Part shown: positions 1 through 64,000 of the stretch, in pieces | Layout: every line of letters starts with the position of its first letter | How positions within the stretch are numbered: position 1 is the stretch's first letter | Source of the DNA: Deltaproteobacteria bacterium | GTDB lineage: Bacteria > Desulfobacterota > Desulfobacteria > Desulfobacterales > Desulfatirhabdiaceae | NCBI GenBank assembly: GCA_016219185.1 | Contig: JACRBZ010000022.1 | Coordinates: 1 to 64,000 of the forward strand | Length of the DNA: 64,000 nucleotides | Direction of reading: 5' to 3' | Position numbers and translations under genes: made by a program | Notes under the pieces: generated by a model | Databases searched by the model: none | Told to the model about the DNA's origin: nothing | Seen by the model: only the letters and a program-made list of their open reading frames with translations

Positions 1-52
1 GTTAAGCACGCCGCCAGCGTTCATTCTGAGCCAGGATCAAACTCTCCAATTA
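1..52 (-). rRNA. rrs: 16S ribosomal RNA, 5' end only
   Basis: The reverse complement of the first 50 bases contains the universal bacterial 16S start (AGAGTTTGATCCTGGCTCAG, the 27F primer site), followed by the usual ACGCTGGCGGCGTGCTTAA. The gene is transcribed leftward, so everything after the first helix lies outside the window. The 5' end is placed by analogy with E. coli 16S, a few bases before the 27F site; the mature end cannot be fixed from sequence alone. Confidence 0.97.
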
Positions 53-120
53 AACTTATTTAATGCCCGCTCTCGCAGACAAATTAACTGGGTTCCTTAA
101 ACTCACAAGCTGTCACTATC

Positions 121-161
121 TAGTTTTCAAAGATCAAATCAGCTAATGTTTTTCGATTAGC
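121..161 (-). promoter_or_regulatory. rRNA leader with boxB-like hairpin and boxA-like antitermination site
   Basis: Reading leftward after the promoters, an inverted repeat GCTAAT/ATTAGC (142-147 and 156-161, 8-base loop) is followed by TGATCTTTGAAAACTA (121-136). This is the order boxB then boxA found in rRNA leaders that recruit Nus antitermination factors. The boxA assignment rests on resemblance to the TGCTCTTTAAC-type consensus and on position. Confidence 0.6.
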
Positions 162-171
162 CTTGGGATAA

Positions 172-200
172 CATTTATCGTCTTCCCGGAGTCTTGTCAA
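172..200 (-). promoter_or_regulatory. rRNA promoter, proximal
   Basis: A perfect -35 TTGACA (195-200) is followed 15 to 17 bases on by an AT-rich GATAAATG stretch as -10. It is the nearest of three TTGACA hexamers to the 16S gene. The -10 match is poor compared with the two upstream promoters. Confidence 0.45.
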
Positions 201-238
201 TCAATATTTTTTTAAAAACAGTCTGACTTCTAACGTAG

Positions 239-267
239 ATCTTAGAATGATTTTACTTTTTTGTCAA
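239..267 (-). promoter_or_regulatory. rRNA promoter, middle
   Basis: A perfect -35 TTGACA (262-267) is separated by exactly 17 bases from TAAGAT (239-244) as -10. It is oriented leftward toward the 16S gene and lies in an AT-rich stretch. Confidence 0.65.
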
Positions 268-315
268 GAAATATATTTTAATTACTACTTAAAACAATTC
301 ATAACAAACTAGTAA

Positions 316-344
316 AATATATATGAATTTATAAAATGTGTCAA
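316..344 (-). promoter_or_regulatory. rRNA promoter, distal
   Basis: A perfect -35 TTGACA (339-344) is followed by a 17-base spacer and TATATT (316-321), five of six matches to the sigma-70 -10. The region upstream is AT-rich, which would suit an UP element. It is the best of the three tandem promoters. Confidence 0.7.
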
Positions 345-511
345 GTAAAATAAATTATGACTCAAAATTCATATTCAAATCTTCATACAACAAAAAATAC
401 TCGATGTCAGAATCAGTTATTTTCGAAATCCAAATCCCACTTAGCATCGAGAATTTGTTTTTATATAAAAATAAACCACTACTGTCAATGAATATTTCAT
501 CAACAATCTCG

Positions 512-527
512 GATGCCAAATGGCATC
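512..527 (-). terminator. short hairpin just after tyrS
   Basis: The sequence gatgcc-aaat-ggcatc forms a 6-bp stem seven bases after the tyrS stop. No T-run follows, so it is at best a weak or Rho-assisted terminator between tyrS and the rRNA promoters. Confidence 0.3.
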
Positions 528-533
528 TGTGTC

Positions 534-1826
534 TCATTTCAAGCTACATTTAATTTTATGAAACCTTTTTTTCCCAGAACTGAGCATAATCTCATCATTG
601 AAGATATCCTTATCCGTAACCTGGTAATTCGGATCCTCAATCCGTTTGCTGTTGATATAGGCTCCTCCCTGTTCGATCAGTCGCCTAGCTGCACCACCGG
701 ATCCTGCCAAGCCCACGCTATGGATCAATTTAAAAATAGCAATTCCATTTTTCAATTCGCCGACATTCATGAAAGAATGTGGCATGGACTGGTCGTCCAC
801 TTGTTTATCCTGCCTGGGAATGGCGCTTGTCGGCAAAATATCCTCAGAAATCCTTCTTGCTCCAAAAACACCCGCAGATGCTCGATACGCCTTGATGGCT
901 TCTTCAGGCCCATGCGCCAGTGACGTGGCTTCAAAGGCCAGAACCGACTTTGCACAGTTCAAATCTGCATTTTTCAACTGTGTTGTTTGCTGAATCTCTT
1001 CTATCGGCAAAAAAGTAAAAAGAGACAAAAACCGTGTCACGTCTCCATCATCGGTATTCACCCAAAATTGATAATAATCATACGGGGTGGTTTTGACAGG
1101 ATCCAACCAAACCGCCCCCTTGGCTGTTTTGCCCATTTTTGCGCCCGTACTAGTAGTAATCAGCGGAAATGTAATCCCAAAAGCAGATTGCTGTCTTATT
1201 CTGCGGATCAGTTCAATACCAGCGACAATATTTCCCCACTGGTCACTGCCTCCCATTTGAAGCCTGCAACCCAGACGATCAAACAATTCCAAATAATCAT
1301 ATGCTTGAAGCAACATATAGTTGAATTCAATAAAATTCAGACCATCTTCTGCTTCAAGCCGCATGCGATAGCTTTCCGATTTTATCATTCGATTCACAGA
1401 AAAGTGCTTGCCAATATCACGCAAAAAGGGAATATATTTCAAGTCCGTCAGCCAGTCTGCGTTATTCACCAGTATCGCTTTCTGCGCATCAAAATCAAGA
1501 TATTGCGAAAGTTGTTTCTTGATCCCAGCAACATTTTCATCAACCTGTTCTTTGCTCTGCAATTTGCGGGTTTCGGTCTTTCCGCTAGGGTCTCCAACCA
1601 AGCCAGTCCCGCCCCCAACCAGCGCAATGGGCCTGTGTCCGCATTTCTGCATATTGGATAGCGCCATGATGGGAATCAGACTGCCAACATGAAGGCTGGA
1701 CGCTGTCGGATCAAAGCCGATATAGCATGTGATCTTGCCTATTTCCAAATAATCTCGAAGTTCTGCATCATGAGTGGTCTGCTCGATAAACCCGCGCTCT
1801 CTAAGAATATCCATTGCATTTTTCAT
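534..1826 (-). CDS. tyrS: Tyrosyl-tRNA synthetase
   Basis: Class Ic aminoacyl-tRNA synthetase that charges tRNA-Tyr in the cytoplasm. The 430-residue length is normal for the family. The HIGH-type signature reads HVGS at residues 46-49, and the KMSKS loop appears as KMGKT at 230-234. The tyrosine/ATP pocket segment MGGSDQWGN is at 191-199, and the C-terminal S4 RNA-binding domain occupies about residues 365-430. It lies downstream of rny with an inverted-repeat element between them, and upstream of the rRNA promoters. The ATG at 1826 is the only good start near the conserved N-terminus. Confidence 0.97.
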   Translation of the reverse strand: MKNAMDILRERGFIEQTTHDAELRDYLEIGKITCYIGFDPTASSLHVGSLIPIMALSNMQKCGHRPIALVGGGTGLVGDPSGKTETRKLQSKEQVDENVAGIKKQLSQYLDFDAQKAILVNNADWLTDLKYIPFLRDIGKHFSVNRMIKSESYRMRLEAEDGLNFIEFNYMLLQAYDYLELFDRLGCRLQMGGSDQWGNIVAGIELIRRIRQQSAFGITFPLITTSTGAKMGKTAKGAVWLDPVKTTPYDYYQFWVNTDDGDVTRFLSLFTFLPIEEIQQTTQLKNADLNCAKSVLAFEATSLAHGPEEAIKAYRASAGVFGARRISEDILPTSAIPRQDKQVDDQSMPHSFMNVGELKNGIAIFKLIHSVGLAGSGGAARRLIEQGGAYINSKRIEDPNYQVTDKDIFNDEIMLSSGKKRFHKIKCSLK

Positions 1827-1840
1827 AAACTATCAATCCT

Positions 1841-1991
1841 GATGAACTCGTAAATAGTCAAAGTTGGGATGGCACAGTAAAAAATTCAAGATCAAGGCGA
1901 ACAAAACCTGAGTAATGAGACATGCTGATAGTACGTCGCAATAACAAAGAATAAAGCTCAACGCGGAAATTGGACTTTTAACGAAGCCATC
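1841..1991. repeat. Miniature inverted-repeat element, copy 1
   Basis: About 150 bp lacking a plausible gene, bounded by imperfect terminal inverted repeats. The left end reads GATGAACTCGTAAATAGTCA; the right end, reverse complemented, reads GATGGCTTCGTTAAAAGTCC (14 of 20 identical). The element is flanked by AATCCT on both sides (1835-1840 and 1992-1997), consistent with a target-site duplication. The ends, the GGGATGGCA segment and the TTCAAGATCAA segment recur in copy 2 at 37475-37700. It fills nearly all of the rny-tyrS gap, so it must lie in any shared transcript. Confidence 0.75.
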
Positions 1992-1995
1992 AATC

Positions 1996-3558
1996 CTATT
2001 TATTTGCATATTCAACTGCCCGGGTCTCTCGAATCACCATGACTTTGATCTGGCCCGGAAATGTCAGCATTTCCTCAATTTTTTTAACAATATCTCTGCT
2101 TAATAGCGTCGCTTCTTCATCGGTGATCACCTCACTCTCAACAATCACACGCAGTTCCCTGCCAGCCTGTATCGCATATGAGTTTGAGACGCCACGAAAT
2201 GAATTAGCTATATTTTCAAGATCTTCAAGACGCTTTACATAGTTCTCCAGAAGTTCTTTCCGTGCACCTGGCCTGGCACCGGAAAGTCCGTCCGCAGCCT
2301 GTACTAGAAATGCATAAACCGTACTGGGAGGCACATCCTCATGGTGGGCGGCAATGGCGTGTACAACCTTGGGAGACTCGCCGTATTTCTTCGCCAGCTT
2401 TGATCCGATCAGAGCGTGTGGTCCTTCAACTTCATGGTCAATGGCTTTCCCCAAATCGTGAAGCAACCCCATCCTTCGAGCCAGTTTGGAATTCAATCCC
2501 AACTCAGAAGCCATGATGCCGCAGAGAAAGCCAACTTCTACGGAATGCTGCAGAACATTCTGGGCATAACTGGTTCTAAATTTGAGGCTCCCAATGTGTT
2601 TGATCAAATCCGGATGAATTCCATGCACCCCAAGATCAAAAGCCGCTTGCTCCCCCGCTTCCTTGATGGTTACATCCACCTCCATCGATACTTTTTTAAC
2701 AACATCTTCAATTCGTGCAGGATGAATTCTTCCATCGGATATCAGCCTGAGCAAGGATAGCCGCGCAACTTCACGCCGAACCGGATTAAAACCAGACAGA
2801 ATCACCGCCTCCGGCGTATCATCAATTATCAGATCAATACCTGTGGCAGCCTCAAGCGCACGAATGTTTCGGCCTTCTCTACCGATAATTCGCCCCTTCA
2901 TTTCATCCCCGGGAAGCGGAACAACCGATACCGTTCTTTCAGATACAAACTCACCGGAAAATCGCTGAATCGCTGTTGAAATAATTTTTTTAGCTTTTTT
3001 TTCTGCCTCTTCAAGGGTTTCAGCTTCAATTCTTTTAATAAGTTTGGCGCCCTCATACCGAGCCTCATTTTCCATGGCACGAATCAACAATTCTTTTGCC
3101 TGTTCAGAGGACATACATGATATCTTTTCCAACTGTCGTTTTTGTTCTTCTATTAACCCCTTATATTCAAGATCTCTTTTTTCAATCTGTTCTTCACGAT
3201 CATTCAAAAATTTTTCTTTTTTCGTAATTTCTATGTCCCGGCGTTCTGACTGTTCAATTTTTCGATCAATATTCTCTTCTTTTTGTATCAGCCACCTTTC
3301 TTTTTTCTTCACTTCAGCCCGAGTTTCTTTTGTCTCCAAATCAAAATCACTCTTCATTTTAAAAATTACATCTTTTGCCTCCAACTGGGCCTCTTTTGTC
3401 AGCGTTTCCGAGCGATGCCTGGCGTCTTCCAATATGCGCCTGGCATCTTCTTCTGCATGGATGATTTTATCCTTGAGGCTTTTGATCTTCAACCAAGTTG
3501 CAGCAATAAACCCGGCAACAAAACAGACAACGCTTATAAATATGCTATATTCATTCAT
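1996..3558 (-). CDS. rny: Ribonuclease Y
   Basis: Membrane-anchored endoribonuclease that initiates mRNA decay. The 520-residue protein has the standard layout: an N-terminal transmembrane helix (about residues 5-22), a long charged coiled coil (about 25-200), a KH RNA-binding domain containing [15 protein letters not shown], then an HD domain with the metal-binding [10 protein letters not shown] motif. The C-terminus is intact and ends five bases before the inverted-repeat element. The 6S RNA gene lies upstream and tyrS downstream. RNase Y is sporadic outside Firmicutes but common in deltaproteobacteria. Confidence 0.97.
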
Positions 3559-3880
3559 TCATTATCTCCTAAAGAGACCACCCACAAGATGGTAACCTCT
3601 TGGTATTAAAACAGGTTGTCAAGTGTCGCTTTTCAAATTAAACCGTCTGGGTATTCTTTTACATCAATTTTCATCAGAAAGATAGGTTGTGACTTTCGCA
3701 CTGAATTGCAGTAAAAACAGCCGATTCTAATGAAAACACCTGAGAAAAAAATTTGATAAACAAATGCTGGGGAAAAGGGGAAAAGCCCTAATAAAAGGGA
3801 AATGAAGAATTGAAGAGAGGAAGCAAACCGATTGCAAGGGCACCCGGAATAACGTCATGACATACCAAATGAAAATGTGT
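3559..3880. other. Intergenic region between 6S RNA and rny
   Basis: This stretch has no supported gene. It is purine-rich on the + strand, so the leftward transcript is pyrimidine-rich with several C/T runs. It presumably holds the 3' processing region of the 6S transcript and the rny promoter, but I see no promoter good enough to mark. Confidence 0.5.
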
Positions 3881-4064
3881 AAAACCCCCGCCACTATGCC
3901 GTTTTGTAAGGCCTTTGAGCCAAACGCGGAATTTGGGGAATCCCTGTGATTTTTTTAGGCTTTTCTGTACAAGCAGAACTTGCTCACCAAAATCAGTAAA
4001 GGCCCCTGAGTATTATATGTTGGGACAAAGATCATCTTCCAATAACGAACACGGCAGGGGTATT
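3881..4064 (-). ncRNA. ssrS: 6S RNA
   Basis: A regulatory RNA that binds sigma-70 RNA polymerase by mimicking an open promoter. Read leftward, CCCCTGCC at the 5' end pairs with GGCGGGGG at the 3' end to close an RNA of about 184 nt, the usual 6S size. The interior carries GGTGAGCA, a small hairpin, then GAAAAGCCTAAAA, matching the E. coli 6S segment GGTGAGCA...GAGAAGCCTTAAAA in order and spacing. The position just downstream of zapA is the classic ssrS location in proteobacteria. The exact ends are estimates from the closing stem. Confidence 0.82.
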
Positions 4065-4150
4065 ACACATAAGCCGTTACCATCGTATGTGATATGTATT
4101 TTTTAGTCATCCGCCTGTTGGAGCGATTCCATTTAACAGGAATAAAACAC

Positions 4151-4474
4151 CTACATGGTTTCAATAAATGTCGAATCAGAAAGTGGAACGATACATTCAT
4201 CCAGTCGATGGATCAATTCTGCTGACCGGTCACTAAGTTTTGACAACTGATGCTGATAATTGTTTTTTAACGCAATTTTCTCAAGGGTGATGTTGAGAGC
4301 AGCTAACATCAAAATGACAAATTTATTAATATGAATGGATTGTTGATATTGGGACTCCACTTTTTTGACTTCACTGAGCAGCATATCTACAGCCTCTGAT
4401 CCACTCAGGTCATCTGACTCGAATTTGAAAGTATAGGTTTGGCCAAAAAGAGTGATAGTAAGATAATCTTCCAA
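4151..4474 (-). CDS. zapA: Cell division protein ZapA
   Basis: Small Z-ring-associated protein that bundles FtsZ filaments. The 107 residues begin with a beta-rich head (ITLFGQTYTFK) and continue into a helical tail, as in the ZapA family. The start is a TTG at 4474: an in-frame TAA lies three codons upstream and no ATG precedes the conserved head. It follows the zapB-like coiled-coil gene by about 28 bases and precedes the 6S RNA gene, a linkage also seen in gamma-proteobacteria. Confidence 0.85.
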   Translation of the reverse strand: MEDYLTITLFGQTYTFKFESDDLSGSEAVDMLLSEVKKVESQYQQSIHINKFVILMLAALNITLEKIALKNNYQHQLSKLSDRSAELIHRLDECIVPLSDSTFIETM

Positions 4475-4502
4475 GGAAAATTATTTGCCTTTCTCCGCCT
4501 TT

Positions 4503-4766
4503 TCACTGTGATGAATTCGAATCCATTTCTGCAATATTTTCCAGCTTCACTAAAAGCGTATCAATTTTTGATCGGATCAGGGTTCTTTCTTCAGAAAATT
4601 TTTCTAATGCCTCAGTCTTTAATTGAAGTTCTGCTTCAAGACTTGACATGGTGTTTCTGATTTGAATATTTTTGACCTCAAGTGAACTACAGATCGCGAT
4701 CAAGCGTTCTACTTTCTGCTCTATTTCTTCAAATTGCTGCAACAGCAGCATTTCATTTTCCACCAT
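4503..4766 (-). CDS. ZapB-like coiled-coil protein
   Basis: An 87-residue protein made almost wholly of heptad-rich, charged helix (about residues 5-80) with no membrane segment. Size, composition and the position directly before zapA suggest a ZapB-type division factor that would bridge ZapA and the nucleoid. Sequence similarity within this family is low, so the name rests mainly on context. A GAGGTG ribosome site overlaps the start region closely, and the adjacent GTG codon at 4763 is an alternative start. Confidence 0.6.
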   Translation of the reverse strand: MVENEMLLLQQFEEIEQKVERLIAICSSLEVKNIQIRNTMSSLEAELQLKTEALEKFSEERTLIRSKIDTLLVKLENIAEMDSNSSQ

Positions 4767-4787
4767 TTCACCTCATAATTCATATAC

Positions 4788-5570
4788 TCATGGAGAGTTA
4801 CGAAAGTCAAGATTTTTTGATAGCTTCAATCGCATCTGCCCTTCCGCAATTCGCAAATCTTCCTGGCTGTTCACACCCATCATCTCGGTGGCATCTTCAC
4901 TGATTACCGCGGTAATCGCTTTGTTTTTTAGAAAACCGATTTCGACAATATCCGTTAAATACAATTCCTGCTGAGCATTGTCATTCGTCAGGGCTCCGAT
5001 TGCATCCACTAGAAATGTTCTATCAACACAATAAATACCAGCATTTACAATTTTAATATTTCGCTGAACGTCTGTCGCATCGGTTTCTTCCACTATCCCG
5101 GCAACCCGTTGGTTCTCTTTTAACAAAATTCGACCATACCCTGTTGGATTGTCCATGTTGACTGCAAGAACGGTTAAGTCGTTTTTTAAATTCAGATGTG
5201 TGCGGATCAATAATGCGATTGTTGATTGCGAAATGAGCGGGGTATCCCCGCACAAAATGACAACTTGCCTAATCTGTGCATCCAGATAAGGAAGAGCGCA
5301 CGAAACGGCGTGACCGGTACCCAACTGTTTTTCCTGATAAACATAATGAACATTATATTTATTTTGAATCGAAGACCGAACTATCTCAGACTGATAACCA
5401 ACAATCACATAAACATTTCTGTCGACAAACTGCATGGCAGTTTCCAGAACATAATGAACCATTGGTTTTCCAAGAACCTCGTGAAGCACCTTAGCCTTAT
5501 CAGACTTCATCCGTTTTCCAAGGCCTGCGGCCAGAACAATAAATGCCAGGTTCCGTGAATATATATCCAT
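4788..5570 (-). CDS. GlmU-type nucleotidyltransferase, uridylyltransferase domain only
   Basis: Predicted to transfer UMP to a sugar phosphate, most likely N-acetylglucosamine-1-phosphate, giving UDP-GlcNAc for wall and lipid A synthesis. The N-terminus shows the nucleotidyltransferase signature LAAGLGKRMKS (about residues 13-23) with a downstream lysine (K25) and the CGDTPL metal-site motif near residue 100. The protein has 260 residues, about half of bifunctional GlmU; the left-handed beta-helix acetyltransferase domain is absent, and the zapB-like gene begins 22 bases after the stop. A stand-alone enzyme fits better than a broken gene. Confidence 0.8.
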   Translation of the reverse strand: MDIYSRNLAFIVLAAGLGKRMKSDKAKVLHEVLGKPMVHYVLETAMQFVDRNVYVIVGYQSEIVRSSIQNKYNVHYVYQEKQLGTGHAVSCALPYLDAQIRQVVILCGDTPLISQSTIALLIRTHLNLKNDLTVLAVNMDNPTGYGRILLKENQRVAGIVEETDATDVQRNIKIVNAGIYCVDRTFLVDAIGALTNDNAQQELYLTDIVEIGFLKNKAITAVISEDATEMMGVNSQEDLRIAEGQMRLKLSKNLDFRNSP

Positions 5571-5705
5571 TCCCTATCCTTACACCAGCATTGCCGTCTC
5601 TGAAATCATCATCGACGGAAATTTACTATTTTCGAGGTCTTGGAATTCGCAGGCTTTCGTCTTCATCTTGGAATCCACAAGCGATTGCACATTAATTGTT
5701 TCAAG

Positions 5706-5750
5706 AACAAAAAGAGCAGGCCATCTTCAAGATGGCCTGCTCTTTTTGTT
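5706..5750 (-). terminator. Strong intrinsic terminator of the atp operon
   Basis: A perfect 20-bp inverted repeat around a five-base loop (TTCAA) has the core AGAGCAGGCCATC/GATGGCCTGCTCT and A/T runs on both sides, so it could work in both directions. It lies about 25 bases after atpC. Confidence 0.92.
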
Positions 5751-5773
5751 ACAATAACACGTAAATGAATAGG

Positions 5774-6187
5774 CTATTTACGTGTTTCAGCCAGTTTTAA
5801 TCGATACAGGGCCCTGTCTAAAGCCGCTTTTGCTCTGACAAAGTCCACATCTTCTTTCGGCTTGGCTTCAAGACGGGATTTGGCTCGTTCATATGCTGAC
5901 TTCGCACGCTCTATATTAATATCGCGTCTTCTTTCCGCAGCTTGAGCCAAAACCGTCACTTTGTTGGGAAGCGCTTCAGCAAATCCACCGCTGACAAAAA
6001 CATAGCGCTCAGCCCCTTGAACGTCCTTATAACGGATGATGCCCAATTTCAGAGTAGTTAAAAATGGTGTATGGCCTATAAGCACACCGAATTCTCCCAA
6101 ACTTCCAGGAGCAATTACAATCTGTGCTTCTTCGCTGACAACAGATTTCTCTGGTGTAACAACCTCAAGTTTTATATTTCCAGCCAT
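5774..6187 (-). CDS. atpC: ATP synthase epsilon subunit
   Basis: Rotor-stalk and regulatory subunit of F1. The 137 residues show the N-terminal beta-sandwich (IKLEVVTPEKSVVSEEAQ) and the C-terminal two-helix domain rich in Ala, Arg and Lys, including ERAKSAYERAKSRLEAK. It is the last gene of the atp operon, 21 bases after atpD and just before the strong terminator. Confidence 0.96.
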   Translation of the reverse strand: MAGNIKLEVVTPEKSVVSEEAQIVIAPGSLGEFGVLIGHTPFLTTLKLGIIRYKDVQGAERYVFVSGGFAEALPNKVTVLAQAAERRRDINIERAKSAYERAKSRLEAKPKEDVDFVRAKAALDRALYRLKLAETRK

Positions 6188-6208
6188 TCATTTGCCCTCA
6201 ACCTGATT

Positions 6209-7666
<1,458 letters not shown>

Positions 7667-8560
7667 TTAACCTTTAAGCGCTTCGGCACCGCCGACAATA
7701 TCCATCAGATCAGCCGTAATAGCCGCCTGCCTGGCTTTGTTATAGGCAAGAGTCAGGCTTCCGATCATGTCATTGCAGGCTGTTGTGGCATTTTCCATCG
7801 CCATCATTCTGGCAGCATGTTCGCTGGTAGATGTTTCTAAAAATGCCCTATGCAATTGAACATATACATTCATTGGCAACAATTCGCCCAGCAGACCCGC
7901 TGGTGACGGTTCGCAGATATGTTCAGCCAGATACGGCTGATCTTTATCAGCAACCGGGCTTTCTTCGGATTCAAAGGGGGTAATGGGCAATATTTTCTCA
8001 ACTAAGGGCACTTGTTTGGACATGGTTCTAAACTCTGAATAAATTACGTAAACCTCGTCATAAACGCCGATCAGAAATTCATCAACCAGCTTACGCCCTG
8101 TTGTCGAAGCATAATTAAAACCAATAGTTGTCCCAATAATCCCAAGGTGTTCACTGACAATGGGCATTTTGGTTTTTCTGGACCAATCGCGGCCTTTCTT
8201 ACCAAAATTCGTAAAAGAAATTTCCAGTCCTTTTTCTGCCATTTCCTTTGCAAATTTTTCGGCTTTGGTAACCAAATTGTTATTAAAACCGCCACACAAT
8301 CCTCTGTCTGATGTACACAAGACAATGTGAATTTTTTTAACTTCTTCACGAGGTATCAGCAATGGGCTTGCGCCCTCCCCTGCTTTTTCCGCCAGGCTGG
8401 TCAATACTTCAGCGAATTTATTCGCATAAGGACGAAAAGCCTCCATGTTTTGTTGCGCCCCACGCAATCTGGAAGCTGCTACCATGTTCATGGCTTTTGT
8501 AATTTGTTTGGTCTTTTTAACCGCGCTTATTTTAGTTTGAACGTCTTTTAATCTTGCCAT
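7667..8560 (-). CDS. atpG: ATP synthase gamma subunit
   Basis: Central shaft of F1. The 297 residues begin with the long N-terminal helix containing RLKDVQTKISAVKKTKQITK and end with the C-terminal helix NKARQAAITADLMDIVGGAE, the most conserved part of the family. The internal CTSDRGLCGGFN motif is also present. The order atpA-atpG-atpD is preserved. Confidence 0.97.
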   Translation of the reverse strand: MARLKDVQTKISAVKKTKQITKAMNMVAASRLRGAQQNMEAFRPYANKFAEVLTSLAEKAGEGASPLLIPREEVKKIHIVLCTSDRGLCGGFNNNLVTKAEKFAKEMAEKGLEISFTNFGKKGRDWSRKTKMPIVSEHLGIIGTTIGFNYASTTGRKLVDEFLIGVYDEVYVIYSEFRTMSKQVPLVEKILPITPFESEESPVADKDQPYLAEHICEPSPAGLLGELLPMNVYVQLHRAFLETSTSEHAARMMAMENATTACNDMIGSLTLAYNKARQAAITADLMDIVGGAEALKG

Positions 8561-8610
8561 ATCAAATCGTCCTTAATAAAAAACACCAGAGATGTTAATA
8601 TTATCAAGCA

Positions 8611-10128
8611 TTATTTAATTGTATCTTTAAATTCTTCATCATATTCATCCAAGGCAGCTCTGAGCATTTTTTCAATCTCTTCGTTGATTATTTTTTTATC
8701 TGCCAGCTCCGTAAAAACCTTGGGATGTCGCTCTTCGATGAATGTATAAAGGCCTGCCTCATATTTTGCCAGAACATCAATGGGGTATTTATCCAGGAAA
8801 CCGCGTGTCCCGGCAAACAGTATCGTAACCTGCTTTTCCATGGGAAGGGGTTTATACTGCGGCTGTTTAAGGATTTCAACCATACGCGCCCCACGGGTAA
8901 GCTGATTCTGGGTGGATTTATCCAGGTCGCTTCCAAACGCTGCAAACGCTTCAAGTTCCCGATATTGAGCCAGATCGAGTCGAAGTGTTCCGGCTACCTG
9001 TTTCATACCCTTGGTTTGCGCTGCACCACCGACGCGGGATACGGAAAGCCCGACGTTGATAGCCGGTCTGACGCCTGCAAAAAAGAGTTTGGGCTCCAGA
9101 TAAATCTGCCCATCGGTAATGGAAATAACGTTTGTGGGAATGTAGGCGGAAACGTCACCGGCCTGGGTTTCTATGATAGGAAGGGCTGTGAGAGATCCGG
9201 CACCGAGTTCATCATTCAATTTTGCAGAACGTTCCAGCAAGCGTGAATGGTTGTAAAAAATGTCCCCGGGATAAGCTTCACGTCCGGGAGGACGTCTAAG
9301 GAGCAGGGAGACCTGGCGATAGGCGGCAGCCTGTTTGGAAAGATCGTCATAAATAATCAGAGAGTGCCTTTTGCTGTCTCTGAAATATTCGGCCATGGCA
9401 CATCCGGCATACGGCGCGACATACTGCAGCGTTGCAGGATCGCTGGCGCACGCAGCAACAACCGTCGTATAAGCCATTGCCCCATGTTTTTCCAGAATGG
9501 CCACAATCTGAGCAACCGTGGACTTCTTTTGGCCGCAGGCCACATACACGCAGAAAACGTCCTGACCTTTCTGGCTGAGAATGGCGTCAATGGCGATAGC
9601 GGTTTTTCCGATCTGACGGTCGCCAATGATCAGCTCCCGCTGCCCTCTGCCCACCGGTGTCATGGCGTCAATGGCCTTCAAGCCTGTGACCATGGGTTCA
9701 TGAACGCTTTTTCTGGCGATAACGCCCGGTGCAACCATTTCAACGCGTCGGAATTCCGTGGCGTTAATGGGTCCTTTTCCGTCCAAAGGCTCGCCAACTG
9801 CTGAAACCACTCGGCCTAATACCGGCTCACCAACTGGCACCTGAGCAATTCGACCGGTTCTTTTGACAATATCTCCTTCCTTGATGTGAACATCGGATCC
9901 CATAATGGCAATACCTACGTTATCTTCTTCAAGGTTCAGGACAAGCCCGAGAATCCCACCGGGGAATTCTACCAGTTCAAGGGCCATTGCTTTCTCAAGG
10001 CCGTAGACTCTGGCAATACCATCGCCAACCGACAAAACGATCCCTGTTTCGCTGAGTTCAACCTTTTTGTCGTAATCCTTGATTTGATCTTTAATGATCT
10101 GACTTATTTCTTCAGCTTTTAATTCCAT
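8611..10128 (-). CDS. atpA: ATP synthase alpha subunit
   Basis: Non-catalytic nucleotide-binding F1 subunit. The Walker A loop [13 protein letters not shown] and the family signature around [14 protein letters not shown] are present. The length of 505 residues is standard. Its ATG overlaps the TAA of atpH by one base (TAATG), indicating translational coupling. Confidence 0.98.
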
Positions 10129-10679
10129 TATACGCTCTCACCCCTTTTTAAAGATTCTCTCATGTTGAGTAATTGTGTTTTGATACTGCCATCCAAAACA
10201 AGATCCCCAATTTTGGTAACCACCCCGCCGATGAGCGCCGGGTCTGTTTTGATATCCAGGACAATGTCCTTGCCTGTTTTCTTTGACAATGCCTTGCGAA
10301 TCTTTTCAACTGCTTCGGATGAAAGCTCATTAGCCGAAACCAAGCTGGCGCGAGCTACACCCTTGAGATCATCTGCCAGCTTCTGATAAAATTCATTGAT
10401 TGCGCCCAAAAAACCGAATCTTCCCTTATCAAAGAGAAGTTTTAAAAAGGATGCCATGACCTTGGATAGATTCAACTTCACAATAAGGGCCGACAGTACT
10501 TTTTTGCGTTCTTTTGCATTGTACAGCGGGTTATTGATTACCTGTTCAAGCGCCATTTCTCCGGCTATCAGGCTGGCAAATCCATTCAATTCATCCTTAT
10601 AGTTATCGGCCATGCCATCGGTCTTGCCAATCATCAGAAGCGCCCTGGCGTATCGCCTTGCTATAGATTGATTTTTCAC
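10128..10679 (-). CDS. atpH: ATP synthase delta subunit
   Basis: Peripheral-stalk subunit joining the b subunits to the top of F1. The 183 residues start with the family pattern [10 protein letters not shown], and the C-terminal domain contains the conserved [14 protein letters not shown] segment. The start is GTG within TAGTG, overlapping the atpF stop by one base. Confidence 0.95.
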
Positions 10680-11320
10680 TATGCCACCACCTTGTCGAGA
10701 TATTCATCCACCAATCGGTTCTGGTCATCTGCGGTAATGTTCTTTTTAATGATTTCTTCAGCCTTAATCATTGCTTTTTCGAAGATGTCCTGCTGAAGGA
10801 GCTGCTTTGCCACTTCAAATTCGTTCTCGATGTTGCGCCTGGCCTGTTCTTCCAGTTTGTATGCAGACGCCTCGGCTTCTTTGAGGATTCTAGCCTTGGC
10901 ATCATTGCCCTGCCGGATATACTCCGCAACAATCCCCTCGGACTCCTGACTTAACCGGGCAATCTTGGTATTATACTCAGAAAGAATTTTTTCAGCCTCG
11001 GTCTTTTTGGCTTCAAGATCTTCCAACTGTGTTCGAATACCCTTGATTCTGGAATCAAGGGCCTGCGACAGAGGTTTGCGCAACAGAAACACCAGTGCAC
11101 CCGCCAGTACTGCAAAATTCATTACTCGGTATGTATCGGTTGCCACCCATCCCTTTGCCTTGTGCGCATCGCCTTCGTGGGTCGCTTCACCGTGTTTATC
11201 TGCGCCATGCGTTTCTGCGCCGGACGAGGCCAGCGCCAATCCGCCCCATAGCAGCACCAGCATTGACATCGCAAGCAGCAGACCTCGCCACCGCCCCTTC
11301 CTCGTAACCAGAATTTTCAT
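10679..11320 (-). CDS. atpF: ATP synthase b subunit with N-terminal signal-like extension
   Basis: Peripheral-stalk subunit. The 213 residues begin with a hydrophobic signal-peptide-like segment (about 14-32, ending in LALASS), then a His/Asp/Glu-rich linker with five histidines between about residues 38 and 52. A transmembrane helix (about 68-82) and a long cytoplasmic dimerisation helix follow. The usual b subunit is about 160 residues and lacks the first segment. Extended b subunits of this form occur in other deltaproteobacteria. TAATG overlap couples it to the preceding b' gene. Confidence 0.9.
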   Translation of the reverse strand: MKILVTRKGRWRGLLLAMSMLVLLWGGLALASSGAETHGADKHGEATHEGDAHKAKGWVATDTYRVMNFAVLAGALVFLLRKPLSQALDSRIKGIRTQLEDLEAKKTEAEKILSEYNTKIARLSQESEGIVAEYIRQGNDAKARILKEAEASAYKLEEQARRNIENEFEVAKQLLQQDIFEKAMIKAEEIIKKNITADDQNRLVDEYLDKVVA

Positions 11321-11745
11321 TAAACAGCCCTCCCCAATATTTTTTGACCTATTGCATTGACAAATGTATCAAGTTCTTTTTGAAGGGAAACGCGAACTGA
11401 TTCAGCATCTTTCGCGATTTTTTCACGAGACTTGGCGAGTTCAGCCTGAGCCTTTTTATTGATGTTTTCGACGATAATTTTTTCTTCATCGGATCCGGAT
11501 TGTATCAACGCTTGTTTCTCTTTCAATCCATTGGATCTTGCCTCCTTGATTCCGGAAGCGAATGCATTTTCTTTTTCCTGCGCCTGGGTGTTGAAGTCAG
11601 CAATACTACCCTCCAAACCCAACACTTTCTCTTTTCGCTGAAGAAGCACCTTACGTATGGGTTTATACAAAATCATGTTCATTACCCAAATCAAAAAAAT
11701 AAAATTAGCGATCTGGATAAAAACCGATCCATCAACATTAATCAT
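11320..11745 (-). CDS. ATP synthase b' subunit
   Basis: Second peripheral-stalk b-type subunit (AtpF' or AtpX type), 141 residues: one N-terminal membrane helix (IANFIFLIWVMNMILYKPI) and a long charged helix. The ATG at 11745 is preferred because GGAGG lies eight bases upstream. It is first in the operon, so b and b' probably form a heterodimer as in photosynthetic bacteria and many deltaproteobacteria. No a or c subunit gene is in this cluster. Confidence 0.9.
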   Translation of the reverse strand: MINVDGSVFIQIANFIFLIWVMNMILYKPIRKVLLQRKEKVLGLEGSIADFNTQAQEKENAFASGIKEARSNGLKEKQALIQSGSDEEKIIVENINKKAQAELAKSREKIAKDAESVRVSLQKELDTFVNAIGQKILGRAV

Positions 11746-11833
11746 ACGTTTGCCCTCCATTTTGATTGAATTTCAGTTTGTAAACATCGATAAATGAATA
11801 AAAATCTTTGAATATCATGCTTTGGACTGGGGG

Positions 11834-11863
11834 TCTATAACATCTGCCAGAACATGTTGTCAA
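11834..11863 (-). promoter_or_regulatory. Promoter of the atp operon
   Basis: A perfect -35 TTGACA (11858-11863), an 18-base spacer and TATAGA (11834-11839) lie about 90 bases upstream of the b' start and point into the operon. It is the best sigma-70 match in the rodA-atp gap. Confidence 0.6.
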
Positions 11864-12017
11864 AAGTTTTTTTGATTTTTTTAACCACCAGAAATTCATA
11901 TTCAATTTATCCGGTTTATCAAATGGTTATTTGTCTGTTTTCAGATTGTGGAATTTTCAACAAATCCTTATTCATGGTCTGAACAAAATTTATTCCGCTG
12001 GATCAATACAGAAAACT

Positions 12018-13121
12018 TCATTTTTCTATCAGGTATTTGCGCATGCTGATATTCATGAGGATTCCCATACACAGCATCATACTGAGGATTGCCGAACCAC
12101 CATAACTGATAAACGGCAGAGGAATACCAACCACCGGCATCAGTCCCATAACCATTCCAATGTTAATGAAAACCTCCCAGCCGATCAATGCCGTGATTCC
12201 AATTGCCAGAAGCGCGCCAAAAGGATCCCTGCAACCATGGGCGACGTTGAGTCCCCAGACAATCAGAAGTAGAAAAATCAATAATACAGCCGCAGACCCG
12301 ATAAAACCCCAGTCTTCTGCCAGAACTGAGAAAATAAAATCCGTTTGATGCTCCGGCAAAAATGAAAGCGCATTCTGTGTTCCCTTCAAAAAACCTTTCC
12401 CTGAAATCATTCCCGAACCTATGGCGATTTTGGATTGAATGATATGATATCCTGCGCCAAGCGGATCCCTGTCCGGCTCCAAAAAAGTCAGAATTCGCTG
12501 TTTCTGATATCCTTTCAGAAGTAACCAGATTATGGGAATGGCCACAGTTCCAGATGAAATTATGGCAATCATTGCTCGCTTTTCGATCTTGATAAACACG
12601 GTCATGGTAGCAGCAATCAGTAAAATCATCATGGCAGTTCCCAGATCTGGCTGTTTGACAATGAGAAAAAATGGAACGGCAATCAACACCATCGGGATAA
12701 CCAAGTCTCGAAGACGCATCCCCTTGATACTGGCTGTTCTTGAATAATAACGCGCAAGGACAAGAATCACCGCAACCTTTGCCAGCTCGGAGGGCTGAAG
12801 GGAAATCGGGCCAAAAACCAACCACCGTTTGGACCCGGCAACCAGTTTTCCCGCCAGCAGCACCGCTGTCAACAGGAAAATGCATATGGTGTAGGCGGAG
12901 TAGGCATATTGATCAAAACGCTTGTAGCTGACGAGAAAGGATGCGGTCATGACCAGAACACCTACGCCATACCACGTGAGCTGTTTGAAAAAAAAAGCCT
13001 GCGTAATGTCCAGGCCTGCATGTGCCGCGCTGTAAAGGGTTATAAGTCCGGATACAGCCAGCAATACGGTGATGACTATCAGCATCCAATCAAAATTCTG
13101 GACCAGTCGGCGGTCAAACAT
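12018..13121 (-). CDS. rodA: Rod-shape SEDS glycosyltransferase RodA
   Basis: Polytopic peptidoglycan glycosyltransferase of the elongasome, partner of PBP2. The 367 residues contain about ten hydrophobic helices and the SEDS-family landmarks: KQPDLGTAMM, a FLPEHQTDFIFSVLAEDWGF segment and a C-terminal PFISYGGS motif. It is the last gene of mreBCD-mrdA-rodA and follows mrdA by about 60 bases. Confidence 0.95.
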   Translation of the reverse strand: MFDRRLVQNFDWMLIVITVLLAVSGLITLYSAAHAGLDITQAFFFKQLTWYGVGVLVMTASFLVSYKRFDQYAYSAYTICIFLLTAVLLAGKLVAGSKRWLVFGPISLQPSELAKVAVILVLARYYSRTASIKGMRLRDLVIPMVLIAVPFFLIVKQPDLGTAMMILLIAATMTVFIKIEKRAMIAIISSGTVAIPIIWLLLKGYQKQRILTFLEPDRDPLGAGYHIIQSKIAIGSGMISGKGFLKGTQNALSFLPEHQTDFIFSVLAEDWGFIGSAAVLLIFLLLIVWGLNVAHGCRDPFGALLAIGITALIGWEVFINIGMVMGLMPVVGIPLPFISYGGSAILSMMLCMGILMNISMRKYLIEK

Positions 13122-13182
13122 GATTTCCTCTTATTCTGACGTTGACCTTCCGGTCACGAGTGGTTACGGACAAGAACAATGT

Positions 13183-15030
13183 TCACTTGCCGTTTTCAGA
13201 TAAATACGCCCGAATCAGTTCACTGGCAATGGGCGCTGCAGCACTGGCGCCGTGCTCGCCGTGTTCGATAAGCACGGAAACCGCAATTTTCGGATTCGCC
13301 GAGGGCGCATACGCCACAAACCAGGCATGTGACTTGAGATGTTGAGCTCGCCTTGCTTCATTTTCCGAATCTGTTTTACGGCTGAAAACCTGGGCTGTTC
13401 CAGTTTTACCACTGATCTCAATCCCCGCAATGCTGGCAATACGACCGGTTCCGTTTTTGCCGTTTATAACTTCCCAAAGTCCTTTTTTGATGATATCCAG
13501 GTTTTTGGGGCTGACGGGAAGATACCCCCTGATTTCGGGAAAATATTCCTTGATGGTTTCACCGGACGCATTTTGAATTTTCTTGACCATCAGCGGCGCA
13601 AACCGGGTTCCGCCATTGGCGATGCTCGAGATCATGGTCGCCAGTTGCAGGGGGGTTACCAGATTATATCCCTGACCGATCGAAACCGACAGGGTTTCTC
13701 CTCCCTGCCAGGCAACTCCCAATCTGCGTTTTTTCCATGCGGAAGTTGGAATCAGACCGCTGGATTCCTGTTCGAGCTGAATCCCTGTCAAAGCCCCCAA
13801 TCCGGCGCCCTTGGCGTATGACGCCAGCCGATCCACTCCCAGCCGGAGTCCGACCTGATAAAAGAACACATCACAGGATTCTGCAATGGCTCTGCCTATA
13901 TTGAGCGATCCATGTCCGCCTTTTTTCCAGCACCGGTAATCCCGATCTGCATATTTATAAGAACCCGGACAAACCAGTGTGGTTTTTTCATCAATCACCC
14001 CTTCTTCCAAACCTGCCATTGCCGTGATGATTTTGTATGTGGAAGCCGGAGGATATTCGGCCTGAATGGCTTTGTTTTGAAGCGGATGTGAAGGATTCTT
14101 GATGAGCGTTTCCCACTGATCCCGACTGAAACCGTCTACGAACATGTTTGGGTCATAAGAAGGACTGCTGGCCATTGCCAGAATATACCCCGTCTTTGGA
14201 TCCATTGCCACGACCGCGCCCGTAACATCCGACAGCAAGTCTTCGGCTTTTTTCTGTAAATTCTGGTCAAACGACAGATAAATGTTGTTTCCAGGAACTG
14301 CATCAACGGTTTTCAGCACTCGCATGAGTTGTCCGGTCACATTCACCTCAATCTGGCGCCCGCCCCGTTCTCCTCTCAGGTAGTCTTCAAATGACTTTTC
14401 AACCCCGCTTTTTCCAATCAAGTCCCCCCGCTTATACGCGGCATATTTCACGGATTTCAACTCATCACTACTGATCTCTCCGACATAGCCAAGGATATGG
14501 GCTGCGCTCTGACTTTTCACATAAAGCCTCCGCAGACGGACATCCACAACGGCCCCTGGCAAATCAAAGCGTTTTACTTCGAGGGCTGCCAGGACATCCC
14601 TTCCGATATCCTGTTTCAATAAAACCGGCTTAAAAGACGGCTGATTATGGCTTTTCTCAACTTCCCCCCACAACAATTCCAGAGGAATTCGCGTATATTG
14701 AGACAAATGCTGAAGTGATGTTTCCAGCGGCCTGGCATCTTTAACCACAATACTCAAATCATAGGAAGGACGGTTGTCCACCAGAAGCTGCCCATTTCGA
14801 TCAAAAATCAATCCTCTTGGTGGATCAATGCTTTGCAGGCGGATGCAGTTATTTTCTGAAAGCCTTCTGAAGTTTTCTCCTTCAATAATCTGAAGATAAA
14901 AGAGTCGCAACAATAAAAAAGCAAACCCGGGTATCACAAAGCATATCAGCCCGACAATTCTGCGCTTGTACCAGTCACTGTCCGGAGTTTGGTTCTTGAG
15001 AAAGGAGTTCGGGGAAGTTGCATCTGTCAT
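13183..15030 (-). CDS. mrdA: Penicillin-binding protein 2 (class B transpeptidase)
   Basis: D,D-transpeptidase for lateral wall growth. The 615 residues carry one N-terminal membrane anchor (about 26-48), a PBP dimerisation domain with the PPRGLIFDRNG motif at 70-80, and a transpeptidase domain. Its active-site motifs are S330-T-Y-K333, S384-C-D386 and K541-T-G543. It lies between mreD and rodA, which it would partner. No lesion is visible. Confidence 0.96.
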   Translation of the reverse strand: MTDATSPNSFLKNQTPDSDWYKRRIVGLICFVIPGFAFLLLRLFYLQIIEGENFRRLSENNCIRLQSIDPPRGLIFDRNGQLLVDNRPSYDLSIVVKDARPLETSLQHLSQYTRIPLELLWGEVEKSHNQPSFKPVLLKQDIGRDVLAALEVKRFDLPGAVVDVRLRRLYVKSQSAAHILGYVGEISSDELKSVKYAAYKRGDLIGKSGVEKSFEDYLRGERGGRQIEVNVTGQLMRVLKTVDAVPGNNIYLSFDQNLQKKAEDLLSDVTGAVVAMDPKTGYILAMASSPSYDPNMFVDGFSRDQWETLIKNPSHPLQNKAIQAEYPPASTYKIITAMAGLEEGVIDEKTTLVCPGSYKYADRDYRCWKKGGHGSLNIGRAIAESCDVFFYQVGLRLGVDRLASYAKGAGLGALTGIQLEQESSGLIPTSAWKKRRLGVAWQGGETLSVSIGQGYNLVTPLQLATMISSIANGGTRFAPLMVKKIQNASGETIKEYFPEIRGYLPVSPKNLDIIKKGLWEVINGKNGTGRIASIAGIEISGKTGTAQVFSRKTDSENEARRAQHLKSHAWFVAYAPSANPKIAVSVLIEHGEHGASAAAPIASELIRAYLSENGK

Positions 15031-15060
15031 GATGAAAGATTATTTCGATTGCACATAAAC

Positions 15061-15537
15061 TTACTGGTGATCCCTGGCATTCAAAAGTCTGATGAGAAAG
15101 GGGCCCAGAGCCAAGGTCCAGAACAACTGATAAGCCATTCCCCGAAAGGATTCGGATGAGAACACAGTTTCCTGTTTCAGGGCAACCGTTCCAATAAATA
15201 ACATCAGATTCTCGAATCCAATGGCGATTCCCAACAGCAACCGTAACGTGTGCGCATTTTTTAAATTCAACAGTGTCACAAACGGCCTCAATCCGACAAT
15301 GATCCAGAAATATATGGACACATACAGGCCGAAAAGCCCTCCGGTGATACTGTCCATGAGCACTCCCAGCACCAAAATCAGGACAATGCTCTCCAGAAAG
15401 GGCAGAAAAAGCCCGGCGTAAATCACAAAAGTGATCAGCAGGTCCACAAAATGATTCAAGGCAGGAACGGCGTAATAAATCGTTGTCTGAAAAATGACCA
15501 AAAACAGAATCAGTCCGATTCGTGCCATGGGATTCAT
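15061..15537 (-). CDS. mreD: Rod-shape-determining protein MreD
   Basis: Small integral membrane component of the elongasome. The 158 residues are almost entirely hydrophobic, with five to six predicted helices. MreD is poorly conserved in sequence, so the call leans on size, topology and the position between mreC and mrdA. Confidence 0.88.
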   Translation of the reverse strand: MNPMARIGLILFLVIFQTTIYYAVPALNHFVDLLITFVIYAGLFLPFLESIVLILVLGVLMDSITGGLFGLYVSIYFWIIVGLRPFVTLLNLKNAHTLRLLLGIAIGFENLMLFIGTVALKQETVFSSESFRGMAYQLFWTLALGPFLIRLLNARDHQ

Positions 15538-15601
15538 GAAAGAACTCGAAAAAAAGAACCTGTTGGATGCGCTTGCGGAAAACCCATGGTTCCAGTCTTT
15601 A

Positions 15602-16432
15602 TCAGCGATTTCTGCTCTGTGATGGCGGGCTGAGAATTACCAAAACTTCTTCGATTTTATCAAAATCAACGAAAGGAGAAACCTCAATATCCTGAAATAT
15701 CCCGGATTTATTCCGTATGATATCCGTCACTTTTCCAATCAGAAAGCCTTTGGCAAAAACGCCGTCCAGTCCGGATGAAACCACGGCATCTCCGATATTG
15801 ACGATCTCCTTTCGGGAAACGTAATTAAGCAGACAACGACCTTCAGAATCTCCTTTTATGATGCCATGAGCTCGGGTTTCCTGAACCAACGCATCCACAG
15901 CGCTGTTTGAATCTATGATCAGCAGAACCTTTGCATAATGGTCCGAGGCATCAATCACCTGCCCCACTACCCCCTCCGGAACCAGCACAGGAAGCCCCTT
16001 GGTGATTCCTTCGGAAACACCTTTATCAATAACCAGTGTTTTATACCACTGGGAAGGGTCCTTGCCAATCACCCCGGCAGAAAGGAAATGAAGTTTACTG
16101 GCGCTTTTAAAATCAAGCAGTTTACGGAACCGGTCATTGGAAAGTTCTGTTTCCTTACACTGGTTGACGTCATAGATTGTCTTGGCCAGCATTTTTTTCA
16201 GGCTGTCATTTTCTTTTTCCGTGGAAACCAGAAAAAAATAATGCGTCCACATGGACCTGAGCGAATGGATAGACTCTGTTACCGCTTTTTGAAGCGGCGA
16301 GATGATCCCCATTCCCATATGTCGGGAAGCCGATGAGGAACTGACATATCTTGCTGAAATAAAAAGCATGATGATATTGACAACAACAAAGCCGAATACG
16401 CCAGCGATTACCATCATTTTTTTTGAAAACAT
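15602..16432 (-). CDS. mreC: Rod-shape-determining protein MreC
   Basis: Periplasmic scaffold linking MreB to PBP2 and RodA. The 276 residues have an N-terminal transmembrane helix (about 5-27), a coiled coil (about 60-95) and the MreC beta-domain with AGVIGKDPSQWYKTLVIDKG and the conserved GLPVLVPEGVVGQV stretch. It follows mreB by five bases. Confidence 0.95.
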   Translation of the reverse strand: MFSKKMMVIAGVFGFVVVNIIMLFISARYVSSSSASRHMGMGIISPLQKAVTESIHSLRSMWTHYFFLVSTEKENDSLKKMLAKTIYDVNQCKETELSNDRFRKLLDFKSASKLHFLSAGVIGKDPSQWYKTLVIDKGVSEGITKGLPVLVPEGVVGQVIDASDHYAKVLLIIDSNSAVDALVQETRAHGIIKGDSEGRCLLNYVSRKEIVNIGDAVVSSGLDGVFAKGFLIGKVTDIIRNKSGIFQDIEVSPFVDFDKIEEVLVILSPPSQSRNR

Positions 16433-16437
16433 AAAAC

Positions 16438-17484
<1,047 letters not shown>

Positions 17485-17680
17485 TCATTTACAGCTTAAC
17501 GTTAACAGTTATTTCTGGAAAAAATGGAAAATCAGACGGGTTTGAATCAGATGGTTGCTACAAATGATTTTCTACCAGATCAAATTCTTAAAGTTACCAG
17601 AAAATCCTGGCATTCTCAAGGGAAATATTAAGCTTTAAACCGAATCAAAATATCGATAAGAAGAATATTTGGCTGATATT

Positions 17681-18757
17681 TCAAATTGATAAATCCATAT
17701 TTACCATGATTTCATTATGGATAAGGGGCCTGAACCGACGTATTCCGACATTGTAGCGGGAAGGGTGAACGCGATTGGTCAGCAATACGACAAAGAGCGA
17801 CTGCTCCGGATCAATCCAGAACGAAGTCCCGGTATAACCCAAATGCCCCACGCTGGTTTTGGGGAAATATTGGCCGCAACTGGCGCCATCAGCCGAAGGC
17901 ATGTCGAACCCCAGAGCCCTTCCCGATGGCGTCTGCCGGGACCAAAAAACCTGAATCAGATCTGAGGTAAAAAATGATCGACTGGATTGTCTCTTGAAGC
18001 CCGACAACAGGACCGAAATCAGTCGCGCGACATCGACAGCGGATCCAAAAAGCCCGGCATGTCCATCAATGCCGCCCGTGACAAAGGCATTGTCATCGTG
18101 AACCTTTCCCTTGAGCAAAGTATTTCGCCAGGCACAAAGCTCGGTTGCTGCGATATTTTCATTGCATGGTTGCTCCTTCAGGTCAATAAAAAAAAGACGT
18201 TTCAATCCCAGCGGATGGTATAGAAATTCAGACAGGAAATGATCCAGGCGTTGCCCGGCTATCGTCTCAATAATCCAGCGCAATACCATGAACCCCATGT
18301 CGCTGTAAAGCACCTGTCTCCCCGGAACATTGACCAGGCGTTCACGGGTCAACATTTTCTCTAATTGTTCTTTTCGCTCTTTCAAAGGAAATTGCCGCAG
18401 ATACAGGAAATAGGGGCGGTAATCCACAAGACCTGAACTATGTGCAAGGAGATGCCGAATGGTTACCTGAGACATCAGCGGATCCAAGAAAAATGGCAAA
18501 ACGGATACAGCCAACTGATCCAGACCCAGCCTGGATTCCTGAATGAGCTGCATCACCGCCAGCGTGGTTGCCAGAGGCTTTGTTAAGGATGCAAGGTCAT
18601 ATATCGTGTCTTTTGTCACCGGTGCGCCGGAAAACAGATCAGCACAGCCATAAGCCTCGAAAAACTCGATCCGGTTATCTCTGGACACCAGAAGAACCCC
18701 TCCGGGGAAAATCCGATCCGCGATGGCCTGATGCATCAGACGATCCACTCGCTTCAT
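17681..18757 (-). CDS. Serine hydrolase of the beta-lactamase/CubicO (class C-like) family
   Basis: Predicted penicillin-recognising esterase or D-amino-acid peptidase; the real substrate is unknown. The 358 residues contain the nucleophile motif S57-L-T-K60, a Y151-S-D153 motif in place of Y-x-N, and a late HLGYTG sequence where class C enzymes have K-T-G. No convincing signal peptide is seen, so it may act in the cytoplasm. The gene starts five bases after the LD-carboxypeptidase gene, so the pair could act together in muropeptide recycling; that is inference from context. Confidence 0.85.
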   Translation of the reverse strand: MKRVDRLMHQAIADRIFPGGVLLVSRDNRIEFFEAYGCADLFSGAPVTKDTIYDLASLTKPLATTLAVMQLIQESRLGLDQLAVSVLPFFLDPLMSQVTIRHLLAHSSGLVDYRPYFLYLRQFPLKERKEQLEKMLTRERLVNVPGRQVLYSDMGFMVLRWIIETIAGQRLDHFLSEFLYHPLGLKRLFFIDLKEQPCNENIAATELCAWRNTLLKGKVHDDNAFVTGGIDGHAGLFGSAVDVARLISVLLSGFKRQSSRSFFTSDLIQVFWSRQTPSGRALGFDMPSADGASCGQYFPKTSVGHLGYTGTSFWIDPEQSLFVVLLTNRVHPSRYNVGIRRFRPLIHNEIMVNMDLSI

Positions 18758-18762
18758 GCCCG

Positions 18763-19674
18763 CTATCCTGCAATGAGACGATACGTCAACATATGATGAT
18801 CCGCATCCAGAACCGCTTCAAAGCCAAAGGGAACAGCAATATTGTCGGGTCCATGTCCGATATCGAATCCGGCAAGGATGGGAATATGGATTGGGTTAAA
18901 TATGCGGGTAATGATTTCAAGCAATTCATCCGCTTGCCCGCAATTTTCAAATGCGCCGATCCCCAGGCCGCAAAGCCCGTTGAATACCCCGGCAAGCTTC
19001 ATCTGGGTGAGCATACGATCGATTCGATAAGGTTTTTCTCCCGTATCTTCAATGATCAGAATGTGCCCGTTCATTTTCGGCTGAAAAGGCGTTCCGATGA
19101 GATGACACAACGTCGTCAGATTTCCACAGATGACAGGGCCGGCCCCTTTTCCCGGACTCAGGGTAATCCCTCTTTCCAACTGAATTGCGGGCAGTTCACT
19201 TAAAGTCAACACATTGAACACGGACTCAAGGGTTTTTGAACCGGCATCCTTTAAGGTTGTCACAACCGGCCCGTGGCAAGAGACAAGGCCGGATCGCTGA
19301 TACAGCGAACACAGGAGCGCCGTAATGTCACTAAATCCCATCAGCAGCTTGGGGTGGCGGCCAATGGTCTCATAATTCAGATAGGGCAGAATCTGCATGG
19401 ATCCATAGCCGCCCCTTGCACACACAATCGCATGAACAGTGCTGTCTGCAAAAGCAGCGTTTACCTGAGCCGCGCGATCCACATCTGATCCGGCAAGATA
19501 CCCGGATCTTGCGAATATCCCTTCTGGAAAACTCACTCGAAATCCCATGTCCTCCAGTATACGGATACCGCTGAAAAAATCCGTTTCTGCAAAGGGACTG
19601 GCCGGTGCCACAATTCCAATGCAGTCGCCCGGTTTCAGGCGCATGGGAATTTTTTTATCGATGTCGTTTATCAT
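18763..19674 (-). CDS. ldcA: LD-carboxypeptidase (peptidase family S66)
   Basis: Cleaves the terminal D-alanine of murein tetrapeptides in wall recycling; some relatives (MccF) hydrolyse microcin conjugates. From the ATG at 19674 the protein has 303 residues. It shows the N-terminal RLKPGDCIGIVAPASP pattern, the nucleophile elbow ARGGYGS, the GFSDITALL motif and a C-terminal region with the family Glu and His. A TTG at 19710 would give a longer form, but that codon sits inside a TTGACA that may be a -35 box. ATG 19644 is another option. Confidence 0.88.
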   Translation of the reverse strand: MINDIDKKIPMRLKPGDCIGIVAPASPFAETDFFSGIRILEDMGFRVSFPEGIFARSGYLAGSDVDRAAQVNAAFADSTVHAIVCARGGYGSMQILPYLNYETIGRHPKLLMGFSDITALLCSLYQRSGLVSCHGPVVTTLKDAGSKTLESVFNVLTLSELPAIQLERGITLSPGKGAGPVICGNLTTLCHLIGTPFQPKMNGHILIIEDTGEKPYRIDRMLTQMKLAGVFNGLCGLGIGAFENCGQADELLEIITRIFNPIHIPILAGFDIGHGPDNIAVPFGFEAVLDADHHMLTYRLIAG

Positions 19675-19944
19675 GTTCCATGATGTAAACTGGTTGATTG
19701 TATTTGTCAACTGAATGCCCTATCACAGATAGACGGTAATAAGACGGAATGCTTTCATAGACGAAGTTCTTGCAGTACTCACGAAACCGCTGAACATTGT
19801 CGGAATCATCCATGAATATGGCCGGAGAGTCTTGAACCTGCAGACAAACTGCCTAATCATCACAATTAAGCTTGATAAAATATCAAATTGAATTATTGTT
19901 AAGGGTTTCGTGAAGCACCGAAAAAAAATTGAAAGGAAAGTTTG

Positions 19945-20433
19945 ATGTCTATCATTCGACAGCACACGATTGCGGGATTAACACCAGGCGCTACCTTTAC
20001 TGTTACCCGAACATTTTCAGAGTCGCAGGTCGAACAATTTGCCGATATGACCCGAGATTACAACCCCATTCATTTTGACCCGCGGTTTGTTGCAATAAAG
20101 GGATTAAAAGCCAGAATCTGCCACGGACTTCTGGTCGGCAGCATGGTCACGGAAGTTGGGGGACAAATTGGATGGCTGGCTTCCGGCATGAATTTCAGGT
20201 TCAAGCGCCCCGTCTATATGGGCGAAACCATCACCTGTACCCTAACGATCACGGAAATTGATGAAAAATGCCGCGCACGGGCAGACGCAGTTCTTGTCAA
20301 TCAGGATGGTGAGGTAGTCCTGACCGCTCAGTTGACCGGCCGCGTACCGGGAAAGGCCGAAATCCAGGTTCTGAAACAAATGGTTGAAGAAGGCGACCCC
20401 ACCAATGGGCTACGAAATGGAACTCAAGACTGA
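19945..20433 (+). CDS. MaoC-like (R)-specific enoyl-CoA hydratase
   Basis: Hot-dog-fold hydratase of 162 residues, expected to hydrate trans-2-enoyl-CoA or enoyl-ACP. The catalytic dyad motif is D38-Y-N-P-I-H43, and the hydratase loop continues with ARICHGLLVGSMV. The ATG at 19945 has GAAAGGAAAG ahead of it; the TTG one codon upstream is less likely. The next gene starts immediately after the TGA (TGAATG), so the two are translationally coupled. Confidence 0.88.
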   Translation: MSIIRQHTIAGLTPGATFTVTRTFSESQVEQFADMTRDYNPIHFDPRFVAIKGLKARICHGLLVGSMVTEVGGQIGWLASGMNFRFKRPVYMGETITCTLTITEIDEKCRARADAVLVNQDGEVVLTAQLTGRVPGKAEIQVLKQMVEEGDPTNGLRNGTQD

Positions 20434-21387
20434 ATGACAAATTTTCGTGACACGGCCAAATCCGGCATCATGTCCGGTATTGAAAAAGGCTGGAGCGGTT
20501 ATGTCTGGCTGCTCAAAATTCTGATCCCCATCTCGTTTCTCACGCTCCTTCTGGATTACAGCGGCCTGATTCAGCGGACGGATTTTATGCTTGCACCCGT
20601 CATGAAACTGATAAACATGCCGGCTGCTGCTGCGATTCCTCTGGTGGTTGGCATGTTAACGGGGATCTACGGGGGGATTGCCGCCATGATCGTACTGCCT
20701 TTTTCTGTAAACCAGATGACCCTGATCGCCATTTTTTTACTCATATCCCACAATCTGGTCCAGGAGGGAATGGTACAGGGCAGATCCGGATTAAGGCCAC
20801 TGAAGGCCACTGCAATCCGGCTTGCAGCCTCTATCGCCACCGTGATCGCAGTGGCCCAGTTCATGGACTTGCAGACCGGCGCATCCGCTACGGTTGCTTT
20901 TGGCCCGCAGATTCAGAAAACCCTATGGGAAGTCATCGAGAAATGGGGAATTTCCACTTTTTTTCTCTGCATCAAAATTTTTCTTATTGTAATGGCGCTG
21001 ATGATCGCCCTGTGTCTGATGAAGGCCTTTGATATCATTCCTTTTCTGGTAAAGGTATTAAAACCTTTCCTGAAAATCATGGGGCTGGATGAGCGGGTTG
21101 GGCTGCTGTGGCTGACGGCCGTGGTGTTTGGGATTGCCTACGGCGCTGCTGTCATCGTTGAAGAAGCCAAAGAAGGGAATTTCAGCGCTGAAGAGCTCGA
21201 GAGGCTTCACATCTCCATCGGCATCAACCATTCGATGGTCGAAGACCCGACACTTTTTGCGTCCCTTGGCCTCAGCGTATTCTGGCTCTGGATTCCCCGG
21301 GTAGTCACCGCAATTGTCGCGGTTTATCTTTTTGATATCTGGAAAAAATGGTCAAACAGGGGCAACCGGCCGGTTGCCCCTGTTTGA
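20434..21387 (+). CDS. Gate-domain (nucleoside-recognition) membrane protein
   Basis: An integral membrane protein of 317 residues with about eight hydrophobic helices. The repeated Gate-like segments resemble the nucleoside recognition domain of SpoIIIA/YjiH-type proteins and concentrative nucleoside transporters. The substrate is unknown, and coupling to a MaoC gene gives no obvious clue. The last twelve codons, including the stop, are a perfect 36-bp palindrome. Confidence 0.75.
   Translation: MTNFRDTAKSGIMSGIEKGWSGYVWLLKILIPISFLTLLLDYSGLIQRTDFMLAPVMKLINMPAAAAIPLVVGMLTGIYGGIAAMIVLPFSVNQMTLIAIFLLISHNLVQEGMVQGRSGLRPLKATAIRLAASIATVIAVAQFMDLQTGASATVAFGPQIQKTLWEVIEKWGISTFFLCIKIFLIVMALMIALCLMKAFDIIPFLVKVLKPFLKIMGLDERVGLLWLTAVVFGIAYGAAVIVEEAKEGNFSAEELERLHISIGINHSMVEDPTLFASLGLSVFWLWIPRVVTAIVAVYLFDIWKKWSNRGNRPVAPV
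21352..21387 (-). terminator. 36-bp perfect palindrome serving as a convergent terminator
   Basis: A perfect 36-bp palindrome centred between 21369 and 21370 (core ACCGGCCGGT) overlaps the 3' end and TGA of the Gate-domain gene. On the minus strand it is followed by CC, A and six T residues. It therefore looks like the intrinsic terminator of the facing acyl-CoA synthetase gene, embedded in the neighbour's coding sequence. On the plus strand there is no T-run. Confidence 0.8.
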
Positions 21388-21406
21388 GATCGAAAAAGAG
21401 AAATAC

Positions 21407-23053
21407 TTATTTATACTGAATCCTCAGATCTTTCTTGCTGATCTTTCCGACGCTGGTTTTGGCAATGGAGTCAACAAGAGCCACCTTGCTGGGAACGCCG
21501 TATTTGGGAATGGTTCCGTTATCCACAAACTTCATGTAGAAATCCTTCAGTTCGTCTTCAGTGACCTTTCCCTTGTATTCAGCTTTTAACACCACTAAAG
21601 CCATGGGCCTTTCTCCCCATTTTTCATCGGCAATGCCAATCACCGCAGCCTCACTGACCGCCGGATGCTGACTGATAATATCTTCCAGCTCGAGAGACGA
21701 AATCCACTCGCCACCGGTTTTAATCACATCCTTGACCCGATCTGTAATCTGCAGATATCCTTCGGTATCGATATTGCCGATGTCGCCGGTATGGAGCCAG
21801 CCGTTTTCCCAGAGCTGCTCGCTGCGTTCCGGGTCCTTCAGATACCCTTGCGTCAGCCATGGAGAACGCACCACGACTTCACCGGTGGCTTTCCCATCAT
21901 GGGAAACAGGTTTTCCTTGCGGGTCCACGATTTCAAGATTGACCATCGGAATTGGCATTCCGGTTTTGCACCGCATTTCAACCTGGCTATCAATATCCCA
22001 ATCCAGCATAAACGGCTTCATGTTGGCGGCAGTCAGGAGCGGACAGGTCTCGGACATGCCGTAAGCGGCCGTCAGGCTGATGCCCAGAGACAACGCTGCT
22101 TTGCAAAGTCCCTTGGGAAGGGCTGATCCGCCGATGATGACTTTCCATTTGGAAAGATCAAACTGCTTTACGGCCGGGCTGCTGACCAGCATGTGAATAA
22201 TGGTGGGAACACAGTGTGAAAAAGTGACTTTTTCCGTTGCAATCAGCTTGAGCAGCACAGCCGGTTCGTATTTGCCCGGATAGACCTGTTTGACTCCCAA
22301 AAGCGTGCACAGATAAGGAATGCCCCATGCGTGGACATGGAACATCGGAGTCATGGGCATATAGACATCGCCTGAATTCAGATTGAGCTGGGATTTATAA
22401 ATACACAGGCCACTCATGAGCCCGTAAGTGTGAAGAACAAGCTGGCGATGGCTGTAGTATACACCTTTTGGCATTCCCGTAGTGCCCGTGGTGTAAAATG
22501 TGGTGGCCATGGCGTCTTCGTCGAAATCCGGGAAATCATAATTGGCGCTGCACGCGGAAAGCAGGGCTTCATATTCTCCCGAAAGCTCAAGGGATGTTGG
22601 CGGCGCCTGATCCGCATCTGTCAGGAGGACAAATTTCTTGACGGTTTTAATTTGATCTTTGATGGTTTCCAGCATGGGAAGAAAATCGGAATTGACCAGA
22701 ATAATATCGTCTTCCGCATGATTGATGGTATATGCAAGCTGTTCCGGCGACAGCCGGATGTTAATGGTGTGGAGGACCGCCCCCATCATGGGAACAGCAA
22801 AGAAACATTCCAGATACCGGTGGCTGTCCCAATCCATGACCGCAACGGTATTTCCAGAAGCAACTCCCAATTTTTCCAGCATATTGGCCAGTTGCGACAC
22901 CCTGCTGTTCAGAGCTTCGTAATTATAGCGCATCTTGTCCCGATAGATAATTTCCTGCTTGGGCGCATACACCAGAGGCATGCGAAGGATGTTTTTGATC
23001 AGCAGGGGATAGGCATAGGCAGATGGAGTTCGTTCAATTTTTCGGATAGGCAT
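21407..23053 (-). CDS. Acyl-CoA synthetase (AMP-forming)
   Basis: Adenylates a fatty acid or similar carboxylate and transfers it to CoA. The 548 residues show the P-loop-like motif YTTGTTGMPKGVYYSHR, the AYGMSETCPLL motif, the hinge TGDIGNIDTEGYL, and the C-terminal catalytic lysine context KTSVGKISKKDLR. The length and motifs fit the medium/long-chain group. The ATG at 23053 is chosen for the AGGAGG six bases upstream. It follows the PLP decarboxylase gene on the same strand. Confidence 0.92.
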   Translation of the reverse strand: MPIRKIERTPSAYAYPLLIKNILRMPLVYAPKQEIIYRDKMRYNYEALNSRVSQLANMLEKLGVASGNTVAVMDWDSHRYLECFFAVPMMGAVLHTINIRLSPEQLAYTINHAEDDIILVNSDFLPMLETIKDQIKTVKKFVLLTDADQAPPTSLELSGEYEALLSACSANYDFPDFDEDAMATTFYTTGTTGMPKGVYYSHRQLVLHTYGLMSGLCIYKSQLNLNSGDVYMPMTPMFHVHAWGIPYLCTLLGVKQVYPGKYEPAVLLKLIATEKVTFSHCVPTIIHMLVSSPAVKQFDLSKWKVIIGGSALPKGLCKAALSLGISLTAAYGMSETCPLLTAANMKPFMLDWDIDSQVEMRCKTGMPIPMVNLEIVDPQGKPVSHDGKATGEVVVRSPWLTQGYLKDPERSEQLWENGWLHTGDIGNIDTEGYLQITDRVKDVIKTGGEWISSLELEDIISQHPAVSEAAVIGIADEKWGERPMALVVLKAEYKGKVTEDELKDFYMKFVDNGTIPKYGVPSKVALVDSIAKTSVGKISKKDLRIQYK

Positions 23054-23096
23054 GTTTCCTCCTTTAATAGAAATGCAATTAACCAATGAATAACAT

Positions 23097-23123
23097 TAAA
23101 AAAAACGTGACCTGAAAACAGGT
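23097..23123 (-). terminator. Small hairpin plus T-run after the PLP decarboxylase
   Basis: Reading leftward, ACCTG-TTTT-CAGGT is followed by CACG and a run of eight or nine T. The stem is only 5 bp, so termination may be partial and allow read-through into the acyl-CoA synthetase gene. Confidence 0.45.
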
Positions 23124-23132
23124 TTTTCATTT

Positions 23133-24812
23133 TCACAACTCAATTGATTCATTGATGATCCGACGGTAGATCTCTTCCTGTTCATCTAGAATCTCGCGAA
23201 GCACACCAGGGGTTGTCATGGGATTCATGATCACACATCGAAAAACAACGATATCCTGTCCCGGATATTGATGAACTCTCAGGGTGGTTCGGGATACAAA
23301 GCTTTTTCCGGCTTCACGCTGGAGTTGCTGGACTTTACGCGTAATGGCGTTGATCTGATCATTGATACCGAGCGCTTCCTCAGCGGTCCCCTGTTCAAGC
23401 CGGAACCTGCCAGGAGATCTCTTGGCCGGGGGAACGAGTCTATACGTGAGGATATTGAGTTCAGGCGGCGTAATCAATTCAAAAAGCGGCCTTCCTTGAA
23501 TTTCCGCTGCAAACTGCCGGGCGACTTCGATGCCATGCTCGATCAGCAAGGCATACCCCTGAGTGCCCATAATCTTCAGGGTGCTGTCGAGAATCAGCGA
23601 ACTGGCTTCACGCGAGCCGGACAACGATTTTCTTCCCAGATCCACGGACCCCGGCCGGTTGACATAGCCGGCATGATACTCGACGGCATCCAGTTTCTTC
23701 GGATCTTTGAAATACACCATTCCACACGTCATGGGCATGTAAAACTGCTTGTGGCCATCTATGGTCACGCTGTCTGCCTGCTCGATTCCGGCAACTAAAT
23801 GCCGGTATTTATCCGACATCAGGGTTGGACCTCCCCAGGCCGCATCCACGTGAAAGTGAATGCGGTGTTCGGCACAGATTGCCGCCAGTTGACACAGAGG
23901 ATCAACAGATCCGGTCTCCGTGGTTCCGGCAATTCCCACAACAGCCAGAACTCGGGTTTTTTTGCCGCTATCATGATACTCAGCAATCTTTTGCCTCAGA
24001 CAATTCAGGTCCATCCGGTTATGCGCGTCAACCTCAACCGCGATCACATTCCGGTTCCCAATTCCCAGAACTCCGCCCGCTTTTTTAAGGGAGTAATGAC
24101 CTAATCTGGATACCAGCACAACCAGCCGTTCAATTCCATACGCCCGGTAGGCTGCCGAAAGCCCTTCTTTCTCAATTCCCTCAAAATGATCTCTGGCAGC
24201 CAGTAATGAATTGCGGGCGACCCAGAGCGCCGTGATATTGGCCAGCGTCCCGTCTTCAATAAAACACCCCAGCGAGGTCTGCGGGTTCTGCACATGCTGC
24301 TGATAGAAGGCCTCGCTTTCCTGATATATCAGACGATGAATCTTGGCCAGTACCTGCTTTTCAATAACGGAGACCACCTTTGAAGTCTCCAGCTTGATGA
24401 CATTCTGATTCAGGGCCGCAATAATCGTTTTAAGATGAACCATGAAAAAAGGAAGGGCCGAAGTCATGTGTCCCACAAAATATGGAGAGGCTACATTCAC
24501 CGCATGAGGGGCGATATCTTCTATCAGATCGGTAATCACATCGGCCAGTTTTTTTTCCGGATGTTTTCCGATCGTTGAACTGGTAAAGTGTTCCGACAAT
24601 TCCTTCAAACTGATTTCCTGGGTGACGCCAACATGCCGGGTTAAAAATTCATGAAGTCCGAACAGAATCTTTTCCATGTACTTCAACAGTGTCAGCCGCG
24701 CGGCATCGCTTTCCGGCCGAATAAAGATTCGCATCAGGGCATCGCGGTCAGCAACCAGTTGTGTGGACCTATGCCTGGAAACCGGATGTTTTGAGAGATT
24801 AGAAGTTGTCAT
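23133..24812 (-). CDS. panP: Group II PLP-dependent decarboxylase, PanP-like (aspartate 1-decarboxylase)
   Basis: Likely makes beta-alanine from aspartate for pantothenate and CoA. The 559 residues show the PLP-stacking H240, the HVDAAWGG motif at 321-328 that binds the pyridine nitrogen, and the Schiff-base lysine in TIDGHK (K355). The long N-terminal region (about 1-100, before NVASPYFVGHM) and the length match the PanP subfamily better than glutamate or tyrosine decarboxylases. Substrate choice within group II cannot be proven by eye, so glutamate or an aromatic amino acid remain possible. Confidence 0.72.
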   Translation of the reverse strand: MTTSNLSKHPVSRHRSTQLVADRDALMRIFIRPESDAARLTLLKYMEKILFGLHEFLTRHVGVTQEISLKELSEHFTSSTIGKHPEKKLADVITDLIEDIAPHAVNVASPYFVGHMTSALPFFMVHLKTIIAALNQNVIKLETSKVVSVIEKQVLAKIHRLIYQESEAFYQQHVQNPQTSLGCFIEDGTLANITALWVARNSLLAARDHFEGIEKEGLSAAYRAYGIERLVVLVSRLGHYSLKKAGGVLGIGNRNVIAVEVDAHNRMDLNCLRQKIAEYHDSGKKTRVLAVVGIAGTTETGSVDPLCQLAAICAEHRIHFHVDAAWGGPTLMSDKYRHLVAGIEQADSVTIDGHKQFYMPMTCGMVYFKDPKKLDAVEYHAGYVNRPGSVDLGRKSLSGSREASSLILDSTLKIMGTQGYALLIEHGIEVARQFAAEIQGRPLFELITPPELNILTYRLVPPAKRSPGRFRLEQGTAEEALGINDQINAITRKVQQLQREAGKSFVSRTTLRVHQYPGQDIVVFRCVIMNPMTTPGVLREILDEQEEIYRRIINESIEL

Positions 24813-24948
24813 AAATCATGGCCTCATAAAACGTCAAAGATAATTTGATCATAATCTTATTGATTTTATCATGTGGGTTATTATAGGAATCATTTAACGA
24901 TCAATTCATTATTGTGATAACCTTATAGCAAGCAATCAGGAGAATTTC

Positions 24949-25284
24949 ATGGAAATAATTAAATCCGGAAAAGAAAACAATGCGCTCATAGTCAAGATCA
25001 GCGGAAGAATGGATGCTGTAACTGCTCCAGAATTTGAAAAAGCTTTAGGCGCGTGGATTGATGAAAGTGAAAAATACTTCGTAGTGGATCTAAGTTCTTT
25101 GGAGTATATCAGCAGCGCCGGCCTTAGGAGCATTCTGATTATCGCGAAAAAACTGAAAGCTCTGAACGGAAAGATTGTTCTGGCAGCCATGGAGGAATCT
25201 GTAAACGAAGTTTTCGAGATTTCAGGGTTTAATTCCATTATTCCCATTAATGACTCTGTGCAGGCCGCAATCCGTCACTTTTAA
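24949..25284 (+). CDS. STAS-domain anti-sigma factor antagonist
   Basis: A single STAS domain of 111 residues, similar to SpoIIAA and RsbV. The phosphoacceptor loop reads YISSAGLR (53-60), with Ser56 in the position phosphorylated by cognate kinases; the usual preceding Asp is replaced by Ser55. AGGAG lies seven bases upstream of the ATG. The next gene encodes a matching anti-sigma kinase, so the two probably form a partner switch. Confidence 0.9.
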   Translation: MEIIKSGKENNALIVKISGRMDAVTAPEFEKALGAWIDESEKYFVVDLSSLEYISSAGLRSILIIAKKLKALNGKIVLAAMEESVNEVFEISGFNSIIPINDSVQAAIRHF

Positions 25285-25347
25285 CAATTTTTATAACGGA
25301 TCAATTTCGGAATCCGTAACATCCAACTGGAATTTTCGGGGTCTTCC

Positions 25348-25761
25348 ATGTCCAGTATTCAACTACCAGCTAAAATAGAAAACATGGAGCTATTGGTTCA
25401 GTTTATTTCTGACATTGCCAGAAAACTTGGCTTTTCTGGCAAACGCGTCAAGGAAATCGAGTTGGCCACTGAAGAGGCACTTGTAAACATCATCAATTAT
25501 GCCTATCCGGATCATTCCGGCGATATCAAGGTTACCTGCACGCAAGATCCATCCAAAGCACTTGTTATTAAAATCGAAGATACCGGCATAGCCTTTGATA
25601 TCTCCTCTTTAAAAGATCCTGATATTTCCGCTGGCATCTCTGACCGAGAAGTAGGGGGCCTTGGCGTTTTTCTGATCCGAAAATTAATGGACAAGGTCCG
25701 GTACCACCGTAAAAACAAAAAAAACATTCTTGAATTGGTTATTCATATCCCCACGAAATAA
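25348..25761 (+). CDS. RsbW/SpoIIAB-type ATP-binding anti-sigma kinase
   Basis: A cytoplasmic HATPase_c_2 protein of 137 residues. The N-box region reads ELATEEALVNIINYAYPD, the G1 motif appears as IEDTGIAFD and the G2 glycines as GGLGVFLIRKLMD. It should phosphorylate the STAS protein encoded 63 bases upstream. No SpoIIE-type phosphatase or sigma factor gene is adjacent, so the output of the switch lies elsewhere. Confidence 0.9.
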   Translation: MSSIQLPAKIENMELLVQFISDIARKLGFSGKRVKEIELATEEALVNIINYAYPDHSGDIKVTCTQDPSKALVIKIEDTGIAFDISSLKDPDISAGISDREVGGLGVFLIRKLMDKVRYHRKNKKNILELVIHIPTK

Positions 25762-25852
25762 TCTTCAGAAGGCTGACGACACAAAAAAATGGATAACGTT
25801 TGCTGAGCATTCCAGACTTATAAAAATATATTTTTTGCCAATTAAGGATATT

Positions 25853-26743
25853 ATGAGAATTGTAACCCGATCCGATTTTGACAGCGTGGTCTGCGCTGTC
25901 CTTCTCTATGAAGCTTTGAATATTCATGAGCCAGTCAAGTGGGTTGAGCCCAGTGATATCCAAAAAGGCCTTGTGGATATTCATGAAGGCGATATTATCG
26001 CCAATCTTCCATTCGCTCCAGGCTGTTCCCTATGGTTTGATCACCATTTTTCCAATCAGGGAGCGCAATCCTTCACAGGCGTTTTTCGAATAGCTCCTTC
26101 TGCCGCAGGAATCATTTTTGACCATTACCGCGACAGATTTCAACGGGATTATACGGAACTGGTTCAGGCCGCTGATAAAATTGATTCAGCGGATCTGACT
26201 CAGGAAGAGGTACTATACCCGGAACGCCATCCCTATATCCTGCTTTCCATGACCATCGGCAGCCAAATCAACTCCGATGAACCTTACTGGAACCATCTGG
26301 TTGATCTTTTAAGAATCCTGCCGATCCATAAAGTCATGGAAGATCAAGCGGTGAAAGCCCACTGCAATGCGGTTATCAATGAAAACATCAAGTATCAAAC
26401 CCATCTCAAAGAACGCACCCAATGCCTCGGTCATGTTGCGGTTACTGACTTTCGCTCCTTAACTCCGCCCCCTTCCGGAAACCGCTTTATGGTCTATTCC
26501 CTGTTTCCCGAGTGCTCGGTTCAGGTAAAGATACGCCTCGATTCCAATCGCCCCGATATGGTCCTGGTCAGCGTGGGTCACAGCATTTTTAACAAGACCT
26601 GCAAGGTCAACGTCGGTCAGCTGCTGACTATATATGAAGGCGGCGGCCATAAAGCCGCAGGCGCATGCCGTTTTCACATCTCCAAGGCAGATCAGTACAT
26701 CCCTCAAATTCTGGATGCCCTCATGCGGAATTCAGATCACTGA
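25853..26743 (+). CDS. DHH-family phosphoesterase, exopolyphosphatase-like
   Basis: A 296-residue DHH/DHHA1-type protein. Metal-binding residues are visible in S7-D8-F9-D10 near the N-terminus and D63-H64-H65, and the C-terminal DHHA1 glycine motif reads GGGHKAAGACRF. Relatives hydrolyse oligoribonucleotides, cyclic dinucleotide products or polyphosphate; the substrate here is not evident. The ATG at 25853 has AAGGA just upstream and fits the conserved N-terminus. A longer reading frame exists but would overlap the preceding gene. Confidence 0.85.
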   Translation: MRIVTRSDFDSVVCAVLLYEALNIHEPVKWVEPSDIQKGLVDIHEGDIIANLPFAPGCSLWFDHHFSNQGAQSFTGVFRIAPSAAGIIFDHYRDRFQRDYTELVQAADKIDSADLTQEEVLYPERHPYILLSMTIGSQINSDEPYWNHLVDLLRILPIHKVMEDQAVKAHCNAVINENIKYQTHLKERTQCLGHVAVTDFRSLTPPPSGNRFMVYSLFPECSVQVKIRLDSNRPDMVLVSVGHSIFNKTCKVNVGQLLTIYEGGGHKAAGACRFHISKADQYIPQILDALMRNSDH

Positions 26744-26834
26744 CAGCCGCTACCCGCCAAAATTAAAAACCCAAAATCAAAAATATGCTCTGATCTTCTC
26801 AAATTCCGCAACGATATTCCGGAGCACGCCATCA

Positions 26835-27533
26835 TCAGGTAATTTTTAACCACATGCTGGCTTCGGTCCCAGAAGGCAGTCGATTAATCAATTCGATACG
26901 GCCTTCCATCTGGCTGAGCATCTTTCGAGAGATGGAAAGCCCTAACCCGGAATGGCCTTCCCGTGTGGTAAAAAATGGCAGAAATACTTTTGACTGGATT
27001 TCAGCAGGGATACCCGGCCCATTATCAAGGACCTGCACCACGAGACTGCCGGGATGCGTAAAGGCCGCCAGTTCAATTTCCGGTGATTCAGCCCCCGTAA
27101 CCGCATCAACGGCATTGTCAAAAAGGTGGCCCAGAATCTGATAGATGGCTGCAGGACTGATCAGAATACTATAGGGTTCGGCCTGAATATGCTGCTTGAA
27201 ACCGATCTGTTTTCCGGTAAGCCTGGATTCGGCCAGACCAACGCATTCTTTCCAGAAGGAAATCATGGGAATCTCTTGAGTTTCACCGACCACGGCGCGT
27301 GCGTAAGATCGCATGGCATCAAGGAATCTATGCTGGCGTCCGACCTGTTCCGATGCCCGATGCAAAAACTCCAGTTTGGTTGAATCGTTAAACGCTCCAT
27401 AATTACTGATTAAAACATCCAAGGTCATATTCAACGTATTGACCGTGTTCCCGAATTCATGACGCAACGTGGAAAATATCTGCTCCAGATCTTCAATCAG
27501 GTGTGTCGTATCAGTCACGGCAGACGATCTCAT
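26835..27533 (-). CDS. Soluble histidine kinase without sensor domain
   Basis: A cytoplasmic kinase of 232 residues. The phosphoacceptor helix carries His25 in LRHEFGNTVN. The ATPase domain shows N (HLFDNAVDAV), G1 (VLDNGPGIP), F (FLPFFTT) and G2 (GHSGLGLSIS) boxes. Its start overlaps the response-regulator stop as ATGA, so the two are coupled. With no input domain of its own it may receive signals through the regulator's DUF4388 and Roadblock parts. Confidence 0.9.
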   Translation of the reverse strand: MRSSAVTDTTHLIEDLEQIFSTLRHEFGNTVNTLNMTLDVLISNYGAFNDSTKLEFLHRASEQVGRQHRFLDAMRSYARAVVGETQEIPMISFWKECVGLAESRLTGKQIGFKQHIQAEPYSILISPAAIYQILGHLFDNAVDAVTGAESPEIELAAFTHPGSLVVQVLDNGPGIPAEIQSKVFLPFFTTREGHSGLGLSISRKMLSQMEGRIELINRLPSGTEASMWLKIT

Positions 27534-28798
27534 TCTCTCGAAAGCAGCTGCCGGATTTTATCCAGATATTTGACAATGACCAGCCGGACATTCCCCAGTG
27601 TGGACTGCCGATTCACCACAAGCCCTATATAATAGGATTTGGCCACCAGTCGGCAAACCATCCAGGCACTGCTAGCCTGAATAATTGTTTCTTCAAGCTC
27701 TCCAGCCCCTTCGATGTCCTTCATGGATTTATCCAATAATCCCATTATCATGGAAGACTTTGCGGCAAATGCATCGGAAGGGATTTTAGAGGGGTTGTGT
27801 TCAGCGATTACAATGCCATCCATATCCATAAGGGCAATCATCATTACGCCATTCATCTCTGCCGCCATATTTTTGAAAAGATCGGCAATCAGTTTCAAAG
27901 TTGGGTTACCAGTTCCGGGATGATCACATTCAGGCAAGCGATGCTCAATAACATCTTGATTTTCCTTGGGTAGCAAAACAGTCGGACCTGGACATTCCGG
28001 AATGATCCAATCCGGTTCAACAGCCTTCTGGGGTTCTATTGGGGGCAATTGGTCGTTGTCCATGTTTAATGAAATAAGGGTTTCTTCAATCGATTCATCA
28101 AAAACGCTTAAATCTTTTTCCTGATTTTTCTCGTCTTTCCGACGTGCAGCTTCCATCAGAATGTTCATCAGCTCTGAGTTAATGCGCTTTGTGATTTTAT
28201 GAACAGGAAGGTCCTTGAATGAAAGCCTTACCTGGGTCCACATGACCATCTCAATGGCAGCTTCTTCTCCCACCAGAGTACCACAGACGGCATCATGCAA
28301 ACGTCCCTGATAAAAAAAATATAAACCTCTTTTTTTTTGGGCACGAACTTCAAAAAGACAGGTTTTTTCTTCCATTTCGATAAGCTGGAGAAAGCTCCCC
28401 ACCGAGATTCCGGTTATGGTTCCGCTCTGAGAACTTCGCTGTAATCCTTCTTCAATGCTTTCAAACAGTTCATTAAAATCAATCGGTTTATCCAAAAAAC
28501 CAATGATACCAATGGATTCAAACTGCCCTTCGATTTCCCGGGTCCCATAAGCACTCATAACGATGGCGGGAATAGCGGGAAAATTTGCATTCATATAGAC
28601 CAGAAGCTCAAATCCGCCCATTTCCGGCATTCGAATATCGGTCACCACCAGATCAATCGGATAGGTCGTTAGAATTCCAATCGCTTTTTTTCCATCTTCT
28701 GCCGTAAAGAGATTAAAGCGGTCCTTATAAGGCTCAAAACCAGCCTTTATGCTGAGAAGTAAAGATGTTTCATCATCAACAATCAGGACATTTTTCAT
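27530..28798 (-). CDS. Response regulator REC-DUF4388-Roadblock fusion
   Basis: A 422-residue signalling protein. An N-terminal receiver (1-125) has acidic pocket D8-D9, phosphoacceptor D54 and the conserved Lys in FLDKP. A DUF4388 (PATAN-type) domain spans about 130-225. After a charged linker, a C-terminal Roadblock/LC7-like domain (about 300-420) contains MALMDMDGIVIAEH-type sequence, residues being approximate. Roadblock domains usually regulate small GTPases such as MglA. No DNA-binding domain is present, so output is probably by protein contact. Confidence 0.85.
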   Translation of the reverse strand: MKNVLIVDDETSLLLSIKAGFEPYKDRFNLFTAEDGKKAIGILTTYPIDLVVTDIRMPEMGGFELLVYMNANFPAIPAIVMSAYGTREIEGQFESIGIIGFLDKPIDFNELFESIEEGLQRSSQSGTITGISVGSFLQLIEMEEKTCLFEVRAQKKRGLYFFYQGRLHDAVCGTLVGEEAAIEMVMWTQVRLSFKDLPVHKITKRINSELMNILMEAARRKDEKNQEKDLSVFDESIEETLISLNMDNDQLPPIEPQKAVEPDWIIPECPGPTVLLPKENQDVIEHRLPECDHPGTGNPTLKLIADLFKNMAAEMNGVMMIALMDMDGIVIAEHNPSKIPSDAFAAKSSMIMGLLDKSMKDIEGAGELEETIIQASSAWMVCRLVAKSYYIGLVVNRQSTLGNVRLVIVKYLDKIRQLLSRE

Positions 28799-28908
28799 GA
28801 GTTTTCTGACTCCGGAGAAGGTCGTAAAAAAAAATCAAAAACGAATTTCTCTTTATCGGCAAAAATAGAAAACAGGACATCTTAAAACACGTTCGATTTG
28901 CAGATCCG

Positions 28909-29307
28909 TCATCCTTCAAAAGACGCAGAAATATATAACTGCGGCGGTGTGATGAGGTGTTTTTTTACAAAACACATTTCAGCGGTTCGAATAACTGCTG
29001 ATTTGTATTTTTCCGGAAAACCCGAAGGCAGCTTGATCTGAATATCGATTTTTTCAACCATATGCGTGGCAGCATTCCGGATAAAACTGAGAATCAGACG
29101 AAGATCTGCCGTATCAATCCGACGTTCATTGCAAAAAGAAGAAACATAAATCCCCGCGCAAGTGCCGATAGATGCCAGAAAGAGGTCAAACGGTTCTGGC
29201 GCGGTATTTTCCCCGCCTTCGCTAACAGGTTGATCCGTATGAACCGTAAACCCTTTATAATTTGAATCCACTTTTTTATTACCAGGGAACGTGATCATCA
29301 TATCCAT
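28909..29307 (-). CDS. OsmC/Ohr-family protein
   Basis: A small cytoplasmic protein of 132 residues, probably a thiol-dependent peroxide reductase. The two OsmC-type cysteines are C50 (ASIGTC) and C59 (SSFC), the second nine residues after the first. The ATG at 29307 has GGAG eight bases upstream and matches the family's N-terminus; the longer frame adds 26 residues with no conserved features. A single gene between the regulator gene and a YqaA-type gene. Confidence 0.85.
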   Translation of the reverse strand: MDMMITFPGNKKVDSNYKGFTVHTDQPVSEGGENTAPEPFDLFLASIGTCAGIYVSSFCNERRIDTADLRLILSFIRNAATHMVEKIDIQIKLPSGFPEKYKSAVIRTAEMCFVKKHLITPPQLYISASFEG

Positions 29308-29518
29308 CGTCAGATCTCCTATCGTGTTTAAAGGCACATCATTGAAAAACAGGATCCGGCAAGTCGGGCTTCTTACCTGAGACAATGGGGCGCCTCGTTT
29401 TTCTGTCGGCTGCCCCGCTTCCTTATTTCGTTGTGCTGGAAACCCAGGGGTTATATGAATCCCGATCCACGTTTTTCTTATGCTTTTTACTGTAATAAAT
29501 CAATAATGAACATTGCTG

Positions 29519-29953
29519 TTACATCACCAGCACCGCCAGCAGTCCATAACGAATCAGTTTGCCGACGAATACAAGCAGCAAAAAAACGCCGAAATGGATG
29601 CGGAGCAGTCCGCCTGCCAGGCAGAGCGGATCCCCCACAATGGGAAGCCAGGAAAACAACAGGGACCATGCCCCGAACTTTGCGTAGAACATTTCAGCGC
29701 GTTTCCGTGAAAGCTCATCAAATCGAAGCAGTTTCCGAATCACCCAGGCGCTGCCATAAGCACCAATCCCATAAGTGGTGCAGGCCCCCAGGGTATTACC
29801 CGCTGTAGCCGTGGACACGGAAAGAACAGGATCGAATCCTTTTATAACCATTGCAACCAGAAGCCATTCCGAGCCAAGGGGAATAATGGTGGAAGCCAAA
29901 AAACTTAATATAAAGAGCACGCCATAGCCATAATGCGATAAAAATGTCATCAT
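29519..29953 (-). CDS. YqaA/DedA-related membrane protein
   Basis: An integral membrane protein of 144 residues with four to five hydrophobic segments. It carries the SNARE-associated (DedA superfamily) hallmarks: an N-terminal re-entrant-like FLASTIIPLGSEWLL, a G-x-x-x-G region (GNTLGACTTYGIG), and FSWLPIVGDPLCLAGGLLR. DedA relatives handle lipid scrambling or membrane homeostasis; the exact role is unknown. It is divergent from the selB operon. Confidence 0.85.
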   Translation of the reverse strand: MMTFLSHYGYGVLFILSFLASTIIPLGSEWLLVAMVIKGFDPVLSVSTATAGNTLGACTTYGIGAYGSAWVIRKLLRFDELSRKRAEMFYAKFGAWSLLFSWLPIVGDPLCLAGGLLRIHFGVFLLLVFVGKLIRYGLLAVLVM

Positions 29954-30043
29954 TAAAAACAGATACCCTGATGCGGTTGAAGCGACATGTCGGAAAAAAA
30001 TTCTCGGCCCGTCGGCTCCTGGCGACTTTCATATAAACGTCTA

Positions 30044-30072
30044 TTGACCCGATTTGCCTTCTACTATAAATT
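30044..30072 (+). promoter_or_regulatory. Promoter of the selB operon
   Basis: TTGACC (30044-30049) is followed by TATAAATT at 30065-30072, so spacing is 15 to 17 bases depending on which overlapping -10 is used. It lies just upstream of the small membrane-protein gene that heads the operon and points rightward. Confidence 0.5.
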
Positions 30073-30088
30073 ATAATGATGGAAGAAT

Positions 30089-30289
30089 ATGAAGTCGTCA
30101 ACAGTGAAAGGCTATAGTGTGACACGTTTTTATATTTTTATTTTAAGAGTCATTCTGGGAGCGGCATTTGCGGTAATTCTCATGCGCATGTTTTATCCCC
30201 AAACCCAGATGATTTATACAGTGGGACTTTGGGGGCTTCTGGTAGGTATGGCCTATGTGTTTGAATATTTAAGAGCAAGGAAACCATAA
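30089..30289 (+). CDS. Small two-helix membrane protein
   Basis: A 66-residue protein with two hydrophobic helices (about 12-32 and 38-58) joined by a short PQTQM loop and ending in basic residues. I do not recognise the family. It precedes selB by 41 bases on the same strand, so it is likely the first gene of the selenium operon. Its ATG lies close behind the predicted promoter, so the 5' leader would be very short. Confidence 0.55.
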   Translation: MKSSTVKGYSVTRFYIFILRVILGAAFAVILMRMFYPQTQMIYTVGLWGLLVGMAYVFEYLRARKP

Positions 30290-30330
30290 ACACATTGCCC
30301 GGAAAATCACGCTGAAGGAGCAACATACCA

Positions 30331-32241
30331 TTGAAACAGATCATTCTTGGAACAGCCGGACATATCGATCATGGGAAAACCAGCCTGATCAAGGCGTTGA
30401 CCGGTATCAACACGGACAGATTAAAAGAAGAACAACTCAGGGGCATTACGATTGAACTGGGATTTGCATCCATGGATCTTCCCAGTGGGCAACACATTGG
30501 CATTGTGGATGTTCCAGGACATGAGAAATTCGTCAAAACCATGGTGGCTGGCGCCACCGGCATCGATATGGTTGTCATGGTGATTGCCGCCGATGAAGGT
30601 ATCATGCCGCAGACCCGCGAACACATGGAAATTTGCACGCTCCTTAACATTCAGCACGGCCTGGTTGTTCTGACCAAAAGAGACATGGTGGATGAAGAAT
30701 GGCTGGAACTGGTCATAGAAGATGTCCGATCTTTTGCCGCGGGGTCCTTTCTCGAAGACGCCCCCATCCTGCCGGTTTCTTCCACCACCGGTCAAGGCAT
30801 TCCTGAACTCATACAGGCCCTTGAAACCCTGAGTGCCTCGATTCCCGAACGTTCGACAACCAATTTATTCAGGCTCCCGGTGGACCGGGTCTTTACCATG
30901 AAGGGATTTGGAACGGTCATTACCGGGACGCTGATATCCGGAATGATTCGCGTGGGTGATCCGATCATGATTTACCCCTCGGGTGTCACCTCCAAAGTCA
31001 GGGGAATTCAGGTGCACAATGCCAGCGTGGAACAAGCGGTTTCGGGGATGCGAACCGCCATCAATTTCCAGGGACTTGAAAAAGCATCCATTAACCGCGG
31101 TGATGTGCTTTCCAGCCCGAATGCACTGACTTCAAGCTTTATGGTGGATATCAGGCTCCATTATTTAAAAAGCAATAAAAAGCCCGTAAAAAATCGAACA
31201 CGAATCAGATTTCATACCGGAACCAGCGAGGTTTTGGGAAACCTGATCCTTCTGGACAGTGAAGAGCTCTCTCCTGGCGACGCTACTGCAGCTCAGCTTC
31301 GACTCGATGCGCCGGTTGCGGTGGTCAAAGATGACCGGTTTGTGATCCGAAGTTATTCGCCGGTTCGAACCATCGGTGGCGGCAGCATTCTTAATCCCAT
31401 TCCTCAAAAACACAAGCGCTTTAAACCCGAAATCTTTTCAGGCATTCAAAAACTTGGCGATCTCTCCCCCGAAGAAGTAATCACGTATCATGCTGAAGAC
31501 GCAGGCTATCAAGGCATCAGTTTTTCCGATCTTCGAATCATGACCAATATCTCGGATAAAAAACTGGATGGATCCATTCAGCGGCTGCTGTCGGATAAGG
31601 TGCTTCTATTGATCGACAGAGACCAACGCATTTTCATTCATCAGAGCTGTTTTGAACAACTGACATCCGAGGCATGCAGCCTGCTGAGTGCTTTTCATAA
31701 ATCCAACCCGCTGAAACCTGGTATGCCCAAAGAAGAGCTGAAATCCAGACTGCCCCTTCAGATCAGCACCAAACTCTTTACCCTGATGAGTCAACAAATG
31801 GTCAAATCCGGTCGGTTAATCCAGGAAGAAAACATGATTCGCCTGTCAACCCATTCGGTTTTACTGGGTCAGGATCAGACGGATGTTCGCAAAAAAATCC
31901 TGGACGCCTATCAGCAGAATGGCCTCACGCCTCCTTATTTCAAGGAATTCTGTAAAACAGAAAACCTGGATACGGCAAAATCAAAAGAAGTTCTTCACGT
32001 ATTGATTGATGAAGGCTTGATTGTCAAAATAAAAGACGATCTTTATTTCCATCAGGAAGCCATCCAAATGATCAAGAAAAAGCTGGTTGAGTTCTTGAAC
32101 ATCCACGGTGAAATCACGACGCCCCAGTTTAAGGATATGACTGGCGCATCCCGAAAATTTGTGATACCGATCATCGAATATTTTGATGCACGGAATGTGA
32201 CCATTCGTGTTGGAGATATTCGAAAACTCAGGAACGGATAA
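30331..32241 (+). CDS. selB: Selenocysteine-specific elongation factor SelB
   Basis: GTPase that brings Sec-tRNA to UGA codons marked by a SECIS hairpin. The 636 residues begin with an EF-Tu-like GTPase: GHIDHGKT (10-17), DVPGH (60-64) and TKRD (115-118). Two beta-barrel domains follow, then winged-helix repeats (about 380-636) that bind SECIS RNA. The start is TTG at 30331, with GAAGGAG about ten bases upstream; no ATG fits. Finding selB means the genome encodes selenoproteins, and one lies further along this same operon. Confidence 0.96.
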
Positions 32242-32252
32242 AAGGAGAAATC

Positions 32253-33485
32253 ATGGAAGCATTTAAAAAATTTGCCACACAACGGATCGTGACCGGCCTG
32301 CTGATAGCGGTTGCAGTCTTATGGCTTACTGGGACCGTACTGGGGCTTCTCAGCAAATCCGAACCTCCCGTTACTGTCCCGCCACTGGAACAATCCACCG
32401 CTGTCCAAATCCCTTCTCCCAAAAAGCCCGAAGCCTCGCATACCCAGGCAGCCGAAGAAATCCCAAAAACCGATTCCACGGAACATATCACGCCAAGACC
32501 GTCCCCTGCAAAGGAATCCAAATCTCAACCAAACACGCAACTGCATACCGATGCAGGCAAACCGGCTCAGGCTGCTTCACCTATAGATGGTAGGATGTCA
32601 ACGCTGAACGAATCCGGGACCGACGCAGGCAAACCGGTTCAGACTGTTTCGTCTGCTCCTGCAAAACCAGCCGTCCACTCGCCTGCAGCGACCCCTCATG
32701 CCCTGGATTCATCCAAGTCCATGGTTAAAAAAACCCCGGGCGTTGCATTTGTTACAGCCACCATCAAGCCTCTTTCCTATGAATTGAATGATCGTTTCTG
32801 GGGATGGCGGCCCAATGATATTTTAAACTTCACGGATAATGTGAATAATTTTCAGCTTGGCGTTCTTGAAGTTACGCGAAGAACCACCGTTATCCTGACC
32901 GAGCGTCTTTCAAGGACCGGAAGCGTGGAATCCCTGAATAAGAATTTGGAACGCGCCATGGACTGGTTGATGACCAAACCCGAGCGCTACTGGTTTCCTT
33001 CACCCGAATCCCGCTATCAGGATGCACTGGCTGAACTTGCCGCTTATAAATACAATCTTGAAAAAGGCGATGCTGTTTTTTATACCCGCGCAGATAACCT
33101 GCTGCCGCTTCTTACGGCCTATGACAATTTATTGGGAAGCTGCGATGAGAACCTGATCAAAACCAAGGAATCAAATGGCGAACCGGTTAGCTGGTTCAGA
33201 GTAGATGACTATTTTTATTATGCAAAAGGCGTTGCGAGCGCCCTGGAAACCATTCTTGAAGCTGTTCTTGAGGACTTTCAGCCTACACTTGAAACCCGTC
33301 ACGGCACTGAAATTCTTCATCATGCCATTGCATCCTGTCACCGGGCTTCAGAAATTGATCCCTGGTTTTTTGTTACGGACAGCGATTACAGCGGAATTCT
33401 GGCCAATCACCGGGCCAACATGGCAGCACCCATCAGTCATGCCCGCTTTTACATTCAAGTCCTGATCGCCGTTTTATCCACATAA
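32253..33485 (+). CDS. DUF2333-family membrane-anchored protein
   Basis: A 410-residue protein of unknown function. One N-terminal transmembrane helix (about 13-33) is followed by a low-complexity Pro/Ser/Lys/Glu linker (about 40-155) containing a repeated TDAGKP motif. A globular C-terminal domain (about 165-410) resembles DUF2333, including the WGWRPNDILNFTDNVNNFQ region. It begins 11 bases after selB and ends 24 bases before the selenoprotein gene, in a clear operon. The domain should sit in the periplasm. Confidence 0.75.
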   Translation: MEAFKKFATQRIVTGLLIAVAVLWLTGTVLGLLSKSEPPVTVPPLEQSTAVQIPSPKKPEASHTQAAEEIPKTDSTEHITPRPSPAKESKSQPNTQLHTDAGKPAQAASPIDGRMSTLNESGTDAGKPVQTVSSAPAKPAVHSPAATPHALDSSKSMVKKTPGVAFVTATIKPLSYELNDRFWGWRPNDILNFTDNVNNFQLGVLEVTRRTTVILTERLSRTGSVESLNKNLERAMDWLMTKPERYWFPSPESRYQDALAELAAYKYNLEKGDAVFYTRADNLLPLLTAYDNLLGSCDENLIKTKESNGEPVSWFRVDDYFYYAKGVASALETILEAVLEDFQPTLETRHGTEILHHAIASCHRASEIDPWFFVTDSDYSGILANHRANMAAPISHARFYIQVLIAVLST

Positions 33486-33509
33486 CGCGATTGCACGGAG
33501 AGATAAAAA

Positions 33510-34328
33510 ATGAGAACCATCGCGGGAATGATTCTATCCTCTTTGCTGGTCTTGCTGTCAACGCAGGTGCTGGCCCTGGAAAGATTCGAGATTGTGACAA
33601 CTCTGGAGCTGAAGCAACTGCTGGAGGACAGAGCCGCGGGCAAGGCCGATTTTGTTCTGATCAACACGCTGGATGAGCTGATCTTTAAAGATTCTTCCAT
33701 TCCCGGCTCCATCAATGTCCCCTGGTGCAAGGTTGAGGAAACCGCAAGTCGCCTGGGTGAAAACAAAAACAGACTCATCATCAGCTACTGCATGGGTTAC
33801 CGGTGAGTCTTTTCCTATAAAGTGGCGGTCGCCCTTAAAAAACTGGGTTATACAAACATCAAGATTTATAATGGCGGCATAAAGGACTGGGTTGATGCGG
33901 GTCATCCTATCGAATCAACCGATCCCCTTCCAAAATATGAAGGCATGTTTATCACCACGGATGAGCTGTTGATGGCAATAGAATCCGCTGACAATAACGA
34001 CTGCAACGGTCCACAAAACCAGACGTTGCTGACAATTTTAGACCTCCGAACCGATAATTTCCTTGAAGCCGATCACCCTGTCCCCGCTATCAAAACACGC
34101 TGCAAGACGATCAAATGCCTTCTTGATGATTTGATCAATCCTGATTTCAGAATGCGGATCCCGCACGAAGGATTGGTTGTAACCCTGACTGAGACCGGCA
34201 ACCGTGACATTTTCGCCATGAGATTTTTGTACCAATTCGGCTATAAAAACATCAAGGGACTTGATTTTGGCATACGCGGATGGATCAAGTTAAACTATCC
34301 CGTAGAGACAAAAGAACCGGGCAAATGA
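33510..34328 (+). CDS. Secreted double-rhodanese selenoprotein (in-frame UGA read as selenocysteine)
   Basis: Predicted periplasmic thiol/selenol protein of 272 residues. An N-terminal signal peptide (about 1-22, ending in VLA) precedes rhodanese domain 1 (about 28-135) and domain 2 (about 145-268). The frame has a TGA at codon 99 (33804-33806), and the same frame stays open to 34328 with obvious rhodanese sequence after it (KIYNGGIKDW). The loop reads C94-M-G-Y-R-U99, matching the C-x4-C loop of related rhodanese-like proteins with Sec for the second Cys. A SECIS-like hairpin follows and selB is in the same operon. Domain 2 has Thr where the catalytic Cys should be. A nonsense mutation is the alternative. 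Confidence 0.88.
33804..33844 (+). promoter_or_regulatory. SECIS-like hairpin after UGA codon 99
   Basis: AAG-(U)-GGC pairs with GCC-CTT around the loop GGUC (33820-33836; bulged U at 33823, loop 33827-33830). The E. coli fdhF SECIS also has a bulged U and a GGUC-containing loop. Here the loop starts 21 bases after the UGA, against 19 in fdhF. A lower stem can form from AGU/ACU and UUUU/AAAA. This is the arrangement SelB recognises. Confidence 0.8.
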
Positions 34329-36718
34329 AGCAAAAGTCCATTCGCACCCGGTTGCAACTTGTCATCGGGGTCATTTCCATCCTGCCCGTGATTATCTTCA
34401 TCAGTTTCTGGTTGAACGAACAGGTGATTTCCACCGATGCCAGGTACCATGATATTTTGAAGCTGGAATCCTTTCTCTACGACACCATTTTGTATGAAAA
34501 TGCATCGTTGCAGGATCCCAATAAAGAACTTGAACTCAAGGCAAAATATGCGGAACTGGGGAAGTCATCATTGATAGGCAATCATGATGCGCTGAAACCT
34601 TTCCTGAAAAAAAGAGAAGATTTACTGGACCAATTGCTTTGCCTGCAAAAAGAAAGCGGCTCGCTTTATTCCAGTGTGCACCAAGTGTTACCGGACTTAC
34701 TCGAAAGCGTCCGATATATTCATAAACACCATATCGCTTATATGAAAAACCTCTTGGACCGCGGAGCCTATGCCAAAGGCTACGATACAGGGGAAGCATT
34801 TAAGAGAAGCCAGATCAGATCGGCGCCGGAGATGGATATCATTGCCGCTGCCATCTCCATACAGACGAGTCTGCTGGACATTTTAAGCGGGTTCTACGAC
34901 CTGCAGCAAGGCTCCCAACCCAGCAATGTGAAAGGCGGATTCGAAGATCGAATCCATCGGTTCTATTCCGCGGTCAATATCTTTGAGGATTATTCTCTGG
35001 ATGCTCAGGACGGTTTGCTGGTGGAAGACCTTCTTATAAATGGGCGAACATTTGAGGAATGGTTCAAGGGACTGCTGACCATCGAGCAGACAAAAAAAGG
35101 TTTAATGGAAGCATTGGACAAAAACCGCATGAATCTTTTCGATAGCCTGAAACATTCATGCGCGGATATTAAAAACGCAAATGATCAATTCACAAACAAT
35201 ATCAAAGTGCTGCAGATCATCTTGCTCTTTTCAACCCTGATTCTGGCGCTCTATATTTTTTTTCAGAATAAGCGCCTTTCCAATGAATTCCGGAGAACCG
35301 TCGAAGAGACGGAGAAGATGAAGGCAAATCTTTCTTATCAGATTCAGACAGGAGAAAACGATTTTGATGAATTTCAAATCATCTTCACGGCCCTGAATTC
35401 AATGGCTCAAACCATTGCCATGCAGATTCAGGAGCTTGAGGAAGCCCAGTCCTATCTCAGTCAACGCGTGTCAGACAGAACCGCCGAGCTGCAAAGCGCC
35501 AACAACTCGCTGCAAAAGGAGATCGAGGACCACATCCGTTCGGAACAAGCCAGGCTACAGCTTGAAAATAGACTGCTCAGGGTTCAGAAAATGGAAGTCA
35601 TTGGCACCCTTGCCGGAGGCGTGGCCCATGATCTGAACAATATCCTGGCAGGTGTTGTCAGTTATCCGGAACTGATTTTGCTGAATCTGCCTGAAGAGCA
35701 TCCGCTTCGAAAACCCCTCTTGCGGATACAATCCTCCGGAGAGAGAGCCGCAGCCATTGTACAGGACCTTCTAACCCTGTCCCGAAGGGGAGTGATGGTA
35801 TCCGAGGTTGTCAATCTGAACGCCATTCTTCAGAATTACCTGGCAAGCCCGGAATTCCAGAAAATGAAATCATACCATCCAGACGTAAAATTCGAAGTAT
35901 CGCTACAATCCGATCCCGGCAATATTCTCGGCTCCCGGATTCATCTATCCAAAACCATCATGAATTTATTAACAAACGCCGCAGAGGCCATGCCGGAAGG
36001 GGGAAAGATCGCCATCGTCACGCAGAACCGTTATGTTGACCTGCCCATCAGCGGTTATGATGATGTTAAAGAAGGCGACTATGTCAGCCTGGCGGTCTCC
36101 GATGAAGGAACGGGTATTTCAAGAGCAGATATCGAAAGAATTTTTGAGCCTTTTTTCACGCGAAAAGAGATGGGCAGGAGTGGAACCGGACTGGGAATGT
36201 CGGTGGTCTGGGGAACAGTAAAAGATCATAATGGCTATATCGATGTTCAGAGCAGCGAAGGCCATGGAACAACATTTACGCTGTACTTTCCCCTCAGTCG
36301 TTCACAGCTTCCGGAGAGCGAATCTTTCGTACCCATCGAATCCTACAAAGGAAATGGCGAGACTATTTTAGTTGTGGACGATGTGGAGGAACAGCGGCAG
36401 ATCGCCACGCAATTTCTCCAAAAATTGGGCTACTCGGTCCATGATGTTTCCAGCGGTGAGGCCGCAGTGGAATACCTGCAAGCCGAATCAACCGATCTGG
36501 TGATGCTGGACATGATCATGCCGCCTGGCATTGGCGGTCTTGAAACCTACAGAAGGATTCTGGCGCTGCATCCTGAACAAAAGGCCATCATCGCCAGCGG
36601 CTTTTCGGAATCGACCCAGGTTCAGGAAGCACAACTTCTTGGCGCGGGTTGTTATGTCAAAAAACCCTATTCATTAGAGAAAATAGGATCAGCAGTAAAA
36701 AGAGAATTAAAAAATTAG
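34325..36718 (+). CDS. Membrane hybrid histidine kinase (HisKA-HATPase-REC)
   Basis: A 797-residue sensor. Two membrane helices (about 10-30 and 300-322) enclose a helical periplasmic sensor region without a recognised fold. A HAMP/coiled-coil linker follows, then His in LAGGVAHDLNNILAG, an ATPase domain with N and G boxes (NAAEAM, DEGTGIS, GTGLGMS), and a C-terminal receiver with Asp in VMLDMIMPP. The ATG at 34325 overlaps the selenoprotein TGA as ATGA, so the kinase is coupled to it. Sensing of periplasmic redox or sulfur state is a guess from that coupling. Confidence 0.9.
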   Translation: MKQKSIRTRLQLVIGVISILPVIIFISFWLNEQVISTDARYHDILKLESFLYDTILYENASLQDPNKELELKAKYAELGKSSLIGNHDALKPFLKKREDLLDQLLCLQKESGSLYSSVHQVLPDLLESVRYIHKHHIAYMKNLLDRGAYAKGYDTGEAFKRSQIRSAPEMDIIAAAISIQTSLLDILSGFYDLQQGSQPSNVKGGFEDRIHRFYSAVNIFEDYSLDAQDGLLVEDLLINGRTFEEWFKGLLTIEQTKKGLMEALDKNRMNLFDSLKHSCADIKNANDQFTNNIKVLQIILLFSTLILALYIFFQNKRLSNEFRRTVEETEKMKANLSYQIQTGENDFDEFQIIFTALNSMAQTIAMQIQELEEAQSYLSQRVSDRTAELQSANNSLQKEIEDHIRSEQARLQLENRLLRVQKMEVIGTLAGGVAHDLNNILAGVVSYPELILLNLPEEHPLRKPLLRIQSSGERAAAIVQDLLTLSRRGVMVSEVVNLNAILQNYLASPEFQKMKSYHPDVKFEVSLQSDPGNILGSRIHLSKTIMNLLTNAAEAMPEGGKIAIVTQNRYVDLPISGYDDVKEGDYVSLAVSDEGTGISRADIERIFEPFFTRKEMGRSGTGLGMSVVWGTVKDHNGYIDVQSSEGHGTTFTLYFPLSRSQLPESESFVPIESYKGNGETILVVDDVEEQRQIATQFLQKLGYSVHDVSSGEAAVEYLQAESTDLVMLDMIMPPGIGGLETYRRILALHPEQKAIIASGFSESTQVQEAQLLGAGCYVKKPYSLEKIGSAVKRELKN

Positions 36719-36739
36719 CTCCACTGATTCTCTGTATAC

Positions 36740-37426
36740 CTATCGACCCAGGATTTTCTTGATTTCTTTTCCCTGAATCTCCGATAACGATTCAAACTTT
36801 ACCCCAATACCGGAAATTTGTTGTTTAAGGCCCCACTTGAGCTGCCAGCATACAACGGCTTTAATGGGTGTTGGGTCCGAGAGCTCAAGGCAGCGTAGCC
36901 ATACCTCTTGCCCGTTATCCAGGGGCTGGACCGTATGCAGAAAACAACCTCCCTGGGAAAGATCCAGCAAAAACGTCTTCGCCGCTTTTTCATCTGAACA
37001 ATGGCAGTCCAGAGAAAGCAGGAGATTCAGGTTGATATTTTTTCTGTTGAACACCCTTAAAGATCTTGCTGCAAAAGGTTTACACCGCTCCGCGATAAAT
37101 ATCCGGAGTGCAGATTCTGCTTCAAAGTGTGAAGACAGCGAGAACATGAGCAAATGTATCGTTTTGTGTCTGGCGTCCCATTTAATTCGCGTCGAAGGAT
37201 AGAAATTCATGCATTCATGGGCAATGTTCTTTTCATTTTGATCCACGCGGACGAGGGCCAGAATATCAACAAGCAGGCCGTTATACGGAATATTTCTTGC
37301 CATGCTGGATGCATCGGTGAAAGAAGTCACGACATCGAATACAACACCTATTTTGCCCAGTATTTCAACATAAACATTTCTTGCAGTGTCCTCCTTGACG
37401 ACCAGCAGGATTCGGGTATTCTTCAT
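36740..37426 (-). CDS. PilZ-domain protein with degenerate receiver-like N-terminus
   Basis: A 228-residue protein. Residues 1-115 resemble a receiver in fold pattern (RILLVVKEDTARNVYVEIL) but lack a clear phosphoacceptor pocket. Residues about 125-228 look like a PilZ domain, with FLLDLSQGGCFLHT matching the D-x-S-x-x-G part of the c-di-GMP motif. The upstream RxxxR is only partly recognisable (RVFNRKN). It faces the hybrid kinase gene tail to tail, and its start lies about 50 bases from the inverted-repeat element. Confidence 0.7.
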   Translation of the reverse strand: MKNTRILLVVKEDTARNVYVEILGKIGVVFDVVTSFTDASSMARNIPYNGLLVDILALVRVDQNEKNIAHECMNFYPSTRIKWDARHKTIHLLMFSLSSHFEAESALRIFIAERCKPFAARSLRVFNRKNINLNLLLSLDCHCSDEKAAKTFLLDLSQGGCFLHTVQPLDNGQEVWLRCLELSDPTPIKAVVCWQLKWGLKQQISGIGVKFESLSEIQGKEIKKILGR

Positions 37427-37474
37427 GGGAATTCAGATCCATTTGCTTCGGACAATTACGCGAAGTTCAGTCTT

Positions 37475-37700
37475 GATGGCCTCGTAAAAGTCAAAATCGG
37501 GATGGCAAAGTACCGGCGTTCCGCCTGTTCAAGATCAAAACGAGCAACTCCTTAAAAAGGATGCGTTCTTATAATAGCACACCACAACGACAATGGAGAA
37601 GCTCCACCCAGATATTGGGCTTATACCAAATAGCTTCCTCGAAGTTATTCTCTGATACAGCGCCGCACAGCGGCGTCACATAGCTTTTTACGAAGCCATC
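37475..37700. repeat. Miniature inverted-repeat element, copy 2
   Basis: About 226 bp with near-perfect terminal inverted repeats: GATGGCCTCGTAAAAGTC on the left, and GATGGCTTCGTAAAAAGC for the right end read in reverse complement (14 of the first 15 identical). Internal GGGATGGCA and GTTCAAGATCAA segments match copy 1 at 1841-1991. A GCGCCGCACAGCGGCG hairpin lies near the right end. No target duplication is obvious. Its right end provides the last codons and stop of the chemotaxis receptor gene. Confidence 0.78.
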
Positions 37701-39550
37701 GTCAACGCATTGGGCGAATGGTACGGCAGGGCCTTGATTTCCTTCTCCTGTTCAGCATATTTTATCTCGCCGCGTATCCGTTTGTTGCCTCCGCCGATCA
37801 AAGCCGCCAGCTCTTCCACAAATTCCTTCATCTCTCCGGCACTACCGTTCATTTCCTGGGAAGCTGAAGCAGATTCCTCGGCATTGGCGGCATTCTGCTG
37901 AATAACCTTGTCCATCTCAGCCACGGCTTTATTGACCTGCTCAATTCCCATGGCCTGCTCCCGCGAAGCTGCTGCAATCTCGCCAACCAACTGCTCGACT
38001 TTGGTTGCGCTGGTCAAAACGCATCCAAACTCACAGTTGGTGCTTTCAACCAGGCCAGCTCCTTCGTGAACTGTCTTGACTGTCGTCTCGATCAAAGCGG
38101 AGGTGTTCTTGGCAGCTTCCGCAGCACGCTTGGAAAGATTTCTCACCTCATCGGCAACCACGGCGAACCCCGCACCCGCTTCTCCTGCCCGGGCTGCCTC
38201 AACTGCGGCATTCAAGGCCAACAGATTGGTTTGAAAGGCAATTTCATCGATGGTTTTAACGATCTTCTGGGTTTCTTCGCTGGCTCTGGAAATTTCTTTC
38301 ATAGAAGCCGTCAATCGCTCCATGGATTTATTGGTTTGTGTAATGGTCTGCCTGGATTCTGTCATAAGCAAATTAGCCTGCTCGGCATTATCGGCATTCT
38401 GTTTTGTCATCGATGACAGTTCTTCGATTGAAGCGGAAGTTTCTTCGATAGACGCCGCCTGCTCGGACGCCCCTTCCGCCAGTTGCTGACTCGCGGAAGA
38501 AATCTGTCTGGAACCTGAAGCCACCTGTTCCGAACTTTCAGTTAAACCCTCAATCACAGCGTTAATGGGTTTGGTGATTGATCGAACCAGAATAAAAGAC
38601 AGAACCCAGAAAAAGATGATACCCACAAGGACAATAGCTGAAATAAACGTTACGGCAGATTGTTTCTGTCCGGTTATGGTTTTATCCACTTGAACCAGAA
38701 GCGCATTGGCCGCTTCGATGATCTGTTTCCCGGAATTATTCAGAAGTTTAACCCTTTCACTTTCTTTCTCGTACAGTTTTTGAGATTGTTCTATGAATTC
38801 CATGAACTTATTCAGCGATTCCCTGACCGTGGCAGCAGTCTTAATGGAGGAATCATTTTTTGTTGCGACTGCAATTTGTTCCAGGGCAAGAAGCAGTTCC
38901 TGAACATCTCCGGATGCAAGCCTCTTATATTCAGCGATAAACTTCTCATCACCGCTCATCATGAATTGCAGTTGCAGGGCCTGCAACTGAATAAATAAGG
39001 TCCTGCAGTCTCTGACAACATCCAGCATTCCAAGATCACCGGCGCTGAGCACATCCCCTTCCATCCGCAACATGGCCTGTTTCTTTTGAATGTCCATAAT
39101 GATGGACATCAACAGCGCTTCTGATTTCTGGAGTGGCTTAATCATTTCCACTTTTAAACTACTTTGTTGGCCGTGAACTTCAACAAGCTCATCAAACGAT
39201 TTTTGATACCGGTCAAACTCGGTACCGATTGCATTAATGTGCGTTGTCCATGCACCATCAATTTTTTTTTGTTTAAGCGCGTTCACATGGATATTTACAT
39301 CCTGGGTCATTTCGTCAAACTGTTTTTTCAGTTCGGCCGTATAGAATTGCAAATAGGTTTTTTCCGCCACCCGGGTAGCCAGAACTTTCTCAATAATCGT
39401 ATTGACATCATTTTTGAGCAGGTTGGCTACTTCAATGCGCGAATAATAAAACACCCCTATCCCAACAACAGCAAGTACCAGAAAAGAGGCAATCCCCACA
39501 AACCCGTATAATTTCTTATTAAGGCTGATTTTTCCCGCATTTTCCTGCAT
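37688..39550 (-). CDS. Methyl-accepting chemotaxis protein
   Basis: A 620-residue transducer. Two membrane helices (about 12-32 and 305-330) bracket a helical periplasmic region of some 270 residues. A HAMP-like segment and the signalling hairpin follow, with the kinase-contact tip [31 protein letters not shown] paraphrased here by its key residues ([14 protein letters not shown]). The ATG at 39550 is chosen for AAAGGAGG upstream. The C-terminus has no CheR-binding pentapeptide; its final residues TMAS and TAA come from the inverted-repeat end. A secreted Cache protein is encoded upstream. Confidence 0.93.
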
Positions 39551-39723
39551 TGAATAGCCCTCCTTTCTCAAACAGATAATAATAAGTGTTCACGGAAGCC
39601 CGGCACCGAAGTCCCGTGAACAGTTGTCAAGGTCAGTGGCCAGACATGGCGACTAACCACTTTTGTTGGCTAAGATACCGCGAACCGCAACATTTTCAGA
39701 AAAAAACAGACTGTCCCGGTTGA

Positions 39724-40287
39724 TTATTGGAGCAATTTTTTAACATCAGCTTCCGGCAAGTCATAAACACCGCACCCAACAACAAAATCTTCTCCCTGAA
39801 CATTACACAACTTCACATAAGAGACCTTCTGGGAGGGTTCTTTGACTCCAGGTTTTGGCCACATGTAATCCACCCATCCGGCTCCCTTTTCTTTAGCCGT
39901 TTTATTCATTTCATTAAAGAACCGTTTACCATTGGAATCTTTATAATCGACAAGAGATTGTCCGTTCATCTTATACTTGATGGGGTGCATGCGCATCACA
40001 CCTGCCATGTCATGTATCCAGATATAAGTCCCTGCAAAAACGAATTCACTGTCTTTCCCGCTGAACTTTGAGAAACCCGCTTTTCCCTCTTTTTGCAGAA
40101 GCGCACACGCCCGGTTCACCTTGTCCATGATCATTTGTGGGGTGGGCTTGGTTATAGCGGTGGCGGTGCAGGCATCCTCGGTTTCTTTTGCCAGTTCATC
40201 CGGTGTCTTGTCGGCTATAGCAAAAAGGGTCTGAAAGCCAAGTGTTGCAAAAAACACTGCCAGTACAACGATACCAATTCGTTTCAT
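39724..40287 (-). CDS. Secreted single-Cache-domain protein
   Basis: A 187-residue protein with a signal peptide (about 1-25, MKRIGIVVLAVFFATLG...FA) and one Cache_2-type ligand-binding domain that includes TYIWIHDMAGVMRMHP and GWVDYMWPKP. The ATG at 40287 has AGGAGG five bases upstream. It lies about 170 bases before the chemotaxis receptor gene on the same strand, so it could be a periplasmic ligand-binding partner for that receptor, though this is inference. A long AT-rich region with a dyad lies upstream. Confidence 0.82.
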   Translation of the reverse strand: MKRIGIVVLAVFFATLGFQTLFAIADKTPDELAKETEDACTATAITKPTPQMIMDKVNRACALLQKEGKAGFSKFSGKDSEFVFAGTYIWIHDMAGVMRMHPIKYKMNGQSLVDYKDSNGKRFFNEMNKTAKEKGAGWVDYMWPKPGVKEPSQKVSYVKLCNVQGEDFVVGCGVYDLPEADVKKLLQ

Positions 40288-40659
40288 ATCATCCTCCTTA
40301 TGCATTTTTAGGATTGAAAATACCTCTTTGGTCATACTCGTGAAATCACTGATTCCTTCGAGTCACTGAAATGGTTTAAGATCGATAAAATTACCCGGCT
40401 GTTCTCACCCCCTCACATTTTGAAACACGGCACCAAAATGACATTTCGCCGTAATGCTTCAATGTTACTGTCTATCAAATTAAATATTCTGCTTTGAGCA
40501 TATTACATATTGTATAATTATTTGAATTCTATTTATACAATGTATCGTCGTTTTATCTATAATACTTTAATGGTTTTTTACAACGATTAAATAAAATATA
40601 GATAATGAATATGGATTTTTTGACCCATGATATTGTCAGGACAACAATATGAATCCAAG
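40288..40659 (-). promoter_or_regulatory. AT-rich upstream region with a 9-bp dyad
   Basis: This 372-base gap upstream of the Cache/chemotaxis pair contains a perfect inverted repeat ATTGTATAA (40509-40517)/TTATACAAT (40533-40541), with its centre on TTGAATTC. The arms are 24 bp apart start to start, close to two helical turns, as for a dimeric regulator. The region is strongly AT-rich compared with its flanks. I see no confident promoter and no gene. Confidence 0.4.
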
Positions 40660-41052
40660 TCAACGCGACGGGCTGCGCACGGCCATACACTTGATCTCGA
40701 CGCAGCCGCCCTTGGGAAGGGCGCTGACCTCGACAACGGCCCGGGCCGGCCGGTGGCCTGAAAAAAACTGTTGATAAATGCCGTTAAAGGTGGAAAAGTT
40801 TCCCATATCGGTCAGATAGACATCAACGGATACGACATGGTTCAGGTCAGAGCCGGATGCCAGAAGAATCTGGCTCAGGTTTTCGAGCGCCTGGGTGGCC
40901 TGGGCGGTAATGTCCGGACCTGCAAGGGCTCCGGTAGCTGGAATCAGCCCGAGCTGACCACTGACAAAGATAAAGGGTTCCGAAACAATGGCCTGGGAAT
41001 ACGGCCCGATGGCAGCCGGGGCATGACTGGTTTGGACAGATGTGATCGTCAT
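40660..41052 (-). CDS. ridA: RidA-family reactive imine deaminase
   Basis: Hydrolyses 2-aminoacrylate and similar imines made by PLP enzymes. The 130 residues carry the N-terminal HAPAAIGPYSQAIV motif, VSGQLGL, and the C-terminal RPARAVVEVSALPKGGCVEI with the catalytic Arg. The ATG at 41052 is preceded by AGGAGG at eight bases; the longer frame adds unconserved residues. It is a single gene between a DUF2892 gene and the Cache gene. Confidence 0.93.
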   Translation of the reverse strand: MTITSVQTSHAPAAIGPYSQAIVSEPFIFVSGQLGLIPATGALAGPDITAQATQALENLSQILLASGSDLNHVVSVDVYLTDMGNFSTFNGIYQQFFSGHRPARAVVEVSALPKGGCVEIKCMAVRSPSR

Positions 41053-41243
41053 GGGAAAGCCTCCTTTGGATGTGTGTTGAACAGGAAATACCATTTCTTT
41101 TTCACTTTTTGGAAGATCAATCAATAAGAAAATAGCCTGCTGGCCCATATTTCCGAATTGTATCGTAACTTTCTTTCAGACAGCGGATCATTATAAAAAG
41201 ATAGTTTCGGATTTCAACATGTTAATCAAAGGAGAGAGAGATC

Positions 41244-41447
41244 ATGACACTGGACCGAATGGTACTGGCGTTTGCCGGGAGCTTTATTTTGATCAGCCTG
41301 CTGCTGTCCCTGGTTCACAGCCATTACTGGTTGTGGTTTACGGCCTTTGTGGGCGCTAACTTACTCCAGGCATCCTTCACCGGATTCTGCCCGCTGGCAA
41401 AAATCTTGAAATTCTTCGGGGTCAAAGATGGAGCGGCATTCAAATAG
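41244..41447 (+). CDS. DUF2892 (YgaP-like) small membrane protein
   Basis: A 67-residue protein with two hydrophobic helices and the typical DUF2892 ending [15 protein letters not shown]. The same domain forms the membrane anchor of the YgaP rhodanese. It begins after a good GGAGAGAGA ribosome site. Function unknown; in some genomes these accompany rhodaneses, but none is adjacent here. Confidence 0.85.
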
Positions 41448-41611
41448 GTCTTTTTTTCCGGCTCGTAGATAACGGCAATGCGGATGGAACACATCTTGTC
41501 ACCGTCCCAATCATAACTCCGCATGGTTTTCAGGGGTTTCCGACAATGACGGTTTCTGCATCGCCATGGTGAATCAAAATGTGCGCCTCGATCATGCTGT
41601 CGCCCCGACCT

Positions 41612-42280
41612 TCAGGAAGGTTCGGGCTCGATACAGGCGGGATGGTCGTTTCGCGGGCTGTTGACCAGAGTCGAAACCGGATGGAGCGTCAGAAGATCGG
41701 CGGGGTACGGCAGATACAGGGACTGTAGCTGTTTGGGATTGCTCACATCCTTATCAAGCCAGAGGGCATAGGCATCGGGATGTAAAATGACTGGCATCCT
41801 GTCGTGAATGGTGGCTATCAAAGGGTTTGCCGATGTTGTCAGGATCGCGAAAGTCTCCAGGAAAGATCCTTCATGGGTTTTCCAGGCTTCCCAGATACCG
41901 GCAAAACCCATGGGTGCGCCGTCTGACAACCGAATGTAATAAGGAACTTTATGCGAGCCTTCCGGTTTCCATTCGTAAAAACCGGAAGCCGGAACAACAC
42001 ATCGCCGGAATCGGACGGCATTTCGAAATGCCGGTTTATCCGGAAGGCTTTCGTTGCGGGCATTGATCATCCGGTTACCGCCGGAAATTTCTTTTGCCCA
42101 TGATGGCACAAGCCCCCAGCGAAGAAGATCAAGTTTGTGGGTCTTACCCGAACTGCGAACCACAGCCGCCGCCTGCGTCGGGGCAATGTTGTACCGGTGA
42201 ATAAGGCCGGGCAACTCCGGCAGGCCAAAAATCTCGGCCAGGAGCTCATCGGGAAAATACAATGCAAATCTGCCGCACAT
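41612..42280 (-). CDS. SRAP/HMCES-family abasic-site protein (YedK type)
   Basis: Protects abasic sites in single-stranded DNA by forming a covalent bond through Cys2. The 222-residue protein begins MCGRFALYF, leaving Cys2 at the mature N-terminus, and contains the conserved NARNESLPDKPAFR and FYEWK segments plus a late HDRMPVIL with the family His. The ATG at 42280 is dictated by the need for Cys2; the longer frame is rejected. Confidence 0.93.
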   Translation of the reverse strand: MCGRFALYFPDELLAEIFGLPELPGLIHRYNIAPTQAAAVVRSSGKTHKLDLLRWGLVPSWAKEISGGNRMINARNESLPDKPAFRNAVRFRRCVVPASGFYEWKPEGSHKVPYYIRLSDGAPMGFAGIWEAWKTHEGSFLETFAILTTSANPLIATIHDRMPVILHPDAYALWLDKDVSNPKQLQSLYLPYPADLLTLHPVSTLVNSPRNDHPACIEPEPS

Positions 42281-42530
42281 GAGGTTTACGACATCCTTTT
42301 CCAAACAGCGCTTACGGTTCAGTACCACAGCAGCATGTTCGGTGTTGTTTTAAGAATCAGGATCGGTTTCAGATCATCACCGCATTTGAACTTGATATTT
42401 TCATCAATTTATTGGACTAATAAAATTCTCCAGGGTTTTATAAATGAAAACCCATAAAAAAACAATTGCCGGGCAAGGCGTCACCCGATAACGGATTGAT
42501 CAAAATCGAATACGGAAGGAGACCACCCGC

Positions 42531-43031
42531 ATGATTTACTGTTTTAATGCCGCAGAAGTTTTTCAACTTGCCCTTGAAATCAAGGAAAACGGCAGGGCCT
42601 TCTATGAACTGGCCAGGAATAAGATTCAGGACCCTGAAATCAAGAAACAGTTTGCTGCGCTTGCCCAGAACGAGCTGGAACACATGGACAGAATCAAACG
42701 GCTTAAAGCCGAATCGGCATGGGGCAGCGGGCCGTCAGCACCTGATCCGGAAAACGAGATGGAAGTTTATGTAAAGGCAACAGCGGATCAGCACGTCTTT
42801 AAAACGTGCGGTGCATTAAGCGTCCAACTGGACAAGATTCAGGATGTTCCGGACGTCTTGAAGCTTGCCTTGCAGTTCGAGAAGGACTCTGTTATTTTTT
42901 TCATGAGCATGCAGGAAGCCATCTGCGAAGGAAAGGATCGGGACGTCGTCGATATTCTGCTGAAAGAAGAGCTCAGCCGCGTCAAACAACTGTCCTTGCA
43001 GATTCAAAGAATGGGATACTGCCGCTTATAG
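42531..43031 (+). CDS. Ferritin-like (rubrerythrin-type) protein
   Basis: A 166-residue four-helix-bundle protein. Helix-borne ligand patterns for a di-iron site are visible: E-I-K-E-N-G-R-A-F-Y-E in helix 1 and ELEHMDRI in helix 2, with further Glu residues late (LKEEL). There is no C-terminal rubredoxin Cys4 domain. A role in iron handling or peroxide removal is likely. It precedes ercA by 89 bases on the same strand. Confidence 0.82.
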   Translation: MIYCFNAAEVFQLALEIKENGRAFYELARNKIQDPEIKKQFAALAQNELEHMDRIKRLKAESAWGSGPSAPDPENEMEVYVKATADQHVFKTCGALSVQLDKIQDVPDVLKLALQFEKDSVIFFMSMQEAICEGKDRDVVDILLKEELSRVKQLSLQIQRMGYCRL

Positions 43032-43120
43032 CCCAAAGCTGCCTGCGGCCGGTCTTTTCTTCTTTCAGGGAGTTTGGCAACCATCGTCTATATGAACGCA
43101 AACCGTAAGGAGACTCCCCT

Positions 43121-44272
43121 ATGCTGGAACTCAGAAAATTCGTGGCACCGGAATTTGTCTTCGGCCCGGAAGCCCGAAAACTGGCCGCGCAGTATGCCAT
43201 CAATTTTGGCGCTAAAAAAGTGTTGATGGTAACCGATTCCGGAGTTCTGGACGCCGGCTGGGCATCCGAAGTTGCCGGCGCTTTTGAGACAACCGGAATC
43301 GATTGCGTTCTGTTCTCTCAGGTCACGCCCAACCCCCGCGCCGACGAAGTCATGGCCGGCGCGGAATTCTACCGCTCTGAAAACTGTGATGTCATTGTCG
43401 CGATCGGCGGCGGAAGCCCGATGGATTGCGCCAAGGGCATCGGCATCGTATGCACCAACCAAAGAAACATTCTGGGTTTTGAAGGCATCGACAATGTGGA
43501 CGTTCCCGGCCCGCCCCTGATCTGCATTCCCACAACCGCCGGCACATCCGCCGATGTATCGCAGTTTGCCATCATCAACAATCCGGAAAGAAAAATCAAA
43601 ATCGCCATCATCAGCAAAACCGTGGTTCCGGATGTGGCCCTCATCGACCCGGAGACCACCCTTACCATGGATCTCTATCTGACGGCCTGTACCGGAATGG
43701 ATGCACTGGTTCACGCCATCGAGGCATTCGCTTCGACTGCCAGCGGCCCCATTACCGATATTCACGCCCTTGCGGCCATTGGGCTGATCCATGAGAACCT
43801 GCTGCGCGTTCTGGCATCTCCGAACGATATCATACTTCGCAACCAATTGATGCTGGCCAGCCTTGAAGCGGGCCTGGCTTTTTCCAACGCCAGCCTGGGA
43901 GCGGTTCATGCCATGGCCCACAGCCTGGGCGGCATGCTGGATCTGCCCCATGGCGAATGCAATGCCCTGCTGCTGGAACATGTGGTTGCGTTTAACTTCA
44001 GCGCCGCGTCCGATCGGTACTGCCGGATTGCCGAAATCCTGGGGATCGATACGGCCGGCAAAACCGGGTACTGGATCAAGCAGGCGCTGCTGAACCATAT
44101 TCATGATCTGCGAGAAGCCGCCGGCATTGGAAACACGCTGGGCCAGCGCGGGGTTTCCTCCAGCGACATCCCGCTGCTGGCCCGGAACGCGATTCAAGAC
44201 CCCTGTATGGTCACCAACCCCTGTCAACCTTCGATTCGGGATATTGAAGTGATCTATGAATCCGCAAGATAA
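43121..44272 (+). CDS. ercA: ErcA-like iron-containing alcohol dehydrogenase
   Basis: A group III Fe-ADH of 383 residues. The nucleotide-binding motif reads GGGSPMDCAKGIG, followed by PTTAGTSADVS, and the metal-ligand region includes HAIEAF and HSLGGMLDLPHGECNA. The N-terminus MLELRKFVAPEFVFG and TPNPRADEVMAGAEFY resemble ErcA, an ADH-like protein that in pseudomonads works in a regulatory cascade with sensor kinases. The overlapping next gene, a hybrid kinase, supports the regulatory reading. Catalysis is still possible. Confidence 0.85.
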   Translation: MLELRKFVAPEFVFGPEARKLAAQYAINFGAKKVLMVTDSGVLDAGWASEVAGAFETTGIDCVLFSQVTPNPRADEVMAGAEFYRSENCDVIVAIGGGSPMDCAKGIGIVCTNQRNILGFEGIDNVDVPGPPLICIPTTAGTSADVSQFAIINNPERKIKIAIISKTVVPDVALIDPETTLTMDLYLTACTGMDALVHAIEAFASTASGPITDIHALAAIGLIHENLLRVLASPNDIILRNQLMLASLEAGLAFSNASLGAVHAMAHSLGGMLDLPHGECNALLLEHVVAFNFSAASDRYCRIAEILGIDTAGKTGYWIKQALLNHIHDLREAAGIGNTLGQRGVSSSDIPLLARNAIQDPCMVTNPCQPSIRDIEVIYESAR

Positions 44273-46202
44273 ACATCCGGACGACTGGCAGAGTCTTCGT
44301 CAAAAAATCATCGGACTGGGCGAAAAATCCATTCGAAAAAGCTATTACCCGGAACTGCGCCAGCGCCTGACGGATTTTGAGAATTTCCATACCCTCATGA
44401 ACCACGTCAGCGACGCTATTCTCCTGTTTGATGTGGACTCCCTTCGCATCACCGACGCCAACCGAGCTGCCTGCGCATTGCTTCAGCAAGACCCTGAAGA
44501 AATGCGATCCCTGAATCTTTCACAGATTTGTCCCGAAATACTGAATACCGAGTCTCAAGAAACCCCATCCGTTGCCCGTTTTCTCAGCCGCGGTCAGGAG
44601 ACGATTCCCGTTGAAATGACCGCCCAGGTGATCCGCAGGGAAGAGACCACTCAAGGGGTCATCATCGCCAGAGACATCCGGGAGCGACTCAAGGCGGAAG
44701 CGCGCTTGAAAAAAAGTGAAAAACGCTATCGCCGATTTTTCAATGAAAACCTCTCCGGTGCCTACATCAGCCGCCCGGACGGTGTTCTCCTGGCCTGCAA
44801 TCCCGCCTTTGTCAAAATGCTGGGGTTCGAAACCATCGAAGAAGTCATGTCCCGCAATACAGCATCCTTTTATCCGGATCCGACCTGCCGCCAGGAATTT
44901 CTGGACGCGCTCCGGCGCCACAAAAAACTTCGTCACCATCCAACAACCCTTGCCGGGAAAAACGGGGAAACGGTTTATGTAATCGAAAATGCAACGGGCG
45001 TATTCACGGAAACCGGCGATCTGGAAGAAATCAGAGGGTATATGATGGATTTGACGGAGCAAAAACACCTGGAATCCCGGCTTCAGCAGTCTTCAAAAAT
45101 GGAAGCCATCGGAACGCTTGCCGGGGGCATTGCCCATGATTTCAACAATATTCTGATGGCGATTCAAGGGGGCGTTTCCCTGATATCGCTTGGCACACAC
45201 CCGGATCATCCCCATCACGGGCTCCTGAAACAGATTGAAAAGCAGGTTGAAAAAGCTGCCAGGCTGACGGCCCAGCTTTTGGGGTTTGCCCGAAAGGGCC
45301 GATACATAATCCAATTGGTGGATCTGAACCCGCTGGTCACCGAATCCATTGAAATCGTTTCCAGAACCCGAAAAAACATTACGGTATCAACCGAGCTTGA
45401 AACCAATCTGCCGGCCATCGAAGCAGACCGCAGCCAGGCGGAACAGGTGGTGATGAATTTGTGCATCAATGCCGCCGATGCCATGCCCGGCGGCGGGCAA
45501 CTGATCCTGAAAACCCGGGCTTCCGTTGAAACCGATTTTTCTCATGCTCTTTTCAGCGTCAAACCCGGCCGTTATGTGGTGTTGACGGTTGCCGATACCG
45601 GTGAGGGGATGTCTGAAGAGACTTTGCAGCGAATTTTTGAACCGTTTTATACCACGAAATCCAAGGGCAAAGGGACGGGCCTGGGCCTGGCCTCGGTATA
45701 TGGAATCGTCGAGAGCCATGGCGGAACCCTTGCCGTAGCCTCTCAAAAAGGCGTCGGAACCACATTTACCATTTATTTCCCGGCTTCGGACAAAGTGCTC
45801 GAAACAGCACCGGAAAACCCGCAGCCGATTGCAAGGGGAAAAGGCAACATCCTGCTGGTGGACGATGAAGAAATTATCCGCGACATCGGCGCCCAGATGC
45901 TTGAGCGCCTGGGATACTGCGTCAGGCTGGCATCCAGCGGAACAGATGCGGTTCGAACATACCGGGAAGAAGAAAAAGATATCTCGCTGGTCATGCTGGA
46001 TCTTGTCATGCCCGGCATGAGCGGCGCTGAAACCTTTGATACGATCAAAACCATCAATCCGTCGGCCAGAATACTCCTTTGTTCCGGTTACAGCGCGGAT
46101 GACCAGGCGCCGGACATCATCTCCAAAGGATGCGCCGGCTTTATTCAAAAGCCCTTCAGCCTGAGCGTCCTGTCTCAAAAAATCAAAGACGTCCTTCAGT
46201 AG
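44256..46202 (+). CDS. PAS-PAS hybrid histidine kinase, ErcA-linked
   Basis: A soluble sensor kinase of 648 residues: PAS 1 (about 45-150), PAS 2 (about 160-270), His in LAGGIAHDFNNILMA, ATPase boxes NAADAM, DTGEGMS and GTGLGLAS, and a receiver with Asp in VMLDLVMPGMSG near the C-terminus. No membrane segment is seen, so the signal is cytoplasmic. Its start overlaps the 3' end of ercA by 17 bases, arguing for coupling and shared function. Confidence 0.92.
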   Translation: MNPQDKHPDDWQSLRQKIIGLGEKSIRKSYYPELRQRLTDFENFHTLMNHVSDAILLFDVDSLRITDANRAACALLQQDPEEMRSLNLSQICPEILNTESQETPSVARFLSRGQETIPVEMTAQVIRREETTQGVIIARDIRERLKAEARLKKSEKRYRRFFNENLSGAYISRPDGVLLACNPAFVKMLGFETIEEVMSRNTASFYPDPTCRQEFLDALRRHKKLRHHPTTLAGKNGETVYVIENATGVFTETGDLEEIRGYMMDLTEQKHLESRLQQSSKMEAIGTLAGGIAHDFNNILMAIQGGVSLISLGTHPDHPHHGLLKQIEKQVEKAARLTAQLLGFARKGRYIIQLVDLNPLVTESIEIVSRTRKNITVSTELETNLPAIEADRSQAEQVVMNLCINAADAMPGGGQLILKTRASVETDFSHALFSVKPGRYVVLTVADTGEGMSEETLQRIFEPFYTTKSKGKGTGLGLASVYGIVESHGGTLAVASQKGVGTTFTIYFPASDKVLETAPENPQPIARGKGNILLVDDEEIIRDIGAQMLERLGYCVRLASSGTDAVRTYREEEKDISLVMLDLVMPGMSGAETFDTIKTINPSARILLCSGYSADDQAPDIISKGCAGFIQKPFSLSVLSQKIKDVLQ

Positions 46203-46274
46203 CGATCCCGTTCTCCGGCCTTTCCAAAATCGCCTGAAGAATCATGCTGATGACAATCATGTTGAACCGTAACT

Positions 46275-47954
46275 TTACTTGTTCTCCAGAGCCTTGCGGA
46301 TCGCATCGCCAAGCCCCATTAAATTATAAGGCTTCCCCAGAAAAGCCTGGGGCCATTCAGGATGGTTCCCTGCCATAACATGGGCCTGATCGTAGCCGCT
46401 GGACAGGATCACCGGAATACCGGGTGCAAGCTTACGCAAGGATCCCAGCGTTTCCCAGCCGTCCATTCGCGGCATGGTCAGGTCGCAAAGCACGCAACGG
46501 ATTGTGTCCCGGTACTGCCGGAACACCTCAATGGCCTCGATTCCGTCCTTCGCTTCGAGAACCGTAAAACCTATGTGCGTGAGCATGACTTTGGCCATTT
46601 CGCGCACCGCATGCTCGTCTTCGACCAACAGTACGGTGCCACCCTCTTCAATTATCGGAACTTGGGCCGTTTTCTCCGGCTGCCGGATGACTGCTTCGGT
46701 CGACACCGGCAAAAAAACCCGAAATATGCTCCCACGGCCCGCTTCACTCTCCACCGTGACGGCCCCGCTGTGTGCCCTAACAACTCCCAGAACCACGGGC
46801 AAGCCCAGGCCACGACCGGTGAACTTGCTGGTAAAAAAAGGGTCGAAAAGCTTCTCGATATCCTTTTCAGCAATCCCGCAGCCGTCGTCCGTCACTTCCA
46901 TGCAGGCATAGAGATCGTCCTGCGGCTGCCAGTCCAGGGGAAATCGGTGCGTTACGGGAATTCCCGCCGGGAAAACCGTCCTGACAGTCAGGCGGATGGC
47001 ACCCCGGACTTCACCGATAGCCTCCCAGGCATTGGTCGCCAGGTGGGTCAAGATTTGCTGAATCTGGTGCACATTCGCATTGATGGTCGGCCCAGGAGAA
47101 GGCAAGTCAGCCTCTATATCCATATCTTTCGGCATGACGGCATGGAGCATGGGCAGACTTCGGCGGCAGGTCTCGGATAAATCCAGCGGTTCCTGTTTGC
47201 CGGGTGTTTGCCCGAGATAGGTCAGCATCAGCCCGCTCACTTCCGCCGCCCGGCAAGCCGCTTCCATGGCCCCGGCCAGGTTCTTTCCAATGCCCGATCC
47301 CAAAGGCAGGGCATACATGGCGAGTTCCAGGTTTCCCATAACAATGGAGAGCAGATTGTTGTAGTGGTGCGCGATAGCCCCAGCCATACGGCCCAGGCTT
47401 TCTGCCTTCTGAATCTGTCGGTATTGGATCTCGAGCTTTGCCTTCTCCACCTCCAACAACTTGCGATCGGTGATATCACTCATCACGACACGGCAGACAA
47501 GCGGGCCGTTCTCGCTATTCCGGACCACACTTGCTTCCAGCCGGGCCCAGAATTGCGGGCTATCCGGCCGCAGCATCCGCAACTCAAACATCTGGGATGC
47601 ACCCGTCTCAAAGAGCGCATTGCGGTGGAGGTAATAAATATCCTGATCCTCCGCCAGGATGAAACGGGTCAGCGGCCGCCTGACCAGCGCGCCCCGTGCC
47701 ACGCCCAGCAAGGTGGCAGCAGTGAGGTTGGCCTCCAGAATGAGCCCCTTTTCGGAGAGGATGCAATAGCCAACCGGCGCCAGATCGTACAGGTCGAAAT
47801 AATGAACCCGCAACTCGTGGAGCAGCCGCCGGGTTTCTTCAAGCGACAAGGCCTCGCTGTTTTCCGGCGACCGGACTGCTTTTTCCCGGACCCTTTCATC
47901 GGTCCGATTGCGCAGTCCGGTAGCAACACCGGGCCGGTCATCGATTTTCATCAT
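46275..47954 (-). CDS. PAS hybrid histidine kinase
   Basis: A 559-residue cytoplasmic kinase: PAS (about 60-165), phosphoacceptor His in MAGAIAHHYNNLLS, ATPase with an unusual N box TNAWEAI, DDGCGIA and GRGLGLP, and a C-terminal receiver with Asp in VLCDLTMPRMDGW. The ATG at 47954 has AGGAG upstream; extending the frame adds 174 unconserved residues that run over the upstream promoter region. It faces the ErcA-linked kinase tail to tail with 72 bases between. Confidence 0.88.
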   Translation of the reverse strand: MMKIDDRPGVATGLRNRTDERVREKAVRSPENSEALSLEETRRLLHELRVHYFDLYDLAPVGYCILSEKGLILEANLTAATLLGVARGALVRRPLTRFILAEDQDIYYLHRNALFETGASQMFELRMLRPDSPQFWARLEASVVRNSENGPLVCRVVMSDITDRKLLEVEKAKLEIQYRQIQKAESLGRMAGAIAHHYNNLLSIVMGNLELAMYALPLGSGIGKNLAGAMEAACRAAEVSGLMLTYLGQTPGKQEPLDLSETCRRSLPMLHAVMPKDMDIEADLPSPGPTINANVHQIQQILTHLATNAWEAIGEVRGAIRLTVRTVFPAGIPVTHRFPLDWQPQDDLYACMEVTDDGCGIAEKDIEKLFDPFFTSKFTGRGLGLPVVLGVVRAHSGAVTVESEAGRGSIFRVFLPVSTEAVIRQPEKTAQVPIIEEGGTVLLVEDEHAVREMAKVMLTHIGFTVLEAKDGIEAIEVFRQYRDTIRCVLCDLTMPRMDGWETLGSLRKLAPGIPVILSSGYDQAHVMAGNHPEWPQAFLGKPYNLMGLGDAIRKALENK

Positions 47955-48315
47955 TGTGCTTCTCCTGCATTTTTTCAACGGCGTTTCTTTCGCGCTTGCA
48001 CCCACACCGTCCTGAGGCCACCGCTCAGGCAATGTCTCCTCTAAAGCCGCAAATGAATCTGCTACAGTATTATCATGGTTATTAAGTGATTTGCAACGCG
48101 GTTTATTTCCCAGATTGGAAAAATTTCGGACAGATGCTGTCCGCGATGGAACCCGGAGCTTCAAACGACCGCAATGATCCTGGCGCAGGAAAGCACCGGG
48201 TTTCAGAAGCCCTTCGGGTTTATGGAAATCGGGCGGGAAATTGCGGAATTTTTGAATCAGAACTCTTGATTTTTCGGCAAGGGGACGAACCGGATCAATC
48301 CGGATAGACGCTTCC
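47955..48315 (-). promoter_or_regulatory. Upstream region of the PAS hybrid kinase with candidate promoter
   Basis: In this 361-base gap, TTGCAA (48091-48096), a 16-base spacer and GATAAT (48069-48074) form a plausible sigma-70 promoter for the kinase gene. The rest, up to the end of cbiO, holds no gene that I can support. Confidence 0.45.
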
Positions 48316-49074
48316 CTACCCGGCAGTCGAGTTGCAAATTGGACAGGCCTGGAGCGAAAGGGGTTTTTCCAGGCGGCAAGCATCCAGGAGCGCCGCGTCT
48401 TGCAGGATATCCCGGGTAGGCCCGTCTGCTTCGACCCGGCCTTTCTTAAGAACAATGGTGCGGGAGCATAAATCAAGCACCATATCCAGGTCGTGGGTTG
48501 CCAGAATAATGGTGTGCTCGAATGTTTTCAGAAGATGAATGAGCTGACGTCTGGCCCTGGGGTCAAGATTGGATGTCGGCTCATCCATGACCAGAATACT
48601 CGGGGACATGGAGAGCACCGTCGCAATAGCCACGGATCGCTTTTCTCCTCCCGAGAGCCTGTAGGGCGGACGGTCTTTCAGATGAAGCATGCCCACCGTG
48701 GACAGGGCCTGGACAACCCTTTCCTCCACATCCTCAAGGGGAAGACCCAGATTCAAGGGGCCATAGGCAACGTCTTCATGGACCGACGGCATGAAGAGCT
48801 GATCGTCCGGGTCCTGAAAAACCATGCCGACCGTGCGCCGAACCTGCTCCAGTGTTTTTCGGGTCAGGGGAAAATCGCCGATACGGACCGTTCCGGTTTC
48901 GGGAATGAGACAGCCGTTCAGGTGCAGCAGAATCGTGGATTTTCCGGCCCCGTTTGCCCCGACGATGGCAACGGTTTCCCCGTGGGTGATTCGAAACGAA
49001 ACCCCGTGCAAGGCGGCATTACCATCGGGATAGGTGTAATGCAGGTCTTTGATTTCAACGATATGGTGGCTCAT
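48316..49074 (-). CDS. cbiO: Cobalt/nickel ECF transporter ATPase CbiO
   Basis: ABC ATPase powering metal uptake. The 252 residues show Walker A GANGAGKST, the signature LSGGEKRSVAIA and Walker B ILVMDEPTSNLD, with H-loop ATHDLD. The ATG at 49074 overlaps the cbiQ TGA (ATGA). It is the last gene of cbiM-cbiQ-cbiO. Confidence 0.93.
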   Translation of the reverse strand: MSHHIVEIKDLHYTYPDGNAALHGVSFRITHGETVAIVGANGAGKSTILLHLNGCLIPETGTVRIGDFPLTRKTLEQVRRTVGMVFQDPDDQLFMPSVHEDVAYGPLNLGLPLEDVEERVVQALSTVGMLHLKDRPPYRLSGGEKRSVAIATVLSMSPSILVMDEPTSNLDPRARRQLIHLLKTFEHTIILATHDLDMVLDLCSRTIVLKKGRVEADGPTRDILQDAALLDACRLEKPLSLQACPICNSTAG

Positions 49075-49883
49075 CTGATCAGCTCCGTAACCCTGTCGCC
49101 CATCCACTGGGGAATATCAACCAGCCGCATGAGTGCAAACAGCGTGGACCACCCCAGGAGAAATGCAGCGTCGCATCTGCCGAAGGTTAACTGCCTGAAA
49201 ACCCGTATTTCTCCATCAAACCCCCGGCAGCGCATGGCCAGGTGAATGCGCTGGGCCCGGTCCAGGGCACGCAGCAGGAGCTGGCCGATCATGGACGTGA
49301 AAACCCCAAACCCCATTCCCTTCCCTTCAAATGTGCGAAGGGTCCTGGCCCGTACCATGCGCGATGCTTCATCGGTCAGCACAAAAATATAGCGATACAA
49401 AAAAAGAAGTTGCACGGCAAAGCTGTTGGGAGCGCCCATTCTTTCCAGGGACATGCAGATCGATGCAAAGCCGGTGCTGGCGATCAGGGCAAGCACGGCA
49501 CCGACCGTCAGGACAAAGCGCAGCATGATGGAAGCAAAAGAAATCCAGCCCCCGGAAATGCCGACAGGACCCAGATTCATCAGTACAGCACGATCAATGA
49601 GGGGATTAAACATACCGATGAATACGGCAAAAGGCGCGGCCAGCAGAATTTTTTTCATCAGATACACAAGCGGCAAATCTCCCAGGGCAATCAGGACGAT
49701 GGGATAGAGGAAAAACGGAGTCAGACCCGTTATTTCATATTTGTCGAAGGATACGACGCTGACGATGAAAAACGCGGTGGTAATCACTTTTGCACGGGGA
49801 TCCAGCCGGTGGATGGGGCTTTGCTGACAGGAAAGGCTGTCAAGATAGCTGATATCCAGAAAAGATGATGCAATTTTTGCCAT
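49071..49883 (-). CDS. cbiQ: ECF transporter transmembrane protein CbiQ
   Basis: T-component coupling the ATPase to the metal-binding subunit. The 270 residues have four to five membrane helices and two ATPase-coupling motifs of the A-R-G type near the C-terminal half (RMVRARTLRTFEGKG and LHLAMRCRGFDGE-like sequence). TAATG overlap with cbiM indicates coupling. Confidence 0.92.
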   Translation of the reverse strand: MAKIASSFLDISYLDSLSCQQSPIHRLDPRAKVITTAFFIVSVVSFDKYEITGLTPFFLYPIVLIALGDLPLVYLMKKILLAAPFAVFIGMFNPLIDRAVLMNLGPVGISGGWISFASIMLRFVLTVGAVLALIASTGFASICMSLERMGAPNSFAVQLLFLYRYIFVLTDEASRMVRARTLRTFEGKGMGFGVFTSMIGQLLLRALDRAQRIHLAMRCRGFDGEIRVFRQLTFGRCDAAFLLGWSTLFALMRLVDIPQWMGDRVTELIR

Positions 49884-50938
49884 TAACTTTGTCGATACCG
49901 TTTTTTCAAGGCAAAGCCGATGAATCCGGCCAGTCCCATGGCCATTGTCCCCCCGACAAGCCCGGATACGGAAGTCCCCGCGCTCACAGCCGGCCAGGAT
50001 TCTTTCTTTTCCGGTGCTGTCGGTGATTCATGTCCGCCCGGTTTATCCGGCTCGGTTTTCATGAATCCGTAGTCCGGTAAAAAAGCGGTTTTTTCCTGAA
50101 GTCTGGCAAAAAGCGAATGCAGCCTTTTTTCAGCAGGTTCGAGTTTTTCCTTTCCGGATGCATGGAACATGGACCACTCCAGCCCGTCCGGACGATCCGA
50201 GGCAAACCAGGACAACATGCCGCCGGTAGTTGCGGCAACCACAAGAAGTCCGACAAGCACATTTCCAATGGCAAGGCGCCCCATCGGCCGGGCCGCGCCG
50301 GCCATGTTCAGAATTTCGGGACGCGCCTTCCAGATAAAGGTCACCACTGCCGCGGTAACCAGCCCCTCGACAATGCCGATGGCCAGATGGATGGGCTGCA
50401 TCAAGAGCAGGAACGTGCCGAATGGCAGTTCCGAGATTCCGGAAAGCAGCGTCTCGATAACAACGCCAAACGCACCCATTTGCAGCCCCAGGACGGACGC
50501 AACGATGGCACCCACCAGGATACGGCGCCGGGTGGGGCCCTGCCCGGCGATCTGCCTGTAAATGATCGGATAGGCAATAAAGCAGGGGAAAAAACCCAAA
50601 TTGAAAATATTGCATCCCAGCGCCAGAAGCCCGCCGTCCGCAAAGAACAGAGCTTGAACCGTGAGCACCGATGCCATGGTGATAAAGGCGGCGTAAGGCC
50701 CCAGCAAGATGGCCAGAATCATCCCCCCGCCAAGGTGGCCGCTGGATCCGGTGGCAGGAATCGTGAAGTTGATCATCTGGGCAGCAAATATGAAAGCTCC
50801 CAAAACGCCCATCAGCGGTGTCCGGCTGTCGTCCAGGCATTCTTTGAGTTTTTTAGCGCTATAGAGGGTAAGGCCGGCAGTCGCGGCCCACATTGCGCCG
50901 CCGACAGCCGGTGAAATCAGTGCATCCGCCATGTGCAT
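49883..50938 (-). CDS. Cobalt/nickel ECF substrate-binding protein, CbiM-CbiN fusion
   Basis: Metal-specific S-component of 351 residues. The protein begins MHMADALISP; His2 and His68 (GSSGHLGG) correspond to the metal ligands of the NikM/CbiM family. About six helices form the CbiM part (1-210). The C-terminal extension includes a membrane helix and the PDGLEWS signature of CbiN/NikN, ending with a last helix. The ATG at 50938 has GGAGG seven bases upstream, and it leaves His2 in place. Co versus Ni cannot be decided from sequence. Confidence 0.9.
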   Translation of the reverse strand: MHMADALISPAVGGAMWAATAGLTLYSAKKLKECLDDSRTPLMGVLGAFIFAAQMINFTIPATGSSGHLGGGMILAILLGPYAAFITMASVLTVQALFFADGGLLALGCNIFNLGFFPCFIAYPIIYRQIAGQGPTRRRILVGAIVASVLGLQMGAFGVVIETLLSGISELPFGTFLLLMQPIHLAIGIVEGLVTAAVVTFIWKARPEILNMAGAARPMGRLAIGNVLVGLLVVAATTGGMLSWFASDRPDGLEWSMFHASGKEKLEPAEKRLHSLFARLQEKTAFLPDYGFMKTEPDKPGGHESPTAPEKKESWPAVSAGTSVSGLVGGTMAMGLAGFIGFALKKRYRQS

Positions 50939-51314
50939 GGGAAATCCTCCTAACAAAAGGAAATCATTAAAACAACTTCGGCCTGCCAATGGCAAGCCCA
51001 TTGATTTTCCCGAGCCAAAAAAAAACCAGGTAAGCCCCACATTATGGTGCTATCCTGGCCTTCATGACCCGACTATGCGTTTTTTTCACTACCGTACTGC
51101 CAGCGCTTCATGCCCTGTTTAAAGATCATAAATACACAAGACATTCCCCTGAGTCAACCGGTTTTATTCTCGGGTTTTTTTATAACGAAACGTCTCATCG
51201 AAACATGAAGCCCCATCTGCAGCCCCAACGCCATGCAGAACGCGAAAATGCCGCTCCCTGGCAATTTTTTAAAGACATCGGCGCGTCCTGCAACGCATGG
51301 GCCGAGGCAACTCT
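50939..51314 (-). promoter_or_regulatory. cbiM leader with attenuator-like hairpin
   Basis: In this 376-base gap a strong stem (CCAGG...CCTGG, 51026-51058, with an inner AGCACCAT/GTGGGGCT) is followed by nine T residues in the leftward direction, about 80 bases before the cbiM start. It may terminate the upstream membrane-gene transcript, or be the expression platform of a metal or cofactor riboswitch. I find no B12 box and no recognisable NiCo aptamer. Upstream at about 51062-51120 another partly paired region is present. Confidence 0.5.
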
Positions 51315-51632
51315 TTACAAAAGATAAAAGCCGGCAATCAGTATGCCGCTGATGACAAGGGAGGCGGCAATGCACATTGAAAGGGCATTCGTTGATATAT
51401 TTACGCCGTCGCCATTGTTTGGCCTCGACAGGGCCCATCCCAGCACCACAAAAACAACGAGATTGATTAATCCGTGAGTTATCCAATGATGAGACGTGGC
51501 GGACTTCATCCAGACCATAACCGTATCCTCGTGTGTTTCCTTAAAAATGACGAAAAGAGCGCTAAAAAAGCTGGTGATCACAAAGGATAAGCCAAAAGAT
51601 CTTGTATATTTTCCAAGTTCAGTCAGTTCCAT
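51315..51632 (-). CDS. Small integral membrane protein, unknown
   Basis: A 105-residue protein with three hydrophobic segments (about 13-33, 50-68 and 83-104). I do not recognise it. Its start lies two bases after the stop of the next upstream gene, so the two are coupled. A His-rich turn (SHHWITHG) lies between helices 1 and 2 and could bind metal or heme. Confidence 0.6.
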   Translation of the reverse strand: MELTELGKYTRSFGLSFVITSFFSALFVIFKETHEDTVMVWMKSATSHHWITHGLINLVVFVVLGWALSRPNNGDGVNISTNALSMCIAASLVISGILIAGFYLL

Positions 51633-51634
51633 GG

Positions 51635-52102
51635 TCAGCCCCCTTTCATTTTAAATAGTAACCCGATTTTGACGGCAAGGCTGATGATGGCTCCGGAGCC
51701 TTCCATTGATAAAGAGGTAGGTACGATCAGTCCGGACACCCAAAGAACGATTTTTCTAGCGGAACTACTGGAAGATAGGCGGTCGGAGGCAGCAATCGGA
51801 AGATATGTTGCAAGCAAGACGAGCATCAGAAAAACATGTTCTTTCACTTCCATGAAAAAATTATGCCCGAAAGGCCAAGGACCTGCTTTAATAATTGCCT
51901 TGTCCGCGGCATAATACACCACGTATAGATATCCTGCTAAAAAATAGGTCAGCCAAATTAACCCTGCACAAATCAAACTGACATTTTTTATCCGCGCCTC
52001 GGACGCACCGCTAACATTCAGGGTGTCTACAAAGACCCATAAGGCAGCAAGCGTTGCAAGCCCCCCGATGGCAGGATGGATTAATAATAAAAAGTTTTCC
52101 AT
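51635..52102 (-). CDS. Four-helix membrane protein, unknown
   Basis: A 155-residue protein with four to five hydrophobic helices. Histidines at H9 (LIHPAIGG), in GHNFF and in KEHVF sit at or near helix ends, which would suit heme or metal binding, but no family is recognised. It heads a two-gene unit upstream of the Co/Ni transporter genes and has a good promoter. Confidence 0.6.
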   Translation of the reverse strand: MENFLLLIHPAIGGLATLAALWVFVDTLNVSGASEARIKNVSLICAGLIWLTYFLAGYLYVVYYAADKAIIKAGPWPFGHNFFMEVKEHVFLMLVLLATYLPIAASDRLSSSSSARKIVLWVSGLIVPTSLSMEGSGAIISLAVKIGLLFKMKGG

Positions 52103-52262
52103 TTTACCCTCCTTTGATTATTTAAGAAAAGCGAATAGGAAATGATCGATCTAAACTTTATGCGGGTAATGAAGAAAGTGGTCAGCAGTGACGCGGAAAT
52201 TTTAACAGGGGCGATACATTTGAAATTTCAGTGGCAACTACATCAAAAATTTGACTGCTTTT

Positions 52263-52290
52263 AGTATTTGCATCAATATCATATTGTCAA
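52263..52290 (-). promoter_or_regulatory. Promoter of the two membrane-protein genes
   Basis: A perfect -35 TTGACA (52285-52290), a 16-base spacer and AATACT (52263-52268) point leftward and lie about 160 bases upstream of the ATG at 52102, leaving a fairly long leader. Confidence 0.55.
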
Positions 52291-52312
52291 TACAAATATT
52301 CAATCCGTGTTT

Positions 52313-52350
52313 TTTTCACGGCCGTCGGTTTGTTTCCGACGCTTGATATG
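52313..52350 (-). terminator. Two adjacent hairpins after the efflux operon
   Basis: CCGTG-7-CACGG is followed by CGTCGG-7-CCGACG on the + strand. They lie just beyond the outer-membrane efflux gene, about 50 bases after its stop. No T-run follows directly on the minus strand, so termination is only probable. Confidence 0.4.
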
Positions 52351-52401
52351 ATGGTTGTATTCAATCCATTTGATTAGAATTATGGTTTAACTCCAATGCA
52401 T

Positions 52402-53829
52402 TTAGGAACCATCCGACCCGGCAGTCGTGGTCATCTTCTCGGACTCCGTCACCCAGCCGCCTCCCATTGCCTTGTATATGTTGACATAAGAAGTAAAGGC
52501 CGACGCAAGGTACTGGGCATAATTGAGCTCGGCGGGAAAGAGCTGCTGCTGTGCGCTCAATACGGTAAGATAGGTCGAATACCCACCCTGGAACTGAAGC
52601 ATCGCCAGGCGGGCGTATTCCTTACTGGCATTTACAAGGCGCTCCTGGGCCCGAAGCTGCTCGGCCAGTTTTTCACGTGCAACCAGAGCATTCTCGACAT
52701 CGGCGAACGCGCTCTGAATCGAAGACTCGTAGGTGATGAGCGCTGCATCCCGGCCGGACTCCGCCTGCTTCACCTGGCCGGAAATGCCTCCTGCGGTAAA
52801 AATCGGACCGGTTACGGATCCGGCATAGCTCCAGACCCGGGCCGAACCGTTAAAGAGATTAGACAGATCCGCGCTCGAAACGCCAAAAGCACCGGTAAGC
52901 GAGATGGTCGGATAGTAGAGTGCCCTGGCAGCGCCGATCTGGGCATTGGCGGCAATCAGATTCTGTTCGGCCTGACGGATGTCCGGACGGTTCAACAGGA
53001 TATCCGAGGGAAGACCCGCCGGAATGGCCGGGATGATGAGTTCAAAAATACTTCTTTCGCGCTGGATGGGTCCCGGATTTCTGCCGAGCAGGATCGAAAG
53101 CGCATTTTCCGTCTGAGCGATCTGCGACTCGATCTGGGGGATCGTCCCGGCGGCTGTTTCGTATTGGGTACGTGCCTGCTCCAGGTTCATCTGGGAGACC
53201 TGACCGTATTTGAATTGCAGTTCAAAAAGCCTGACCGACTCGGCATAGGTATCCAGCGTACGCCTGGCAATCATCAACTGCATGTCGAGCCCGAGGAGCT
53301 GAATATAGCTGGTGGCCACCGATGACACAAGGGAAAGGATGATGCCCCGCTTTGCCTCCTCGGTGGCCAGAAGGCTGGCCTGCGCTGCCTCGGACAGCCG
53401 CCGGATGCGGCCCCACAGGTCGATCTCCCAACTGGCATTGGCAAGAAGCTGATACGTGGTCTGCGGATTCGGCACCGAAGCAGGCACGGGAGTTGCACCC
53501 TGTTCGCTTGCCAGTTGCTTGGTTCCGGATCCGCTGTAGCCAAGCTGGGGAAAGAGCGGCGAGCGGGTCTGCGTGAGCACGCCCGCGGCCTTCTCGACGT
53601 TGGCCGCCGCAAGCCGGACATTCTTGTTGTTTGAAAGCGCCTCGATGATCAGCGCATCCAGGTCCGGATCTTCAAACTGCCGCCACCAGCAGGTGTTGGC
53701 CGTGTCCCGCACTTTCTTATCTTCAAAGCGGTAAGCAGCCGGAGCATCGACTTTGGGCTGAATATAATCCGGACCGACCGCACAGCCGACAAGCGATGCC
53801 GCAAAAAAAAGACCGATGAGAAAGCGCAT
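52402..53829 (-). CDS. Outer-membrane efflux lipoprotein (NodT/OprM family)
   Basis: TolC-like channel of an RND pump, 475 residues. A lipoprotein signal peptide ends at LVGC (Cys about 16). The GPDYIQPKVDAPAAY start is typical of the family, and there are two helical repeats of outer membrane factor type. The ATG at 53829 lies one base after the pump gene TGA with GGGAGGGAA upstream. It completes a tripartite system with the two preceding genes. Confidence 0.92.
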   Translation of the reverse strand: MRFLIGLFFAASLVGCAVGPDYIQPKVDAPAAYRFEDKKVRDTANTCWWRQFEDPDLDALIIEALSNNKNVRLAAANVEKAAGVLTQTRSPLFPQLGYSGSGTKQLASEQGATPVPASVPNPQTTYQLLANASWEIDLWGRIRRLSEAAQASLLATEEAKRGIILSLVSSVATSYIQLLGLDMQLMIARRTLDTYAESVRLFELQFKYGQVSQMNLEQARTQYETAAGTIPQIESQIAQTENALSILLGRNPGPIQRERSIFELIIPAIPAGLPSDILLNRPDIRQAEQNLIAANAQIGAARALYYPTISLTGAFGVSSADLSNLFNGSARVWSYAGSVTGPIFTAGGISGQVKQAESGRDAALITYESSIQSAFADVENALVAREKLAEQLRAQERLVNASKEYARLAMLQFQGGYSTYLTVLSAQQQLFPAELNYAQYLASAFTSYVNIYKAMGGGWVTESEKMTTTAGSDGS

Positions 53830-53830
53830 G

Positions 53831-56800
53831 TCAGTTTCCCTCCCGCGTTTCAAGTAACTGGTTTTCGGGCGTGCTTCCGTCGGCCAAAGGCTCTTTTTCA
53901 AAATCCGGCATTACATTCTTTTCTTTTTTTTCGCTCCAGCGATCAAAAATATAGAAGAACAGCGGCACATAAAGCATGGCCAATGTGGCCTCGCCGATCA
54001 TGCCGCCGATGATGCCGGTGCCGATGGAGTGTCTGCCGTTGGCCCCGGCCCCGACAGCGATGGCCAGGGGCAAAACGCCTAAGATAAAGGCCAGGGATGT
54101 CATGATGATCGGCCGCAGGCGCATCTCGCCGGCCAGAATCGTTGCTTCCATGAGCGATTTTCCCTGTTTGTGAAGATCGACGGCAAAGGTAACCCGAAGC
54201 AGGGCATTTTTGGCTCCCAGACCCACGAGCACCAGAAGGCCGATCTGGAAATAGACATCGTTCTCCAGACCCCGGAGCCAGTTGAACGTCAGGGCGCCCA
54301 GAACGCCGAACGGCACCGCGGTCAAGACCGATCCCGGCAGGGTCCAGGACTCGTACTGGGCCGCCAGGATGAGGAAGACGAAAATAAGTCCGAAAATAAA
54401 CGCCAGGGAAGACGTGCCACCGGACTTCTTTTCCTCGAACGCCAGGCCAGACCAGGCGAATGTATAGCCCTGGGGCAGGACTTCGCGGGCGATCTCTTCC
54501 ATGGCTTTGATGGCCTGGCCCGAGCTGAAGCCGGGAGCGGCGTTGCCATTGACTTTTGCAGCGGGAAAGCCGTTGAAATGGGGCAGAAGATCGGGCCCGG
54601 TCACCCACCGGGTGTTCACAACAGCCGAGAGCGGAACCATGGACTGCTGATTCGATCTTGTATAGAGCCGGGTCAGGTCTTCGGGCTTTTGCCGGAATGC
54701 CGGTTCAGACTGAAGAATAACCCACCACACCCGGCTGAATTCATTGAACTGGCTGGCTGTCAGGGATCCGAACTGGGCCTGAATGGCGCTGTACACATCC
54801 TGAACCGGAATACCCAAAAGATTGGCTTTTTCCCGATCCACATCCGCGCGAAGCTGCTGGGACGATGCGCGAAAGGTGGAATTGAGCCCGCTGAGTTCGG
54901 GTCTTTCCATGGCTTTTCCGATGAATTGATGCGTCACTTCCTCCAGTTTCCCCGGTTCGCCCGCCGCCGTGTCCTGAATCCAGAACTCGAAACCGCCGGT
55001 CGTACCAATGCCCGGAATCGCCGGCGGCGCAAACGGAATGATCATCCCCTGCAGAATGTCCTTGGCTCCTTTGTGAAAGTTTGCCAGCACGGCCCGCGCA
55101 TTCTCGGTCTTAGCTTTTTCAGTGGATTTGTAGCGCTCCTCAAAAGGCTTGAGCGTTACAAAAAATGTTCCGGCATTGGTCTTGAAGCTGCCGTCAAGTA
55201 GGCTGTAACCGGCCAGTTCGGTGCGGTTTTCAACACCAGGGATTTTTTCGAAAATCTTGTCCACGGCTTCCGTCACAACCTTGGTGCGATCCAGACTGGC
55301 GGCATCTGGCATGATGATGGCCGTCATCACATAGCCCTGATCTTCACCCGGCACAAAGCTGGTCGGAAGCACACCGAAAAGATGAACGATTCCCCAGACC
55401 ATCACCGCAAGCAGCACGAACGCAATGCCCATGCGTTTGATGATCAGCACCACGGCCCGGCCAAAGGCCTGGGTAAATGTGTCGAACCGGCGGTTGAACC
55501 AGGCGAACGGTCCTTTTTGGGGCGGCGACGTGTGCCTGAGCATGAATCCGCACATCGCCGGCGTCAGCGTCAGGGCGACAAATCCGGAAATGGTTACGGA
55601 TATGGCAATGGTGATCGCAAACTGCTTGTAAAGCTGGCCCGTGGTGCCCGGCAAAAATGCGGCAGAGATAAATACCGCCGACATGACCAGCACGGTTGCA
55701 ATGACCGGGCTGGTGACCTCTCCCATGGCCCGCACGGTTGCCTCCTTGGGCGAAAGATGGAACTGGGTCATGTTTCTTTCAACGTTTTCCACCACCACAA
55801 TGGCATCGTCGACCACGATACCGATGGCCAGCACCAGGCCAAAGAGCGTGAGCTGGTTGATGGAAAACCCCAGGGCCAGCATTCCCGTGAATGTACCAAT
55901 GATAGCCACAAAGATGGCAACCGTGCAGATGATCGTGGCGCGAAAATTCTGCAAGAACAAAAAAACCACCAGAACCACCAGGATCACCGCTTCAAACAGC
56001 GTATCCTGAACTTCCTTGATATTGAGCCGCACAAACTCCGTGGTATCCAGAGATATCACATAGTCGAGCCCTTCGGGAAAGCTCTTTTTCATTTCCACCA
56101 TGGCCTGATGCACAGCCTTGGATACTTTCAGGCCATTGGCGCCGGGTTGCTGGTAAATGGCGATCAATGTGGCGGGAACCCCGTTCAGTTTACTGTCAAT
56201 GACATATTGTCGCAGCCCGATTTCGGCCCGGGCCACATCCTTCAGGCGGACGATGGCGCTGCCATCCTGGCTGGCCCTCAGAATAATGTTTTCGTACTGC
56301 GCGGGATCCGTGAAGGGCCGCTGCGTCACCACCGGAAATGTCAACTCCACCTGTCCGGAACTGGGTTTCTGACCGATCTGACCGGCGCCGAACAAGGCGT
56401 TCTGAGAAGAAACCGCCTGCTGAATGTCGCTGGTCGTGATCCCCAGAGAGGCCATCCGGTCCGGGTTCATCCAGATCCGCATGGCCTGGTCGGGCGCCCC
56501 GAGAACCGCGGCCTGTCCGGCGCCAGGCACCCTTTTCAGGGAATCCAGAACATACACATTGGCGTAATTGGCGATATAATCGCTGCTGTACCGGTTATCC
56601 CTGGAGGTGATGGCAACAATCATCATGATGGAAGAAGACTGCTTCTGGACCGATACACCCTGCTGGGTCACAACCGACGGCAACTGCGGCAGAGCCAGAT
56701 TGACCCGATTCTGCACCTGTACCTGGGCGATATCCGGATCGGTTTTAAGATCAAAATAAACCGTAATGTTCAACAGTCCGTTGGAGGAACTGGTCGATGA

Positions 56801-57037
56801 CATATAAAGCATGTTGTCGACGCCGTTGATCTGGGCCTCTATGGGCGCGGCAACGGAGTCGGCGAGCGTTTTGGAGTCTGCGCCGGGATAGGTTGCCGAC
56901 ACCGTAACCTGAACGGGCGTGATTGCCGGATACTGCTCGATCGGCAGAACAGCAATGGATACAAGTCCGGCAATACAGATGATGATGGATACGACCGTTG
57001 CAAAAATCGGCCGTTCAATGAAAAATTTCGAGAACAT
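53831..57037 (-). CDS. RND efflux pump inner-membrane transporter (HAE1, AcrB type)
   Basis: Proton-driven drug exporter of 1068 residues, standard for the family. It begins MFSKFFIERPIFATV and shows about twelve membrane helices, the TM4 proton-relay motif GIVVDDAIVVVENVER with its two Asp residues, and two large periplasmic loops. Adaptor and outer-membrane genes flank it in one operon. No regulator gene is adjacent, so control is probably elsewhere. Confidence 0.95.
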   Translation of the reverse strand: MFSKFFIERPIFATVVSIIICIAGLVSIAVLPIEQYPAITPVQVTVSATYPGADSKTLADSVAAPIEAQINGVDNMLYMSSTSSSNGLLNITVYFDLKTDPDIAQVQVQNRVNLALPQLPSVVTQQGVSVQKQSSSIMMIVAITSRDNRYSSDYIANYANVYVLDSLKRVPGAGQAAVLGAPDQAMRIWMNPDRMASLGITTSDIQQAVSSQNALFGAGQIGQKPSSGQVELTFPVVTQRPFTDPAQYENIILRASQDGSAIVRLKDVARAEIGLRQYVIDSKLNGVPATLIAIYQQPGANGLKVSKAVHQAMVEMKKSFPEGLDYVISLDTTEFVRLNIKEVQDTLFEAVILVVLVVFLFLQNFRATIICTVAIFVAIIGTFTGMLALGFSINQLTLFGLVLAIGIVVDDAIVVVENVERNMTQFHLSPKEATVRAMGEVTSPVIATVLVMSAVFISAAFLPGTTGQLYKQFAITIAISVTISGFVALTLTPAMCGFMLRHTSPPQKGPFAWFNRRFDTFTQAFGRAVVLIIKRMGIAFVLLAVMVWGIVHLFGVLPTSFVPGEDQGYVMTAIIMPDAASLDRTKVVTEAVDKIFEKIPGVENRTELAGYSLLDGSFKTNAGTFFVTLKPFEERYKSTEKAKTENARAVLANFHKGAKDILQGMIIPFAPPAIPGIGTTGGFEFWIQDTAAGEPGKLEEVTHQFIGKAMERPELSGLNSTFRASSQQLRADVDREKANLLGIPVQDVYSAIQAQFGSLTASQFNEFSRVWWVILQSEPAFRQKPEDLTRLYTRSNQQSMVPLSAVVNTRWVTGPDLLPHFNGFPAAKVNGNAAPGFSSGQAIKAMEEIAREVLPQGYTFAWSGLAFEEKKSGGTSSLAFIFGLIFVFLILAAQYESWTLPGSVLTAVPFGVLGALTFNWLRGLENDVYFQIGLLVLVGLGAKNALLRVTFAVDLHKQGKSLMEATILAGEMRLRPIIMTSLAFILGVLPLAIAVGAGANGRHSIGTGIIGGMIGEATLAMLYVPLFFYIFDRWSEKKEKNVMPDFEKEPLADGSTPENQLLETREGN

Positions 57038-57052
57038 GGGCCCCGGCCTCCT

Positions 57053-58264
57053 CTATTTTCCAGCCTTGACGGCATCGGCCTTCGGTTTATTGTCGACGGC
57101 TGCGGGCATCTCCCGGCTGGCGGAATAAGGCTTTGCGGTAACCAACATATCGGGCCGCAGGGAAAGCGTCCCTTCGACCACCACCTGGTCGCCGGATGAC
57201 AGCCCTTCGAAGATGAACCAGTCATTTTCATGCCAGTCACCGACAACCACCGGCCGTTGATCAACCTTGCCATCCTTGCCCGCCACCCAGACAAAGTGAC
57301 CCTTGGGACCCTGCTGAATCGCTGCTTGCGGCACAAGGATGGCGCGGGGACGGATGGCGCCCTTTAGTCGCACGCGAACGTACTGGTTGGGACGGAGCAC
57401 ACCCTTGGGATTGTCGACACTGGCCCGAATCAGAAAAGTCCCGGTTTGGGAATTATACGAAGGATCGGCAAATGTGATCCGCCCGGTATGCGGGTAGATT
57501 GACCCATCCACGAGGATGATTTCCACGATGTAGCTGTCATCCTTGGGCCTTTGCATCAGCCCCTTGTCGGCCTGATTGCGAAATTTCTGCATTTCATTCT
57601 CCGAGATGCTGAAATTCACCCACATCGGCGAGAGCACAGCCACCGTGGTAAGTAGACTGTTATTCGTACTGATATAAGTGCCGTCCGTCTGCTGGGCGGC
57701 GCTCGTAACGCCGGTAACCGGAGAGCTGATCGTTGTATAGGACAGGTTCAGCCGGGCGGTTTCGACCTGGGCGCTGGATTGCTCCACAGATGCTGCAGCG
57801 GATTCGAACTGTCCTTTTGCATCGTCAAGATCCTTCTGGGACAGGGCCTTTTGCTCGGCAAGCGGTTTGGTCCGGGCCAGATTCGAACGGGCGGTTTCAA
57901 GCGAGGCTTTCTGCATGGAAAGGGCCGCAATTGCCTGAGTGAGCTGGGCTTGAAAGGGTTTGGGGTCCATTAAAAAAAGCACCTGGCCCTGTTTCACGAT
58001 CTCACCCTCGGTATAGACCCGTTTGTCGAGAAAACCGCTGACCCGCGCTTGAATGTTGACCAGATGAGAGCTCTGCGTCTGAGCAACGTATTCAATAGAA
58101 ACCGGCACATCTTTTGGTATCACTTCAACAACCGAGACAACCGGAGGCTGAGGCGGTGCAACGGCTTGTTCTTTTTTACAACCTGAAAGAAAAAACGCCG
58201 TGCAAATGCAAACAGCGATGACTGACCAGAACCTTACGACCATGTTATGTCGGATAAGCCCCAT
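57053..58264 (-). CDS. RND periplasmic adaptor lipoprotein
   Basis: Membrane fusion protein of 403 residues linking pump and channel. A lipobox LSGC appears near residue 29, followed by the SVEVIPKDVPVSIEYVA opening of the barrel-sandwich. A helical hairpin lies at about 110-180, and the lipoyl and beta-barrel halves follow (SFDQ-like NISENEMQKF). It is the first gene of the operon, with CAGGAGGAATTC upstream of its start. The promoter must lie in 58265-58488. Confidence 0.93.
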   Translation of the reverse strand: MGLIRHNMVVRFWSVIAVCICTAFFLSGCKKEQAVAPPQPPVVSVVEVIPKDVPVSIEYVAQTQSSHLVNIQARVSGFLDKRVYTEGEIVKQGQVLFLMDPKPFQAQLTQAIAALSMQKASLETARSNLARTKPLAEQKALSQKDLDDAKGQFESAAASVEQSSAQVETARLNLSYTTISSPVTGVTSAAQQTDGTYISTNNSLLTTVAVLSPMWVNFSISENEMQKFRNQADKGLMQRPKDDSYIVEIILVDGSIYPHTGRITFADPSYNSQTGTFLIRASVDNPKGVLRPNQYVRVRLKGAIRPRAILVPQAAIQQGPKGHFVWVAGKDGKVDQRPVVVGDWHENDWFIFEGLSSGDQVVVEGTLSLRPDMLVTAKPYSASREMPAAVDNKPKADAVKAGK

Positions 58265-58488
58265 TCGGAATTCCTCCTGTTCATTTTCCTTCAGTATAAA
58301 AAAACTATGTCATCGAACCTTTAAAAACGATCGTGCGGTTGATCATACTCCTGACCGGTCATATAGCCGTAATCCGCGGCAACATCAAGAGCTATTCTGC
58401 TTCTGCCGCCGCCGACATTCCTGCGCAATCCGCAGACACATGATTTCGATCAGTACGCCTTATCAGCAAACGATTTTGAAAGATGAAT

Positions 58489-59442
58489 TTACTTCATGGT
58501 CCGATCGATCGTATCGCGGATCACCTTCAGCAGGGATTGATCGCCCGCGGCATCCTGTCCCAGTTCCCAGATCATCATTCCCCCCAATTGAGATTGGATT
58601 GCCCATTCGGTCTTAAGGCGGATCGTGGATGGCCCATTAAAATACAGGTTATCGATCTCATCGACGTCAGGTGCCGGATGGTACTTCGTGACGATTTCCC
58701 GGTACGTTGCCACCTGTTCCGGCTGTGTTATGTGCCGGCCATAGAACGGCAAACCGAGGTTGATCTTATGGGGGGGCACTCCAATCACGATCAGCGACTT
58801 CACATCCGCGCGGGCCGCATCGAAAGTCGCATGACGACCGTCATGGTCATAAGCCATGACATTGACCCAATCCACGGCGGCAATGGCATCATGGGTCAGC
58901 CTTTGAAAGTCCGCAATGGCAACGGACAGCACCAGGCCCCGGGGCTTAAAGGCGTCATGCAGTTCGACCAGTAGTTTTTCATACCCTTGCTGCTCGGACG
59001 CATCCCTGGGATGTTCCCAATCCAGATCCAGGCCGTCCAACCCCTCATCCAGGCAAACCCGGACAGCCGCCTGAACGAATTTGTCCCGGCTCCGGGCCGA
59101 TCCGGCAATTGCCGCAAAATGTGCCGACCGTTCCCAGCCACCGACGCAAAGAATCAGCCGCACCCGCTCTCTTACCTTAAATTCACGGAGTCTGTCCCAC
59201 GGCATCACCACCTTCAAGCGGGTCATATCAAGGCCCCCTTCGGGTGATGGCGCCGCCGAAAACACAATAAGGTCGGTCAGTTGCCGAAAGGCCGCGGGAT
59301 CGAAGTCGGCGGCTCGGTAATCGGGCAGATAGCCGGCGATGCGAATCGCGGGCGTGGCCGCACCCGGACCATCCCCGGCAAACACGGGGATGCCGGCGTT
59401 TGCGCAGATCCAGCAAACGATCATGAATCGAATTGTGCGCAT
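58489..59442 (-). CDS. Secreted glycoside hydrolase family 18 protein
   Basis: Chitinase-like TIM-barrel protein of 317 residues with a signal peptide (about 1-22). The catalytic motif D136-G-L-D139-L-D141-W-E143 is complete, and the late barrel strand MAYDHDG is also present, so the enzyme should be active. Relatives act on chitin, peptidoglycan or spore-wall glycans. Its start overlaps the paaK stop by 22 bases, which ties it to the liv-paaK operon for no clear metabolic reason. Confidence 0.88.
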   Translation of the reverse strand: MRTIRFMIVCWICANAGIPVFAGDGPGAATPAIRIAGYLPDYRAADFDPAAFRQLTDLIVFSAAPSPEGGLDMTRLKVVMPWDRLREFKVRERVRLILCVGGWERSAHFAAIAGSARSRDKFVQAAVRVCLDEGLDGLDLDWEHPRDASEQQGYEKLLVELHDAFKPRGLVLSVAIADFQRLTHDAIAAVDWVNVMAYDHDGRHATFDAARADVKSLIVIGVPPHKINLGLPFYGRHITQPEQVATYREIVTKYHPAPDVDEIDNLYFNGPSTIRLKTEWAIQSQLGGMMIWELGQDAAGDQSLLKVIRDTIDRTMK

Positions 59443-60692
59443 GATTCCTTTGGTACCATTTCCATATTCACCCGCAGCCCCAAGGTCTTACGGAGGGCAA
59501 ACTGAATCTTTTCATGAAGGGCCGCCCTCTCGCTGTCCGAAGCGTTTACGATCTCAGAAGAAGCATTCACGCGGATTTTCAACCGGTCGTTCATTCCGGC
59601 CTTTTGCTTTATCTCCAGGGAATATGCCGGCCCGATCCCTTCAAAACCCGATAGGACTTCCGCAATCATTTCCGGAAAAACATTGATCCCCCGCACGGAG
59701 ATCATGCGATCGGTTCTCTTGAAACTCCGGTCCATGCGGACCAGGGTCCGGCCGCAGGCGCAGGGCTTTGTGCAAAGAGCGGTTCTGTCATGGGTCCGGT
59801 ACCGGATCAGAGGATATGCGCTGGTGGTCAGGCTGGTCAGAACCAGTTCCCCCTCCTCGCCTTCTTCAAGGGGCTGGCCGGTGCCGGGGTCGATGATTTC
59901 CGGAAAAAAGTGATCCTCGAAAATATGAAGGCCGGCTTTTTCCGTGCATTCGCCGGAGACCCCGGGCTCGATCAGCTCCGAGACGCCGTAAATATCGTAG
60001 GCCTTAATCCCCAGTCCTTCCTCGATGAGGCTGCGGGCGTTTTCAGGCCAGGGCTCGGCCCCGAACAGCCCGATCTTCAGGGACAGCTCTTTGGGGTCGA
60101 TTCCCTGGGCCCTCATGGTTTCAATGATGTGAAGGGCAAAGGACGGGGTTGAAACCAGAACCGTGCTGCGGAAATCGCGCATGATCCGAATCTGGACATC
60201 GGCCGGGGCAATGGATGCCGGAACCACCGCGGCCCCGATCAGCTCGGCGCCCTGATTGAACCGGAAAGCCCCCATGAACAGGCCGTAATTAAAGGCGACC
60301 TGGATGATATCGTGCTCGGTGACGCCGACCCCGGCCATGATCCGCGCCACGAGCTCCCTCCAGATTTTCAGGTCCTCCCGGGTATAGCCGATGACGATGG
60401 GGTTGCCGTAATGGCCCAAGGGAAACTGAAGTCGCACCACGTCCCGGAGCGGCACCGCGAACATGCCGTAGGGGTAATTGTCCACCAGGTCCTGCCGCGT
60501 GGTAAAGGGGATTTTTTTGAGGTCTTCCAGGGTTTTGATGTCATCCGGGTTGAGCCCGGCCGCATCAAATTTGTTGCGGTAAAACCGGACATTGGCGTAA
60601 GCATGGTTGATGAGAATTCCGAGCCGCTCGTTTTGAAGGTCGAGGAGTTCGCGGCGATTCATGGTCTCTGTTTCCGGACTGAAAATGGCCAT
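59421..60692 (-). CDS. paaK: Phenylacetate-CoA ligase family protein
   Basis: AMP-forming CoA ligase for arylacetates, 423 residues. It has the family N-terminus (FSPETETMNRRELLDLQNERL, by key residues R-x-x-L-x-x-L-Q), the DIYGVSELIEPGVSGEC segment, ELVLTSLT, and the C-terminal SFKRTDRMISVRGINVFP motif. The ATG at 60692 has AAGGAAGG upstream. Next to livF, the substrate is probably an aryl acid from aromatic amino acid catabolism or an imported one. Confidence 0.88.
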   Translation of the reverse strand: MAIFSPETETMNRRELLDLQNERLGILINHAYANVRFYRNKFDAAGLNPDDIKTLEDLKKIPFTTRQDLVDNYPYGMFAVPLRDVVRLQFPLGHYGNPIVIGYTREDLKIWRELVARIMAGVGVTEHDIIQVAFNYGLFMGAFRFNQGAELIGAAVVPASIAPADVQIRIMRDFRSTVLVSTPSFALHIIETMRAQGIDPKELSLKIGLFGAEPWPENARSLIEEGLGIKAYDIYGVSELIEPGVSGECTEKAGLHIFEDHFFPEIIDPGTGQPLEEGEEGELVLTSLTTSAYPLIRYRTHDRTALCTKPCACGRTLVRMDRSFKRTDRMISVRGINVFPEMIAEVLSGFEGIGPAYSLEIKQKAGMNDRLKIRVNASSEIVNASDSERAALHEKIQFALRKTLGLRVNMEMVPKESCAQFDS

Positions 60693-60703
60693 CTGCCTTC
60701 CTT

Positions 60704-61435
60704 TCATCGTTCCCATTTTTCCTTGTAATCATTTCCCAGAAAGGCCCGTTTCACCTCTTCGTTGTCCAGAAGCTCGGAGCCCGCACCCGTCAGGATGATC
60801 CGGCCGGTTTCCATCACATAGGCCCGGCTTGAAATCCGCAGGGCTTCCCTGGCGTTCTGCTCAACGAGAAGAATGGTGGTGCCCATGGCATTCAGGGATT
60901 GAATGATGCGAAACATCTCCGATACAATGACGGGCGCAAGCCCCAGGGACGGCTCATCCAGCATGAGGAGTCTGGGCCTTCCCATGAGCGCCCTTCCCAG
61001 GGCCAGCATCTGGCGCTCGCCTCCGGAAAGGGTTCCCGCGGCCCTGGCCCCGCGGTCCCGAAGAATGGGAAAGAGCGCGTAAACCTTCTCGATTTCCGTC
61101 TTTAACGCATTGCGGTCCAGGCGCCTGAGATAGGCGCCGAGCTCGAGATTTTCCAGAACCGTAAGCGGGGCAAAGATCTTGTCGGTTTCCGGCACCTGAA
61201 TCAGCCCCATTTTGACGATCCGGTCCGGCTGCATGCCTTGAATTTCCCGATCCAGAAACAAAACGCCGCCGCTTTTCAAGGGGTGCAGGCCGGAGATGAC
61301 GTTCAGGAGCGTTGTCTTTCCCGCGCCGTTGGCGCCGATAAGGGAGACAATCTCACCTTCTCGGATATGAAGCGATGTCCGGTGAAGGATCTGAATCTTT
61401 CCGTAAACCGCATCGATGTTTTTGATCTTCAGCAT
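60704..61435 (-). CDS. livF: Branched-chain amino acid-type ABC transporter ATPase LivF
   Basis: ABC ATPase of 243 residues: Walker A GANGAGKTT, signature LSGGERQMLALGRALMG, Walker B LLMLDEPSLGLAP and H-loop LLVEQNAREAL, all of the LivF type. It follows livG by about ten bases. Confidence 0.96.
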   Translation of the reverse strand: MLKIKNIDAVYGKIQILHRTSLHIREGEIVSLIGANGAGKTTLLNVISGLHPLKSGGVLFLDREIQGMQPDRIVKMGLIQVPETDKIFAPLTVLENLELGAYLRRLDRNALKTEIEKVYALFPILRDRGARAAGTLSGGERQMLALGRALMGRPRLLMLDEPSLGLAPVIVSEMFRIIQSLNAMGTTILLVEQNAREALRISSRAYVMETGRIILTGAGSELLDNEEVKRAFLGNDYKEKWER

Positions 61436-61445
61436 GAGGATGCTC

Positions 61446-62231
61446 TCATTTCCCTAAATACGCCTCGATCACCCGCTGGTTTTTCTGGATATCCCCGGGC
61501 AGGCCTTCGCCGATCTTTGTGCCGTGGTGAAGCACGATCAAATTGTCCGAAATCGCCATGACCAGGCGCATGTTGTGCTCGACCAGGATGATGGTCTGGC
61601 CTTTTTCCCTGAGCCCGAGAATGAGATGGCCCATCTCTTCCATTTCGCGGATCGTAAGTCCCGCCGCGGGCTCATCCAGAAGCAGGATTTCCGGCCGGCA
61701 AGCCATGGCCCTTGCAATCTCCAGGCGCCGCTGATCCAGGATGCAGATGTGTCCGGCCATGTCCCCGGCCTTTGAAAGCAGACCGAATTCGCCCAGGATA
61801 CTTTGGGATTTCTCGCGAATCATCGCTTCCTCTTTTCGTTCCGACGGCAAACGGAGCATGCCCTTGATAAAGCCCGACGTGGTTCGGGGGTGCATGCCGA
61901 CCATGACATTCTCCAGAACCGTCATGTTCATAAAGAGCTGGGCCTGTTGGAAAGAGCGGGTGATGCCGAGGGCTGCGATCTGAAACGGCTTCAGCCCCGA
62001 GATCGGCTTTCCCTGAAAAAGGATTTCTCCTGCGTGGAGCGGGTACACGCCGGTAATGGCGTTTAAAAGGGTGGTCTTGCCCGCGCCGTTGGGACCGATG
62101 ATGGAGACGATTCGCCCCGGGTCGATGGAAAAGGAAAGGCGGCTCAGGGCCTCCAGCCCTTCAAAACGAACGGTGATTTTCCGTGCCTCCAGAACCGCGA
62201 CAGCCTTTTCTTCCGACACCCGCTGGGTCAT
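61446..62231 (-). CDS. livG: Branched-chain amino acid-type ABC transporter ATPase LivG
   Basis: ABC ATPase of 261 residues with Walker A GPNGAGKTT, QQAQLFMNMTVLENVMVG, the Walker B region LLLDEPAAGL and the long LivG C-terminal helix. The signature LSGGQ is changed to HICILDQRRLEIARAMA, so the usual SGG is missing. The ATG at 62231 overlaps the livM TGA (ATGA). Confidence 0.94.
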   Translation of the reverse strand: MTQRVSEEKAVAVLEARKITVRFEGLEALSRLSFSIDPGRIVSIIGPNGAGKTTLLNAITGVYPLHAGEILFQGKPISGLKPFQIAALGITRSFQQAQLFMNMTVLENVMVGMHPRTTSGFIKGMLRLPSERKEEAMIREKSQSILGEFGLLSKAGDMAGHICILDQRRLEIARAMACRPEILLLDEPAAGLTIREMEEMGHLILGLREKGQTIILVEHNMRLVMAISDNLIVLHHGTKIGEGLPGDIQKNQRVIEAYLGK

Positions 62232-63166
62232 GTCTTTTTCCGGATGGCTGCGGCGCCGAAAGATCTCATGGCCGGAAACAGCCCCTTTGGAAAGAACATC
62301 AGAACCGTCATGAGGATAAAGCCGTAGACCAGGACATTGTATTCCTTGACGCCATGCAGGATTTCGGGCAGAAGAGACAGCAGAATCGCGCCGAAAACCG
62401 ACCCCCAGAGGGACCCCATGCCGCCGACCAGAACCATGGTCACGGCCTGAAGCGAAAAAAAGATGCTGAAAGAGCCCGGGCTGATGAAGGTGATGTAATG
62501 GGCGTAAAGGCTCCCGGCCAGGGATGCGATGGCCGCGCTGAGGACAAAGATCTTGACCTTGAAGGTTTCCGTATCGATGCCCGTGCAACGGGCCGCGATT
62601 TCGTTGTGGCTGAGCGCGGCCATGGCCCTGCCGACCCTTGATTGGATCAGGTTCAGGGACAGGGCCAGAACGCCGATGGAGACGGCCCAGAGCAGGTAAT
62701 AGATTTTGCGGTCCGAGTCAAAGACAAATCCTCCGATCCGAAGGCGGGGAATGCCCGCAAAGCCGGATGGACCGCCGGTTATGGCGCTTAGCTGAATCAT
62801 GATGATGTAGACGATGACGTTAAAGCCCAGAGTTGCCATCACCAGGTAGTGACCTTCCAGCTTCAGTGTGGGAATGCCGATCAGGTACGCAATTGCCGAC
62901 GTAATGGCCATGGCCAAAAAAATCGTGGGCCAGGCGGCAAAGCCGCAGGTCGTGGTGAGGATGGCGGATAAATAGGCCCCTATGCCAAAAAAAGCCGCGT
63001 GGCCCAGAGAGATCTGACCGGCATAGCCCATGAGAAGATTGAGCCCGATGACGATCATGACATTCAGGGCCGCGATGTTCAGCGCCATCAGGTAATAGTT
63101 ATTCCCAAGGGCAAGCGGCAGGGTGAAAACGACCATGGCAAAGACGAATATCCGCGGATTTTTCAT
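62228..63166 (-). CDS. livM: ABC transporter permease LivM
   Basis: Inner-membrane permease of 312 residues with about nine helices, the N-terminal NLLMGYAGQISLGHAAFFGIGAY motif (key residues G-Y-A-G-Q-x-S-L-G) and the FVGGMGSLWGSV-type coupling loop late in the protein. The ATG at 63166 overlaps the livH stop (TGATG); a GTG one codon earlier is an alternative. Confidence 0.95.
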   Translation of the reverse strand: MKNPRIFVFAMVVFTLPLALGNNYYLMALNIAALNVMIVIGLNLLMGYAGQISLGHAAFFGIGAYLSAILTTTCGFAAWPTIFLAMAITSAIAYLIGIPTLKLEGHYLVMATLGFNVIVYIIMIQLSAITGGPSGFAGIPRLRIGGFVFDSDRKIYYLLWAVSIGVLALSLNLIQSRVGRAMAALSHNEIAARCTGIDTETFKVKIFVLSAAIASLAGSLYAHYITFISPGSFSIFFSLQAVTMVLVGGMGSLWGSVFGAILLSLLPEILHGVKEYNVLVYGFILMTVLMFFPKGLFPAMRSFGAAAIRKKT

Positions 63167-64000
63167 CACACCCTTCTCAACGCCCCTTTTCCAAATATGC
63201 CGCCGGGTTTAAGGAAAAGCACGATCAAAAGGATCAGAAAGGCAAGCACATCCTTGTATTCGGAAGACACCAGACCGGCCCCGAGGGATTCCAGGACCCC
63301 GAGAAGCAGCCCTCCGGCCACGGCCCCGATCATGGAACCATATCCCCCCAGAATGGCGGCGGAAAACCCCTTTAGCCCCAGCATCACGCCGGCATCGTAG
63401 GAAATGGTGGTAATGGGCGTCAGGATGATTCCGGCAACCGCGCCCAGGCCGCCGCTAAGGAAAAACGAGAGCGCGATCATCCGGTTGACCGGAATTCCGG
63501 CCAGAAGGGCGGATCTGCGGCTGGCGGCAACGGCCCGCATGGCTTTTCCGGTGCGGGTCTTGATGAAAAACGTGTTCAGCGCCGCCACCACCAGCACCGT
63601 GATGCCAAAGATCCAGATGCTCTGAGGCATGATGGCGGCTCCGAAAACCAGAATGGGGTCTTCTCCGGAAAAAGGCGGAAGCGTCATGGCATTCTTCCCC
63701 CAGATGGCCATGGACAATCCCTTGATAAAGATGGATGCGCCCACGGTAATCATGACCAGGTTCAGGATTTCCCTGGATTTGGATTGCCGAAGGGTTGTCT
63801 TCTCCAGAAGCAGGCCGATGAGTGCCACGGCCAAAACGCTCAAAATGAAGGCCGGCACCATGGGAAGTTTCAAGAGGCTGTAAAACGTGATCATGAACAT
63901 CCCCCCCAGCATCACGAACTCGCCCTGGGCGAAATTGACGATGCCGGTGGCGTTATGAATGATGGAAAATCCGATGGCGATCAGCGCGTACGTGCTTCCG
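63166..64000 (-). CDS. livH: ABC transporter permease LivH (5' end outside window)
   Basis: Permease cut by the right edge. The visible 277 residues run from GSTYALIAIGFSIIHNATG through NFAQGEFVMLGG to the C-terminus, and only about 15 N-terminal residues should be missing. It contains the GLKGFSAAILGGYGSMIGAV coupling loop. It is the most upstream gene of the operon that is visible; a binding-protein gene may lie beyond. Confidence 0.95.
   Translation of the reverse strand, partial: GSTYALIAIGFSIIHNATGIVNFAQGEFVMLGGMFMITFYSLLKLPMVPAFILSVLAVALIGLLLEKTTLRQSKSREILNLVMITVGASIFIKGLSMAIWGKNAMTLPPFSGEDPILVFGAAIMPQSIWIFGITVLVVAALNTFFIKTRTGKAMRAVAASRRSALLAGIPVNRMIALSFFLSGGLGAVAGIILTPITTISYDAGVMLGLKGFSAAILGGYGSMIGAVAGGLLLGVLESLGAGLVSSEYKDVLAFLILLIVLFLKPGGIFGKGALRRV

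Follow-up and report, generated by a model that had tools for sequence, protein, structure and literature searches.

What separates rny from tyrS in this deltaproteobacterial genome, and did it belong to the junction from the start? In the 64,000-nucleotide stretch analysed here (contig JACRBZ010000022.1, hereafter the window), the genes for ribonuclease Y and tyrosyl-tRNA synthetase are held apart by a small gene-free element with a perfect AATCCT on either side, and in these respects the preliminary description of the locus was accurate. It had further proposed that the element is mobile or was once so, and that a hairpin transcript from it could affect both neighbouring genes.

The element and the rny-tyrS junction

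The element has the features of a MITE: it is short (under ~500 bp) and lacks a transposase gene, it has terminal inverted repeats and a target duplication of fixed length, and it belongs to a dispersed multi-copy family with an empty site in a relative (Table 1). The ORF list contains no frame of at least 100 aa inside it. Globally aligned with the family consensus, it is identical in 129 of 152 columns, and its outer left (L1) and right (R) terminal repeats, 19 bp each, match at 14 of 19 positions, against near-perfect agreement family-wide.

Table 1. Coordinates of the element, its flanks, its neighbouring genes and the second copy in the window
Feature	Position	Strand	Remarks
MITE copy	1841..1991	+	151 bp; family consensus identity 85%
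Left 6-bp target duplication AATCCT	1835..1840	.	Coding strand AGGATT; holds tyrS ribosome-binding core AGGA
Right target duplication AATCCT	1992..1997	.	Overlaps rny stop codon TAG (1996-1998, minus)
Outer left terminal repeat L1, GATGAACTCGTAAATAGTC	1841..1859	+	
Inner left terminal repeat L2, GATGGCACAGTAAAAAATT	1868..1886	+	Second end-motif copy; pairs with right end in consensus hairpin
Right terminal repeat R	1973..1991	-	Reverse complement GATGGCTTCGTTAAAAGTC
tyrS (tyrosyl-tRNA synthetase), downstream gene	534..1826	-	ORF; N-terminal part 60-84% identical to rny-adjacent tyrS of relatives
rny (ribonuclease Y), upstream gene	1996..3558	-	ORF; conserved in 33/38 relatives
Second copy	37475..37700	+	Diverged, mosaic; nested CCGGCGTTCCGCCTG block; ~68 extra bases before right end

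Two further features lie close by. A 6S RNA (Rfam RF00013, 83.5 bits) is found on the minus strand at 3881-4063, just upstream of rny, and a perfect 22-nt inverted repeat with a 1-nt loop, at 5706-5750 between the ORFs 4788-5570 and 5774-6187, is probably a terminator.

The junction is preserved without the element in congeners. In G005 it reads GCAAATAAA-TAG-GATATGTTGTTT-ATG, with 12 bp between the rny stop and the tyrS start and no insert (TAGGATATGTTGTTTATG), and a similar empty junction is present in G002 (TAGGATTTCAAAATCATG). In the window, GCAAATAAA-TAGGATT is followed by the element and then by AGGATTGATAGTTT-ATG (TAGGATT-element-AGGATTGATAGTTTATG), and taking out the element together with one AGGATT restores the G005 arrangement. 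Both genes remained whole because the duplicated target contained the overlapping TAG of the rny stop and AGGA of the tyrS ribosome-binding core, so that one repeat now serves rny as its stop and the other supplies the core for tyrS. The same junction carries an independent family copy of the L2-R type, inserted a few bases away, in two other congeners, G003 (contig C24, locus L346) and G004 (C458, L345); there, the rny reading frame is closed by a TGA to which the element end contributes, and the flanks are AATAAA-like sequence with one substitution.

A dispersed family with a fixed target duplication

We found ~40 matches to the element at E below 1e-7 in its own genome (a 6.38 Mb draft of 110 contigs with an estimated contamination of 5.74%), with 69-91% identity and many of full length, while the terminal pattern GATGGCTTCGTAAAAAGTCCA gave 62 matches at up to 3 mismatches against a single one for the reversed control. 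This search of the whole genome for the ends, which the preliminary description had suggested, disposes of the possibility that only two loosely similar copies exist. The consensus is present in 21 of 38 genomes, counting that of the window together with those of relatives, and the congener G003 alone has 331 exact ends, against 0 for the control pattern. Matches were also obtained in 36 of 118 genomes drawn evenly from the Desulfobacterota, some of them outside the order and with up to 90% identity, and the named records with the end pattern, among the matches listed, are almost all Desulfobacterales, Desulfobacteraceae, Syntrophaceae or unnamed Deltaproteobacteria. Copies adjoin unrelated genes, and 25 of 29 lie inside no ORF of at least 100 aa. 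No family match was found in the plasmid records searched, nor any match within the element in an Rfam search; among the viral contigs searched, 28 stretches match, few of them element-like and none a transposon. The family is a MITE spread across the Desulfobacterota, ordinary in kind and well supported.

On transposition, members of this family duplicate a target of fixed length, 6 bp, with the form A(A)NN(T)T. Among all ends lying 110-230 bp apart in the loci examined (n=190 candidate pairs, not all independent since alternative left ends of one element are included), identical 6-mers stand immediately outside both ends in 79, and 99 pairs match at 5 or more of the 6 positions, compared with a mean of 15 and a maximum of 27 after shuffling. 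Exact repeats of 4, 5, 7 or 8 bases are rare (1, 2, 7 and 0 cases), which sets the length of the duplication at 6. The first base of the target is A in 76 of the 79 cases and the last is T in 75. Since each insertion duplicates its own target, the absence of AATCCT around other copies is as expected. Together, the copy number, the family-wide 6-bp duplication and the empty site in the congeners strongly support the earlier proposal of a mobile or once-mobile small element whose flanking repeat arose by transposition.

Architecture, folding and mosaic copies

The consensus consists, in order, of L1 (GATGAACTCGTAAAAAGTC), 8 bp, the inner left repeat L2 (GATGGCAAAGTAAAAAGTT), a core carrying the palindrome GGCGTAC...GTACGCC, and R (GACTTTTTACGAAGCCATC). 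The family ends are described by the motifs GAYGNNNTCGTAAAAAGTC and GATG(N)4CGTAAAAAGTC. The doubled left end is an unusual feature of the window MITE, and a three-end architecture is also seen in other families of the same order. In the consensus, L2 and R form a long hairpin (z -5.7 as DNA, z -7.4 as RNA), whereas the window copy is no more stable than its shuffles, whichever strand is folded (z -0.52 and +0.57). It has lost most of the hairpin stability of the consensus and is decayed.

These folding results bear on the alternative that the segment is a static intergenic regulatory element or a structured RNA, such as an attenuator or terminator, between rny and tyrS. The strong hairpin of the consensus and the position at an operon junction are what such an element would show; however, the fold of the window copy itself is no stronger than in shuffled sequence, a search of it for promoter and terminator patterns gave nothing, Rfam is silent, the copies sit beside unrelated genes, and 6-bp duplications are seen in the family. 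A static origin is refuted by the empty site, and we consider this explanation very improbable; the suggested effect of a hairpin transcript on rny and tyrS likewise finds no support in the window copy. Even less probable is a palindrome of the REP/BIME type, or one derived from IS200/IS605, mobilised by a Y1 (HUH) transposase. Such elements are also palindromic, intergenic and multi-copy, but their movement is not known to leave a target duplication, and this is at odds with the fixed 6 bp found in the end pairs counted above.

The second, diverged copy announced by the preliminary description is real: its local score is 127, whereas no other place in the window exceeds ~35 and no shuffle 31. 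It turned out to be larger and mosaic, and neither AATCCT nor any other target duplication was seen around it. The block CCGGCGTTCCGCCTG that it contains is a 15-base palindrome (37513-37527) that also occurs in eight other loci (L026, L027, L028, L029, L055, L066, L067 and L068). It is found almost only within copies of the window MITE family (16 distinct contexts in 2 Mb of loci), and in the window's genome it interrupts or replaces the MITE at no fewer than three different positions. Moreover, a stretch of ~68 bases, TCGTAAAAAGCTATGTGACGCCGCTGTGCGGCGC...AAGTTATTTGG, is near-identical in the window (~37626-37693) and in locus L017 (~1432-1498), the two copies being otherwise diverged, which hints at recent copying or gene conversion.

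Mobilisation in trans and comparison with known elements

We therefore regard the window element, with a probability of about 0.93, as a member of this Desulfobacterota-wide MITE family that was inserted by a transposase supplied in trans at an AT-rich target between rny and tyrS. Having recognised the 19-bp ends, the transposase would have joined them to a target of the A(A)NN(T)T type cut with a 6-bp stagger, and repair of the gaps would have produced the AATCCT duplication. The fixed length of the duplication points to an enzyme of the DDE type acting in trans. The reading frames and start signals of rny and tyrS are intact, and the copy is probably an old, neutral relic.

A full-length transposon with the same termini, which the preliminary description had proposed to look for, was not found among the transposase loci of ISNCY_1, IS1634, PF01609 and PF00665 in relatives, nor among end pairs up to 5 kb apart. 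On named contigs, the genes found between pairs 0.4-5 kb apart are ordinary ones, among them recQ and those for a sigma factor and a Y-family polymerase. One candidate, L163 4959-6900, consists of two facing MITEs around one gene. Another, L390 504-1736 (G021, contig C134), had the look of a transposon of 1,233 bp flanked by AACGTT; yet the enclosed gene, hdrB, stands in the native order hdrA-hdrC-hdrB, and the MITE bodies at the two ends differ from each other. Judging from this gene order and these bodies, it probably represents two truncated MITEs with a chance 6-mer match, a cargo-carrying unit being less favoured. Solo left ends in G022 (C43) and G000 (C90) are decayed remnants. The insertion sequences ISNCY_1 (NF033593) and IS1634 (NF033559) are present in the same order and were possible partners, but their ends are unlike those of the window family: ISNCY_1 loci terminate in TTAGTGCCTGAACG or TAGTGTCCATCC or similar, not in GATG...CGTAAAAAGTC, which speaks against an origin from this element, and no matching ends were found at IS1634, DDE_Tnp_1 or rve loci.

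The doubled left end allows a refinement that is compatible with insertion in trans, namely that L2-R was the original mobile unit, to which L1 was added later, and that two kinds of unit now move. Several family copies lack L1, some units duplicate the target outside L2 instead of L1 (in locus L018, which has no L1, AAAAGT stands directly outside both L2 and R), and the insertion at the rny-tyrS junction of G003 and G004 is of the L2-R type. However, most perfect duplications, including that of the window, lie outside L1, and we hold this order of events to be possible rather than probable.

The same ends, mostly with 6-bp duplications, also surround unrelated bodies, including CACGAAG-type repeats, in G021 (L397, L398 and L399) and G032 (L395 and L396), so that recognition seems to need nothing but the ends. 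On the strength of these unrelated interiors in different genomes, we suggest, more tentatively still, that the family ends may be the recognition site of a Desulfobacterota transposase whose action duplicates 6 bp and which tolerates any body between the ends, the doubled left end then offering two alternative sites that would yield two mobile units from one element.

Correia elements of Neisseria, RUP, ERIC and other small bacterial MITEs resemble the window family in being small, intergenic, palindromic, non-autonomous and present in many copies. They mostly duplicate a TA dinucleotide, in contrast to the 6 bp observed here, and their ends are, as far as known, unrelated. Prokaryotic MITEs with the same features as the window family are treated in a recent review (PMC10969869, 2024). 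According to its summary, the Chunjie MITE of Geobacter uraniireducens (Chen et al. 2008, per PMC10969869) is non-coding, 178-235 bp long and present in ~38 copies with terminal and direct repeats, besides many partial ones; one copy is inserted in an operon, whose structure is undisturbed according to the title of the paper. Chunjie is similar to the window family as a small, non-coding, multi-copy MITE with an operon insertion. Compared by description only, it differs in belonging to another genus and in being reported, in that summary, as the element of one species, whereas the window family is phylum-wide and makes a 6-bp duplication. We could not find any published description of a Desulfobacterota MITE in a search covering mainly openly readable papers, where the letters of the ends gave chance matches only, and the family is apparently undescribed and unnamed.

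Elements present in hundreds of copies and yet with no known transposase represent a marked gap. The rny-tyrS junction shows clearly that a single narrow gap in an operon can be entered repeatedly, apparently without harm. More generally, these data define an abundant repeat family that is likely to turn up again and again in scans of sulfate-reducer genomes, with a usable consensus, a target rule and a duplication length.

Follow-up and report, generated by a model that had tools for sequence, protein, structure and literature searches.

A classic case of a bidirectional terminator is that of tonB and P14. PMC1852404, PMC7566282 and PMC5381666 describe intrinsic (Rho-independent) terminators, bidirectional ones included, that serve convergent gene pairs, and PMC7154746 reviews convergent transcripts that overlap. 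In Zymomonas mobilis, 34% of the Term-seq ends at intrinsic terminators lay between convergent genes, compared with 7.5% of the other ends (PMC7566282, in part). In Bacillus cereus, intrinsic terminators evolve in a compensatory manner, and those common to convergent genes are more conserved than others (PMC5381666, in part).

The locus described here lies in a stretch of bacterial DNA of 64,000 nt, which was analysed as a whole and is referred to as the window. The final codons of a gene for a Gate-domain protein form a perfect palindrome opposite the end of a gene for an acyl-CoA synthetase. Like the intrinsic terminators of convergent pairs, this palindrome offers a G+C-rich hairpin at a tail-to-tail junction, with a T-run behind it on one strand at least, and, like the terminators in the portion of PMC5381666 consulted, it may have had its pairing preserved by compensatory change, here mainly in a single congener (G006). 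It departs from them in that all 36 nt of the hairpin belong to the reading frame of the opposing gene, whose stop codon forms the exact end of the hairpin, in having a U-run on one strand only, and in its 18-bp perfect arms. As with the 3'-overlapping transcripts and excludons treated in part of PMC7154746, convergent genes are involved whose RNAs would share 3' sequence. Compared with excludons as that part presents them, a functioning terminator would here confine the overlap to itself, and there is no sign of regulated read-through.

The signal at this locus is not of a new kind: the arrangement is known, the locus shows it clearly and in an extreme form, and no new mechanism is opened by it. 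No paper on a hairpin lying wholly in the terminal codons of a facing gene was recognised in a limited, partial literature search, on which no claim of absence is based. The junction is of use because, within a few dozen nucleotides, natural DNA forms a protein-coding end on one strand and probably an RNA terminator on the other, and because in one congener the residues change while the pairing stays. It can illustrate how two constraints overlap and how terminators inside genes may be annotated.

The junction and its hairpin

The Gate-domain (PF07670) gene (20434..21387, + strand) encodes a protein of 317 amino acids and directly abuts the gene upstream of it, which encodes a protein with a MaoC-like dehydratase domain (19942..20433, + strand). 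The zero spacing suggests that the two are probably carried on one transcript. Facing them is the gene for an acyl-CoA synthetase (AMP-binding, PF00501/PF13193; 21407..23086, minus strand), which has an alternative ATG start at 23053. By the sequence and the ORF coordinates, the intergenic stretch between the two stop codons measures 19 nt (21388..21406).

The Gate gene closes with twelve codons (S N R G N R P V A P V stop) that coincide with a perfect 36-bp palindrome (21352-21387), made up of two 18-nt arms (21352-21369 and 21370-21387) that are 100% complementary with a spacer of 0 nt. An earlier note on this DNA had described these codons, the TGA stop included, as fully palindromic, and the description is exact. 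Among the gapless palindromes listed for the window, it is the sole one with arms of at least 10 nt. As RNA, the 36 nt are predicted to fold into a 16-pair stem with a 4-nt loop at -29.9 kcal/mol, equally stable on both strands, against a mean of -11.1 kcal/mol for shuffled sequences (z -7.2). With nine G-C pairs, it is the stable, G+C-rich stem with a short loop that is looked for in a terminator. An Rfam search of the window found no family at the palindrome, its sole match being 6S RNA. That 6S RNA lies at 3881-4063 on the minus strand and reaches 83.5 bits, the gathering score being 46.4.

The two strands differ in what follows the hairpin. On the minus strand, a 3-nt spacer (CCA) is followed by a run of six T (21343..21348), which on the + strand are six A and serve as two Lys codons (AAA AAA) of the Gate gene. 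On the + strand, the ten bases that follow the palindrome, GATCGAAAAA, contain a single T. The T-run had been claimed for the opposite strand only, and this is borne out; a consensus terminator scan of the window likewise calls a site on the minus strand only. A bidirectional intrinsic terminator would have a U-tract on both strands, and here the + side simply continues with GATCGAAAAA. The hairpin had also been proposed as an opposing terminator, a term to be taken in the minus-strand direction only, since on the + strand no U-tract follows it. In the minus-strand direction, the palindrome begins 19 nt past the synthetase stop codon, shortly after it as is usual for a terminator. The U6 run does not abut the palindrome stem in the window, however, and the CCA between them is not ideal for this function.

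The perfect palindrome, the predicted fold and the terminator scan together mark 21352..21387 as the hairpin of a probable minus-strand terminator. The best explanation, to which we assign a probability of about 75%, is that the acyl-CoA synthetase gene has its intrinsic terminator here, within the Gate frame. A polymerase exiting the synthetase gene would transcribe the hairpin 19 nt past the stop codon and then the U6 run. From this layout we infer termination, its direction and its efficiency, with release of the RNA inside the final codons of the opposing Gate gene. On the + strand, the same DNA is the C-terminal coding end of the Gate protein, and the hairpin there would presumably be melted by each terminating ribosome. 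For the MaoC–Gate mRNA, it may be at most a 3'-end protector or a weak barrier; a canonical terminator for that transcript is unsupported, because the + strand has no U-tract and the ribosome must open the stem. The earlier interpretation is partly supported: its main line, that the Gate frame contains a terminator for the gene opposite, is backed by position, by the T-run and by the pairing in G006, which appears to have been kept at the expense of the protein tail.

Pairing and protein in close relatives

A match to the Gate protein is present in 24 of the 57 genomes searched, the window's own genome being counted in both numbers; in the family-level set, six of eight genomes matched, again with its own included. 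Full-length close orthologues, with 86-90% identity, are found in three congeners (G006, G001 and G005). The synthetase gene faces the Gate gene in all four genomes that have a close orthologue, the window's among them, and no palindrome was found there that codes for protein without a facing gene, a situation that the earlier note had held to speak against a terminator. In G006 and G001, the hairpin occupies the same codons as in the window and lies opposite the same gene. Three further records (L026-L028) are the same contig regions as those of G006, G001 and G005 and were not counted twice, and another (L029, 91% identity over residues 1-228) stops short of the C-terminus and was left out.

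In two further congeners, G002 and G003, the arrangement differs. The more distant Gate gene of G002 (63%) is on another contig than the synthetase gene of that genome and has no palindromic tail. The synthetase orthologues of G002 and G003 (83-84%) have no adjacent Gate gene, and G003 lacks any Gate match. The 300 nt after the G003 synthetase gene contain no hairpin with at least seven perfect pairs, and the 300 nt after that of G002 no such hairpin either, apart from an unrelated one of nine pairs without a T-run. G004 is uninformative, since its synthetase orthologue is cut off by the contig after residue 337 and it has no Gate match.

The last 36 nt of the Gate gene were compared as exact 36-mers among four sequences only, those of the window, G006, G001 and G005. 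Relative to the window, G006 has seven changes in these 36 nt. Its pairs are Watson-Crick in 17 of 18 cases and U-G in the remaining one, so that all 18 are standard. Three of them are altered on both sides, and none is when the partners are slid by 1-3 columns. When seven changes are placed at random (200,000 trials), in a test that ignores codon constraint and relatedness, at least 17 Watson-Crick pairs are left in 0.04% of trials and 18 standard pairs in 0.23%. The residue changes of G006 amount to 4 of 11 in the tail, compared with 29 of 306 in the body of the protein. Since four of the eleven tail residues are replaced while the pairs stay, the comparison indicates that it is pairing, rather than protein, that is kept in this congener.

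The other two relatives add little to this. G001 differs from the window at two positions and has 16 Watson-Crick pairs and one G-U pair out of 18; its single mismatch adjoins the centre of the palindrome, in the folded loop. G005 differs at eight positions and has 13 of 18 standard pairs, its frame being kept and its hairpin decayed. As many standard pairs survive random placement in 57% of trials for G001 and 72% for G005, which is no support, and when the partners are dealt among the four sequences, 27 of 500 shuffles equal the observed covariation. As far as these sequences indicate, the covariation rests mainly on one congener, G006. Nor is the hairpin indispensable, because G005 keeps the gene pair with 13 of 18 standard pairs.

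The six A that make up the minus-strand T-run are present in all four close sequences. Their conservation is weak evidence, because the run doubles as two Lys codons: of 11 lysines conserved in the four Gate genes, seven have the codon AAA throughout. In G006 and G001, extra pairs beyond a 2-nt bulge (GGTT with AACC or GG with CC) lengthen the stem, so that on the minus strand a single base separates it from the U6 run. The window has no such extension.

A strand preference was sought in the wobble pairs. One-sided changes give a plus-strand G-U pair in five cases (one in G006, one in G001 and three in G005), and G005 also has three plus-strand C-A or A-C mismatches, each of which would form a G-U pair in the minus-strand RNA. 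With five of one type and three of the other, there is no clear bias, and the wobble pairs are uninformative on strand preference.

The folds of the 36 nt bear on a different use of the hairpin, namely that it is shared by both convergent mRNAs and mainly ends or protects their 3' ends, with no need for a U-tract on the + strand. The polymerase on the + strand would then stop further downstream, for instance through Rho, and exonucleases would trim the RNA back to the hairpin. RNA 3' ends trimmed back as far as a hairpin are described in the literature. Such a use is favoured by the stem of the window being equal on both strands and by those of G001 (-29.9 on the + strand vs -25.6 kcal/mol on the minus) and G006 (-26.3 vs -24.8 kcal/mol) being more stable on the + strand, and some trimming at terminators is suggested in part of PMC7566282. 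The lack of a + strand U-tract tells against it, as does the stop codon inside the hairpin, where a terminating ribosome covers it. We consider a shared 3' end a real possibility, at somewhat less than even odds; it is compatible with a minus-strand terminator, and the two are not mutually exclusive.

Selection is not the only process that could keep the arms of a palindrome matched. By template switching at a quasi-palindrome during replication, one arm could be copied onto the other, in which case mutation would account for both the perfection and the paired changes. Template switching can create and maintain hairpins, and those in the portion of PMC8794818 consulted resemble the present one in their perfect arms and in multi-base paired changes, while the present one differs from them in lying at a protein-coding end and in being represented by four sequences. 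The 18-bp perfect arms, longer than a terminator is expected to need, are in keeping with such an origin. In G005, however, two mismatches stand among the three doubly changed pairs (C opposite T at positions 12/25 and C opposite A at 6/31), where the left base is that of the window and the right base that of G006. This fits stepwise change, although the tree is poorly supported: the nodes of the tree of close genomes that bear on whether the hairpin or the frame came first have 24-70% support. Template switching would explain the pairing, and neither the position nor the T-run. As the main source of the palindrome it is rather unlikely, and it may also have acted together with terminator function.

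In G005, a repeat-like stretch of ATCAGT-type units starts directly after the Gate stop codon (L005). It folds strongly and has no T-run directly after it. With up to three mismatches allowed, a 21-mer of this repeat (G005:C121:19300-19320) is found at six places in G005 and at none in the genome of the window (G000), G001 or G006. Repeat insertion and hairpin decay go together in this congener.

The distant Gate orthologues have C-terminal tails that cannot be aligned with that of the window. Because these tails are unrelated and of varying length, the tail of the Gate protein looks free to vary. With the synthetase terminator as the preferred reading, a poorly conserved and presumably dispensable tail would tolerate being written by a hairpin. 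A bolder version of this is a strand-asymmetric, translation-sensitive junction: the hairpin would always end the synthetase RNA, ribosomes finishing the Gate protein would melt the + strand stem, antisense read-through into the synthetase gene would occur only when Gate is translated, and RNA structure would write and rewrite the Gate tail. We regard it as a long shot.

Palindromes and terminators elsewhere in the genome

How unusual the junction is was assessed in an 864-kb sample of the genome, consisting of the window and 40 other stretches (13.5% of 6.38 Mb, from long contigs and thus non-random), in which genes were predicted by a simple hexamer scorer. The sample contains 53 hairpins with at least 10 perfect pairs, including six with at least 16. 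Of the 53, 26 overlap a predicted gene, and only that at 21352-21387 is within 100 nt of the 3' end of the gene. A U-tract terminator was called in 15 of 64 convergent pairs by a scan that uses a simple rule and misses some, one pair with a 2955-nt gap having been left out. The genes themselves overlap in nine of the 64 pairs by the calls of the hexamer scorer, some perhaps wrongly. In three of the 64, at least 10 nt of a predicted terminator fall within the opposing frame; the overlap is longest, at 36 nt, for the Gate and synthetase genes, and measures 15 and 13 nt in the other two. The placement of a terminator in the opposing frame recurs in the genome, and the Gate/synthetase pair is the strongest case in the sample.

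The genome also bears on whether the palindrome acts as DNA, as an operator, a recombination site or a member of a dispersed palindromic repeat. It is gapless and perfect, as such elements may be, and another palindrome is indeed dispersed over 15 places in this genome. The 22-bp core of the present one, however, occurs at a single place in its own genome, even with up to three mismatches allowed, and a dispersed (REP-like) repeat was rejected on this ground. The tail-to-tail site, the lack of an exact match to this core in viral contigs and the change of arm sequence in G006 while the pairing stays also argue against a DNA-level element, which we consider highly improbable. Finally, that protein coding alone happens to be palindromic by chance is scarcely credible, the preservation of the frame in G005 with a poor hairpin being outweighed by the z of -7.2 against shuffles and by pairing that survives residue replacement in G006. 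Separately, a viral origin was rejected after no exact match to the 22-bp core was found in viral contigs, among which records near the window's own genome may be absent.

The dispersed palindrome is 33 bp long, AGACCGACTCGGTTTTNAAAACCGAGTCGGTCT, and its 15 places in the genome of the window (up to three mismatches) include seven exact ones, for example G000:C94:18706-18738. A reversed control pattern gives none. Two of the places are in the 864-kb sample, where they lie between predicted genes.

The window itself contains a longer hairpin at 5706-5750, whose arms match perfectly over 22 bp around a 1-nt centre and which is located between two minus-strand genes. The ends of its arms are A-rich and T-rich, and it resembles an ordinary strong terminator.
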